Virus record (IMG/VR): IMGVR_UViG_3300009169_000012
Location: 1-34,335 of that record
DNA from: a virus
DNA length: 34,335 nucleotides
Direction: 5' to 3' (one strand)
Part shown: piece after piece, positions 1 to 34,335 of the stretch
Layout: every line of letters begins with the position of its first letter
Numbering within the stretch: position 1 is the first letter of the stretch
The notes under the pieces: model-generated
Databases searched by the model: none
What the model saw: only the letters and a program-made list of their open reading frames with translations
Told to the model about the DNA's origin: nothing
Made by a program: the position numbers and the translations under genes

Positions 1-123
1 ACAAGTTCAGGTTATTGTTTTAACGGAGTGTTTAGTCCATTAGACTTTTTAGATTTCCAAACTAACACGTATGTACTTCAAAATACTTCAAGTCAATTTC
101 TTACTGATAGACCAACTTTTGAA
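1..123. repeat. Left copy of the terminal direct repeat (circular genome overlap)
   Basis: These 123 bases are identical to the last 123 bases of the window. The reading frame entering at base 1 continues exactly the frame that leaves at the end of the window. The simplest explanation is a circular, or circularly permuted, genome whose assembly overlaps itself, not a biological terminal repeat, because the repeat lies in the middle of a structural gene. A short physical redundancy cannot be excluded from sequence alone. Confidence 0.93.
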
Positions 124-876
124 TCGAGAACAGGTGAAAAACTTATTTTAGGTTTTATGACTGATTCTGCAAACGAAGCCTACAATTTAGAAGTTATAAG
201 CTATTATGACGAAGGTACAGTATTTAACACAGTAAGAGTTCAAAATCCTTTCACAGCTTTAAGCAATAGGCAAGACCGTTCAATTAATGTAAGAGTAGAT
301 TATGACTGGTTAACTAGCTTAGTCAATGCAGATTTATCATTTGGCACAACACCGATATTTGTTACTAATTGGGAATACTACGAAGTAAGAATAAAAAACA
401 GCGCAGGAACGATAGTGAGTGAAACAATCCGTATATATCCTGGCGAAGACATTTGCTCTAAGTACACACCTATCCGTTTTAAGTTTATGAATAACTATGG
501 TAAGTATGATTATTACACTTTTACCGGTGCAATGACTAAGAACACCAATATTAAAAGAAATACTTACAAAAGCAATCCAAATCAATGGAGTGGAACTAAT
601 TATAGCTACTCAACTACAAGTAGAGGATTAAGCCAATATGAAACAATATTAGACGATGCGATTACAATCAATAGTGATTGGATTACAGAGGCTGAATCTA
701 TATGGTTAGAGCAATTAGTTACAAGCCCTGATGTTTATATTTACGATGGCAGTAACTTAGTTTCTGTAAACATTACAGATAGCAGTTATCAAACAAAATA
801 CGAAGCCAGTCAGCAACTATTTAATTTAGTGGTTTCATTTACTTACTCACAAAACAGAAAAAGACAAAGAAGATGA
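1..876 (+). CDS. Phage tail/baseplate-type structural protein, C-terminal part (gene spans the window join)
   Basis: This is the 3' part of a gene that starts at 33868. Joined across the circle it encodes 406 residues, of which about 290 lie here. The frame is open from base 1, so the GTG at 28 is an internal codon and not a start. The sequence is rich in Thr, Ser, Asn, Tyr and Asp, as in beta-rich virion proteins, and ends in a basic tail (NRKRQRR). It overlaps the next gene by 4 bp (ATGA). Its place between the tail completion gene and a 988-residue tail protein, upstream of the tape measure, points to a tail-tip or baseplate role. I recognise no catalytic motif. The structural role is inferred mainly from position. 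Confidence 0.7.
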   Translation, partial: TSSGYCFNGVFSPLDFLDFQTNTYVLQNTSSQFLTDRPTFESRTGEKLILGFMTDSANEAYNLEVISYYDEGTVFNTVRVQNPFTALSNRQDRSINVRVDYDWLTSLVNADLSFGTTPIFVTNWEYYEVRIKNSAGTIVSETIRIYPGEDICSKYTPIRFKFMNNYGKYDYYTFTGAMTKNTNIKRNTYKSNPNQWSGTNYSYSTTSRGLSQYETILDDAITINSDWITEAESIWLEQLVTSPDVYIYDGSNLVSVNITDSSYQTKYEASQQLFNLVVSFTYSQNRKRQRR

Positions 877-3839
877 TTTTAACTAAAATATACATTAATA
901 ACGAGCAGATAGATTTAAAAGAAGATGTTTCAATACCTCTTAACTTTAATATTGCTGATATTAGAGAACCTGAAAAGCGCAGCACTACATGGAGCAAGAC
1001 TGTTATATTACCAGGCTCTACTTTTAACAATGAATTGTTTTCGAATATATGGAATGTTAATGCAGTCATTAATAGTACAGGCACTACTAACTTTACTCCA
1101 AATTTTAACCCGAACTTAAAAGCAATAGCAGAAATAACTTACAATGAAGCTACACAGTTCAAAGGCATTTGTCAATTGTTAAATGTTAATGTAACTGATA
1201 AATACGAGATTGAATATGAGGTAGCTTTCTTTGGTGAGTTGCAGAATGTATATCAATTTTTTAATAATAAATATTTAAGGGATTTGGATTTTACAGAGTT
1301 CAATCATAAATATACTTTATACAATCAGCAGTTAAGTTGGTCAAATACACAGGGCTATACCTATCCGATGATAGATTATGGTTATGGCATAAATAATCAA
1401 TTTAACGTTACAAATATGTTTCCTGCATTATTTGTAAAAACAATAATTGATAAAATGTTTTCTGATGCGGGATTTACTTATAAATCTTCATTCTTTGAAA
1501 GTGATTTATTTAAAAGATTAATTATTCCTTATAATGGAGGTTCAAGTTTAAAATTAACTAATCAACAAGTTGCAGAAAGAACAATAAGGGTAAGTAGAAA
1601 TTCAACACAGATAATAACTTTAAATGCAGTTATAAACAATAATATAGATGGGTTTCCTAATTTTGGTCAAGTAATTAGTTTACCTGATAAAACAACACCA
1701 CCAAATAATGATGCAGGTAATTTATGGTATGATAGAGCGGGTGGCACAGATTATAATAGATTTGTAGTTTCTAAAAGTGGAACTTACAATTTAAAATTTA
1801 ATTGCAGATTAAACGTAAAACATTTTCCAAGTACAACAACAGCAACATTAACAAATAATAGTGTTTTATTAGGAAATATTACAATTACAAAAAATCCACC
1901 TAGTCTTGGTTCAATTTATTATACGATAGCAAATATTCCTGTATGGATGAAGCCGACAGGTGCTTATCTAGATTTAGATAATGTTTTTAATATAACAGCA
2001 ACAACAGGAACTACAACAAGTTATACAATAACAAGTGGAACTACAAGTTTAACAAGCACAGGTGAATTAAGTATAACAAGTTTTTTAAATCAAAATGACT
2101 TAATAGAAGTTAAATTTTATAAAACACCAGGAGCTCAAAATACTCCTGCATCAATTTATACTTCAGGAACTAGACAAAATGTAAGTTCAACATCTTATTG
2201 TGAAGCAAATATATTACAGGATAGTTTTTTTGCAGTATCACTTGCAGATACAACAATTCAAGAAAATGACGATGTTGAGGTTAATTCAGTTTTACCTGAT
2301 AAAATAAAACAAAGTGATTTTTTTAATTCTATTATTAAAGCATTCAATTTATTTGTTGATGTAGATAAAAATAATACGAATAAATTATTAATAGAGCCAA
2401 GACCAATTTTTTATACTAGTGGAGTTACAAATGACTGGTCTCAAAAATTAGACTATTCAAAAGAAACTAAAATAGTGCCATTAGGCGAATTAAATAGTAA
2501 AACTTACAAATTTACTTATAAAGATGATACTGATTATTTTAATACAGATTATAAAACTAATTTTAATGAGATTTATGGAGAAATAAAATATGATATATTA
2601 AATGATTTCTTAAAAGGTGAAGTCTTAACTGAATTAATATTTAGCCCAACTCCATTAGTAGATACAATTGGACATGATAGGGTAATTTCTAAAATTTATC
2701 AATTAGATTCAAATGGAACTATAAAACCAACACAATCAAATATAAGATTGCTTTATTGGGGAGGATTAAAAACAACTAATAATTCATGGCAGCATATTGC
2801 AACAAGTGGAACTACAAGTAGAAATGATTTTCCTTATGCAGGACATTTAGATGATGTAAACAATCCTACAATTGATTTGAATTTTGGTGTACCTAGACAA
2901 GTTTATTACACACCAATAAAATATACTGCAAATAATCTTTACAATAAATATTATAGAGATTATATTGAACAAATATCAGACAAGGATAGTAAATTGTTTA
3001 CAGGTTACTTTTTAATTAATGAATTTGACATTCAAAATTTAGATTTTAGAGATACATTCTTTTTTGAGAATGAATATTGGAGACTAAATAAGATAATTGA
3101 TTATGATAGAGTAAATAATCAACCTACTAAATGTGAATTTATTAAATTAAAAACATTACCACCTTATGTAAATGATAATGGAGTTACAATAAATGGAGGT
3201 GTAAAAGATTTAAATTCTCAAACTCCAGCGCCAACATCAAGAGTAGGAACTACATTTAATAACAATCATGTAATAGAAGGTGCTTTAGTTAGTGGTAAAA
3301 ATAACATAGTTAGTTCAGGAGATGGTGTTATTGTAATTGGTAACTCAAATGTAGTAGGTGCAGGATCAAAAAACATAAGCATAACAAGTTCTAGTGGAGT
3401 TAATGTTTTAGGCGGTGTTTCAAATGTAAGTGTAACAAATAGTTCAGGAATAACAGTAACAGAATCCAATGTAACTTATAACAATGGAATTAAGACTTTA
3501 AACAATGTATCTTATAAAAAATATGTTGCTTTACTTAGTCAGTCAGGAGTTACAGCACCTACAGTAGTAGAGTTGGAAACTACAATGAGTAGTGGCATTA
3601 CTTCAAGTTATTATTTAGTAGGTGAGTATAAATTATTATCAAATGCAGAATTTACAGCAAATAAAACATTTGTAATGATTAATCAAACTGGATTAAGTAT
3701 GATTGGAACACAGGCTATAATATTAGCAAACAGAATAGGTAATAGTGAAATATTAATTCAAGTAGCAGATACAATGGGTACTGGTTACATGGATAATGTT
3801 TTATTAGATACCCAAATCGAAATACGAGTTTATTCATAA
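873..3839 (+). CDS. Large tail/baseplate protein with repetitive C-terminal, fibre-like region
   Basis: A 988-residue protein starting at the ATG that overlaps the previous stop. The N-terminal ~150 residues look like a folded domain with a phage structural flavour (IREPEKRSTTWSKTVILPGS). The middle is rich in Thr, Ser and Asn. Residues ~790-870 carry short Gly-Asn-Val-Ser repeats (HVIEG, SGKNNIV, IGNSNVVGAGSKNI) of the kind seen in beta-helical or head-of-adhesin stalks. A compact C-terminal domain follows. Such an architecture suits a tail-tip protein whose C-terminus contacts the host. A 19-bp DNA repeat (AACAAGTGGAACTACAAGT) occurs twice, near 2031 and 2807. It lies upstream of the tape measure. 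The family is not recognised with certainty; a tail location is likely. Confidence 0.7.
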   Translation: MILTKIYINNEQIDLKEDVSIPLNFNIADIREPEKRSTTWSKTVILPGSTFNNELFSNIWNVNAVINSTGTTNFTPNFNPNLKAIAEITYNEATQFKGICQLLNVNVTDKYEIEYEVAFFGELQNVYQFFNNKYLRDLDFTEFNHKYTLYNQQLSWSNTQGYTYPMIDYGYGINNQFNVTNMFPALFVKTIIDKMFSDAGFTYKSSFFESDLFKRLIIPYNGGSSLKLTNQQVAERTIRVSRNSTQIITLNAVINNNIDGFPNFGQVISLPDKTTPPNNDAGNLWYDRAGGTDYNRFVVSKSGTYNLKFNCRLNVKHFPSTTTATLTNNSVLLGNITITKNPPSLGSIYYTIANIPVWMKPTGAYLDLDNVFNITATTGTTTSYTITSGTTSLTSTGELSITSFLNQNDLIEVKFYKTPGAQNTPASIYTSGTRQNVSSTSYCEANILQDSFFAVSLADTTIQENDDVEVNSVLPDKIKQSDFFNSIIKAFNLFVDVDKNNTNKLLIEPRPIFYTSGVTNDWSQKLDYSKETKIVPLGELNSKTYKFTYKDDTDYFNTDYKTNFNEIYGEIKYDILNDFLKGEVLTELIFSPTPLVDTIGHDRVISKIYQLDSNGTIKPTQSNIRLLYWGGLKTTNNSWQHIATSGTTSRNDFPYAGHLDDVNNPTIDLNFGVPRQVYYTPIKYTANNLYNKYYRDYIEQISDKDSKLFTGYFLINEFDIQNLDFRDTFFFENEYWRLNKIIDYDRVNNQPTKCEFIKLKTLPPYVNDNGVTINGGVKDLNSQTPAPTSRVGTTFNNNHVIEGALVSGKNNIVSSGDGVIVIGNSNVVGAGSKNISITSSSGVNVLGGVSNVSVTNSSGITVTESNVTYNNGIKTLNNVSYKKYVALLSQSGVTAPTVVELETTMSSGITSSYYLVGEYKLLSNAEFTANKTFVMINQTGLSMIGTQAIILANRIGNSEILIQVADTMGTGYMDNVLLDTQIEIRVYS

Positions 3840-3841
3840 TT

Positions 3842-3851
3842 GGTACTTATA
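3842..3851 (+). promoter_or_regulatory. Late-gene motif copy (TGGTACTTAT)
   Basis: This is one of six copies of a TGGTACTTTWTAAAA-like sequence found before late genes. It sits 3 bases after a stop codon, and the ATG of the small protein at 3851 follows at once. This is the shortest and least complete copy, lacking the A-tract. Function is inferred from recurrence and position only. Confidence 0.4.
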
Positions 3852-3985
3852 TGTTAGAGACAATAAAAAAAATTAGTGAAGATTTAAAGGCAGGATTTAA
3901 AGCTGCATATTCAATAGCATCACTTTATAAAAATGATTCTTTTCAAAAGAAAATTAAAAAGAAAATGAAATGGCAAAGAAAGTAG
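3851..3985 (+). CDS. Small basic protein ahead of the tape measure (44 aa)
   Basis: The frame runs from an ATG just after the GGTACTTAT motif to a TAG that lies 16 bases inside the tape measure gene. The product is about 44 residues, with a helical N-terminal half and a very Lys-rich C-terminus (KKIKKKMKWQRK). The position, immediately before and overlapping the tape measure, suggests either a small tail-assembly helper or a leader that couples translation. No family is recognised. The tight overlap and the conserved upstream motif favour a real gene, but this is not proven. Confidence 0.5.
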   Translation: MLETIKKISEDLKAGFKAAYSIASLYKNDSFQKKIKKKMKWQRK

Positions 3986-5955
3986 TATTACAAGTTGAAG
4001 TAGATGCAAGTGGAGCAGTAAAGGGAGTAAGCCAAGTAGAAAAAAAAGTAGGCGACATTGGTAAGAAAGCCGATGATAGCGCAAAAAAAGCATCAGGTTC
4101 ATTTAAAGAGATGGCTACTAATATGGCTAAATCTTTGGGTATTATTGGATTAATAGCAGGAGCTGTTAATTTAATTAAAGATGCCTTTATGAGCAATCAA
4201 AAGGTAATGGATGTATTCAATGCGGTGATGGGGACTATTAGCACCATTATTCGTGATTTTTTTAATTTTGTTTTTGACAATGCAGGTAAAGTAGTTGATT
4301 TCTTCAAACAAATATTTGAGAATCCATTAGAAAGCATAAAGGCATTAGGTCAAGCAATAGTAGACAACCTTATTGAACGTTTTAATTCTTTACTTGATAC
4401 GTTTGGATATTTAGGCGAAGCATTAAGTAAATTATTTAGTGGTGATTTTTCAGGTGCATGGGAATCAGTTAAAAAAGCAGGAAAAGAATCTATTGATATA
4501 ATCACAGGAGTTAATAATACTGTAGATAAAACAGTTGAGGTTATTAACAAAGCAACAGATGCTGTTACTGAATATGTTAAAGGTGTTTATGACCAAAATA
4601 AAGCATTAGTTGAAGCACAAAATCAAGCAAAGTTAGCAGCAGCTCAACAAGCGAGATTAAGTGAACAATACGATAGAGAAGCTGAATTATTAAGACAAAG
4701 AAGAGATGATGAAAGAAATTCTATTGTTGAAAGGATAAAGGCTAATAATGATTTAAAAGAAACATTAGATAAACAAGAAAAAGCAATGTTGGCTGCTGCA
4801 AACGCACAAGTTAGAGCAGCGCAGTTAAATTATAACCTTAATAAAACAATTGATAATCAAGTTGCATTAACTCAAGCATTGGCAAATGTAGATGGAGTAA
4901 GAGCAAAAATAGCAGGATTGAGAAGTGAACAGCAAATGAATGATTTGGCTCTGAATAAAGAGTACAATGAAATGTTAAAAGCACAATCACAAGCTACTGC
5001 ACAATTAAATGTAAATGCTAATAAATTTGCAGCCGACCAAATATTCAATAACATTGAAAGAATAAAAGCACAAAGGAAAGCATTAGAACAGGAATCAGCT
5101 ATTGAATTAGAAAGACTACAAAACCAAATTAATTTATCAAAAGAAGGTACACAAGCGAGAGTTGATGCTGAAATAGAGTTTAATGCTAAAAGACAGGAAA
5201 TAGAGCAAAACTTACAACTAAAAGATAAAGAGTTAAGGGATGCGCAGATAGCAAGAATAAACGAAAACAATACTATAAGAATAGGATTAATAAGAGGTGC
5301 AGAGCAACAAGCTACAGCAGCATTAGAACAAGAATATAATGAAAAATTTAGATTAGCTCAAGGGGATGCTGAAAAACTTGTTTTGTTAGAAGAAGAAAAA
5401 CAAAAGAAGTTAAAAGAGATAAAGCATAATGCTTTAATGGCTGAAATGAAAATGGCATCAGATGCACTCGGAGCATTGATAGAATTAAATAATAGTTATC
5501 CTGCTACATCTGAAAAAAACGCTCGTAAATCTTTTAAAATAAATAAAGCATTACAATTAGCACAAGCTACAATTAATGGAGTTCAAGCTGTTCAAAATGT
5601 TTTAGCTGATCCAACTTTAGTAGGTCCAGCAAGATATGTAGCAGCAGCAATAGCAGGAGTTACAGCCTTAGCTAATATAAATAAAATAGCACAAACTAAA
5701 TTTGAACCTAGCAGTACAAGTGGTGGTGGCGGCGGTGGTGGTAACTTAGGAACGTTTAGTCAAGGCGGTGGCGGTGGTCAACCTCCAGGTGGATTAACAA
5801 GTCAAAATACAGTAACTCAACTAAATCCTGATGGCACAGTAGCTGGACAAGGCAATAGAGAAGCTGCGCCAATGAAAGCGTATGTAGTAGAAAGTGAAAG
5901 TAGAGCAGTAACAGAAAGAGTAAATAAATTAAGTAATAATTCAAAAATAGGATAA
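3970..5955 (+). CDS. Tape measure protein
   Basis: A 661-residue protein that sets tail length and is threaded through the tail tube. Its N-terminus (VDASGAVKGVSQVEKKVGD) is typical of tape measures. Hydrophobic segments lie near residues 55-70 and 80-105. A long charged coiled coil, rich in Gln, Ala, Glu and Lys, spans roughly residues 195-500. The region 530-580 is Ala-rich and hydrophobic (NGVQAVQNVLADPTLVGPAR), followed by a Gly-rich linker near 590-615. By the usual rule of about 0.15 nm per residue the tail would be near 100 nm, which is an inference. It ends 1 base before the protease gene, so the two are probably translated together. Confidence 0.88.
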   Translation: MAKKVVLQVEVDASGAVKGVSQVEKKVGDIGKKADDSAKKASGSFKEMATNMAKSLGIIGLIAGAVNLIKDAFMSNQKVMDVFNAVMGTISTIIRDFFNFVFDNAGKVVDFFKQIFENPLESIKALGQAIVDNLIERFNSLLDTFGYLGEALSKLFSGDFSGAWESVKKAGKESIDIITGVNNTVDKTVEVINKATDAVTEYVKGVYDQNKALVEAQNQAKLAAAQQARLSEQYDREAELLRQRRDDERNSIVERIKANNDLKETLDKQEKAMLAAANAQVRAAQLNYNLNKTIDNQVALTQALANVDGVRAKIAGLRSEQQMNDLALNKEYNEMLKAQSQATAQLNVNANKFAADQIFNNIERIKAQRKALEQESAIELERLQNQINLSKEGTQARVDAEIEFNAKRQEIEQNLQLKDKELRDAQIARINENNTIRIGLIRGAEQQATAALEQEYNEKFRLAQGDAEKLVLLEEEKQKKLKEIKHNALMAEMKMASDALGALIELNNSYPATSEKNARKSFKINKALQLAQATINGVQAVQNVLADPTLVGPARYVAAAIAGVTALANINKIAQTKFEPSSTSGGGGGGGNLGTFSQGGGGGQPPGGLTSQNTVTQLNPDGTVAGQGNREAAPMKAYVVESESRAVTERVNKLSNNSKIG

Positions 5956-5956
5956 C

Positions 5957-6709
5957 ATGGAAAATTTACCAGTTTATAAATTAGTAATTGATGATAGTGA
6001 TGAACTTGGCGTAGAATGGGTGGCACTTGTTGACACTCCTGCAATAGAGACCAATTGGCATGCTTTTAAAGAACATGAGTTAGTTATAAAACCAAAAGCA
6101 GGTGAAAGTAAAGATGAATTTGTATCTCGTTGCATATCTGTTGAAGTAGGAAACGGAATAGAACAAGACCAGGCTGCTGCTATTTGTTATTCAAAATGGG
6201 ATGAACAAAATATGAAAGCTCAGTTTAAATTCTTTGCAGATAAAGAACGTAGATTAATTAGCGGCGCTCTCATGATTTCCGATTTGCCCATCTATCGTAT
6301 GGATGAGAGCGGAGAGTACTATGTAGTATTTGACAAAGAACAGATTGAAAAAATAGCACAGCGTTTCTTCAAAAAAGGATTTACTCATAACGTAAATATG
6401 ATGCACGATAGTGAAAGACAAGTTGATGGAGTTTACATGGTAGAATCTTTTATTATTGACAAAACAAGAGGCATTAAAACACCGGAAGGCTATCCTACAT
6501 TAACAGAGGGTTCATGGTTCGGAACTTTTAAAGTAGATAATAACGAAGTTTGGAATGACTTTATAAGAACAGGAGTGTTTAAAGGTTTTAGTGTTGAGGG
6601 GGCTTTTGCTCATAGAAAGCTAAAAGATGCCCCTGTAAACGTTATCGAATCATTAGCCGATAGAATACACAACTTAAGAAAAAAAGTGGCAGAGATTGCA
6701 ACTAAATGA
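5957..6709 (+). CDS. XkdF-like putative prohead protease
   Basis: A 250-residue protein resembling the XkdF family of PBSX-type phages, thought to process or assist the prohead. Recognisable segments are LVDTPAIE near residue 27, a helical insert (GIEQDQAAAICYSKW) near 68-82, then RRLISGALMISDLPIYR, HNVNMMHD near 144-151, and the Gly-Phe-Ser turn in VFKGFSVEG near 217. The conserved His and Ser are the likely catalytic residues; that assignment comes from the family and not from an alignment. It stands directly before the scaffold and major capsid genes, as expected for a maturation protease. Confidence 0.75.
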   Translation: MENLPVYKLVIDDSDELGVEWVALVDTPAIETNWHAFKEHELVIKPKAGESKDEFVSRCISVEVGNGIEQDQAAAICYSKWDEQNMKAQFKFFADKERRLISGALMISDLPIYRMDESGEYYVVFDKEQIEKIAQRFFKKGFTHNVNMMHDSERQVDGVYMVESFIIDKTRGIKTPEGYPTLTEGSWFGTFKVDNNEVWNDFIRTGVFKGFSVEGAFAHRKLKDAPVNVIESLADRIHNLRKKVAEIATK

Positions 6710-6715
6710 ATTTAA

Positions 6716-6732
6716 TGTACTTTATAAAAAAA
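6716..6732 (+). promoter_or_regulatory. Late-gene motif copy (TGTACTTTATAAAAAAA)
   Basis: This copy lies in the gap between the protease and scaffold genes, about 22 bases before the scaffold ATG. It differs from the other copies at the second G (TGTACTTT instead of GGTACTTT) but keeps the downstream A-tract. It is a candidate late promoter or regulator site. Confidence 0.4.
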
Positions 6733-6739
6733 CAACATA

Positions 6740-7342
6740 ATGGAAAATAAAAAACAAACGTTTAAAGAAGTTTTTTCAGACATGAAAGAATTATTCAAGG
6801 ATATTTTTCAAGACGAAGTAAAAGACTTGAAATTTGCTGACTACAAAGCAAAAGACGGTTCTATTGTTCGTACTGATACAGAAGAAATCGCAATCGGTTC
6901 TAAACTGCAAGTTATAACTCCTGAAGGTGTTATGGACTTACCAGTTGAAGTAACTGAAATGGTTATCATGGTAAATGAAATGCCAATGAAAGTTTACGTT
7001 GAAAACGGAGTTGTTAAAGGTATTGAACCTGAAGAAGTAATGGAAGAACCTGTTATGGAAGAAATGGCATCCGATAATAACGAACAATTTGAAGCAAAGT
7101 TCGCTGAATTAAACGAGCGTTTATCAAAGTTAGAATCTGCATTAGGTTTATCAAACCAAGCATTAGAAGCTGCAAACGCTTCAATTTTAGCACAAACAGA
7201 TTTAAACAGAAAGTTATTTTCATTGATTGAAAAAGTTGCAGATGCTCCAAGTGTTGAGCCTAAGTCAACTTCAAAAGAAAACTTTAAAAAATCAAACACT
7301 ACAAGTTTAGAAGAATTTAGAAAAAAAGTATATAACTATTAA
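6740..7342 (+). CDS. Putative head scaffolding protein
   Basis: A 200-residue acidic protein between the protease and the major capsid protein, the standard place for a scaffold. The first ~30 residues are charged and helical. A short beta-rich segment follows (residues ~40-95), then a very Glu/Met-rich stretch (VMEEPVMEEMA), and a coiled coil from ~115 to 165 (FAELNERLSKLESALG). The C-terminus is basic and polar (SLEEFRKKVYNY), fitting a capsid-binding tail. The call rests on composition and position; no family signature is certain. An A-rich leader precedes the ATG. Confidence 0.68.
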   Translation: MENKKQTFKEVFSDMKELFKDIFQDEVKDLKFADYKAKDGSIVRTDTEEIAIGSKLQVITPEGVMDLPVEVTEMVIMVNEMPMKVYVENGVVKGIEPEEVMEEPVMEEMASDNNEQFEAKFAELNERLSKLESALGLSNQALEAANASILAQTDLNRKLFSLIEKVADAPSVEPKSTSKENFKKSNTTSLEEFRKKVYNY

Positions 7343-7362
7343 CCAATAAAACAAAAAACAAA

Positions 7363-8331
7363 ATGGCATTTTCATTTGATTCAATGACTGCTTATGTTGA
7401 AGAAAACAGAGCAGACCTCATCACCAAAGCAATATTAGGTGGTGTAACTTTAGGAAAAGGAGTTGACATCCGTACAGGAATTAAGTCAACAGAAAAAATC
7501 CCTGTATTAGAAAGTACAGTTCCATTCCAAGCGGAAGCGTGTAGCTTTACATCTTCGGGTACTACAACTTTCTCGCAAGTATCTATTGCAACTGTAGGTA
7601 TTAACTTTGCAGAACAATTCTGTTTAAAAGACTTAAATACTTACTATACTCAGAAGTATTTACCAGCAGGAGCAAACAATGATTCTTTATCAATTGCACA
7701 AAACATTATCGACAGAAAATTAGCACAGGTTGCTAAGAATGTTGAGAATATGTTATGGCAAGGTTCTACAACTTACACAAATTCAACTGTATTAAAACAA
7801 ATGAATGGTTGGTTAAGAACTATTGATGTTGCAGGAACAGCAGTAGCGGCATCTACTTCAACTTTAAATGCAACAAACGTGTTAACCATTTTTGATGATG
7901 TTTATGCAAAAGTTCCAGCTGCTGCAATTGCAAATGAACCTATCGTTGCTTTTTGTGGATATGATACATTTAGAATTTTAGCTGCTAAGATTACATCAAC
8001 TTACGGAATCTATGGTTCACAATACACAACTGATGGTGTATGGAATAACTGGGAGTTAATGTATCCAGGAACTAACATGAAAATTGTGGCCGTTCCAGGC
8101 ATGAATAATGACAATCCAGTCGATACGGGTAGTCTTGCAACAGCTGCAAAAAATCGTATTATTGCAACTTACGCTTCTAACTTAGTATTCGGAACTGATT
8201 TACAATCAGACTTAGAAAACATCGAAGCATGGTATTCAAAAGACGATAGAGTTTGGAGATTGTTTGGTGCTTTCAGAGCAGGTGTTGCTGTGAAATTCAT
8301 CGACCACGTTGTTCAATACACTAACGCTTAA
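7363..8331 (+). CDS. Major capsid protein
   Basis: A 322-residue protein with HK97-type capsid character. It follows protease and scaffold, and is followed by a strong hairpin terminator. Features include an N-terminal arm rich in helix (SMTAYVEENRADLITKAI), an extended loop of mixed strands, the segment NIIDRKLAQVAKNVENMLWQG near 120-142, and a C-terminal end (AFRAGVAVKFIDHVVQYTNA) resembling the terminal strand of other capsid proteins. It is among the better codon-adapted genes of the window, fitting high expression. An A-rich leader (AAAACAAAAAACAAA) lies before the ATG. Confidence 0.82.
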   Translation: MAFSFDSMTAYVEENRADLITKAILGGVTLGKGVDIRTGIKSTEKIPVLESTVPFQAEACSFTSSGTTTFSQVSIATVGINFAEQFCLKDLNTYYTQKYLPAGANNDSLSIAQNIIDRKLAQVAKNVENMLWQGSTTYTNSTVLKQMNGWLRTIDVAGTAVAASTSTLNATNVLTIFDDVYAKVPAAAIANEPIVAFCGYDTFRILAAKITSTYGIYGSQYTTDGVWNNWELMYPGTNMKIVAVPGMNNDNPVDTGSLATAAKNRIIATYASNLVFGTDLQSDLENIEAWYSKDDRVWRLFGAFRAGVAVKFIDHVVQYTNA

Positions 8332-8341
8332 TATTAATCAT

Positions 8342-8365
8342 AAGGGAGTGTAACAACTCCCTTTT
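8342..8365 (+). terminator. Intrinsic terminator after the major capsid gene
   Basis: A perfect 8-bp stem, AAGGGAGT (8342-8349) with ACTCCCTT (8356-8363), and a 6-base loop, ending in TTTT. It lies 11 bases after the capsid stop codon. It may be partial, letting some transcripts continue to the tail tube gene. Confidence 0.78.
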
Positions 8366-8378
8366 AAAATTTTAAAAC

Positions 8379-8888
8379 ATGTCTTGTAATATTATTGAAG
8401 GATTAACACTAGACTGCAGACAAGGTGCTGGCGGTGTAAAGAAAATATATCTTACAGAGTTTGCCAATGTTTCAACAATTACAGCTTCATCAGGTCAAGT
8501 TAGTGGAATCACAATGGTAGCAGGAAAAAAATTCTGGACTGTTGAGGTTGAGTTAGAAGATGCACAATTTGATGAGAATGCAACTGTATCAATTGAAAAT
8601 GGTACAACTTTCTATGAACAAACATTAGTTTTTTCAGTTTATAAAATGACTGCTAAAAATCGTAATATTGTTCGTTTACTAACACAAAACAGATTGATGG
8701 TTATTGTTCAAGATGCAGATGATGTTTACCACTTAGCGGGTGAAACTCGTGCAATGCATTTAACAGCAGGAACTTCATCAACTGGCAAAGCAATGGGTGA
8801 TAAAAATGGCTACAGTATTACTTTAACAGGCAAAGAACCTTTACCTGCAAACAAAGTAAATTCAGGAGTTATTTCAGGCATTATATAA
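8379..8888 (+). CDS. Putative major tail tube protein
   Basis: A 169-residue, mostly beta-strand protein. It begins MSCNIIEGLTLDCRQGAGG and has the pattern VKKIYLTEFANV, VEVELEDAQFDENATVSIENG, then LTGKEPLPA near the end. In Bacteroidetes phages as I know them, a protein of this size and pattern beside the capsid gene is usually a virion component, most likely the tail tube. It stands alone between two terminators, consistent with separately tuned, high expression. It could instead be a head decoration protein. Confidence 0.55.
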   Translation: MSCNIIEGLTLDCRQGAGGVKKIYLTEFANVSTITASSGQVSGITMVAGKKFWTVEVELEDAQFDENATVSIENGTTFYEQTLVFSVYKMTAKNRNIVRLLTQNRLMVIVQDADDVYHLAGETRAMHLTAGTSSTGKAMGDKNGYSITLTGKEPLPANKVNSGVISGII

Positions 8889-8913
8889 TTTTCCTGTTCG
8901 TTTGATTGATTCG

Positions 8914-8944
8914 AGAGGTTGCAGAAATGCAACCTTTTGTTTTT
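8914..8944 (+). terminator. Intrinsic terminator after the tail tube gene
   Basis: A perfect 8-bp stem, AGGTTGCA (8916-8923) with TGCAACCT (8928-8935), and a stable GAAA tetraloop. The T-run that follows is interrupted by one G. The late motif GGTACTTTTTAAAA starts 3 bases downstream, so transcription seems to stop and restart here. Confidence 0.8.
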
Positions 8945-8945
8945 A

Positions 8946-8960
8946 TGGTACTTTTTAAAA
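8946..8960 (+). promoter_or_regulatory. Late-gene motif copy (TGGTACTTTTTAAAA)
   Basis: A full-length copy of the recurring motif, placed between a strong terminator and the ATG at 8962. Because a terminator lies directly upstream, this is the copy where an independent promoter makes most sense. Confidence 0.5.
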
Positions 8961-8961
8961 T

Positions 8962-9360
8962 ATGCAAATAATAAATAAAGGGCAAAATAATTTTCTAGTA
9001 TTTACACTAACAGAAAAAGTTACTTTAAATAATCCTTACTATTTATTTAGCTTTAAACATCAAGTGTTAATGAGTACAGTTAACTTCATTTCAAGTGATG
9101 TAAGTGGTTTTCCTACTCGTTACAATAAATTTTTAATAACTGAAACAACAGGAGTTACTAATTTAACAAGTGGAATTGTATCTTTGCCTGAAACGGGATT
9201 TTATGAATATGCAATTTACCAACAAACAAGTTCAAGTAATTTAAACGTTGCAAATGCAGATGGCTTACTTGAAATAGGAATGATAAAAGTAGAAAGTACA
9301 TTGCCTGTTGTTAATGCTTATGATAATCAAAATAAAACGATTATAACTTATGGAGAATAA
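8962..9360 (+). CDS. Uncharacterised beta-rich structural protein ahead of the portal
   Basis: A 132-residue protein with alternating hydrophobic residues and no Cys, membrane segment or catalytic motif. Segments such as FLVFTLTEKVTLNNPYYLFS and GFYEYAIYQQTSSSNLN look like a compact beta-sandwich. It overlaps the portal gene by 11 bp, so the two are translationally coupled. By position it is likely a virion protein, for example a head decoration or neck component. The function is not recognised. Confidence 0.6.
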   Translation: MQIINKGQNNFLVFTLTEKVTLNNPYYLFSFKHQVLMSTVNFISSDVSGFPTRYNKFLITETTGVTNLTSGIVSLPETGFYEYAIYQQTSSSNLNVANADGLLEIGMIKVESTLPVVNAYDNQNKTIITYGE

Positions 9361-11257
9361 TATATACGATGTAATTAATCTTAAATTACAGGCACACAAA
9401 ACACCTGTATTTAAAGAAGAAAAATCAAAAGAATGGATAATTTATGGAGCAGATAAAGAAGGTGGTTACTATAATAACTATCCTGGTTACTTACTTTATT
9501 TATTCAATCGTAGTTCTAAGCATAATGCTTTTATCAATGGCAAGGTTTTATACATTTGCGGTGCTGGTGTTGGCTTTGATAGTACTGATTTATCAATTGA
9601 AGATATTGCACTAGCTAATGACTTTATAAATAAAGAGAATACTAATTTTGATACTTTAAAAGACATTGTAAAAAAATGTGTATTAGATAAAAAGTTATTT
9701 GGTGGTTATTATTTAGAAGTAATTTGGAATAAAGCGGGTAACAACTTTGAGGTTTTACATTTTCCTTATAACAATTTAAGAAAGGCAAAAGATGCAGATG
9801 GCTATTGGTATTCAAAAGACTGGTCAAAACAAAAGCAAAGTCCTGAAGAAACCGATTTAGAATACATCCCTTTGTTTGATCCTGAAAAACCAACAGGCAG
9901 ACAAATATTTGTTTCAAAAGAATACAGACCTGATTTAGATGCTTATCCATTGCCTGATTATGTGGCTTCGGCTGTGTATGCTGAGGTTGATGTTGAATTA
10001 TCTAATTATCGTTTAAATGCGATTAAAAGTGGTTTTAATGCAGGAACTATTCTTAACTTCTCAAATGGCAGACCAACAGAAGAAGAAAAAGAGGAAATTG
10101 AAGCAAGACTAAAAGAGAAATTCACCGGAACTGATAGAGCAAATAGCTTACTAATTACATTTAGTGGCAACAAAGATTCTGCACCTACAATTGAACATTT
10201 AACACCTCAAAACGTAGATTCTCAACTAACAGAATTAAACGAGCAAGTTATTCAAGAATTAATTATCGGACATCACATTCCTAATCCTATGCTAGTAGGT
10301 ATTAAAACAGCAGGGGAGTTAGGCACGAAAGACCAAATAAATGATTCTTACGAACTTTATAAAAATACTTACATTATACCTAATCAAGCTGAAATTGAAA
10401 AAGACTTTAACTACTTACTTAAATTAAAAGGATTCTCAAATCGTATTTACTTAAAAGAGTTAGATCCTATCGAAGAGCAGTTACCTATTGAAGAAAAGAT
10501 TAAGGTAATGACTAAAAATGAGGTTCGTGAAATGTATGGGTTGCCCCCTTTGGAAGAAGAAATAAAACCAATTGTTTCAAGTGCTATCCATAGATTTGAC
10601 GACCAGGTATGTGAACATTCTTTTGCATCAGAAAGTGAAATTGATGAAGTAATTGAGATATTTAAAATGTTTGGAGACGATAGAGAAAATTATGAAGTGA
10701 TAGAGCAAAAGTTTATGAACGAAGAAAATCGTTTTGACTTTGCAGTTGATGTTTCTCCATTAAGCAAACAAATTAAAAGAGACATTGTTGGCTTATTAGA
10801 TAAAGATCCATTAATGGATAATAAAACCATTGCAGATACTTTAAGAATTAAAGAAGATAGAGTTGCAGACTTAATAAATGATATGGTTAAAGAAGAACTA
10901 ATTAAGGTTAAAGAAACTAATGCAGGTGGTCAAAAGAAAGATGTAAGAGTACCAACAACAGAAGCTATCAGAACATCAAATCGTTTAGGTACAGATACCG
11001 AAGACTATAAGATAATGTACACTTACGAATGGAGAGCAGGAGTTAAGCCTGACAAAAGAAATTCAAGAGAGTTCTGTGTTAAGTTATTAGATGCAAATAA
11101 AATGTATTCGAGAGCGCAAATAGAACAAATTAGTAAGATAGTTGGTTATGATGTTTGGAATTATCGTGGTGGTTGGTGGACTCGTAAAGGTGGGCAAACA
11201 AGAACACCATTTTGCAGACATGTATTTGCAGCGAATGTAGTTAAGATAAAAAAGTAA
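9350..11257 (+). CDS. Portal protein fused to a winged-helix segment and a MuF-like C-terminal domain
   Basis: A 635-residue protein. Residues 1 to ~410 are a portal of the Bacteroidetes phage type: YLLYLFNRSSKHNAFINGK near 45-63, and QVIQELIIGHHIPNPMLVG near 300-318. The portal is the ring through which DNA enters the head. Residues ~465-530 read like a winged helix (NKTIADTLRIKEDRVADLIN). The last ~85 residues (SREFCVKLLDANKMYSRAQ, then GGWW and TPFCRHVF) resemble the MuF/minor head family, normally a separate gene. I see no frameshift or stop between the parts, so this looks like a true fusion. A homing endonuclease gene follows directly. Confidence 0.8.
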   Translation: MENNIYDVINLKLQAHKTPVFKEEKSKEWIIYGADKEGGYYNNYPGYLLYLFNRSSKHNAFINGKVLYICGAGVGFDSTDLSIEDIALANDFINKENTNFDTLKDIVKKCVLDKKLFGGYYLEVIWNKAGNNFEVLHFPYNNLRKAKDADGYWYSKDWSKQKQSPEETDLEYIPLFDPEKPTGRQIFVSKEYRPDLDAYPLPDYVASAVYAEVDVELSNYRLNAIKSGFNAGTILNFSNGRPTEEEKEEIEARLKEKFTGTDRANSLLITFSGNKDSAPTIEHLTPQNVDSQLTELNEQVIQELIIGHHIPNPMLVGIKTAGELGTKDQINDSYELYKNTYIIPNQAEIEKDFNYLLKLKGFSNRIYLKELDPIEEQLPIEEKIKVMTKNEVREMYGLPPLEEEIKPIVSSAIHRFDDQVCEHSFASESEIDEVIEIFKMFGDDRENYEVIEQKFMNEENRFDFAVDVSPLSKQIKRDIVGLLDKDPLMDNKTIADTLRIKEDRVADLINDMVKEELIKVKETNAGGQKKDVRVPTTEAIRTSNRLGTDTEDYKIMYTYEWRAGVKPDKRNSREFCVKLLDANKMYSRAQIEQISKIVGYDVWNYRGGWWTRKGGQTRTPFCRHVFAANVVKIKK

Positions 11258-11263
11258 AATGTA

Positions 11264-11294
11264 TTTTGTAGACACGAAAATATTTAGTATATTG
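11264..11294 (+). promoter_or_regulatory. Possible Bacteroidetes-type promoter for the homing endonuclease
   Basis: TTTTG at 11264-11268 is followed after 19 bases by TATATTG at 11288-11294, one T short of the TAnnTTTG consensus. It sits just upstream of the preferred ATG at 11310. A private promoter would be usual for a free-standing homing endonuclease. The match is imperfect. Confidence 0.35.
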
Positions 11295-11309
11295 CATAAA
11301 AATAATTTT

Positions 11310-11828
11310 ATGAAATACACTATTTATTTATTAAGATGCCCATTAACAAAAGATGTTAAATACGTTGGAATGACTACTAATGTTAAAAGAAGATATTATA
11401 AACATTGTGCTCCATCTAACAAAGATAACTATGCAAAACATCAATGGTTAATTGAATTGAAAAAAAATAAAACTTTACCATTATTAGAAATATTACATTC
11501 TAATATAGAAGTTAAAGAAGCTATTGAATTAGAAAAAAAATATATTAATGAATATGATAATTTATTTAATATATTGGAAGGAGGTCTTATGCCACCTTCA
11601 CAAAAAGGTAAAAAATTTTCAGAAAAAACAACTCATAAAAAAATTGAAACAAGTCCACTTAAAAAAAGAGTAGGACAATTTGATAAAAACAATAATTTTA
11701 TTTCTGAATTTTTTGGAGTTAGAGAAGCGCAAAGACAAACAAGAATAGACCATAGAAGCATTGCTGCTGTTGCTTCAGGTTCTAAAATAAGAAAAACAGC
11801 GGGAGGTTTTATTTGGAAATATATTTAA
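11310..11828 (+). CDS. GIY-YIG homing endonuclease with NUMOD-type DNA-binding tail
   Basis: A 172-residue protein. The GIY-YIG core is visible as TIY (residues 4-6) and YVG (18-20), followed by two Arg (27-28), a helix with ELEKKYINEYD, and LFNILEGG. The C-terminal 45 residues (VGQFDKNNNFISEF, then the run ending in GGFIWKY) match a NUMOD1-like DNA-binding module. I start at 11310 because the core begins there; an in-frame ATG at 11259 would add 17 unlikely residues. It cuts DNA at a specific site and spreads its own gene. It is placed between portal and connector genes, a typical invasion point in a late operon. Confidence 0.85.
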   Translation: MKYTIYLLRCPLTKDVKYVGMTTNVKRRYYKHCAPSNKDNYAKHQWLIELKKNKTLPLLEILHSNIEVKEAIELEKKYINEYDNLFNILEGGLMPPSQKGKKFSEKTTHKKIETSPLKKRVGQFDKNNNFISEFFGVREAQRQTRIDHRSIAAVASGSKIRKTAGGFIWKYI

Positions 11829-11831
11829 ATA

Positions 11832-12395
11832 ATGGCAACAGTATTATTATTAACAGCAACATACATTAAGGATTACACATTTGTAGATCCTAATGTAGAT
11901 GAAAAATACTTGAGAATTTCTATTGAAGAAGCGCAAAAAATTCATATTAGAAATTATATTGGTTCAGGTTTATATGATGAAATAATAAACCAAGTAAGTA
12001 CAAATACATTATCGGCTTTAAACACTACCTTATTAGATAATTATATTATCCCTGCTTTAAAGTGGTGGGTAATGGTTGAGGCTGCACCCTTTTTAACTTA
12101 TAAGGTAACAAATAAGAACATTGTAAAAAAGAACAGCGACAACAGTACGGGAGTTGATTTTAATGAGTTAAATTCTTTTATGAACTTAGTTACTGATAAA
12201 GCACAATACCATACTAAAAGATTAATTGATTATTTATTTGAGTATTCAGACCAATATCCATTATATGATAATCCTGGAGATGGCTTTGATACTATTTACC
12301 CACAAGGTTATTCGTATGAAGAAAGTATTTATTTAGGTCGTAACCGTTCAATATTCAGCTATGAAGAAAAATTTGAAAAAAGAAAACGTTACTAA
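11832..12395 (+). CDS. Putative head-tail connector (neck) protein
   Basis: A 187-residue, mainly helical protein with IEEAQKIHIRNYIGSGLYDEI near residues 31-51 and TTLLDNYIIPALKWWVMVEA near 64-84. This pattern fits the adaptor proteins that sit under the portal and form the neck; it recalls a DUF6712-like family in Bacteroidetes phages, though I could not verify that. It follows the portal and the intruding endonuclease, and precedes the tail terminator candidate. The C-terminus is charged and probably flexible (SYEEKFEKRKRY). Confidence 0.58.
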   Translation: MATVLLLTATYIKDYTFVDPNVDEKYLRISIEEAQKIHIRNYIGSGLYDEIINQVSTNTLSALNTTLLDNYIIPALKWWVMVEAAPFLTYKVTNKNIVKKNSDNSTGVDFNELNSFMNLVTDKAQYHTKRLIDYLFEYSDQYPLYDNPGDGFDTIYPQGYSYEESIYLGRNRSIFSYEEKFEKRKRY

Positions 12396-12417
12396 AAAGA
12401 GTGGATATAAACTCTTT
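12396..12417 (+). terminator. Weak hairpin after the connector gene
   Basis: A 7-bp stem, AAAGAGT (12396-12402) with ACTCTTT (12411-12417), and an 8-base loop. The following T-run is poor, so termination may be weak or absent. The 30 bases up to the next ATG are AT-rich and hold nothing else recognisable. Confidence 0.4.
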
Positions 12418-12448
12418 AATAAAATTGAAATATTAAAAAAATTTTTGA

Positions 12449-13051
12449 ATGATAACGTTAAACCAAGTAATAAAAAACCTAAATAATATTGCAAACGCAC
12501 ATTATCAAATCAATTCTTTTGGTAATGGTAGTGTTATAGAGTTTGCGACTAGCGGAATAACTGAATACCCTGCAATGTGGGTTGATTATGAGCCACCTGT
12601 ATTACAAGGTAATGCTTATACTCATGTTTTGAGAATCTATGTAATGGATAGATTAATTAAAGGCAAACAAAATGAGTTAGAGTTATTCAGTGATATTCAG
12701 CAAATATGTTTAGATATTATTGCACAGCTTAACTCTACTATTTATGGTTGGAAATTAGTAAGCGATAACGTTACTTTAAATCCTTTTAGTGAACCTAGAT
12801 TTGATGATGAAGATGCAGGTTACTATTTTGATGTAAATCTAAAAGTACCTTTTACTTATGATAGATGCCAAATACCATTTGATTCAACTATAACGAATAC
12901 AGGAACATCAAACCTAGTTACTATTGTAAATCAAAATGGAACTGTTATAACGACTTTAAAAGGCGGTGAAACATACACAGTAATACAAGTTAGTGGAATA
13001 GATGGAGGGGCTTCAAATACAACTTATACAAATTCGATAATACAAGCATGA
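12449..13051 (+). CDS. Putative tail terminator / tail completion protein
   Basis: A 200-residue alpha/beta protein. The first ~145 residues have a helix (NQVIKNLNNIANAHYQINSFG), a central strand pair (EYPAMWVDYEP, THVLRIYVMDRL) and a further helix (ELFSDIQQICLDIIAQL). This order fits tail-terminator (gpU-like) folds and related Bacteroidetes phage neck proteins. The last ~50 residues are polar and beta-rich (TNTGTSNLVTIVNQNG), like an appended small domain. It overlaps the fibre gene by 4 bp. The assignment is by fold impression and position. Confidence 0.52.
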   Translation: MITLNQVIKNLNNIANAHYQINSFGNGSVIEFATSGITEYPAMWVDYEPPVLQGNAYTHVLRIYVMDRLIKGKQNELELFSDIQQICLDIIAQLNSTIYGWKLVSDNVTLNPFSEPRFDDEDAGYYFDVNLKVPFTYDRCQIPFDSTITNTGTSNLVTIVNQNGTVITTLKGGETYTVIQVSGIDGGASNTTYTNSIIQA

Positions 13052-14196
13052 GTACAATAACAGCACAGATACAACTTAGAAGAGATACTTCTGCAAATTG
13101 GACTTCTAACAATCCTATTTTATTAGCAGGTGAAATGGCTTTGAGTACAGATGTACTTTATACAGGAACAGACCAGCCACGTTATAAGATAGGAAATGGA
13201 GTTGATACATGGTTAAACTTAGACTATGTGCCTGAAGGTGGAGGTGGTTCAAGTTATCCTGAAAATCTTTACTTAACAGTTGTAAATAAAACAGGCGATA
13301 ATTTATTGGCTTCAGGTTACAAAGTTTTAAAAGTACAAACAGCGCAAGGGCAAAGGTTAGCAGTTGATTATGCTTTGGCTGATAGTGATGCAAATAGTGC
13401 TGATACTATTGGAGTAGTTTATGAAAATATAAATAATAACCAAACAGGAAAAATAGTTGTTATTGGAGAATTAACAGGATTAAACACTACAGGAAGTTTA
13501 CAAGGTGAAACATGGGATGATGGTGACTTATTATTTTTAAGTCCTTTTGTTGATGGTGGCATAACTAATATAAGACCTACAGCACCTAATCATGGAGTAA
13601 TAATTGGTTATGTTGTTTATTCTCATGTTAATCAAGGAAAAATTTATATTAAAATTGATAACGGGTACGAAATCGGAGAACTTCATAATTGCTACTTACC
13701 AACACCAACACATAATGACGGTATTTTTTGGAGTTCAGGAACTACTCGTTATGAAAATAAATCATTGAGTGATTTAGAAAACTCTTTTGTACAAAGCATT
13801 TTTCATGCTTCTAATGTTAACCCTGCTGATGCTACTAATTATTATCTAGGTGTTGCTGACGCTCCTTCAACAACTTCAAAAGATGCTTCTATTATTATTC
13901 CTGTAACGGGTAAAATAAAATCAATAGGGATAAATTCTGTAATTTATACAGTATCAGGAACTTCTGAAAATTCTACTTTTTCAGTAAGAGTTTTTAGTGG
14001 TGGGATTAATGGGGCAGCAACAGAAACTTTGTTAACCAATACTTATAAGCTGAATGCTACTTATATATCAACTATTTTAACAGGCTTAAATATACCTGTA
14101 AATGCTGGCGATGCTATTGAAATAAAATGGTTAACTCCTACATGGGCAACAAATCCAACAGGTGTAAGATTAAAATTTAATTTATTTATACGATGA
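13048..14196 (+). CDS. Tail fibre protein with N-terminal phage attachment repeat
   Basis: A 382-residue protein. The N-terminus has the common fibre motif QLRRDTSANWTSNNPILLAG, then EMALSTD and RYKIGNGVDTWLNL, known from many phage fibres. The middle is Gly-, Thr- and Asn-rich with small beta domains. The C-terminal 130 residues form another beta-rich unit (KIKSIGINSVIY to RLKFNLFIR) that could bind a receptor. It overlaps the next small gene by 4 bp (ATGA). It probably reads the host surface. Confidence 0.78.
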   Translation: MSTITAQIQLRRDTSANWTSNNPILLAGEMALSTDVLYTGTDQPRYKIGNGVDTWLNLDYVPEGGGGSSYPENLYLTVVNKTGDNLLASGYKVLKVQTAQGQRLAVDYALADSDANSADTIGVVYENINNNQTGKIVVIGELTGLNTTGSLQGETWDDGDLLFLSPFVDGGITNIRPTAPNHGVIIGYVVYSHVNQGKIYIKIDNGYEIGELHNCYLPTPTHNDGIFWSSGTTRYENKSLSDLENSFVQSIFHASNVNPADATNYYLGVADAPSTTSKDASIIIPVTGKIKSIGINSVIYTVSGTSENSTFSVRVFSGGINGAATETLLTNTYKLNATYISTILTGLNIPVNAGDAIEIKWLTPTWATNPTGVRLKFNLFIR

Positions 14197-14342
14197 ATTT
14201 TTATTATGAAATAAAACTAGAAAATGGTAAGTATAATATTTACTATACTGGTGGGGATTATGCTGGGTTAAAAGAATTTTATGCCTATGATTTAAGTGAT
14301 CCTCAAACTATAATTCGTTATGGTTACAAAGAAATAAAATAA
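14193..14342 (+). CDS. Small uncharacterised protein after the fibre gene (49 aa)
   Basis: An ATG that overlaps the fibre stop codon opens a frame of 49 residues rich in Tyr (MNFYYEIKLENGKYNIYYTG). The ATGA overlap and the clean stop just before a late motif argue that it is translated. The pattern suggests a small beta-strand domain, perhaps a fibre partner or chaperone. No family is recognised. Confidence 0.55.
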   Translation: MNFYYEIKLENGKYNIYYTGGDYAGLKEFYAYDLSDPQTIIRYGYKEIK

Positions 14343-14357
14343 TGGTACTTTAAAAAA
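14343..14357 (+). promoter_or_regulatory. Late-gene motif copy (TGGTACTTTAAAAAA)
   Basis: A near-perfect copy of the recurring motif beginning at the stop codon of the 49-residue gene, with the A-tract directly after it. The ATG of the next gene is 23 bases from the first G. It is a candidate late promoter. Confidence 0.45.
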
Positions 14358-14366
14358 TAAAACAAC

Positions 14367-14648
14367 ATGGCAAACGCATTAAGACTAACAGCAAACGGTG
14401 GATGTGAGTATATAGATAATAATACACCAAGAACAGGTAAAAAATATTACTGTTTTATTGTTCAAGCTGATACAGTAGTAGGTACATTAACTGGTGGCTT
14501 TTCAGGAGACACAACTGTAAACTATCTTACATCAATTGGATTAGGTAGTAAAACATTAAAGCAAGGTGCTATTATTTATGCGCCTGGTGATGCTGTATTT
14601 ACTAATCTAACATTGACAAGTGGAACTATCATAGCTTACGCAGAATGA
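14367..14648 (+). CDS. Small beta-rich virion protein (93 aa)
   Basis: A 93-residue protein rich in Gly, Thr and Ala with no charged clusters (QADTVVGTLTGGFSGDTTVN, QGAIIYAPGDAVFTNLTLTS). This composition is typical of small phage fibre or decoration proteins. It follows an A-rich leader (AAAATAAAACAAC) and overlaps the next gene by 4 bp. Its neighbours are tail fibre genes, so it may trimerise or cap a fibre. No specific family is assigned. Confidence 0.6.
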   Translation: MANALRLTANGGCEYIDNNTPRTGKKYYCFIVQADTVVGTLTGGFSGDTTVNYLTSIGLGSKTLKQGAIIYAPGDAVFTNLTLTSGTIIAYAE

Positions 14649-15445
14649 TTTTTTTAGGATTAACACCTAAGAGATATGCACCATTAGGTGGTGCTGCAAA
14701 TGATGCAGATGCACAGGCTTTTATTACAGCAGCAGGAATAACTAATGCTACTCAACAAAGCGCAGTTAATCAACTTGTATTAGATTTAAAGAGTGCTAAT
14801 ATTTGGACTAAAATGAAGGCTATTTATCCAATTGTTGGAGGGACTGCATCAACTCACAAATGGAATTTAAAAGACCCTCGCGACCTTGATGCTGCATTTA
14901 GATTAAATTTTTCGTTAGGTTGGACACATTCAAGTAATGGTATGACACCAAGTAATGCTTACGCAGATACTTTTTTAATACCGTCAACTTCATTAAGTTT
15001 AAATAGTCAGCATATTAGCTATTATTCAAGAACAAATAGTAATGGTACTGAAGTTGAAATGGGCTGTAATAATTCAGGAGGTGCACCAAACACAATATTA
15101 GAAATAAGAACAACTGGAGTTACTTACATGAGCATGGCTGGTAATGCTTATTTATCATATACAGATAGTAATTCATTTGGGATGTATATTGGCAATAGAA
15201 CAGCTTCAAACATTATTAAATTACATAAAAATAATTCAGTAGTTGCCACGGGAACAACAGCTTCGACAAGTAATCCAATTAATCAATTATCAATAGGAGC
15301 TCTTAATACTGGAGGTGGAAGATTATATTATACCACTAAACAATGCGCCTTTGCATCAATTGGCGATGGCTTAACAGATACGGAAGCAGCAAACTTTTAT
15401 ACATCGATAAATACATATCAAACAACTTTAGGAAGAAACGTATAA
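14645..15445 (+). CDS. Tail fibre / adhesin protein with lectin-like C-terminal domain
   Basis: A 266-residue protein of a type I recognise from Bacteroidetes phages and prophages. The N-terminal ~70 residues hold AQAFITAAGITNATQQSAVN, then VLDLKSANIWTKMKAIYPIV and HKWNLKDPRDLDAAFRLNF. The middle and C-terminal parts read like a concanavalin-type sugar-binding domain, ending in FASIGDGLTDTEAANFYTSI. In such proteins the C-terminal domain probably contacts host glycans. It overlaps the following gene by 1 bp (TAATG). Confidence 0.72.
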   Translation: MIFLGLTPKRYAPLGGAANDADAQAFITAAGITNATQQSAVNQLVLDLKSANIWTKMKAIYPIVGGTASTHKWNLKDPRDLDAAFRLNFSLGWTHSSNGMTPSNAYADTFLIPSTSLSLNSQHISYYSRTNSNGTEVEMGCNNSGGAPNTILEIRTTGVTYMSMAGNAYLSYTDSNSFGMYIGNRTASNIIKLHKNNSVVATGTTASTSNPINQLSIGALNTGGGRLYYTTKQCAFASIGDGLTDTEAANFYTSINTYQTTLGRNV

Positions 15446-15660
15446 TGGAAGGCAGAATAGTAACAGAGCAACAAGCAAATGAACTACAAGGAGTATTCAT
15501 TGATGCTGATACATTTTTTAATTTCGTTCAAGATATTGACGGAAATTATTTTATGTTTACAAGTGAACAGGATGAGGCTGAAATAGCAAATACTCAATAC
15601 GCTTATTTATTAGATATTCCATTAAGTCCTTACACACCACCACCAACACCAATTCCATAA
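15445..15660 (+). CDS. Small acidic protein downstream of the fibre gene (71 aa)
   Basis: The ATG at 15445 shares one base with the previous stop, which settles the start; the frame is open further upstream, but those codons lie inside the fibre gene. The 71-residue product is acidic (FIDADTFFNFVQDIDGNYFM) and ends in a Pro-rich tail (SPYTPPPTPIP). It could be a fibre accessory or chaperone. No family is recognised. Confidence 0.65.
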   Translation: MEGRIVTEQQANELQGVFIDADTFFNFVQDIDGNYFMFTSEQDEAEIANTQYAYLLDIPLSPYTPPPTPIP

Positions 15661-15666
15661 TAAATT

Positions 15667-15870
15667 ATGAAAGAAGCATTAGACTTAATCAAAAAACATG
15701 GCGCAACTGCTGTATTAGTTTTATGGCTATGGCACACACACAATAGAGTAGCTACTTTAGAAGAAAAACTATTTAATTGTTTGGAGCGTGATAGATACGA
15801 ACAATACTACACAAGACCGAATGAAGCTATTATACCAAAAAAGATAGAAGATGAAGTTAAAAGTAGTTAG
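15667..15870 (+). CDS. Small membrane-anchored protein of the lysis group (67 aa)
   Basis: A 67-residue protein with one probable membrane segment near residues 12-24 (ATAVLVLWLWHTHN), then a short coiled region and a charged C-terminus. It overlaps the next gene, a cell-wall enzyme candidate, by 20 bp and uses TAG as stop. One membrane span followed by a soluble tail fits a holin, an anchored accessory protein, or an inner-membrane spanin-like part. The lysis role is inferred from its place. Confidence 0.55.
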   Translation: MKEALDLIKKHGATAVLVLWLWHTHNRVATLEEKLFNCLERDRYEQYYTRPNEAIIPKKIEDEVKSS

Positions 15871-16276
15871 GGAAACTAAAAACGATGTTTGCACTATTGG
15901 CTCATTATTTATTAATGATGTTTTCTTTTGTTATACCTTAGAAGATAAAGACAGAGGATTAAAACAAAGTGATTCTCTTTTATTTATTCAGACAAAAAAG
16001 ATTTTTGGGCTTACTGCAATACCTTTAGGATTCTATAAATTAACAGTTAATCAATCGCCAAAGTTCAAAAGGATGTTACCTCGTATTCTTGAAATAAAAG
16101 GATTTGACGGAGTTTTATTGCACAGAGGTAATACAGCAGACCATTCACTTGGATGTATTCTTATAGGATATAAAAAAGGGCATAATTCAATATTTGAAAG
16201 CACAAAAGCTGAAAGGGATTTAGTAAAGAGATTATTGTTACATAATAACGAAGTACATACAATAGAAATAGTATAA
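15851..16276 (+). CDS. DUF5675-type protein, candidate cell-wall lysis enzyme
   Basis: A 141-residue protein. Landmarks are FFCYTLEDKDRGLKQ near residues 25-39, IFGLTAIPLGFYKLTVNQSP near 51-70, and LLHRGNTADHSLGCILIGY near 89-107. This fits the DUF5675 family, often found in lysis regions of Bacteroidetes phages. The His...Gly-Cys arrangement recalls L,D-transpeptidase-like active sites, but I cannot show that relation here. It is flanked by two small membrane proteins and followed by a terminator, so it is the best endolysin candidate in the genome. Confidence 0.72.
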   Translation: MKLKVVRETKNDVCTIGSLFINDVFFCYTLEDKDRGLKQSDSLLFIQTKKIFGLTAIPLGFYKLTVNQSPKFKRMLPRILEIKGFDGVLLHRGNTADHSLGCILIGYKKGHNSIFESTKAERDLVKRLLLHNNEVHTIEIV

Positions 16277-16278
16277 AC

Positions 16279-16304
16279 AAAAAAGCACCCCGAAGGATGC
16301 TTTT
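16279..16304 (+). terminator. Intrinsic terminator after the DUF5675 gene
   Basis: Stem AAAAGCA (16281-16287) with TGCTTTT (16298-16304), an inner CC/GG pair across one mismatch, and a CGAA loop. A-rich on the left and T-rich on the right, it could work in both directions. The ~70 bases from here to the ATG at 16376 hold no other clear signal. Confidence 0.7.
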
Positions 16305-16375
16305 AAGAGTTAGAAATTTTTATGAAAAACACAAAGAACGAAGAGCAAATTTAAACAATTTAAAACAATATACAA

Positions 16376-16585
16376 ATGTTATTACAATTAGTAAATGATA
16401 CACTAACAACAGTAGTTAGTGAAGTAGTTAATACAGCTGTTGCTGTACATGAAGTTACAGGTGGCGGTGCTTTCATTAATGGAGTTGATAATTCAGTAGT
16501 CGGTTCAATAGTTACTTTATTAGTAGCTGCTATCATTCGCCACTGGGAAAAGAAAAAGATAAAAAAGAGAGCTAATAAAGAATAA
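16376..16585 (+). CDS. Holin-like small membrane protein (69 aa)
   Basis: A 69-residue protein. An amphipathic N-terminal half is followed by a clear membrane segment near residues 40-55 (SVVGSIVTLLVAAIIRHW) and a strongly basic tail (EKKKIKKRANKE). A single span followed by a Lys-rich end is common in phage holins. It is the last gene of the late region and is followed by a strong terminator. It could also be an unrelated membrane protein; position beside the lysis enzyme supports the holin idea. Confidence 0.6.
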   Translation: MLLQLVNDTLTTVVSEVVNTAVAVHEVTGGGAFINGVDNSVVGSIVTLLVAAIIRHWEKKKIKKRANKE

Positions 16586-16612
16586 AATTTTCTTATTGAT
16601 TTTCAATTAGTT

Positions 16613-16644
16613 AGCAATTATTATTAAAAATAGTTGCTTTTTTT
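16613..16644 (+). terminator. Strong intrinsic terminator closing the late region
   Basis: An 8-bp stem with one G-U pair, AGCAATTA (16613-16620) with TAGTTGCT (16631-16638), and a 10-base loop, followed by a run of T. It separates the lysis genes from the early promoter, whose -33 element overlaps the T-run. Confidence 0.78.
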
Positions 16645-16675
16645 GTTATTTACATTATAATTTGCTTTATATTTG
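16641..16675 (+). promoter_or_regulatory. Bacteroidetes-type early promoter
   Basis: TTTTG at 16641-16645 and TATATTTG at 16668-16675, spaced 22 bases apart, fit the Bacteroidetes primary sigma consensus (TTTG, then TAnnTTTG). Transcription would start near 16680, about 20 bases before the first early ATG. Confidence 0.75.
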
Positions 16676-16698
16676 CTTTATAATTAAAAACAAAGAAC

Positions 16699-16899
16699 AT
16701 GAAAACAACTAAAGAACAAATCAGACAAAAGTATTCAATTTTAACTTCACAGCTTATTTATAAGATTTATGAGCCAGTAGGTGGTTATGATGCTGAATGG
16801 AAAAAGTATTTAATCAACTTAAACAAAGTAACTAAGCAAACTAAAAAAAATAACTTAGAATATACTTTACAAGAAATGTATCTTAATTATACACGTTAA
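16699..16899 (+). CDS. Early protein of unknown function (66 aa)
   Basis: The first gene after the early promoter, with an A-rich leader ending CAAAGAAC before the ATG. The 66-residue product is basic and probably helical (KEQIRQKYSILTSQLIYKIY at the start, a Lys/Thr-rich middle). Small first-expressed proteins of this kind often act on host functions, but nothing in the sequence shows what it does. Confidence 0.6.
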   Translation: MKTTKEQIRQKYSILTSQLIYKIYEPVGGYDAEWKKYLINLNKVTKQTKKNNLEYTLQEMYLNYTR

Positions 16900-16912
16900 A
16901 AAAACAAAGAAC

Positions 16913-17158
16913 ATGAAAATCACAATCGAACGAAAAGAAAAAGTACAAATGGAAGTACAACTACCATTATTTACTAAACAACACTATCATTATTACATGG
17001 TAGAAGAAACAAGAACAACCGTTTTATTTTTAGGGGAGTTTGAACATTCAATTCAAGTTACTCAACACATGATGCAATACCCATGCAGCTATGAGCAAAT
17101 TACAGAAAAAGAATATAACGAAGTATATAACACAATTAAAAAAAAAATTTATGAATAA
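16913..17158 (+). CDS. Early protein of unknown function (81 aa)
   Basis: An 81-residue protein with a beta-rich first half (TIERKEKVQMEVQLPLFTKQ), several His and Met residues in the middle and a charged helix at the end (EKEYNEVYNTIKKKIYE). It has the same AAAACAAAGAAC leader as the previous gene and overlaps the next by 8 bp. No family is recognised. Confidence 0.6.
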   Translation: MKITIERKEKVQMEVQLPLFTKQHYHYYMVEETRTTVLFLGEFEHSIQVTQHMMQYPCSYEQITEKEYNEVYNTIKKKIYE

Positions 17159-17462
17159 CTCAAATCAAATAGAACTAAACAATAACCTTGAATACTGGTA
17201 TGGTTATATAGATGCTAACTTAGTTAACTACAATAGAATTAATATAAGTAATGTAAATTTAGATAATACAACAATGGAAATGTTTATTACAGATACTGAA
17301 ACTCAATTTTGTTTTGACTTCTATAAAAAAGGGCAAGTGGTTGGAAAGCATAAAATATTCATTGGAAATAACCAGCTTGAGTTTGACTGGAATTTACAGT
17401 TTAGTCAGGAACTAATTAAAATGTTTAAAAGCATAGATACTAAAAACCAAGTTATATTATAA
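17151..17462 (+). CDS. Early protein of unknown function (103 aa)
   Basis: I start at 17151 (MNNSNQIELN) because the frame upstream lies inside the previous gene and begins with no A-rich leader. The 103-residue product is acidic, Asn- and Tyr-rich and probably beta-rich in the middle (TTMEMFITDTETQFCFDFYK). Its TAA stop lies inside the left arm (TTATAAC) of the first attC-like repeat, as stop codons of integron cassettes often do. It lacks a matching left boundary, so it need not be a cassette gene. Confidence 0.55.
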   Translation: MNNSNQIELNNNLEYWYGYIDANLVNYNRINISNVNLDNTTMEMFITDTETQFCFDFYKKGQVVGKHKIFIGNNQLEFDWNLQFSQELIKMFKSIDTKNQVIL

Positions 17463-17524
17463 CGGTTTGCAGCTAACCGATAGTTTTTGCTTTTCGCAAA
17501 AATTTTGGTTAGGTGCTGTTATAA
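17457..17524 (+). repeat. attC-like imperfect inverted repeat 1
   Basis: Outer arms TTATAAC (17457-17463) and GTTATAA (17518-17524) are perfect complements. Inner arms GCAGCTAACC (17469-17478) and GGTTAGGTGC (17507-17516) pair with one mismatch. A further hairpin, TTTTTGC/GCAAAAA, fills the centre. Outer box, spacer, inner box and variable centre is the layout of an integron attC site. The core deviates from the classical GTTRRRY at one base. There is no useful T-run, so it is not a simple terminator. Confidence 0.6.
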
Positions 17525-17560
17525 GTAGTTGCGGATTATTAACTAATAAATTTAATTAGA

Positions 17561-17887
17561 ATGACAAATACAGATAAATTACGTGAGCAATTAGCCACAG
17601 AAGAAAATGACTTAAAAGCACTTGGAATAGGTAAGAAACTTATTCGTGAAGAACGAAACGAAAGGTTTGAAGATAAATGGTTGCCTAAATTACAAGCAAA
17701 ATGCAATGTAAAACACGATGTTCAAATGGGTAGATATACTTTTGAGTTGAATGGATTTGGGGTAATGGATTTTTACCCTAAAGCGAATAAGTTGCTTATC
17801 CGAAAACTAAATAAATGGAAACAACCAGCCTTAAAGTGGCTAATTGCGGAATTTCATTTGGAAACGGATTGTAGCAATTACTTATAA
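17561..17887 (+). CDS. Putative cassette-borne protein of unknown function (108 aa)
   Basis: A 108-residue protein: a charged helical N-terminal third (LREQLATEENDLKALGIGKK), then a beta segment (VKHDVQMGRYTFELNGFGVM) and a helical end (WKQPALKWLIAEFHLE). It has no promoter of its own. It sits between two attC-like repeats, and its stop codon is inside the second (TTATAAC). Its surroundings begin with GTTATAA and end with TTATAAC, the pairing expected of one integron cassette. The function is unknown; cassette genes often encode defence or stress functions, which is only a possibility here. Confidence 0.65.
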   Translation: MTNTDKLREQLATEENDLKALGIGKKLIREERNERFEDKWLPKLQAKCNVKHDVQMGRYTFELNGFGVMDFYPKANKLLIRKLNKWKQPALKWLIAEFHLETDCSNYL

Positions 17888-17999
17888 CGTTTTGCAGCTA
17901 ACCGAAGTTGGCGATTACGAAGCACAAATTTTCAAACTTAAACAAATGTATAATCGAAGCACACTAAGCCGCCAATTTTGGTTAGTGCTGTTATGTGCC
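17882..17999 (+). repeat. attC-like imperfect inverted repeat 2
   Basis: Outer box ATAAC (17884-17888) pairs with GTTAT (17990-17994). Inner boxes GCAGCTAACC (17894-17903) and GGTTAGTGC (17980-17988) pair with one extra, unpaired G on the left arm, as attC sites show. A third stem, TTGGCG (17908-17913) with CGCCAA (17970-17975), encloses a ~56-base centre. The right end, GTTATGTGCC (17990-17999), is the perfect complement of GGCACATAAC at 18377-18386, beyond the next gene. Confidence 0.62.
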
Positions 18000-18025
18000 G
18001 TTTTTCTTCACAAATATTAATTAAA

Positions 18026-18373
18026 ATGATAACAGAAAACGAATACCTAAAAGCAAAAGAAGTTGTTGAAAAATATGAGAAGCAACAATTAGAAATGAAA
18101 GAATTGCTTTCAAAAGAAACCTTGACAATTACAATAGGCGGTTGCTTACACGAAAATGGAAGGATTAGTTTAATTCCATATCCAAAAGACCGTAGATTGA
18201 AAATTAGAAAACAAGGCGAAAGATTTTTCACAATTACCGACCTTAAAAAATATTATGGGATTAAGAAAACCACAAAGACTGGAGAAAAGGAATGGGCAAT
18301 AAGTCCGAGAGGCAAAAGGCATGAGTGGAATGTTTTAGAAGCAGAAATATCTATGGAGTATGTCGCTCTTTAA
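18026..18373 (+). CDS. Putative cassette-borne protein of unknown function (115 aa)
   Basis: I start at 18026 (MITENEYLKAKEVV), after an A-rich leader; in-frame codons upstream lie in the repeat. The product has 115 residues: a coiled N-terminus (residues 1-30), a beta segment with a Cys (TLTITIGGCLHENGRISLIP) and a basic C-terminal half. It is flanked by GTTATGTGCC on the left and GGCACATAAC on the right, a perfect 10-bp inverted pair, which fits a cassette. No family is recognised. Confidence 0.62.
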   Translation: MITENEYLKAKEVVEKYEKQQLEMKELLSKETLTITIGGCLHENGRISLIPYPKDRRLKIRKQGERFFTITDLKKYYGIKKTTKTGEKEWAISPRGKRHEWNVLEAEISMEYVAL

Positions 18374-18376
18374 AAT

Positions 18377-18386
18377 GGCACATAAC
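18377..18386 (+). repeat. attC-like half site (left outer box only)
   Basis: GGCACATAAC complements the start of its own presumed cassette (17990-17999) over all 10 bases. The rest of an attC site is missing: no GGTTAG inner arm and no GTT outer arm follow before the next gene. This would be the eroded 3' end of the cassette pair. The ~50 bases up to 18440 are AT-rich with no other clear signal. Confidence 0.5.
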
Positions 18387-18439
18387 TTACATCTTTGCGC
18401 AACTTTATAGCGACTTATTTAAAATTAAATTAAAAACAA

Positions 18440-18649
18440 ATGAAAATACCCGAAACAATTAAAACTAAAATGAGTGAATATTATACTCATGGAGACCACA
18501 CAAAGCTAAAGCGTTATGGAATTACAAAGAAAAAATATTTCAGCTTAGTTACAATTGGAAAGGCTTTTAAAGAAGGCGAATGTAAAGATGAACTATTGGA
18601 CATAATAGACGAATTTTATAACTTAAAGATTAAAAAATATGGAAAATAA
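18440..18649 (+). CDS. Small early protein of unknown function (69 aa)
   Basis: A 69-residue basic protein that begins MKIPETIKTKMSEYYTHGDH and has a probable helix-turn-helix-like rhythm (LKRYGITKKKYFSLVTIGKA), suggesting a nucleic-acid-binding role. That is a weak inference. It overlaps the next gene by 11 bp and follows an AAAAACAA leader. No family is certain. Confidence 0.6.
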   Translation: MKIPETIKTKMSEYYTHGDHTKLKRYGITKKKYFSLVTIGKAFKEGECKDELLDIIDEFYNLKIKKYGK

Positions 18650-18863
18650 ATTTTATATAGATGGCTTAACAAAAAGAAGTTTGTACGCATTAAATGATAT
18701 TCATCAAAAAGAAAGTGAGCTTTATGATACTGCTGAAAAATTAGCAGAATTAAAAAGATTAGAACTATACGACCAAAATTTAACAGAAAAATACTATCTA
18801 CTTCAAAATCAAATAGAAACAATTACAGATAATTTTTTAAATTATAATTCAGTTAAAAATTAA
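18639..18863 (+). CDS. Small coiled-coil protein (74 aa)
   Basis: A 74-residue protein that is almost entirely helical with heptad spacing of Leu and Ile (ALNDIHQKESELYDTAEKLA, ELYDQNLTEKYYLLQNQIET). It overlaps the previous gene by 11 bp, so the two are coupled. It may be a dimerising partner of a neighbouring DNA-binding protein. No family is recognised. Confidence 0.6.
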   Translation: MENKFYIDGLTKRSLYALNDIHQKESELYDTAEKLAELKRLELYDQNLTEKYYLLQNQIETITDNFLNYNSVKN

Positions 18864-18880
18864 TTATTAAATTTGTAACC

Positions 18881-19126
18881 ATGAAAACACAAGAACAAGC
18901 AATCCTAGATGCCTTATTAGGTGGGCAAGTTATTACAGGCTCAAATGCCTATCAAATAACTAAAAAAGAATGTGCATGTGGCACTCTTAACCTTCACAAA
19001 GTATTAGCAAAGATTAGAAAGAAAGGTTACACTATTAATGAGGAATGGTGCATCAACTCTAAATCTAATACACGTTTTAAAGAATTTACAATAACAAATA
19101 GAAAACAAAAGAAAAATGGAAACTAA
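18881..19126 (+). CDS. Winged-helix DNA-binding protein (81 aa)
   Basis: An 81-residue protein resembling the short helix-turn-helix proteins common in phage recombination regions. Features are QAILDALLGGQVITGSNAYQ near residues 6-25, then LHKVLAKIRKKGYTINEEW near 38-56, and a wing ending in FKEFTIT. Two Cys (CACG) lie between the helices. It overlaps the SSB-like gene by 11 bp. It may regulate, or organise DNA for, the ERF module. Confidence 0.68.
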   Translation: MKTQEQAILDALLGGQVITGSNAYQITKKECACGTLNLHKVLAKIRKKGYTINEEWCINSKSNTRFKEFTITNRKQKKNGN

Positions 19127-19370
19127 AAACAACTCAGGCGCAATCTTTAAAAACAACAAGACAAAAGAAACCCAACCCGATTATCGTGGTAAGGTAAAAG
19201 TAAACAATGTAGAAATGGAAATATCTTTATGGTTCAAAGAAAGTCAAAGCGGCAAAAAGTATTTCAGCGCATCATTTCAAGAACCATTTAAAAAAGAGAA
19301 TGAAACAAAGACTTATTCAAATGAAACAAAGTACACACCTAAAATAGACGAATCTGATTTACCATTTTAG
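19116..19370 (+). CDS. Small DUF736-like protein with SSB-type acidic tip, candidate ssDNA-binding protein
   Basis: An 84-residue protein. Its core (SGAIFKNNKTKETQPDYRGK, then VNNVEMEISLWFKES and KKYFSASFQEPF) resembles DUF736-like small proteins with an OB-like strand pattern. The C-terminus ends DESDLPF, very close to the acidic tip (DDDIPF) by which bacterial SSB proteins bind partners. It is directly followed by the ERF annealing gene and the exonuclease gene. I infer a phage SSB-like partner for recombination and replication. The core assignment is by eye. Confidence 0.62.
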   Translation: METKNNSGAIFKNNKTKETQPDYRGKVKVNNVEMEISLWFKESQSGKKYFSASFQEPFKKENETKTYSNETKYTPKIDESDLPF

Positions 19371-19419
19371 TCTATTCACTACAAAAAAGTAAAAATAAAA
19401 AGAATTAAATCAATCTATT

Positions 19420-19947
19420 ATGAAAACGAACGAACAATTATCATTAACACAAAGATTGCTTGAATTTCAAAAGCAAATCAATGTAATTAAAAAAGATGCA
19501 AAAAATCCACATTTTAAAAATACCTACGCTACATTAAAGCAAGTATTAAGTGAAGTAAAACCTATATTATCAGAAGTTGGTTTATTAATTACTCAGCCAA
19601 TAGATGAACGTGGAATAGGTACTGTTATCACAGATGGCAAAGATTCAATTGTATCTTTTATTCCTATGCCTAATGGATTACAACCTCAGCAATTAGGTAG
19701 TGCAATTTCTTATTTTCGCAGATATACCATTTGCTCACTTTTATCATTAGAAATTGATGATGATGATGCTAACACAACTAACAAAGCTATTCAAACTGCA
19801 CATATTCAAAAACCTATTTTAAAAGCCGATACAGATAAGTTTGGAGAAGCTGTTGAGTATTTAATGAAAGGTGGCTCAATAGATGCTATAAAGGCAAAAT
19901 ATGAGATAAGTCAAGAAGTAGAAACTAAACTAATAAAATCAATCTAA
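19420..19947 (+). CDS. erf: ERF-family single-strand annealing protein
   Basis: A 175-residue recombinase that anneals complementary single strands. The ERF core is clear: NPHFKNTYATLKQVLSEVKP near residues 28-47, LLITQP, then GIGTVITDGKDSIVSFIPMP, and QQLGSAISYFRRYTICSLLS near 90-109, ending in the acidic EIDDDDAN. A linker and a short helical tail follow. It shares 1 bp with the exonuclease gene (TAATG), forming an annealase-exonuclease pair. Red-like phages use such pairs for replication and repair. Confidence 0.9.
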   Translation: MKTNEQLSLTQRLLEFQKQINVIKKDAKNPHFKNTYATLKQVLSEVKPILSEVGLLITQPIDERGIGTVITDGKDSIVSFIPMPNGLQPQQLGSAISYFRRYTICSLLSLEIDDDDANTTNKAIQTAHIQKPILKADTDKFGEAVEYLMKGGSIDAIKAKYEISQEVETKLIKSI

Positions 19948-20600
19948 TGGAAAGCACAATTGAAATATATTCACCTGAATGGTTTATAAATCGTCAGGGC
20001 AACTTCACCGGAAGTGAGATTTGGAAGTTAATGACTGAAGCACGTTCAAAAAAGGATGTGCTATCAAAAACAGCAGAAACTTATATACTCGAAAAAGTAT
20101 GGGAAAAGTTATCGGGTGAAGTTAAGCAAGGCATAAATAACATGGCAACTGAATTTGGTAATGATAACGAGCCTATTGCTAAGAAATTCTACACATCCGT
20201 AACAGCAAATGAAATAGTAGAAAGTAAATTGCTTTACTCAAATGAAATACAAGGCTTAACGGGCAGCCCTGACGGCTTAGTAGGTGAAGATGGGTTAATA
20301 GAAATAAAGTGTCCTTACAATGGCGCAAATCACTTAAAACATTGCTTTATAACCAATGATGAAACTTTTTTGAGTGAACAGCCTGAATACTATTACCAAA
20401 TGCAATGCTATATGCTTTTAAGTGGTCGTAAGTGGTGTGACTTCGTTTCTTTCGATCCTCGTATTATTTCAGACTTAGGATTGTTTATTTACAGAGTAAA
20501 TGCTAATGAAGAAATAATTGAAAAGATGACTGAGAAAGTTAAGTTAGCAAGGGAATTATTTAATCAATATTTTGAATCATTTAATGGAAAGAAATGTTAA
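19947..20600 (+). CDS. YqaJ/lambda-exonuclease-type nuclease
   Basis: A 217-residue nuclease of the PD-(D/E)XK type. Seen in order: WFINRQGNFTGSEIW near residues 12-25, TEFGNDNEPIAKKFY near 68-82 (with Glu75), GSPDG near 106-110 (Asp109), and IEIKCP near 118-123 (Glu119, Lys121), then YYYQMQCYMLLSG. These are the expected metal-binding and catalytic residues. It likely resects DNA ends to make single strands for the ERF protein. It overlaps NinG by 17 bp. Confidence 0.88.
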   Translation: MESTIEIYSPEWFINRQGNFTGSEIWKLMTEARSKKDVLSKTAETYILEKVWEKLSGEVKQGINNMATEFGNDNEPIAKKFYTSVTANEIVESKLLYSNEIQGLTGSPDGLVGEDGLIEIKCPYNGANHLKHCFITNDETFLSEQPEYYYQMQCYMLLSGRKWCDFVSFDPRIISDLGLFIYRVNANEEIIEKMTEKVKLARELFNQYFESFNGKKC

Positions 20601-21126
20601 AAATAAAAAGTGTAAGGAGTGTGGTGGTAACTTCACTCCTTTTAAAACCACTCAAGTTGTTTGCGGTGCTAAATGTGCAGCTAAATTAGCAGAAACTAAG
20701 GTATGGAAGGAAAAGAAAAAGGTAATGATTGAAAACACCCGTACTCGCACAGAATGGCTTAGTTTACTTCAAATAGTCTTTAATAAGTATATTCGATTAA
20801 GAGATGCAGATAAACCATGTATTTCATGTGAAAGACCATTAACAAATAAATTTGATGCTGGACATTTTCTTAGTGTTGGCAGTTATCCAAACTTAAGGTT
20901 CAATGAAGATAACGTACATGGGCAATGTGTTTACTGCAATCAACATCAGCATGGCAATCAAATTGAATACGGGTTAAGATTACCTTTAAGAATAGGCAAT
21001 GATGCTTACAATAGACTAATGAATAAAAGAGGGGATGCGCTTAAACTAACCTTAGATGAAATCAAAGAATTAATTAAAATTTACAAATTAAAAATCAAAG
21101 AACATGGAAAAAGCACTAACAATTGA
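20584..21126 (+). CDS. ninG: NinG (Rap)-like recombination nuclease
   Basis: A 180-residue protein matching the lambda NinG/Rap family, which processes recombination intermediates such as Holliday junctions. Two zinc sites are visible: Cys10, Cys13, Cys27 and Cys31 (KCKECGG, VVCGAKC), and an HNH-like group with Cys79, Cys82, His94, Cys115 and Cys118 (DAGHFLSVGSYPNLRFNEDN, then HGQCVYCNQHQHGN). I start at the ATG at 20584 because the TTG at 20572 adds only 4 residues. It is the third gene of the recombination module. Confidence 0.9.
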   Translation: MERNVKNKKCKECGGNFTPFKTTQVVCGAKCAAKLAETKVWKEKKKVMIENTRTRTEWLSLLQIVFNKYIRLRDADKPCISCERPLTNKFDAGHFLSVGSYPNLRFNEDNVHGQCVYCNQHQHGNQIEYGLRLPLRIGNDAYNRLMNKRGDALKLTLDEIKELIKIYKLKIKEHGKSTNN

Positions 21127-21388
21127 ACAGGCAAAAGTAGAATTTGAATCACATCTTTTAATTGGTTTATTCAAATCAACAGTTGAACAATCAACACAAT
21201 TAACTGGAAAATTTAAACATAAAATGAAAGCTGATTTTAATCTATGGCAAAAACAAGGTTTCAAAATAGTTGAAGAACTTGAAAAAAGAAATATAACAGA
21301 TGTTGAGTACTTAGATAAAATTGGCGATATTTATCATACTATGAACTCAACAATGCGTGATGAATTTTACAAAGGTTTGGAATCATGA
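21104..21388 (+). CDS. Uncharacterised helical protein (94 aa)
   Basis: A 94-residue helical, slightly basic protein (KVEFESHLLIGLFKSTVEQS, KMKADFNLWQKQGFKIVEEL) with no Cys and no membrane segment. It overlaps NinG by 23 bp and the methyltransferase gene by 4 bp, with the leader CAAAGAAC before its ATG. It belongs to the recombination operon. The function is not recognised. Confidence 0.65.
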   Translation: MEKALTIEQAKVEFESHLLIGLFKSTVEQSTQLTGKFKHKMKADFNLWQKQGFKIVEELEKRNITDVEYLDKIGDIYHTMNSTMRDEFYKGLES

Positions 21389-22026
21389 AATTAACTGATA
21401 AAATAGAAATTACTAATGAAGATAACATGGTTTTAATGGCTCGATATCCTGACAAGTATTTTGATTTAGCTATTGTTGACCCGCCTTATGGGATTGGAGC
21501 AAACAAGATGACTTTAGGTAATGGAAAGAAAAAGATTTATAGAGGTTTAAATGATTGGGACAAAACAATACCAAGCGAAAATTACTTTAGTGAATTATTT
21601 AGGGTAAGTAAAAACCAAATAGTTTGGGGTGGCAATTATATGACTGAGTTTTTACCGCCAACTTCAGCTTGGTTATTTTGGGATAAAATGACTGGATTAA
21701 ATGATTTTGCAGATGGTGAATTAGCTTGGACTTCATATAGTGTAGCATTAAGGAAAATAACTAAACAATGGTTAGGAGCTAATGCTAAAGATGGTTTATA
21801 GCGAATACATCCAACTCAAAAACCTATTTATCTATATTCATTTATTTTAAATAAGTTTGCCAAACCAACTGATAAAATACTAGATACTCACTTAGGCTCT
21901 GGCAGTATAGCAATAGCCTGTCACGATTACGGATTTGATTTAACCGCTTGTGAATTAGATAAAGAATACTTTGATAAGGCAATAAAAAGAATTAACAATC
22001 ATGTTGCACAATTAAAATTAATTTAG
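21385..22026 (+). pseudogene. Beta-class DNA methyltransferase interrupted by an in-frame TAG
   Basis: The frame encodes a DNA amino-methyltransferase (N6-adenine or N4-cytosine). The catalytic motif DPPYG is at residues 32-36, with IVWGGNY and AWLFWDKM following. Codon 139 (21799-21801) is TAG. Beyond it the same frame continues for 74 codons with RIHPTQKP (140-147) and the SAM-binding DTHLGSGS (167-174), then a natural TAG at 22024. The order DPPY then FxGxG fits the beta class. The stop separates catalysis from SAM binding, so the shortened product should be inactive unless the stop is read through. A sequencing error is possible. The promoter of RNA leader 1 lies over its 3' end. Confidence 0.82.
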
Positions 22027-22034
22027 TATATTTG
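22004..22034 (+). promoter_or_regulatory. Bacteroidetes-type promoter for RNA leader 1
   Basis: TTG at 22004-22006, 20 bases, then TATATTTG at 22027-22034, which fits the Bacteroidetes consensus very well. It overlaps the end of the methyltransferase frame. Transcription would start near 22039, exactly where the structured region begins. Confidence 0.78.
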
Positions 22035-22038
22035 CACT

Positions 22039-22163
22039 ATCGGATTCACTAACCGATTTCGGAAATAGCTTAACAGAAAAAACATTAGACCTCTAATGGT
22101 TCGGTGTAAGGAGTTAAGCCCTTACTTGATTAGTAATCAAAACCGAATCGTTAGGGGTTTTTT
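22039..22163 (+). ncRNA. Structured RNA leader 1 (three-way junction, loop pseudoknot, T-run)
   Basis: A 5' hairpin, ATCGG/CCGAT (22039-22057), is followed by element A, GCTTAAC (22068-22074). A 17-base arm (22089-22105) then pairs fully with 22142-22158, with three G-U pairs and no mismatch. Inside that stem are two hairpins: GTAAGG/CCTTAC (22106-22125) and TTGATT/AATCAA (22126-22140). Only A22141 stays unpaired at the junction. The 8-base loop of the first hairpin carries GTTAAGC (22113-22119), the exact complement of element A. A run of six T closes the element, and the next ATG follows at 22177. It could be an attenuator or riboswitch-like leader, or a small RNA. I recognise no known class. 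Confidence 0.72.
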
Positions 22164-22176
22164 AATTTATAAAACA

Positions 22177-22434
22177 ATGAAAACAAAATTTATTATCACT
22201 AATCTAAAAGATTTTTTTAAGCATGGATTTGATAAACCTTTTAAAATTTTAGAGCAAATAGAAGATCAAGTTCACAGAATTACAGAATCAGATAACATTC
22301 ATTTCGGAGATAAAACAAAAGTATTATTAGCTAATTATAGCGAAAATGGTTATGCAATTTTTGATTTATCATCTTATGAGTTTAAAAATAATTGCCATAT
22401 ATTTTATTATACTTTTAATTCAGTAGTATCTTAA
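22177..22434 (+). CDS. Protein of unknown function behind RNA leader 1 (85 aa)
   Basis: I start at 22177 (MKTKFIITNLKDFFKHGFDK) after the A-rich leader AAAACA. The frame is open upstream to 22096, but that stretch is the structured RNA. The 85-residue product mixes helix and strand, ends in an aromatic-rich strand (CHIFYYTFNSVVS) and has a single Cys. No family is recognised. Its position between two structured leaders and just before the initiator gene suggests a role in replication control or in response to the RNA signal; this is speculation. Confidence 0.62.
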   Translation: MKTKFIITNLKDFFKHGFDKPFKILEQIEDQVHRITESDNIHFGDKTKVLLANYSENGYAIFDLSSYEFKNNCHIFYYTFNSVVS

Positions 22435-22448
22435 TTAAAATTTATTTG

Positions 22449-22456
22449 TATATTTG
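22449..22456 (+). promoter_or_regulatory. Promoter -7 element for RNA leader 2 (TATATTTG)
   Basis: A perfect -7 element lies 14 bases after the stop of the 85-residue gene. No good TTG is seen at the usual distance upstream, so the promoter may be weaker or need an activator. Transcription would start near 22461, at the first base of the paired element. Confidence 0.62.
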
Positions 22457-22460
22457 CAAT

Positions 22461-22564
22461 GCTTACTCAGTTAAAAATGACATTAAAAATAATCCCACAA
22501 TCACATTGCCGAATGTACATTCTGTACTACTGGGTAAGCCTTTGTGTTTTGTGGGTATTTTTTT
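22461..22564 (+). ncRNA. Structured RNA leader 2 (pseudoknot-capable, T-run at the start codon)
   Basis: Element A, GCTTACTCAGT (22461-22471), pairs over 11 bases with ACTGGGTAAGC (22529-22539), with one G-U pair. Element B, CCCACAA (22494-22500) plus CACA (22502-22505), pairs with TGTG (22543-22546) and TTGTGGG (22549-22555). The order A-B-A'-B' means both pairings together form a pseudoknot. A small GTAC/GTAC hairpin (22515-22527) lies between. Seven T (22558-22564) follow, and the initiator ATG is only 3 bases further. The layout matches leader 1 and the A elements look related (GCTTAAC, GCTTACTCAG). It is a probable regulator of initiator synthesis. Confidence 0.68.
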
Positions 22565-22567
22565 AAA

Positions 22568-23200
22568 ATGAATTCATACGAACTTTCAAGAAATTTTTTT
22601 GATTGGAGTTTTGAAAATCCTCATAAAGTTACTCCAAATCATATAGCTTTATATTTTTTTTGCATTGAACATTGTAATCGTTTAGGTTGGAAACAAAATT
22701 TTGGTTTACCAACTACAATGGCAAAAGAGGCAATAGGTATTCGCTCTTATAATACTTATATAAAAACTTTAAATGATTTAGTTGATTTTGGATTTATTAT
22801 AATGATTGAAAAATCTAAAAATCAATATAGCAGTAATATAATTGCTCTATCAAATTTTAATAAAGCACATGATAAAGCACTTGATAAAGCAATGATAAAG
22901 CACATGATAAAGCAAGATGAAAGCACATTACAAAGCATTGATAGTATAAATAAACATAAAACAATAAACAATAAACAAATAACAATAATAGAAGTTGAGG
23001 ATTATTTTATTGAAAATGGTTATCGAAAAGATGTTGCAGAAAAATTTTATAATTATTACAATGTTTCAGATTGGAAAGATGCAAAAGGTAATAAAGTGAA
23101 AAACTGGAAACAGAAAGCACAATCAGTTTGGTTTAAAGATGAAAATAAAATAGGTAAAAAGAAATACGACCCAACAGACCCAAGACAAAATCATTACTAA
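22568..23200 (+). CDS. Putative replication initiator / helix-turn-helix protein with internal iterons
   Basis: A 210-residue protein. Residues 1 to ~95 read like a phage replisome-organiser winged helix (HIALYFFCIEHCNRLGWKQN, TTMAKEAIGIRSYNTYIKTL, DLVDFGFIIMIEKS). A polar linker follows at ~100-140, and it is in this stretch that the DNA carries seven phased repeats. The C-terminal part (VEDYFIENGYRKDVAEKFYN, DWKDAKGNKVKNWKQKAQSV) resembles the end of other phage initiators. I start at 22568 since the GTG at 22544 lies in the structured leader. It overlaps the primase-helicase gene by 1 bp. By position and linker repeats it acts like lambda O: it binds the origin and recruits the helicase. 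Confidence 0.72.
   Translation: MNSYELSRNFFDWSFENPHKVTPNHIALYFFCIEHCNRLGWKQNFGLPTTMAKEAIGIRSYNTYIKTLNDLVDFGFIIMIEKSKNQYSSNIIALSNFNKAHDKALDKAMIKHMIKQDESTLQSIDSINKHKTINNKQITIIEVEDYFIENGYRKDVAEKFYNYYNVSDWKDAKGNKVKNWKQKAQSVWFKDENKIGKKKYDPTDPRQNHY
22861..22993. other. Candidate replication origin: seven phased iterons plus AT-rich stretch
   Basis: TAAAGCAC-like units start at 22861, 22873, 22885, 22896, 22908, 22919 and 22931, that is every 12, 12, 11, 12, 11 and 12 bases. The full unit is close to GATAAAGCACAT. Because 11-base steps shift the reading frame, the protein does not repeat while the DNA does. An almost pure A/T/C stretch with repeated AATAAAC follows (about 22945-22990), fitting a DNA unwinding element. 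Lambda-type phages have the same arrangement inside their initiator gene. Confidence 0.65.
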
Positions 23201-24939
23201 TGACTTATTCAGATTACAACATAATAATTCCAAAAGGAAAATATACAGGTCAGGTTTATACAACTTGCCCGAAATGTAGCCATGAGCGTAAAAAGAAAAC
23301 TGATAAATGTTTAGGAGTTAATTTAGATAAACAAGTTTGGCATTGTAACCATTGTAATTATAAAGGATGGTTACCTAAGCAAATTCAAATTGATGAAAAA
23401 GTCTACGTTAAACCTGAATGGAAAAACAAAACAGAATTATCAGACAAAGCAATTAAGTGGTTTGAAAAAAGATGTATAGACCAGCAAACTTTAATAACTT
23501 GGAAAATTACCGAAGGTTTGGAGTGGATGCCACAAACTCAAAAGGAAGAAAATACAATCCATTTTAATTACTTTGATGAAAACAATGAATTAATAAATGT
23601 TAAATATAGGGATGGCAGAAAGTCTTTTAAACTCCATAAAGATTCTAAACTTATATTTTATGGTTTAAACTTGTTTAAATTCGATTTAAACGCTTTTTTA
23701 GTAGAAGGTGAGATTGACACACTTTCAATGTATAAAAGTGGCTATAAAAACGTTTTAAGCGTTCCTAATGGCGCAAATGTTTCTAATAACAATCTTCAAT
23801 ACTTTGATTACATTTCTGAAAGATTTAACGAAACTCCTGTAATTTATCTTTGTTTTGATAATGATAATGCTGGAAGACAATTAACAGAAGAGTTTGCAAC
23901 AAGATTAGGTAAAGAAAAATGTAAGTTAGTTATTTTTAAAGATTGTAAAGATGCAAATGAATGTTTAATTAAATACGGGATACAAGGTATAATTGAATCA
24001 ATACAGGATGCAAAAGATTATCCACTTGAAGGTGTGTTTACTATTCAAGACATGGAAAATGAAATATTTGATTTATATGAAAACGGATTAGATAGGGGAG
24101 TTAATGTAGGCTTTGAGAAATTTGATAGACTACTAACTTTTGTAAAAGGTTACATTACAACAATTACAGGAATACCTGGACATGGTAAATCAGATTTTTT
24201 AGATGAAATTGTTATTCGATTAATGTTAGGTCATGGATGGAAAACAGCTTTTTTCTCACCTGAAAATAAACCAACAAAACTTCATTTCAGTAAAATAGCA
24301 AGAAAGATAATTGGTAAAAGTTGGGATTCACAATACAGAAATAGAATGAATCAACTTGAAGTAAAAATCTGCATGAAGGCAATGAATGAAAAAATATGGT
24401 TTATTAAACCTGAAAAAGATTTTACACTTGAAAGCATTTTAGAACATATTAAAAATTTAAAGATTAGATACGGATTAGATGCGTTTGTAATTGATGCTTG
24501 GAATAAATTAGAACACAAATACAATCAAAGTGAAACTAAATATATTGGAGAAAGTTTAGAAAAAATATCTGTATTTTGTGAACAATATAACTTGCATTGT
24601 TTTTTAGTTGCACATCCAAGAAAAATAAATAAGGATAAACAAAGCGGAAAATATGAAATACCTAACCTTTATGATATTGCAGGGAGTTCAAACTTTTACA
24701 ATAAAACAGATAACGGAATTTCAGTTTACCGAACAGGAGAAAATAAAACATTTGTTTACGTTCAGAAAGTTAAGTTTTCACATTGGGGAACTATTGGGCA
24801 TTCAGAATACACTTATGATTTAAGTTCAGGAAGATATATTGAAGATGGGACATTCCATACAGCAGATAGTTGGGTAACAGTTGAACAGTCAACAATGGAA
24901 GAAAATAAAGAATTTTTAAACGAAAAAGAACCTTTTTAA
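23200..24939 (+). CDS. Primase-helicase (T7 gp4/Twinkle-like)
   Basis: A 579-residue fusion. The N-terminal zinc ribbon has Cys23, Cys26, Cys49 and Cys52 (TCPKCS, HCNHC). A TOPRIM-type primase core shows FLVEGEIDTLSMYKSGYKNV near residue 165 and YLCFDNDNAGR near 221. The C-terminal RecA-like helicase has Walker A GIPGHGKS near 325 and Walker B-like LDAFVIDAWNKLEH near 425. It should prime and unwind at the fork. With no phage DNA polymerase present, the host enzyme must copy the DNA. It follows the initiator directly (TAATG overlap). Confidence 0.9.
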   Translation: MTYSDYNIIIPKGKYTGQVYTTCPKCSHERKKKTDKCLGVNLDKQVWHCNHCNYKGWLPKQIQIDEKVYVKPEWKNKTELSDKAIKWFEKRCIDQQTLITWKITEGLEWMPQTQKEENTIHFNYFDENNELINVKYRDGRKSFKLHKDSKLIFYGLNLFKFDLNAFLVEGEIDTLSMYKSGYKNVLSVPNGANVSNNNLQYFDYISERFNETPVIYLCFDNDNAGRQLTEEFATRLGKEKCKLVIFKDCKDANECLIKYGIQGIIESIQDAKDYPLEGVFTIQDMENEIFDLYENGLDRGVNVGFEKFDRLLTFVKGYITTITGIPGHGKSDFLDEIVIRLMLGHGWKTAFFSPENKPTKLHFSKIARKIIGKSWDSQYRNRMNQLEVKICMKAMNEKIWFIKPEKDFTLESILEHIKNLKIRYGLDAFVIDAWNKLEHKYNQSETKYIGESLEKISVFCEQYNLHCFLVAHPRKINKDKQSGKYEIPNLYDIAGSSNFYNKTDNGISVYRTGENKTFVYVQKVKFSHWGTIGHSEYTYDLSSGRYIEDGTFHTADSWVTVEQSTMEENKEFLNEKEPF

Positions 24940-24962
24940 AAATTAACTAAAAACAAATAAAC

Positions 24963-25115
24963 ATGAAAACAAACAATCAAACAAATCTTTCACTAATTTC
25001 TAAAACAGAATGGTGGGTAAAAAAATTAGACGTTAACTCTATTCGTGGAACTTTCGACTGGAATCAATACATGAAATATTTAAAGGCATTAGCAAATGAA
25101 AATAAAAAAAACTGA
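24963..25115 (+). CDS. Small protein after the primase-helicase (50 aa)
   Basis: An ATG after the leader AAAAACAAATAAAC opens a 50-residue frame (MKTNNQTNLSLISKTEWWVK, ending LKALANENKKN). It has a Trp pair and a charged end. It overlaps the next tiny frame by 20 bp. The good leader and tight packing favour a real gene, but no family is known. Confidence 0.5.
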   Translation: MKTNNQTNLSLISKTEWWVKKLDVNSIRGTFDWNQYMKYLKALANENKKN

Positions 25116-25173
25116 TATTCAATTTATTTTAATTGCTGTTTTCTTATTAGTTTGTTTAATTTTGTCTAAGTGA
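25096..25173 (+). CDS. Tiny hydrophobic membrane peptide (25 aa)
   Basis: The frame encodes 25 residues: a basic start (MKIKKTDIQ) and one membrane segment (FILIAVFLLVCLILSK). Its stop overlaps the GTG start of the sigma-like gene (GTGA). A peptide of this kind could be a small membrane effector. Its DNA also carries a good TAnnTTTG promoter, so the frame may be incidental. Confidence 0.4.
   Translation: MKIKKTDIQFILIAVFLLVCLILSK
25133..25164 (+). promoter_or_regulatory. Bacteroidetes-type promoter before the sigma-like gene
   Basis: TTG at 25133-25135, 21 bases, then TAATTTTG at 25157-25164, a full match to TAnnTTTG. It lies 6 bases upstream of the GTG start, so the transcript would be nearly leaderless for that start. 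It would give the regulator and the sugar genes their own promoter. Confidence 0.5.
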
Positions 25174-25667
25174 TTAGTGAGCTAGTAAATAACAAAATCT
25201 ACAAACAAATTACTCGGAATGTATGCCACAATCACGATTTATGCGATGACCTCCACTTTGAAGCTGTTTTAATTATTATAGAAAAAAAATTTGACTTAAC
25301 AGAAATTAGAAACCTTAAGCACTTTTTTTCAGCAGTAGTTTGGAGAACCTGGCATTCAAATAAATTTAGAAAAAAGTATTTTGTAGATCATGTTAAGTTT
25401 GTAGACAATTTAAACGAGATTATAGAGGAAAAAGAAAATATTGATTATTCAGTATTGATTAACTTTCTCGAAAGTTCACCGCAAAATGAAACAGAATTTT
25501 ATGAAGTCAATTTACTAAGATTGTATATTTTACATGGCGATGCAAAGAAATTAAGCAATAAAACAAAGATACCATACAGAACAGTAGCAAATGATATTAA
25601 ATTAATCAAAGACAAACTCAAACGACAGCACAATGAAAAAAATTCTGATAAAGGCGAATATGAATAA
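25170..25667 (+). CDS. Sigma-70-like / ECF-like regulatory protein, candidate late-gene activator
   Basis: A 165-residue protein. The first ~85 residues contain segments reminiscent of sigma region 2 (ICDDLHFEAVLIIIEKKF-type helices, then NLKHFFSAVVWRTWHSNKFR). Residues ~125-155 (HGDAKKLSNKTKIPYRTVAN, DIKLIKDKLK) form a sigma region 4-like helix-turn-helix. I chose the GTG at 25170 because it overlaps the previous stop (GTGA) and no ATG fits. It is the only sigma-like gene here and lies between early and late regions, so it may direct RNA polymerase to late promoters. The family match is by eye. Confidence 0.6.
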   Translation: MISELVNNKIYKQITRNVCHNHDLCDDLHFEAVLIIIEKKFDLTEIRNLKHFFSAVVWRTWHSNKFRKKYFVDHVKFVDNLNEIIEEKENIDYSVLINFLESSPQNETEFYEVNLLRLYILHGDAKKLSNKTKIPYRTVANDIKLIKDKLKRQHNEKNSDKGEYE

Positions 25668-26673
25668 CCTTAACGGGTTATCTTTTCACCGATTAATAGT
25701 TCCATTCTCAAAAGTATCCGACATTATAGACTTTCAATGTGATGTATTTCCTGACTTAGATGCAGCGACTGATGAACAGCTTAAAGAGTATTCAGCAGTT
25801 GTTTATCAAAGAGAAATAGATACAAACGGAAAATCACTTGAAATAATTAATAAATATCATTCATTAGGTATTAAAGTTATATTCGACATTGATGATATTT
25901 GGTCGTTGCCTAAAAGCCATTATTTAAGTAGGCTTTATGAAATTCACAACATCCCAGCTCAAACAGTCGAAATACTTAAAAATGTAGATTTAGTAATTAC
26001 GACTACCAAAAATTTAGCATCTAAGATTAAAAAGTACAATAAGAATGTTGAGGTAATTCCTAACTGTTTAGATCACGAAGATGAACAATGGAAACCTAAC
26101 AAAACTAAAAGCGACAAAGTTAGATTTGGCTACATTGCCGGAATTTTCCACAAAGAAGATATTTCAATTTTAGAAATGCCTATTCGTAAAGTATTAAGGC
26201 ATGATATAAACGCTCAATTTGTTTTAGGTGGTTACAATGACAACGAAGATTATCGCTATTATGAAAAGGTAATGAGTGGTGGCACTTTAACCGATAAATA
26301 TCAAAGAGTATATAGTTTACCCGTACATGATTATGGAAAGGCTTATAATGAAACTGATGTAAGCTTAATCCCATTGCAATCTAACTCATTTACCGAATGC
26401 AAAAGCGAAATTAAGTTACTTGAAGCTGGTTTACATGGCAATCCTGCAATCGTTAGTGATGTACTACCTTATAACATATTTCCAAAAGAAACAGCAATTT
26501 TTTTAAATAATAATGATATAAATGGTTGGTACAAGGCAATAAGAAACCTAAGCAAAGATGAATCTATGCGCAAAGAATATGCAGAAAGTTTACAAAAATA
26601 TATTGAAAAACATTATAACATAAACAAATGGACAGAAGTAAGAAAACAGATATTAAAATCGGTATTGGCGTAA
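25633..26673 (+). CDS. Glycosyltransferase, GT-B type (GT4-like)
   Basis: A 346-residue protein that begins MKKILIKANMNNLNGLSFHR, the usual first strand of a GT-B fold. The sequence contains VIFDIDDIWSLP near residue 77, VITTTKNLASKIKKYNKNVE, and a nucleotide-sugar binding half with LLEAGLHGNPAIVSDVLPYN near 257-276, where the Glu and Gly-x-Pro are typical of GT4 enzymes. It should move a sugar from a nucleotide donor to an unknown acceptor. It overlaps the sigma-like gene by 35 bp and the next transferase by 46 bp, so the seven sugar genes form one unit. Confidence 0.78.
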   Translation: MKKILIKANMNNLNGLSFHRLIVPFSKVSDIIDFQCDVFPDLDAATDEQLKEYSAVVYQREIDTNGKSLEIINKYHSLGIKVIFDIDDIWSLPKSHYLSRLYEIHNIPAQTVEILKNVDLVITTTKNLASKIKKYNKNVEVIPNCLDHEDEQWKPNKTKSDKVRFGYIAGIFHKEDISILEMPIRKVLRHDINAQFVLGGYNDNEDYRYYEKVMSGGTLTDKYQRVYSLPVHDYGKAYNETDVSLIPLQSNSFTECKSEIKLLEAGLHGNPAIVSDVLPYNIFPKETAIFLNNNDINGWYKAIRNLSKDESMRKEYAESLQKYIEKHYNINKWTEVRKQILKSVLA

Positions 26674-27284
26674 CAACAACTCCAAATCGTAAAGAATACG
26701 TTGATAGGTGGTTAGAATACTTTGAGAAGTTTAAACCTTCTAATTACCATCTGCACATTCACGAAGATGTACATTACAAAGGAGTTGCATACTCAAAGAA
26801 TCAAAATTTATACACTTTAAGAGATTGCGACTATATTTTCTTATTTGATGATGATTGTTTTCCTATAAAATCTAATTGGTCAAAGTTCTTCATAAACTCA
26901 AATTATAATCACTTACTATACTTAGAACCAAAACATACGATTAAAACAAAAATCAACGATTTAGAGACTTATAATGACTGTGGTGGTGTATTTATATACT
27001 TAACAAAAGAAGTATTAAATAAAGTAGGTTATTTTAATTCAGAGTATGGTCAGTATGGATTTGAACATGCAGGTTACTCAAACAGAATTTATAAAGCAGG
27101 ATTAAACAATGCTCCCTACCAACAATTAACAGGAACAGATAAATACATTTGCGCCTTAGATTATATTATTGAACACAAATCAAGTATTCCTGAATATAAA
27201 AAAGCAAAGTTAATAGAAGAAAATCGAAAAGTATTTATAAAGGAATTGCAAAGTGAAAAAATCTTTTATAACTTTGAAGAGTGA
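26628..27284 (+). CDS. Glycosyltransferase, GT-A type (GT2-like)
   Basis: A 218-residue protein. GIGVTTTPNRKEYVDRWL at the start and DYIFLFDDDCFPI near residues 68-80 show a GT-A fold with its acidic metal site (Asp74-Asp76). A later segment, FEHAGYSNRIYKAGL near 145-160, fits the acceptor side. It is shorter than most GT2 enzymes. The donor and acceptor are unknown. It overlaps both neighbours. Confidence 0.75.
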   Translation: MDRSKKTDIKIGIGVTTTPNRKEYVDRWLEYFEKFKPSNYHLHIHEDVHYKGVAYSKNQNLYTLRDCDYIFLFDDDCFPIKSNWSKFFINSNYNHLLYLEPKHTIKTKINDLETYNDCGGVFIYLTKEVLNKVGYFNSEYGQYGFEHAGYSNRIYKAGLNNAPYQQLTGTDKYICALDYIIEHKSSIPEYKKAKLIEENRKVFIKELQSEKIFYNFEE

Positions 27285-27979
27285 ACGAACACATACTATT
27301 TAAACTAGCTACTCGCAGCAGACCACAAAAGGCAAAAAAAGCAATTGAGAATATTATAATGCTTTGTAATTCAATGAATTATACTATTTTAGTTAGCATT
27401 GATGAAGATGACGAAAGTATGTTTGGTTTTAGTTACCCTGATGATAATGTATTTATAGTTAGAGGCACTTCAAAAAATAAAATTGATGCCATCAATCGAG
27501 ACATGGATATTTTTGAAGGTTGGGACATTTTAATCAATACTTCAGATGACATGGTATTTGAAATTAAAGGATTTGACAATATAATTAGGCAAGACTTTAA
27601 AGGAAACTACGACCAGGTTCTTCATTATTCAGATGGGAATCAACACGCAAACATTATGACAATGAGTATAATGGGCTTCGATTATTATAATCGTTTTGGT
27701 TATATTTACCATCCCGATTACAAGTCATTGTGGTGTGATGCTGAAGCTACTGAAGTAGCACATCTACTAGGTAAATATGAGTACATGGGAGATCAAAAAG
27801 TATTATTTACTCATAGGCATCCTGCATGGGGATTATCTGAATATGATGAACAATACAGAAAGACTGAAAGTCAAGAAATGTGGAACACAGACTATAATTT
27901 GTTTAAATATAGAAAGTCAGAAGATTATTTTTTACCTAAACATTTAATTATAAATAAACCTAAATACAATAATGTATAG
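27281..27979 (+). CDS. Glycosyltransferase-like protein, GT-A fold
   Basis: A 232-residue protein starting at a GTG that overlaps the previous stop (GTGA). FKLATRSRPQKAKKAIENII at the start and TILVSIDEDDESMFG near residue 35-49 look like the nucleotide-binding half of a GT-A enzyme; WDILINTSDDMVFEIKGFD near 80-98 carries the acidic metal-site pair. Near 175-195, FTHRHPAWG could be part of the catalytic pocket. Its specificity is unknown. Confidence 0.68.
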   Translation: MNEHILFKLATRSRPQKAKKAIENIIMLCNSMNYTILVSIDEDDESMFGFSYPDDNVFIVRGTSKNKIDAINRDMDIFEGWDILINTSDDMVFEIKGFDNIIRQDFKGNYDQVLHYSDGNQHANIMTMSIMGFDYYNRFGYIYHPDYKSLWCDAEATEVAHLLGKYEYMGDQKVLFTHRHPAWGLSEYDEQYRKTESQEMWNTDYNLFKYRKSEDYFLPKHLIINKPKYNNV

Positions 27980-28574
27980 TCAAAATAACGAAGAACAAAT
28001 TATATTAGAATACTTTAAAGATTTTAAAGGTAATTTATTAGATATTGGAGCAAATGATGGTGTAACTTTATCAAACAGCAGAAAGTTAATTGAATTAGGT
28101 TGGAGTGCAGATTTAGTTGAACCTGCTCCTATTCCATTTAAACAATTACAAGAACTTTATAAAGAAAATAACAAAGTTAAATTACATAATTGCGCTATAA
28201 GTGATTTTACTGGCATAACTTCATTTTATGTTAGTGGTGAACATTTAGGCAAAGGTGATAGTGGTTTGCTTTCTACTTTATCAATTAAGGATAAACAAAA
28301 ATGGGAAGGCACAACTGATTATTTTGATTTAACAGTTCAAACTTATAATTGGCAAGATTTTAATAAATCCAAGAAATATGACTTTATTAGTATAGATGCT
28401 GAAGGATTTGACTTGTCAATACTTAAACAAATAAACTTAGATGAATTTAATGTTCAAATGGTTTGTGTTGAACATAATAACATAGATACTCAATTTTATA
28501 TGGAATATTTAGAATCATTCTATTTTCAACCAATTTTAATAAATAACGAAAACATAATAGCAGTAATATCATGA
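27972..28574 (+). CDS. FkbM-family methyltransferase
   Basis: A 200-residue SAM-dependent methyltransferase. NLLDIGANDGVTLSNSRKL near residues 20-38 is the SAM-binding motif I, ADLVEPAP near 45-52 motif II, and YDFISIDAEGFDLSILKQI near 136-154 the FkbM signature. This family commonly O-methylates sugars on polysaccharides. It overlaps the neighbours by 8 and 4 bp. Together with the next gene it suggests that the phage glycan is methylated. Confidence 0.85.
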   Translation: MYSQNNEEQIILEYFKDFKGNLLDIGANDGVTLSNSRKLIELGWSADLVEPAPIPFKQLQELYKENNKVKLHNCAISDFTGITSFYVSGEHLGKGDSGLLSTLSIKDKQKWEGTTDYFDLTVQTYNWQDFNKSKKYDFISIDAEGFDLSILKQINLDEFNVQMVCVEHNNIDTQFYMEYLESFYFQPILINNENIIAVIS

Positions 28575-29185
28575 GAGTTCATCCTGTTTATAGTTCTGAA
28601 GAGGTTTTAATGTTTACCTATAAAATGTCAATTGATATTTTAGAAAAAGATATTAAAGGAGATTTTATTGAATGTGGAGTTGCTGCTGGTAGTCAAATAG
28701 GTGCAATGCAACAGGCAATGTTAGATAAACAAATATCAAGAACTATTTGGGGATTTGATAGTTTTGAAGGAATACCATTTGCAGGAATAAATGATACAGA
28801 ACAACCAGGAATAGGTGAAATTGATATAAATAAAATTGGAGTATTAGAAACAACAAGTATTGCATCATATTCACAAGAAGATGTATTAAAAAACTTTCAA
28901 TTATGGAATTTACCAACTAATAATTTAAAATTGATAAAAGGATGGTTTGAAAATACAATTGAACCAACATCAAAAGAAATAAAAGAAATTGCAATGTTAA
29001 GATTAGATGGTGATTTATATTCATCTACTTATGTTTGTTTAGAACATTTATTTGAAAAAGTAGTTATTGGTGGAATTATAATAATAGATGATTGGAATTT
29101 AACAGGATGTCAAAAAGCAGTAAAAAAGTTTATTGATGGAAGAAAAATAAAGAAATTTAACGAAATAGCATATTTTATAAAATGA
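28571..29185 (+). CDS. TylF/MycF-type sugar O-methyltransferase
   Basis: A 204-residue protein of the macrocin O-methyltransferase (TylF) type. GDFIECGVAAGSQIGAMQQA near residues 31-50 is the SAM site, IWGFDSFEGIPF near 58-69 a family signature, and MLRLDGDLYSSTYVCLEHLF near 138-157 plus IIIIDDWNLTGC near 166-177 complete the metal-binding acidic residues. These enzymes methylate sugar hydroxyls with a metal ion. It overlaps the next transferase gene by 4 bp. Confidence 0.88.
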   Translation: MRVHPVYSSEEVLMFTYKMSIDILEKDIKGDFIECGVAAGSQIGAMQQAMLDKQISRTIWGFDSFEGIPFAGINDTEQPGIGEIDINKIGVLETTSIASYSQEDVLKNFQLWNLPTNNLKLIKGWFENTIEPTSKEIKEIAMLRLDGDLYSSTYVCLEHLFEKVVIGGIIIIDDWNLTGCQKAVKKFIDGRKIKKFNEIAYFIK

Positions 29186-29763
29186 TTTTATCAATCCTTA
29201 TTCCTACTGTACCTCAACGTACTAACTTATTTTTAGAGTTACATTCTGAAATAAATAAGCAGTTAGAGTTATCAAATTCTTTTGGCTTAGTTGAGGTTAT
29301 TTCAGATGATGCACCAAAAGGAACTAAAACAACAGGACAAAAAAGAAACGATTTACTAAATGCAGCGCAAGGAGAATATGTTTGGTTTATTGATGATGAT
29401 GATATGATAATGCCTAATGCTATTTATAACATAATTACAGCCTTAGAACAAAAACCTGATGCACTAGCCATTAATGGAATAATGACAACTAATGGAAGAG
29501 ATAAAAAGGAATGGTATATTAGTAAGAATTTAGAATATACTGCTGACTGGTCAAAAGGTTATGAAATTTATTTAAGACCTACAAATCACATTACTCCAAC
29601 AAAAAGAGATATTGCAAGGCTAATAAAATTTGAAGATAAAAGCAACTTTGAAGATTATGCTTATTGCATGGAACTAAAAAGATTAGGTCTAATTAAAACA
29701 GAAGTAGAAATAAAAGAACCTGTTTACCATTACAGATACCAAGACTATGATAAACTATACTAA
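29182..29763 (+). CDS. Glycosyltransferase, GT2 family
   Basis: A 193-residue GT-A enzyme. ILSILIPTVPQRTNLFLEL at the start, KTTGQKRNDLLNAAQGEYVW near residues 49-68 and FIDDDDMI near 69-76 give a clear GT2 core, with the DDD metal site. The C-terminal part (FEDYAYCMELKRLGL) matches the acceptor half. It overlaps the next gene by 17 bp. Its specificity is unknown. Confidence 0.82.
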   Translation: MILSILIPTVPQRTNLFLELHSEINKQLELSNSFGLVEVISDDAPKGTKTTGQKRNDLLNAAQGEYVWFIDDDDMIMPNAIYNIITALEQKPDALAINGIMTTNGRDKKEWYISKNLEYTADWSKGYEIYLRPTNHITPTKRDIARLIKFEDKSNFEDYAYCMELKRLGLIKTEVEIKEPVYHYRYQDYDKLY

Positions 29764-30457
29764 GGTAGCTATTGTTACTTTTTTTGATGAAAAGGAAAAA
29801 TACAAGTTAGCAGGTAAAAGACAATCAGAATCTTTACAGGCTATTAATTTTCCAATGGAAAACTATTTTCAGTTTAGAAACTTTGAAGAAATTAACTCAC
29901 CTGAACATACAGAAATACCTTACGCGTTTAAACCTAATGCAATTAATGAAATAAGAAAAAAAGGATTTGAAATAATTATTTGGATGGATAGTCCTGTTTA
30001 TTCCATTAAGTCAATTGATAAATTTATTGAATACATAAATATTAACGGTTTTATATTCTTTGATAACTTAGGATATACAATAGGAGACTATACATCAGAT
30101 GATTGTTTAAATAACTATTCAATGGCTAGAGACGAATCATTTAAGCATCCTATGATAATGGCTTGTTTAATGGGATTTAATTTTAAGAACGAAAAATCAA
30201 ATAAACTATTTAAAGAATACTTAAAAGCTACAAGTATAAAAGGATGTTATGAAGGAGAGTGGACCAATGAATCAAATCAAGTAAGTCAAGACAATAGAGT
30301 TAAAGGACATAGACATGATCAATCCGTAATGAGTATTTTATTAGCAAAAGAGAAAATTAAACCATTGCATCCTCATTCGACTTTCTTCGCTTATTTTGGA
30401 AATCCTGGTCATTTACCTCATGCAGAATCAGTTTGTTTATTAAGTCAAGGCTACTAA
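29747..30457 (+). CDS. Glycosyltransferase-like protein, end of the sugar locus
   Basis: A 236-residue protein. VAIVTFFDEKEKYKLAGKRQ opens the fold, FEIIIWMDSPVYSIKSIDK near residues 74-92 carries an Asp in the place of a transferase metal site, and VKGHRHDQSVMSILLAKEKI near 184-203 matches the His-Asp-Gln motif common in sugar transferases of this general kind. The family is less sure than for its neighbours. The stop overlaps the next ATG (TAATG). Confidence 0.6.
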   Translation: MINYTKVAIVTFFDEKEKYKLAGKRQSESLQAINFPMENYFQFRNFEEINSPEHTEIPYAFKPNAINEIRKKGFEIIIWMDSPVYSIKSIDKFIEYININGFIFFDNLGYTIGDYTSDDCLNNYSMARDESFKHPMIMACLMGFNFKNEKSNKLFKEYLKATSIKGCYEGEWTNESNQVSQDNRVKGHRHDQSVMSILLAKEKIKPLHPHSTFFAYFGNPGHLPHAESVCLLSQGY

Positions 30458-30678
30458 TGATACAACTACTAGCAACTACATACATAATAGCAAAGTTTAT
30501 TCCTAAACCTTTATGGTTACATCGTAAACCATTTACGTGTCCATTATGCTTAACTTATTGGAGTTTCTTAATTTATCAAATAATTAACTTTACTAACTAT
30601 TTTGATTTATTGACGATTCCTTTTACCTTTGCATTAATAGCTTCACTCTTTGAACGAATTAACGATAGGTACTTATGA
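30457..30678 (+). CDS. Small membrane protein with CPxC motif (DUF1360-like)
   Basis: I start at the ATG of the TAATG overlap. The 73-residue product has a hydrophobic N-terminus, then RKPFTCPLCLTYWSFLIYQI, where CPLC and the following Tyr-Trp recall DUF1360-like membrane proteins, then a second membrane segment (IPFTFALIASLFERI). The paired Cys could bind metal or take part in redox. A role with the sugar genes, for instance at the membrane, is possible but unproven. Confidence 0.6.
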   Translation: MIQLLATTYIIAKFIPKPLWLHRKPFTCPLCLTYWSFLIYQIINFTNYFDLLTIPFTFALIASLFERINDRYL

Positions 30679-30878
30679 ACGAAGAAATAAAACAATCTTT
30701 GTTAAATTGGGAGTCAATGGGTAAAAATTATTCACCTAACTTTAATTACACAGATTTAAACGAAATTGCAATTAATTTAGGAAACAAACCTTTTAATTTA
30801 GGATGCAGTGAATGTAGAAGACAATTACTTGAATTTTTACTAGCAACAATTAAAGATGGAACAAGTAAACAATCCTGA
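30675..30878 (+). CDS. Small protein with CxxC pair (67 aa)
   Basis: A 67-residue protein with GCSECRRQLLEFLLATI near residues 43-59; the Cys pair could bind a metal with help from outside the chain. The first half (LLNWESMGKNYSPNFNYTDL) is polar. It overlaps the neighbours by 4 and 23 bp. Its position just before the packaging genes may hint at a role there. No family is recognised. Confidence 0.58.
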   Translation: MNEEIKQSLLNWESMGKNYSPNFNYTDLNEIAINLGNKPFNLGCSECRRQLLEFLLATIKDGTSKQS

Positions 30879-31062
30879 ACACTACGGAGGTAAACAAAAT
30901 ACCTACGAAGCTATAAAAGTAATTGAAGCATGGGATTTAAACTTTCATTTAGGCAATGTAGTAAAGTATATAAGTAGAGCAGGTAAGAAAGACAAAACTA
31001 AATTAAAAGAAGACCTCGAGAAAGCTAAATGGTATTTAGATAGATTTATTGGTACTTTATAA
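30856..31062 (+). CDS. DUF3310-family protein
   Basis: A 68-residue protein with the whole DUF3310 pattern: VNNPEHYGGKQNTYEAIKVI, then LNFHLGNVVKYISRAGKKDK and EDLEKAKWYLDRFI. The family is common in phages and is often labelled as nucleotide-kinase-related, but its role is not established. A late motif copy begins within its last codons, just ahead of the terminase genes. Confidence 0.85.
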   Translation: MEQVNNPEHYGGKQNTYEAIKVIEAWDLNFHLGNVVKYISRAGKKDKTKLKEDLEKAKWYLDRFIGTL

Positions 31063-31065
31063 GTA
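31050..31065 (+). promoter_or_regulatory. Late-gene motif copy (TGGTACTTTATAAGTA)
   Basis: The copy overlaps the last codons of the DUF3310 gene and precedes the small terminase ATG by 28 bases. It would head the whole late region. Here the A-tract is interrupted by one G and one T. Confidence 0.48.
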
Positions 31066-31078
31066 AAAAATAAAGAAA

Positions 31079-31456
31079 ATGGCATCAAATTCCGACATAT
31101 TAAAAAAACAGATGCTTATAGCCTTAGAAAAGCATTTAAACGTTGTTTCTACAGCTTGTAAGGAAGTTGGTATAAATCGTGATACTCATTATGATTGGTT
31201 AAAAAAAGATAAAAACTATAAGAAAGCTGTAAAAGAGATTGACAATGTAGCTTTGGACTTTGCAGAATCAGCTTTGCACCAGCAAATAAAAAAAGGCAAT
31301 CCACTTTCTACTATGTTCTATTTAAAATGTAAAGCAAAGAAAAGAGGTTACATAGAGCAGCAAGATGTGAAGATAACAGGAAATATGAAATTTAAAGCTG
31401 ACTTTGGCGAAAGCAATACTATACAATCCACATCAGAATCAGAGGAAAATTCATAA
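31079..31456 (+). CDS. terS: Small terminase subunit
   Basis: A 125-residue protein. Residues ~20-50 (NVVSTACKEVGINRDTHYDW, then LKKDKNYKKAVKEID) form the helix-turn-helix that recognises phage DNA for packaging. A helical oligomerisation part follows (FAESALHQQIKKGNPLSTMF), then a basic end and an acidic Ser-rich tail. Its last 53 bases overlap the large subunit gene, a common layout for terminase pairs. Confidence 0.85.
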   Translation: MASNSDILKKQMLIALEKHLNVVSTACKEVGINRDTHYDWLKKDKNYKKAVKEIDNVALDFAESALHQQIKKGNPLSTMFYLKCKAKKRGYIEQQDVKITGNMKFKADFGESNTIQSTSESEENS

Positions 31457-32609
31457 TGCAATAAATAACGGAACTGAAAAGTACTATGTTATCAATATAG
31501 GAAGGCAGTTCGGTAAAACTTTATTGGCATTGAATCAAATGTTATTTTGGGCTTTAAATAATAAAGGCTGTAAAATAGCATGGGTAAGTCCTGTTTACAA
31601 ACAATCTAAGAAAGTATTTGAAGAAACGTTTAAGGCATTTGCAAAACGAATGGAAATATATCGAAAGGTTAATCAGTCAGAGTTAATTATAGAATACATT
31701 ACAGGCTCAACCATTCAATTCTTTTCAGCGGAGAGATACGATAATATTCGTGGCTTCACATTTGATTACCTGGTTTGTGATGAGTTTGCCTTTATGGATG
31801 AGAAGGCATGGACTGAAGTTTTAAGAGCAACTGTTTTAGTAAAAGGTAAAAAGGTTCTTTTAATTTCAACTCCAAAAGGTAAGAATCACTTTTATAAGAT
31901 GCACCAACTTGAAGGCATAAACGAACAATACAAAGCGTTCACAATGACTTCATATGATAACCCAATGATTAACCCTTCCGAGATAGACGATGCAAAGTTA
32001 ACCTTACCGGAAATGATATTCAGGCAGGAATACCTAGCAGAGTTCATTGATGGTTCTGCAATGCTATTCAATAATCGACAATTAACAGATAACAAATCTT
32101 ACGGAAAAGCATTTGCAGGTATTGACTTAGGAAGGGCAGATGATTACTCGGTACTTTCTATATTCAATGAGAAAGGCGAACAATTCTATATTGAACGTTG
32201 GAGGCATAGCGATTGGGCAACAATAGTAAAGAATATTGCTCAAGGTTTGAGGACAAATAATGTCCAAACAGCATTAGTTGAGGTTAACTCTATTGGAGAT
32301 GTTATATTTGAAATGTTACAAAAGGAATGTTCAAGCTATTGCACTATTGAACCATTTGTTACAACTAATCAAAGCAAAAAGGAAATAGTTGAATCTTTGA
32401 TAGTGGCAAATCAAAACAAAGAGGTTAAATTCTTAAACGTGGATTGGTTAGACAAAGAACTTGAAATGTTTACTTACCAATATAATCCAAAAAGTAGAGT
32501 AATTAAATATTCAGCAACAAGTGGATTTCACGATGATGGTGTAATGGCATCATGTTTAAGTTTCCACGCATACAGTAAATACAAAACAGGCAGATATACA
32601 ATAATATAA
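31404..32609 (+). CDS. terL: Large terminase subunit
   Basis: A 401-residue packaging motor. Walker A GRQFGKT is at residues 33-39, Walker B YLVCDEF near 122-128, and the coupling STPKG near 152. The RNase H-like nuclease carries AGIDLGRADDYSV near 235-247, VEVNSIGD, and FHDDGVMASCL close to the end; these Asp residues hold the catalytic metals. No ATG exists before Walker A, so translation must start at TTG 31404 (or CTG 31398), inside the small subunit gene; coupling may help. Confidence 0.9.
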   Translation: MAKAILYNPHQNQRKIHNAINNGTEKYYVINIGRQFGKTLLALNQMLFWALNNKGCKIAWVSPVYKQSKKVFEETFKAFAKRMEIYRKVNQSELIIEYITGSTIQFFSAERYDNIRGFTFDYLVCDEFAFMDEKAWTEVLRATVLVKGKKVLLISTPKGKNHFYKMHQLEGINEQYKAFTMTSYDNPMINPSEIDDAKLTLPEMIFRQEYLAEFIDGSAMLFNNRQLTDNKSYGKAFAGIDLGRADDYSVLSIFNEKGEQFYIERWRHSDWATIVKNIAQGLRTNNVQTALVEVNSIGDVIFEMLQKECSSYCTIEPFVTTNQSKKEIVESLIVANQNKEVKFLNVDWLDKELEMFTYQYNPKSRVIKYSATSGFHDDGVMASCLSFHAYSKYKTGRYTII

Positions 32610-32614
32610 TTAAA

Positions 32615-32629
32615 AGGTACTTTTTAAAA
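32615..32629 (+). promoter_or_regulatory. Late-gene motif copy (AGGTACTTTTTAAAA)
   Basis: A full-length copy between the terminase and tail chaperone genes. The ATG of the chaperone overlaps its last A, so any transcript starting after it would be leaderless for that ATG, or would use the next ATG 3 bases on. Confidence 0.48.
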
Positions 32630-33255
32630 TGATGACAATTGAATTACCAAATAGCTGGCATGATATCTCAATAGAGAAATTTCCTTTAATCTATGATATT
32701 GTTAGAGATGAGGATTTAGAAGATACAGAAAAAAAGATTAGAGTACTTTCAATCCTTTCAGGCTTATCAGTAAATGAGTTAATGAAAATAAATATTGATT
32801 CAATTAATAAGCTAATAGATGAAATACAATTCATATTTAAAATGGAGTTTCCAAAGGAGGAACAAACATTTAAACATGATAAGTACAGATGGGTAGTTAA
32901 TTATGATATTACAAATTTAAGCGCAGCTGATTTTATAAGCTTAAGCAAACTAACTGAAAATGAAGATACAATTATTAATAATCTTCCCGAAATAACGTCT
33001 ATATTTATTAAGCCTTTTGAATACAAGTGGTTTAAAAAAAGAGAAATTGAATTGAACTATAAAGAAAAGGTAGCATTAATAAAACAAATGAGTGTTGGAA
33101 TTGTTTACCCGATTGCAGTTTTTTTTTGCTCGGTTATCGCCAGTTTACAAACAGATATAGAGGACTATTTGGAAAAGCAGTCGCAAGAAGTGATGAAGAT
33201 AATGGAGAGCGAACTGAGCAACAAAAGCATGCAGAATACTGGAGTTGGTATTTAA
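32629..33255 (+). CDS. Tail assembly chaperone, unshifted product (G-like)
   Basis: A 208-residue helical, acidic protein (LPNSWHDISIEKFPLIYDIV at the start). At codons 165-166 the frame crosses nine T in a row. A long frame, open in the -1 register without an ATG, begins right there and overlaps the rest. This is the standard layout of tail assembly chaperones (lambda G and GT), where most ribosomes make the short form. It follows the large terminase and precedes tail genes. The protein itself is recognised only loosely; the frameshift is the main evidence. Confidence 0.72.
   Translation: MMTIELPNSWHDISIEKFPLIYDIVRDEDLEDTEKKIRVLSILSGLSVNELMKINIDSINKLIDEIQFIFKMEFPKEEQTFKHDKYRWVVNYDITNLSAADFISLSKLTENEDTIINNLPEITSIFIKPFEYKWFKKREIELNYKEKVALIKQMSVGIVYPIAVFFCSVIASLQTDIEDYLEKQSQEVMKIMESELSNKSMQNTGVGI
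33119..33127 (+). promoter_or_regulatory. Probable -1 ribosomal frameshift site (nine T)
   Basis: Read in the G frame the codons are GTT TTT TTT TGC, so T TTT TTT is a perfect slippery heptamer (X XXY YYZ). A -1 slip here enters the open frame at 33126 with no intervening stop. Such a site between two overlapping tail chaperone frames is well established in siphophages. Confidence 0.75.
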
Positions 33256-33371
33256 CACTTGATGCGATTAGTCAAAACGATAGGACAAAGTGGGATTACT
33301 ATTTAAACATGAATGTAGTTAGTTTCTTAAACTATTTAAGTTATTTAAAAGACAAAGTAAAATGGCAATAA
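33126..33371 (+). CDS. Tail assembly chaperone, frameshift extension (T part of GT)
   Basis: 81 codons in the -1 frame, opened by frameshifting at the T-run; the TTG at 33126 is not a convincing start. The fusion would be about 247 residues: 166 from the first frame and 81 from here. The extension is basic to neutral with WSWYLTLDAISQNDRTKWDY near its middle, like the T domain that binds the tape measure or tail tube in other phages. It ends within the next gene's first codons. Confidence 0.72.
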   Translation: MLGYRQFTNRYRGLFGKAVARSDEDNGERTEQQKHAEYWSWYLTLDAISQNDRTKWDYYLNMNVVSFLNYLSYLKDKVKWQ

Positions 33372-33877
33372 AGAACAGTAAGGAGTTAGATGACTTTCTT
33401 TCAATGGCTGAAAACATTGGAGGTGATACTGATTTAATTACCGAAGCCATAAATGACTTTTTAAAGAAATCAAGAGATAATTTAATTAAGTATAAATTAG
33501 ATGCGAGTGGTAATTTATTTCAATCTATTAAGGCATTACCAATTGGAAAAAAAGTTGATGGAGTTACAAATGTAAAAATAGAAGCGGAAGATTATTTTGA
33601 AAGTGTTGAGGAAGGTACAAAACCACAAGGATATACAAAAGAGAATAGAAAAAAACTGCAACCAAAGATATTAGAGTGGATAGGTTATAAACCTGAATTA
33701 CAAACATTGGCGGGAAGTAAAGAAAAGGAACGCTCACTATCTTATGCAATAACTACTAATATTCTTAAAAAAGGAACTATTAAAAGATTTGGATATAAAG
33801 GTAAAAGATTTATGACTGATGAAATACCTTATTTAGAGGAACAATTAACAAAAGGATTTGAAGACAAATGGCAATAA
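33362..33877 (+). CDS. HK97 gp10-like tail completion protein
   Basis: A 171-residue protein. The pattern FESVEEGTKPQGYTKENRKK near residues 78-97, then LSYAITTNILKKGTIKRFGY near 124-143, and a terminal helix (YLEEQLTKGFEDKW) fit the gp10/tail completion family, whose members finish the tail-to-head joint. Its start overlaps the chaperone extension by 10 bp and its stop overlaps the next gene by 10 bp. Confidence 0.6.
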   Translation: MAIKNSKELDDFLSMAENIGGDTDLITEAINDFLKKSRDNLIKYKLDASGNLFQSIKALPIGKKVDGVTNVKIEAEDYFESVEEGTKPQGYTKENRKKLQPKILEWIGYKPELQTLAGSKEKERSLSYAITTNILKKGTIKRFGYKGKRFMTDEIPYLEEQLTKGFEDKWQ

Positions 33878-34335
33878 CAATATACAATACACCTAACAGC
33901 TACGCACCCGTTTATAATCAAATGATTTTTACTTTGAGTTCAACAAACGTTGCTCAATCTAATTTTCGTTACATAGCAGATATTTATGTAAATGGTTCAA
34001 GTGATTACACTAGATTAGAAGTAGGCAGAAATCCAAGTAACAATAATGGAACATTTGATGTGGCAGGTATCATTCAAAATTTTTTAACTAGGGACGCAGA
34101 TGACAATACAACTACATTTAAGCAATGTGTAAACTCAATAGCATCTTATATAGTTCAATTTGGTGAGCAGTATGGTGCAAGTAGTGGAATAACGAACTAT
34201 CCTAACTTAACTACAAGTTCAGGTTATTGTTTTAACGGAGTGTTTAGTCCATTAGACTTTTTAGATTTCCAAACTAACACGTATGTACTTCAAAATACTT
34301 CAAGTCAATTTCTTACTGATAGACCAACTTTTGAA
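33868..34335 (+). CDS. Phage tail/baseplate-type structural protein, N-terminal part (continues at base 1)
   Basis: The ATG at 33868 begins MAITIYNTPNSYAPVYNQMI, and the frame runs off the end of the window. The 123-bp overlap shows that it continues in register at base 1 and ends at 876, for 406 residues in all. The first ~115 residues are beta-rich (FRYIADIYVNGSSDYTRLEV, ASYIVQFGEQYGASSG) with a phage structural flavour. For the remainder see the entry at 1-876. Confidence 0.75.
   Translation, partial: MAITIYNTPNSYAPVYNQMIFTLSSTNVAQSNFRYIADIYVNGSSDYTRLEVGRNPSNNNGTFDVAGIIQNFLTRDADDNTTTFKQCVNSIASYIVQFGEQYGASSGITNYPNLTTSSGYCFNGVFSPLDFLDFQTNTYVLQNTSSQFLTDRPTFE
34213..34335. repeat. Right copy of the terminal direct repeat (circular genome overlap)
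   Basis: This is identical base for base to positions 1-123. Removing one copy gives a circle of 34,212 bp. See the left copy for interpretation. Confidence 0.93.

Follow-up and report, generated by a model that had tools for sequence, protein, structure and literature searches.

Introduction

The replication genes of phage lambda lie behind a terminator, and in the P4 CI RNA and c4-type immunity systems a leader RNA and premature termination precede the replication functions of the phage. The leader of T4 gene 32 is structured as a pseudoknot. Closest in architecture to the locus described here is the HMP-PP (thiS motif) riboswitch, embedded in a terminator, with a shared apical hairpin, a pseudoknot and a terminator-excluding stem; in its ON state the pseudoknot and the alternative stem are set against a terminator that shares their tip (PMC6478431). 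Leader-acting transcription antitermination is described for the LoaP leader (PMC12691694), the 5′ leader of T4 gene 32, a phage replication gene, is a target of autoregulation (PMC535899), and the c4 antisense RNA constitutes Rfam family RF01695 (available part of PMC2864571, a survey of 104 candidate RNAs in whose available text no comparable motif was noticed).

The present element resembles the HMP-PP riboswitch in outline and differs from it in having no conserved loop and ligand core, in the hypervariable letters of its pseudoknot, and in standing before phage replication genes; as it lacks a conserved ligand core, the likeness does not make it an established riboswitch, and what sets it apart from HMP-PP is the published architecture, together with an Rfam search that gave no match. 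With the leaders of LoaP/RfaH type, lambda nut and HK022 put, it shares an RNA hairpin near the promoter and, after it, a terminator ahead of an operon; unlike in these, the pseudoknot lies within the terminator itself, and no antiterminator protein or boxA-like site was identified. The T4 gene 32 leader, in contrast, acts on translation through its own protein, without a terminator. The P4/c4 antisense systems differ in turn, since the element matches nothing in Rfam and no antisense promoter was seen nearby (no minus-strand TANNTTTGC promoter, the type searched for, near the element in the window).

In what follows it is argued, at a probability of roughly 0.6 and from sequence, that the element, transcribed as the leader of a replication module, acts in cis as a transcription attenuator. 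If this is true, the replication genes of many flavobacterial phages would be preceded by an RNA switch of an undescribed type, whose terminator is joined through a pseudoknot to the beginning of the transcript it belongs to. Literature searches, whose coverage of subscription journals was poor, found no account of such leaders, and we know of no earlier description of replication control of this kind in Bacteroidetes phages.

Anatomy of the Element

The window, that is, the whole stretch of DNA analysed, is a virus record of 34,335 bases and 30% GC in which the large ORFs all lie on one strand. An initial annotation had described, within 22089–22158, a compact fold in which a 17-bp stem with three G-U pairs encloses two hairpins. 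This fold was recovered exactly, P1 joining 22089–22105 to 22142–22158 with zero mismatches and A22141 being the sole unpaired base of the three-way junction (Table 1). Bases 22039–22163 have a minimum free energy (MFE) of -38.8 kcal/mol against a mean of -22.6 for shuffled sequences (z -4.71), and 1 of 200 dinucleotide shuffles folds as well. Three further claims, a promoter 4 bases ahead of the structure, a loop GTTAAGC complementary over 7 bases to 22068–22074, and six T after the stem, held equally: the promoter, TTG-N20-TATATTTG, which is of the Bacteroidetes type, ends at 22034, 4 nt before the predicted +1 at A22039; the loop complementarity is present and covaries in relatives; and P1, a G+C-containing stem, closes directly on U6, as is expected of an intrinsic terminator. 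Two features had escaped that description, the 5′ hairpin at 22039–22057 and a hairpin at 22083–22098, which cannot coexist with P1 because the P1 5′ arm is used in both. An in-frame AUG at 22096, which would lengthen the 85-aa gene into P1, was discarded, being unconserved in the relatives inspected by eye.

Table 1. Features of the element and of the genes and second leader that follow it (window coordinates).
Feature	Position	Strand	Remarks
Bacteroidetes-type promoter (predicted)	22004–22034	+	TTG 22004–22006, N20, TATATTTG 22027–22034; pattern search
5′ hairpin ATCGG-ATTCACTAA-CCGAT	22039–22057	+	Sequence-conserved in 34/34 distinct relatives; stem invariant except one G-U
Pseudoknot 5′ strand GCTTAAC	22068–22074	+	Perfect partner in P2 loop; strongly covarying 7-mer
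Antiterminator-like hairpin CATTAG-ACCT-CTAATG	22083–22098	+	Arms 22083–22088 and 22093–22098; mutually exclusive with P1
P1 (terminator stem) 5′ strand	22089–22105	+	Fold and covariation
P2 hairpin GTAAGG/CCTTAC	22106–22125	+	Stem 22106–22111/22120–22125; loop A22112 + GTTAAGC
Pseudoknot 3′ strand GTTAAGC	22113–22119	+	Inside P2 loop; 7 bp with GCTTAAC
P3 hairpin TTGATT-AGT-AATCAA	22126–22140	+	Stem 22126–22131/22135–22140; fold and covariation
P1 3′ strand	22142–22158	+	Fold and covariation
U-run (U6), intrinsic terminator	22158–22163	+	Kept in all relatives
First downstream gene, 85 aa	22177–22434	+	No family match; unrelated genes instead in relatives
Second promoter-pseudoknot-terminator leader (type 2)	22449–22566	+	z -3.18; TATATTTG 22449–22456
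Type 2 pseudoknot GCTTACTCAG with CTGGGTAAGC	22461–22470 with 22530–22539	+	GCTTATCCGA/TCGGATAAGC in relative L064, compensatory
Type 2 terminator CCCACAA/TTGTGGG, U7	22494–22500/22549–22555	+	Precedes replication genes
Replication-associated gene, 210 aa	22568–23200	+	Weak PHROG match, O-like replication initiation, E 0.0034
DNA primase/helicase	23200–24939	+	PHROG 239, E 5e-97

Relatives and Covariation

Relatives were gathered by a search with the 85-aa protein, by the exact P2 pattern, and by two pattern scans of IMG/VR, and in all some 60 contigs of uncultured phages carry the element, nearly all with the same promoter type ahead of it; in 11 phage records it is present in exactly one copy each. 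A pattern scan of genome contigs returned almost only chance matches, the one real member (L165) lying in a phage-like contig within a Bacteroidetes MAG; 199 genomes related to this MAG held zero further members, and cultured phages, searched by blastn with the element, yielded no meaningful match.

The initial annotation had read the G-U pairs of the long stem as a sign of selection on RNA, to be checked by compensatory changes in relatives, and these are abundant. In 34 distinct sequences (alignment A2, fitted to an effectively sequence-only model) 98.5% of the cells of the structure, pseudoknot included, are paired, and 22 of the 40 pairs are altered on both sides (198 cells), with a covariation score of 0.415 against 0.140 ± 0.008 for shuffled 3′ partners and at most 0.062 for slid partners. 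P2 is paired in 100% of cells (4/6 pairs altered on both sides) and the pseudoknot helix in 99.5% (5/7). Every helix is thus supported by covariation except that of the 5′ hairpin, the stem of which shows no variation among the 34 sequences. This hairpin, ATCGG-N8/9-CCGAT, is at the same time the most conserved part of the family in sequence; among unpaired bases only its loop and short A-rich linkers are conserved, and the other helices drift freely. As the fold is kept while the letters change, the element looks like an RNA control leader, apparently new and widespread, and it represents a real, conserved family of leaders, one part of a wider architecture in flavobacterial phages.

The pseudoknot carries this furthest. 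The classes CTATAAC, GAAGTAC, CTGTAAC, GAGTAAC, CATCAAC, CATTCAC, CAATCAC, CATCTAC, CTATCAC, GGTCAAC and GATTGAT each find a full 7-bp partner in their own P2 loop, which amounts to 77 of 77 pairs in these 11 parsed classes, while partners re-dealt among them give a mean of 58.9 and a maximum of 70 in 10,000 re-dealings. By eye, the class of the window (GCTTAAC) and that of L082 (GCAAAAC) also pair completely, and that of L025 (GCTCATC) pairs at six of seven positions; the pairing is hence 7/7 in 13 of 14 sequence classes and 6/7 in one. Some pseudoknots differ at most positions within an otherwise identical scaffold, and the comparisons L025/L026 and L005/L031, in which the pseudoknot differs and the remainder is nearly identical, indicate that it evolves faster than its own scaffold. 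Such a hypervariable, always-paired strand offers a natural mutational experiment on co-transcriptional RNA folding.

Neither Rfam 15 (cmscan of the whole window at gathering thresholds, 0 matches) nor a relaxed search of 21950–22620 (two chance-level matches only, neither on the element) places the RNA in a described class, in agreement with the initial annotation, which recognised no riboswitch or ribozyme. The absence of a match would be compatible with a ligand-binding riboswitch of a new class, its aptamer embedded in the terminator, and so would an architecture near that of HMP-PP (terminator tip, pseudoknot, exclusive alternative stem); this is very improbable, however, as there is no conserved unpaired core beyond the 5′ hairpin, P2, P3, the pseudoknot and the upper part of P1 change freely, and the associated genes belong to phage replication or are accessory, not metabolic. 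Selection on shape rather than on letters, and the ring-like form that a pseudoknot gives to the three-way junction by closing it, would also suit a structure that stabilizes the mRNA or stalls nucleases by resisting degradation from one end. To this we give the least credence of all, since it leaves the U-run and the spacing between terminator and start codon unexplained, and, in contrast to the 5′–3′ nuclease-resistant RNAs known to us, it has its pseudoknot partner on the 5′ side. A type III toxin-antitoxin (ToxIN) was considered and rejected: the pseudoknot unit is single, with no tandem repeats, and the downstream gene is unconserved.

Position and Downstream Genes

Wherever downstream sequence is available (46 of the 48 listed loci), the start codon lies 12–16 nt past the U-run, in 46 cases out of 46. 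The element is always on the strand of the downstream gene, and it keeps this constant position before different genes: about a dozen unrelated first genes follow it in the 48 listed loci, among them the 85-aa family, a DEAD/SNF2-like helicase, DUF6291, Lin1244_N, a putative DNA methylase, a beta-solenoid protein and small unknowns. There is no room for another promoter before the first gene, so expression of the downstream genes requires transcription to pass the terminator. Within the window the order of the module is the element, the 85-aa gene, a second leader, the replication-associated gene and the primase/helicase.

The initial annotation had left three options, an attenuator controlling the 85-residue gene, a stand-alone small RNA, or a protein-binding leader. 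An attenuating leader is favored by the 12–16 nt spacing, the unrelated genes and the competing hairpin discussed below; the restriction to the 85-residue gene did not stand, the regulated unit being better described as the replication module, whose transcription the element most probably attenuates. A small phage RNA that stands alone, some 125 nt long and acting in trans while the downstream gene is expressed by incidental read-through, would account for an own promoter, a strong terminator, and a compact, highly structured RNA whose helices are kept by pairing and not by letters. It is nonetheless unlikely: the fixed distance to a start codon, on the gene strand and before unrelated genes, is the mark of a cis leader, the loops hold no conserved target-like sequence except that of the 5′ hairpin, and different leader types swap in front of the replication genes.

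In contig L018 a gene related to the 85-aa one, at 44% identity, is preceded (402–560) by a promoter-terminator leader of quite another kind, which has a long stem and a hairpin capped by GTAA; it follows that leader types are exchanged at that site.

The Competing Hairpin and a Proposed Mechanism

In most relatives the sequence AACATTTAG ahead of P1 repeats the P1 3′ arm and pairs with the P1 5′ arm. The resulting hairpin has 9 bp in most relatives and 6 bp in the class of the window; against shuffled linkers it reaches p<0.05 in 17 of 21 distinct sequences, which are mutually non-independent. It is weak in the class of the window, where near-identical relatives give p values of 0.07–0.16. 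Diverged sequences usually rebuild it, with changed letters in L082 and L083 and elsewhere in L034; none was found in L080. When MFE folds are computed on a growing chain, the hairpin persists in most classes to 7–13 nt before the end, and once the leader is at full length the terminator is always favored. With 9 nt hidden in the polymerase, the nested pseudoknot state of type 1 is 1–13 kcal/mol weaker than the terminator, and in several other leader types it equals or beats it; these energies are indicative only, as pseudoknot terms are ignored.

From these folds we infer a switching between the hairpin/pseudoknot state and the P1 terminator, by co-transcriptional competition. The nascent RNA would first fold the hairpin between linker and P1 5′ arm, around which the pairing with the P2 loop would close the pseudoknot, giving an antiterminated state; as the P1 3′ arm emerges, strand exchange would produce the 17-bp terminator and the RNA polymerase would stop, in such a way that the downstream genes would be made solely by polymerases reading through. 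The balance could be tipped by (i) a protein on the conserved 5′ hairpin, (ii) the speed of the polymerase, or (iii) an RNA in trans, and the pseudoknot may favor either stopping or reading through.

The high stability of P1, which prevails in every full-length fold, might equally be expected of a constitutive insulating terminator, which would block upstream transcription and hold the replication genes at a fixed low level, its pseudoknot serving as reinforcement and the 5′ dyad as the DNA operator of a repressor. The dyad is indeed invariant and sits at the predicted +1, and since covariation is lacking in its stem across the 34 sequences, RNA hairpin and DNA operator are indistinguishable there. 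Ordinary terminators, however, require neither a pseudoknot nor a mutually exclusive hairpin, a 1-nt change in the length between the arms is more easily reconciled with an RNA hairpin than with a dimer operator, and Nekkels_1 (see below) may form a different, bulged 5′ hairpin, all of which makes this explanation a rather unlikely one.

A more speculative extension, to which we attach only a small probability, is that the terminated leaders act in trans: as genomes multiply, their hypervariable pseudoknot strands would pair with leaders of their own type that are still being transcribed and would alter termination before the replication genes, in a plasmid-like control of copy number and compatibility. 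If such feedback is true, the diversification of seven pairs within constant scaffolds would define compatibility groups among co-infecting phages.

Other Leaders of Similar Architecture

Besides the second, different leader of the window (type 2, Table 1), leaders of this architecture were sought by a strict scan, which asked for a promoter, a terminator stem, a U-run, and a pseudoknot in which 7 or more Watson-Crick pairs join the leader to the apical part of the terminator. Nine flavobacterial phage sequences gave 8 matches, all on the gene strand, and over 13 sequences (571 kb, including crAss001 in part, B40-8, P12002L and 6H) the 8 matches compare with a mean of 0.9 per shuffle; some Bacteroidetes phages are thus without such a leader. 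Fragments of host contigs (304 kb) yielded 1 match versus 3 in shuffles, that is, no excess. In sniff9-1 and hattifnatt9-1 the leader precedes gp44-gp45-primase, a second hattifnatt9-1 leader precedes a helicase, that of elemoA stands ahead of a replication protein and primase, and that of Nekkels_1 ahead of genes leading to primase; 11b, FCOV-F15 and the window make up the rest of the eight. A leader with a TATATTTA promoter is present in phi10:1. As cultured phages of Flavobacterium and Cellulophaga carry such leaders, the proposal is testable now.

Among 68 IMG/VR loci, selected for nothing but a gene related to the replication-associated one, 31 have a match, compared with 0.33 per shuffle pass. 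On inspection about 8 of these turned out to be plain terminators mis-scored (pseudoknots “AAACCCAT” and “AAGTCCGTTT”), which leaves about 23, and as 6–7 of the 68 lie on contigs already found through the type 1 element, the sample is not fully independent. Searched against Rfam, the leader loci L210, L213 and L217 gave nothing but a tRNA.

These other types share with type 1 the architecture and not the sequence. The sniff9-1 family, present in 46 Flavobacterium phage records, shows compensatory changes in its pseudoknot (GTGAGACG/CGTCTCAC, GTGGAACG/CGTTCCAC, GTGAGAAG/CTTCTCAC), and a fourth family has GTTGCGG, GTCGTGG, GTAACGG, CAACGAC, TATCGAC and CTTCGAC, each with its partner. The idea that the 5′ strand of the pseudoknot always lies in a hairpin loop, forming kissing loops, was abandoned, since p<0.05 against shuffled flanks was obtained in only 6 of 32; kissing-loop stems in several leaders other than type 1 are suggestive. 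In the sniff9-1 set (L210, L245, L246) an extra helix, CATTTG/CAAATG, flanks the pseudoknot; it is altered on both sides in mumin6-1 (CATTCG/CGAATG) and is not kept in morran9-1.

Nekkels_1, a cultured Cellulophaga phage, would be a distant member of type 1. Its leader has a P1 of 19 bp, a P2 with an 8-nt loop (C + GTTAGAC), and the corresponding pseudoknot strand GTCTAAC, whose distance from the promoter is roughly that of type 1. Its exclusive hairpin (AAATAAAG/CTTTATTT) has 8 bp and letters other than those of type 1; in growing-chain folds the pseudoknot helix closes around this hairpin before P1 forms. Since fold and position are common to both and little of the sequence is, that it is a type 1 homologue is something we infer.

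Genome and Surroundings

An exact 123-base direct repeat at the ends of the window (1–123 and 34213–34335) suggests a circularly assembled genome, and on this ground the phage genome is probably complete. The host is flavobacteria-like, and the methyltransferase gene that directly precedes the element has its closest relatives in Flavobacterium phage 11b and in Lillamyvirus. GC skew across the window has no inflection at the element, so a replication origin there is unsupported, and no integrase was noticed among the window genes in a non-exhaustive scan. Between the primase/helicase and the terminase genes lies a cluster of glycosyltransferase and methyltransferase genes (25633–30457), and at 25170–25667 a 165-aa protein without a PHROG match resembles, by eye, a sigma factor of small size or a helix-turn-helix protein; in phage P12024L a protein annotated as sigma-70 region 2 occupies a comparable place.

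The reading frame of the DNA methyltransferase gene (21385–22026) is broken by an in-frame TAG at 21799–21801 (DGL*RIHPTQKP), and L006 holds an intact relative. As TAG also serves as an ordinary stop in 3 of 47 window ORFs, a broken gene or a sequencing error appears likelier than recoding.
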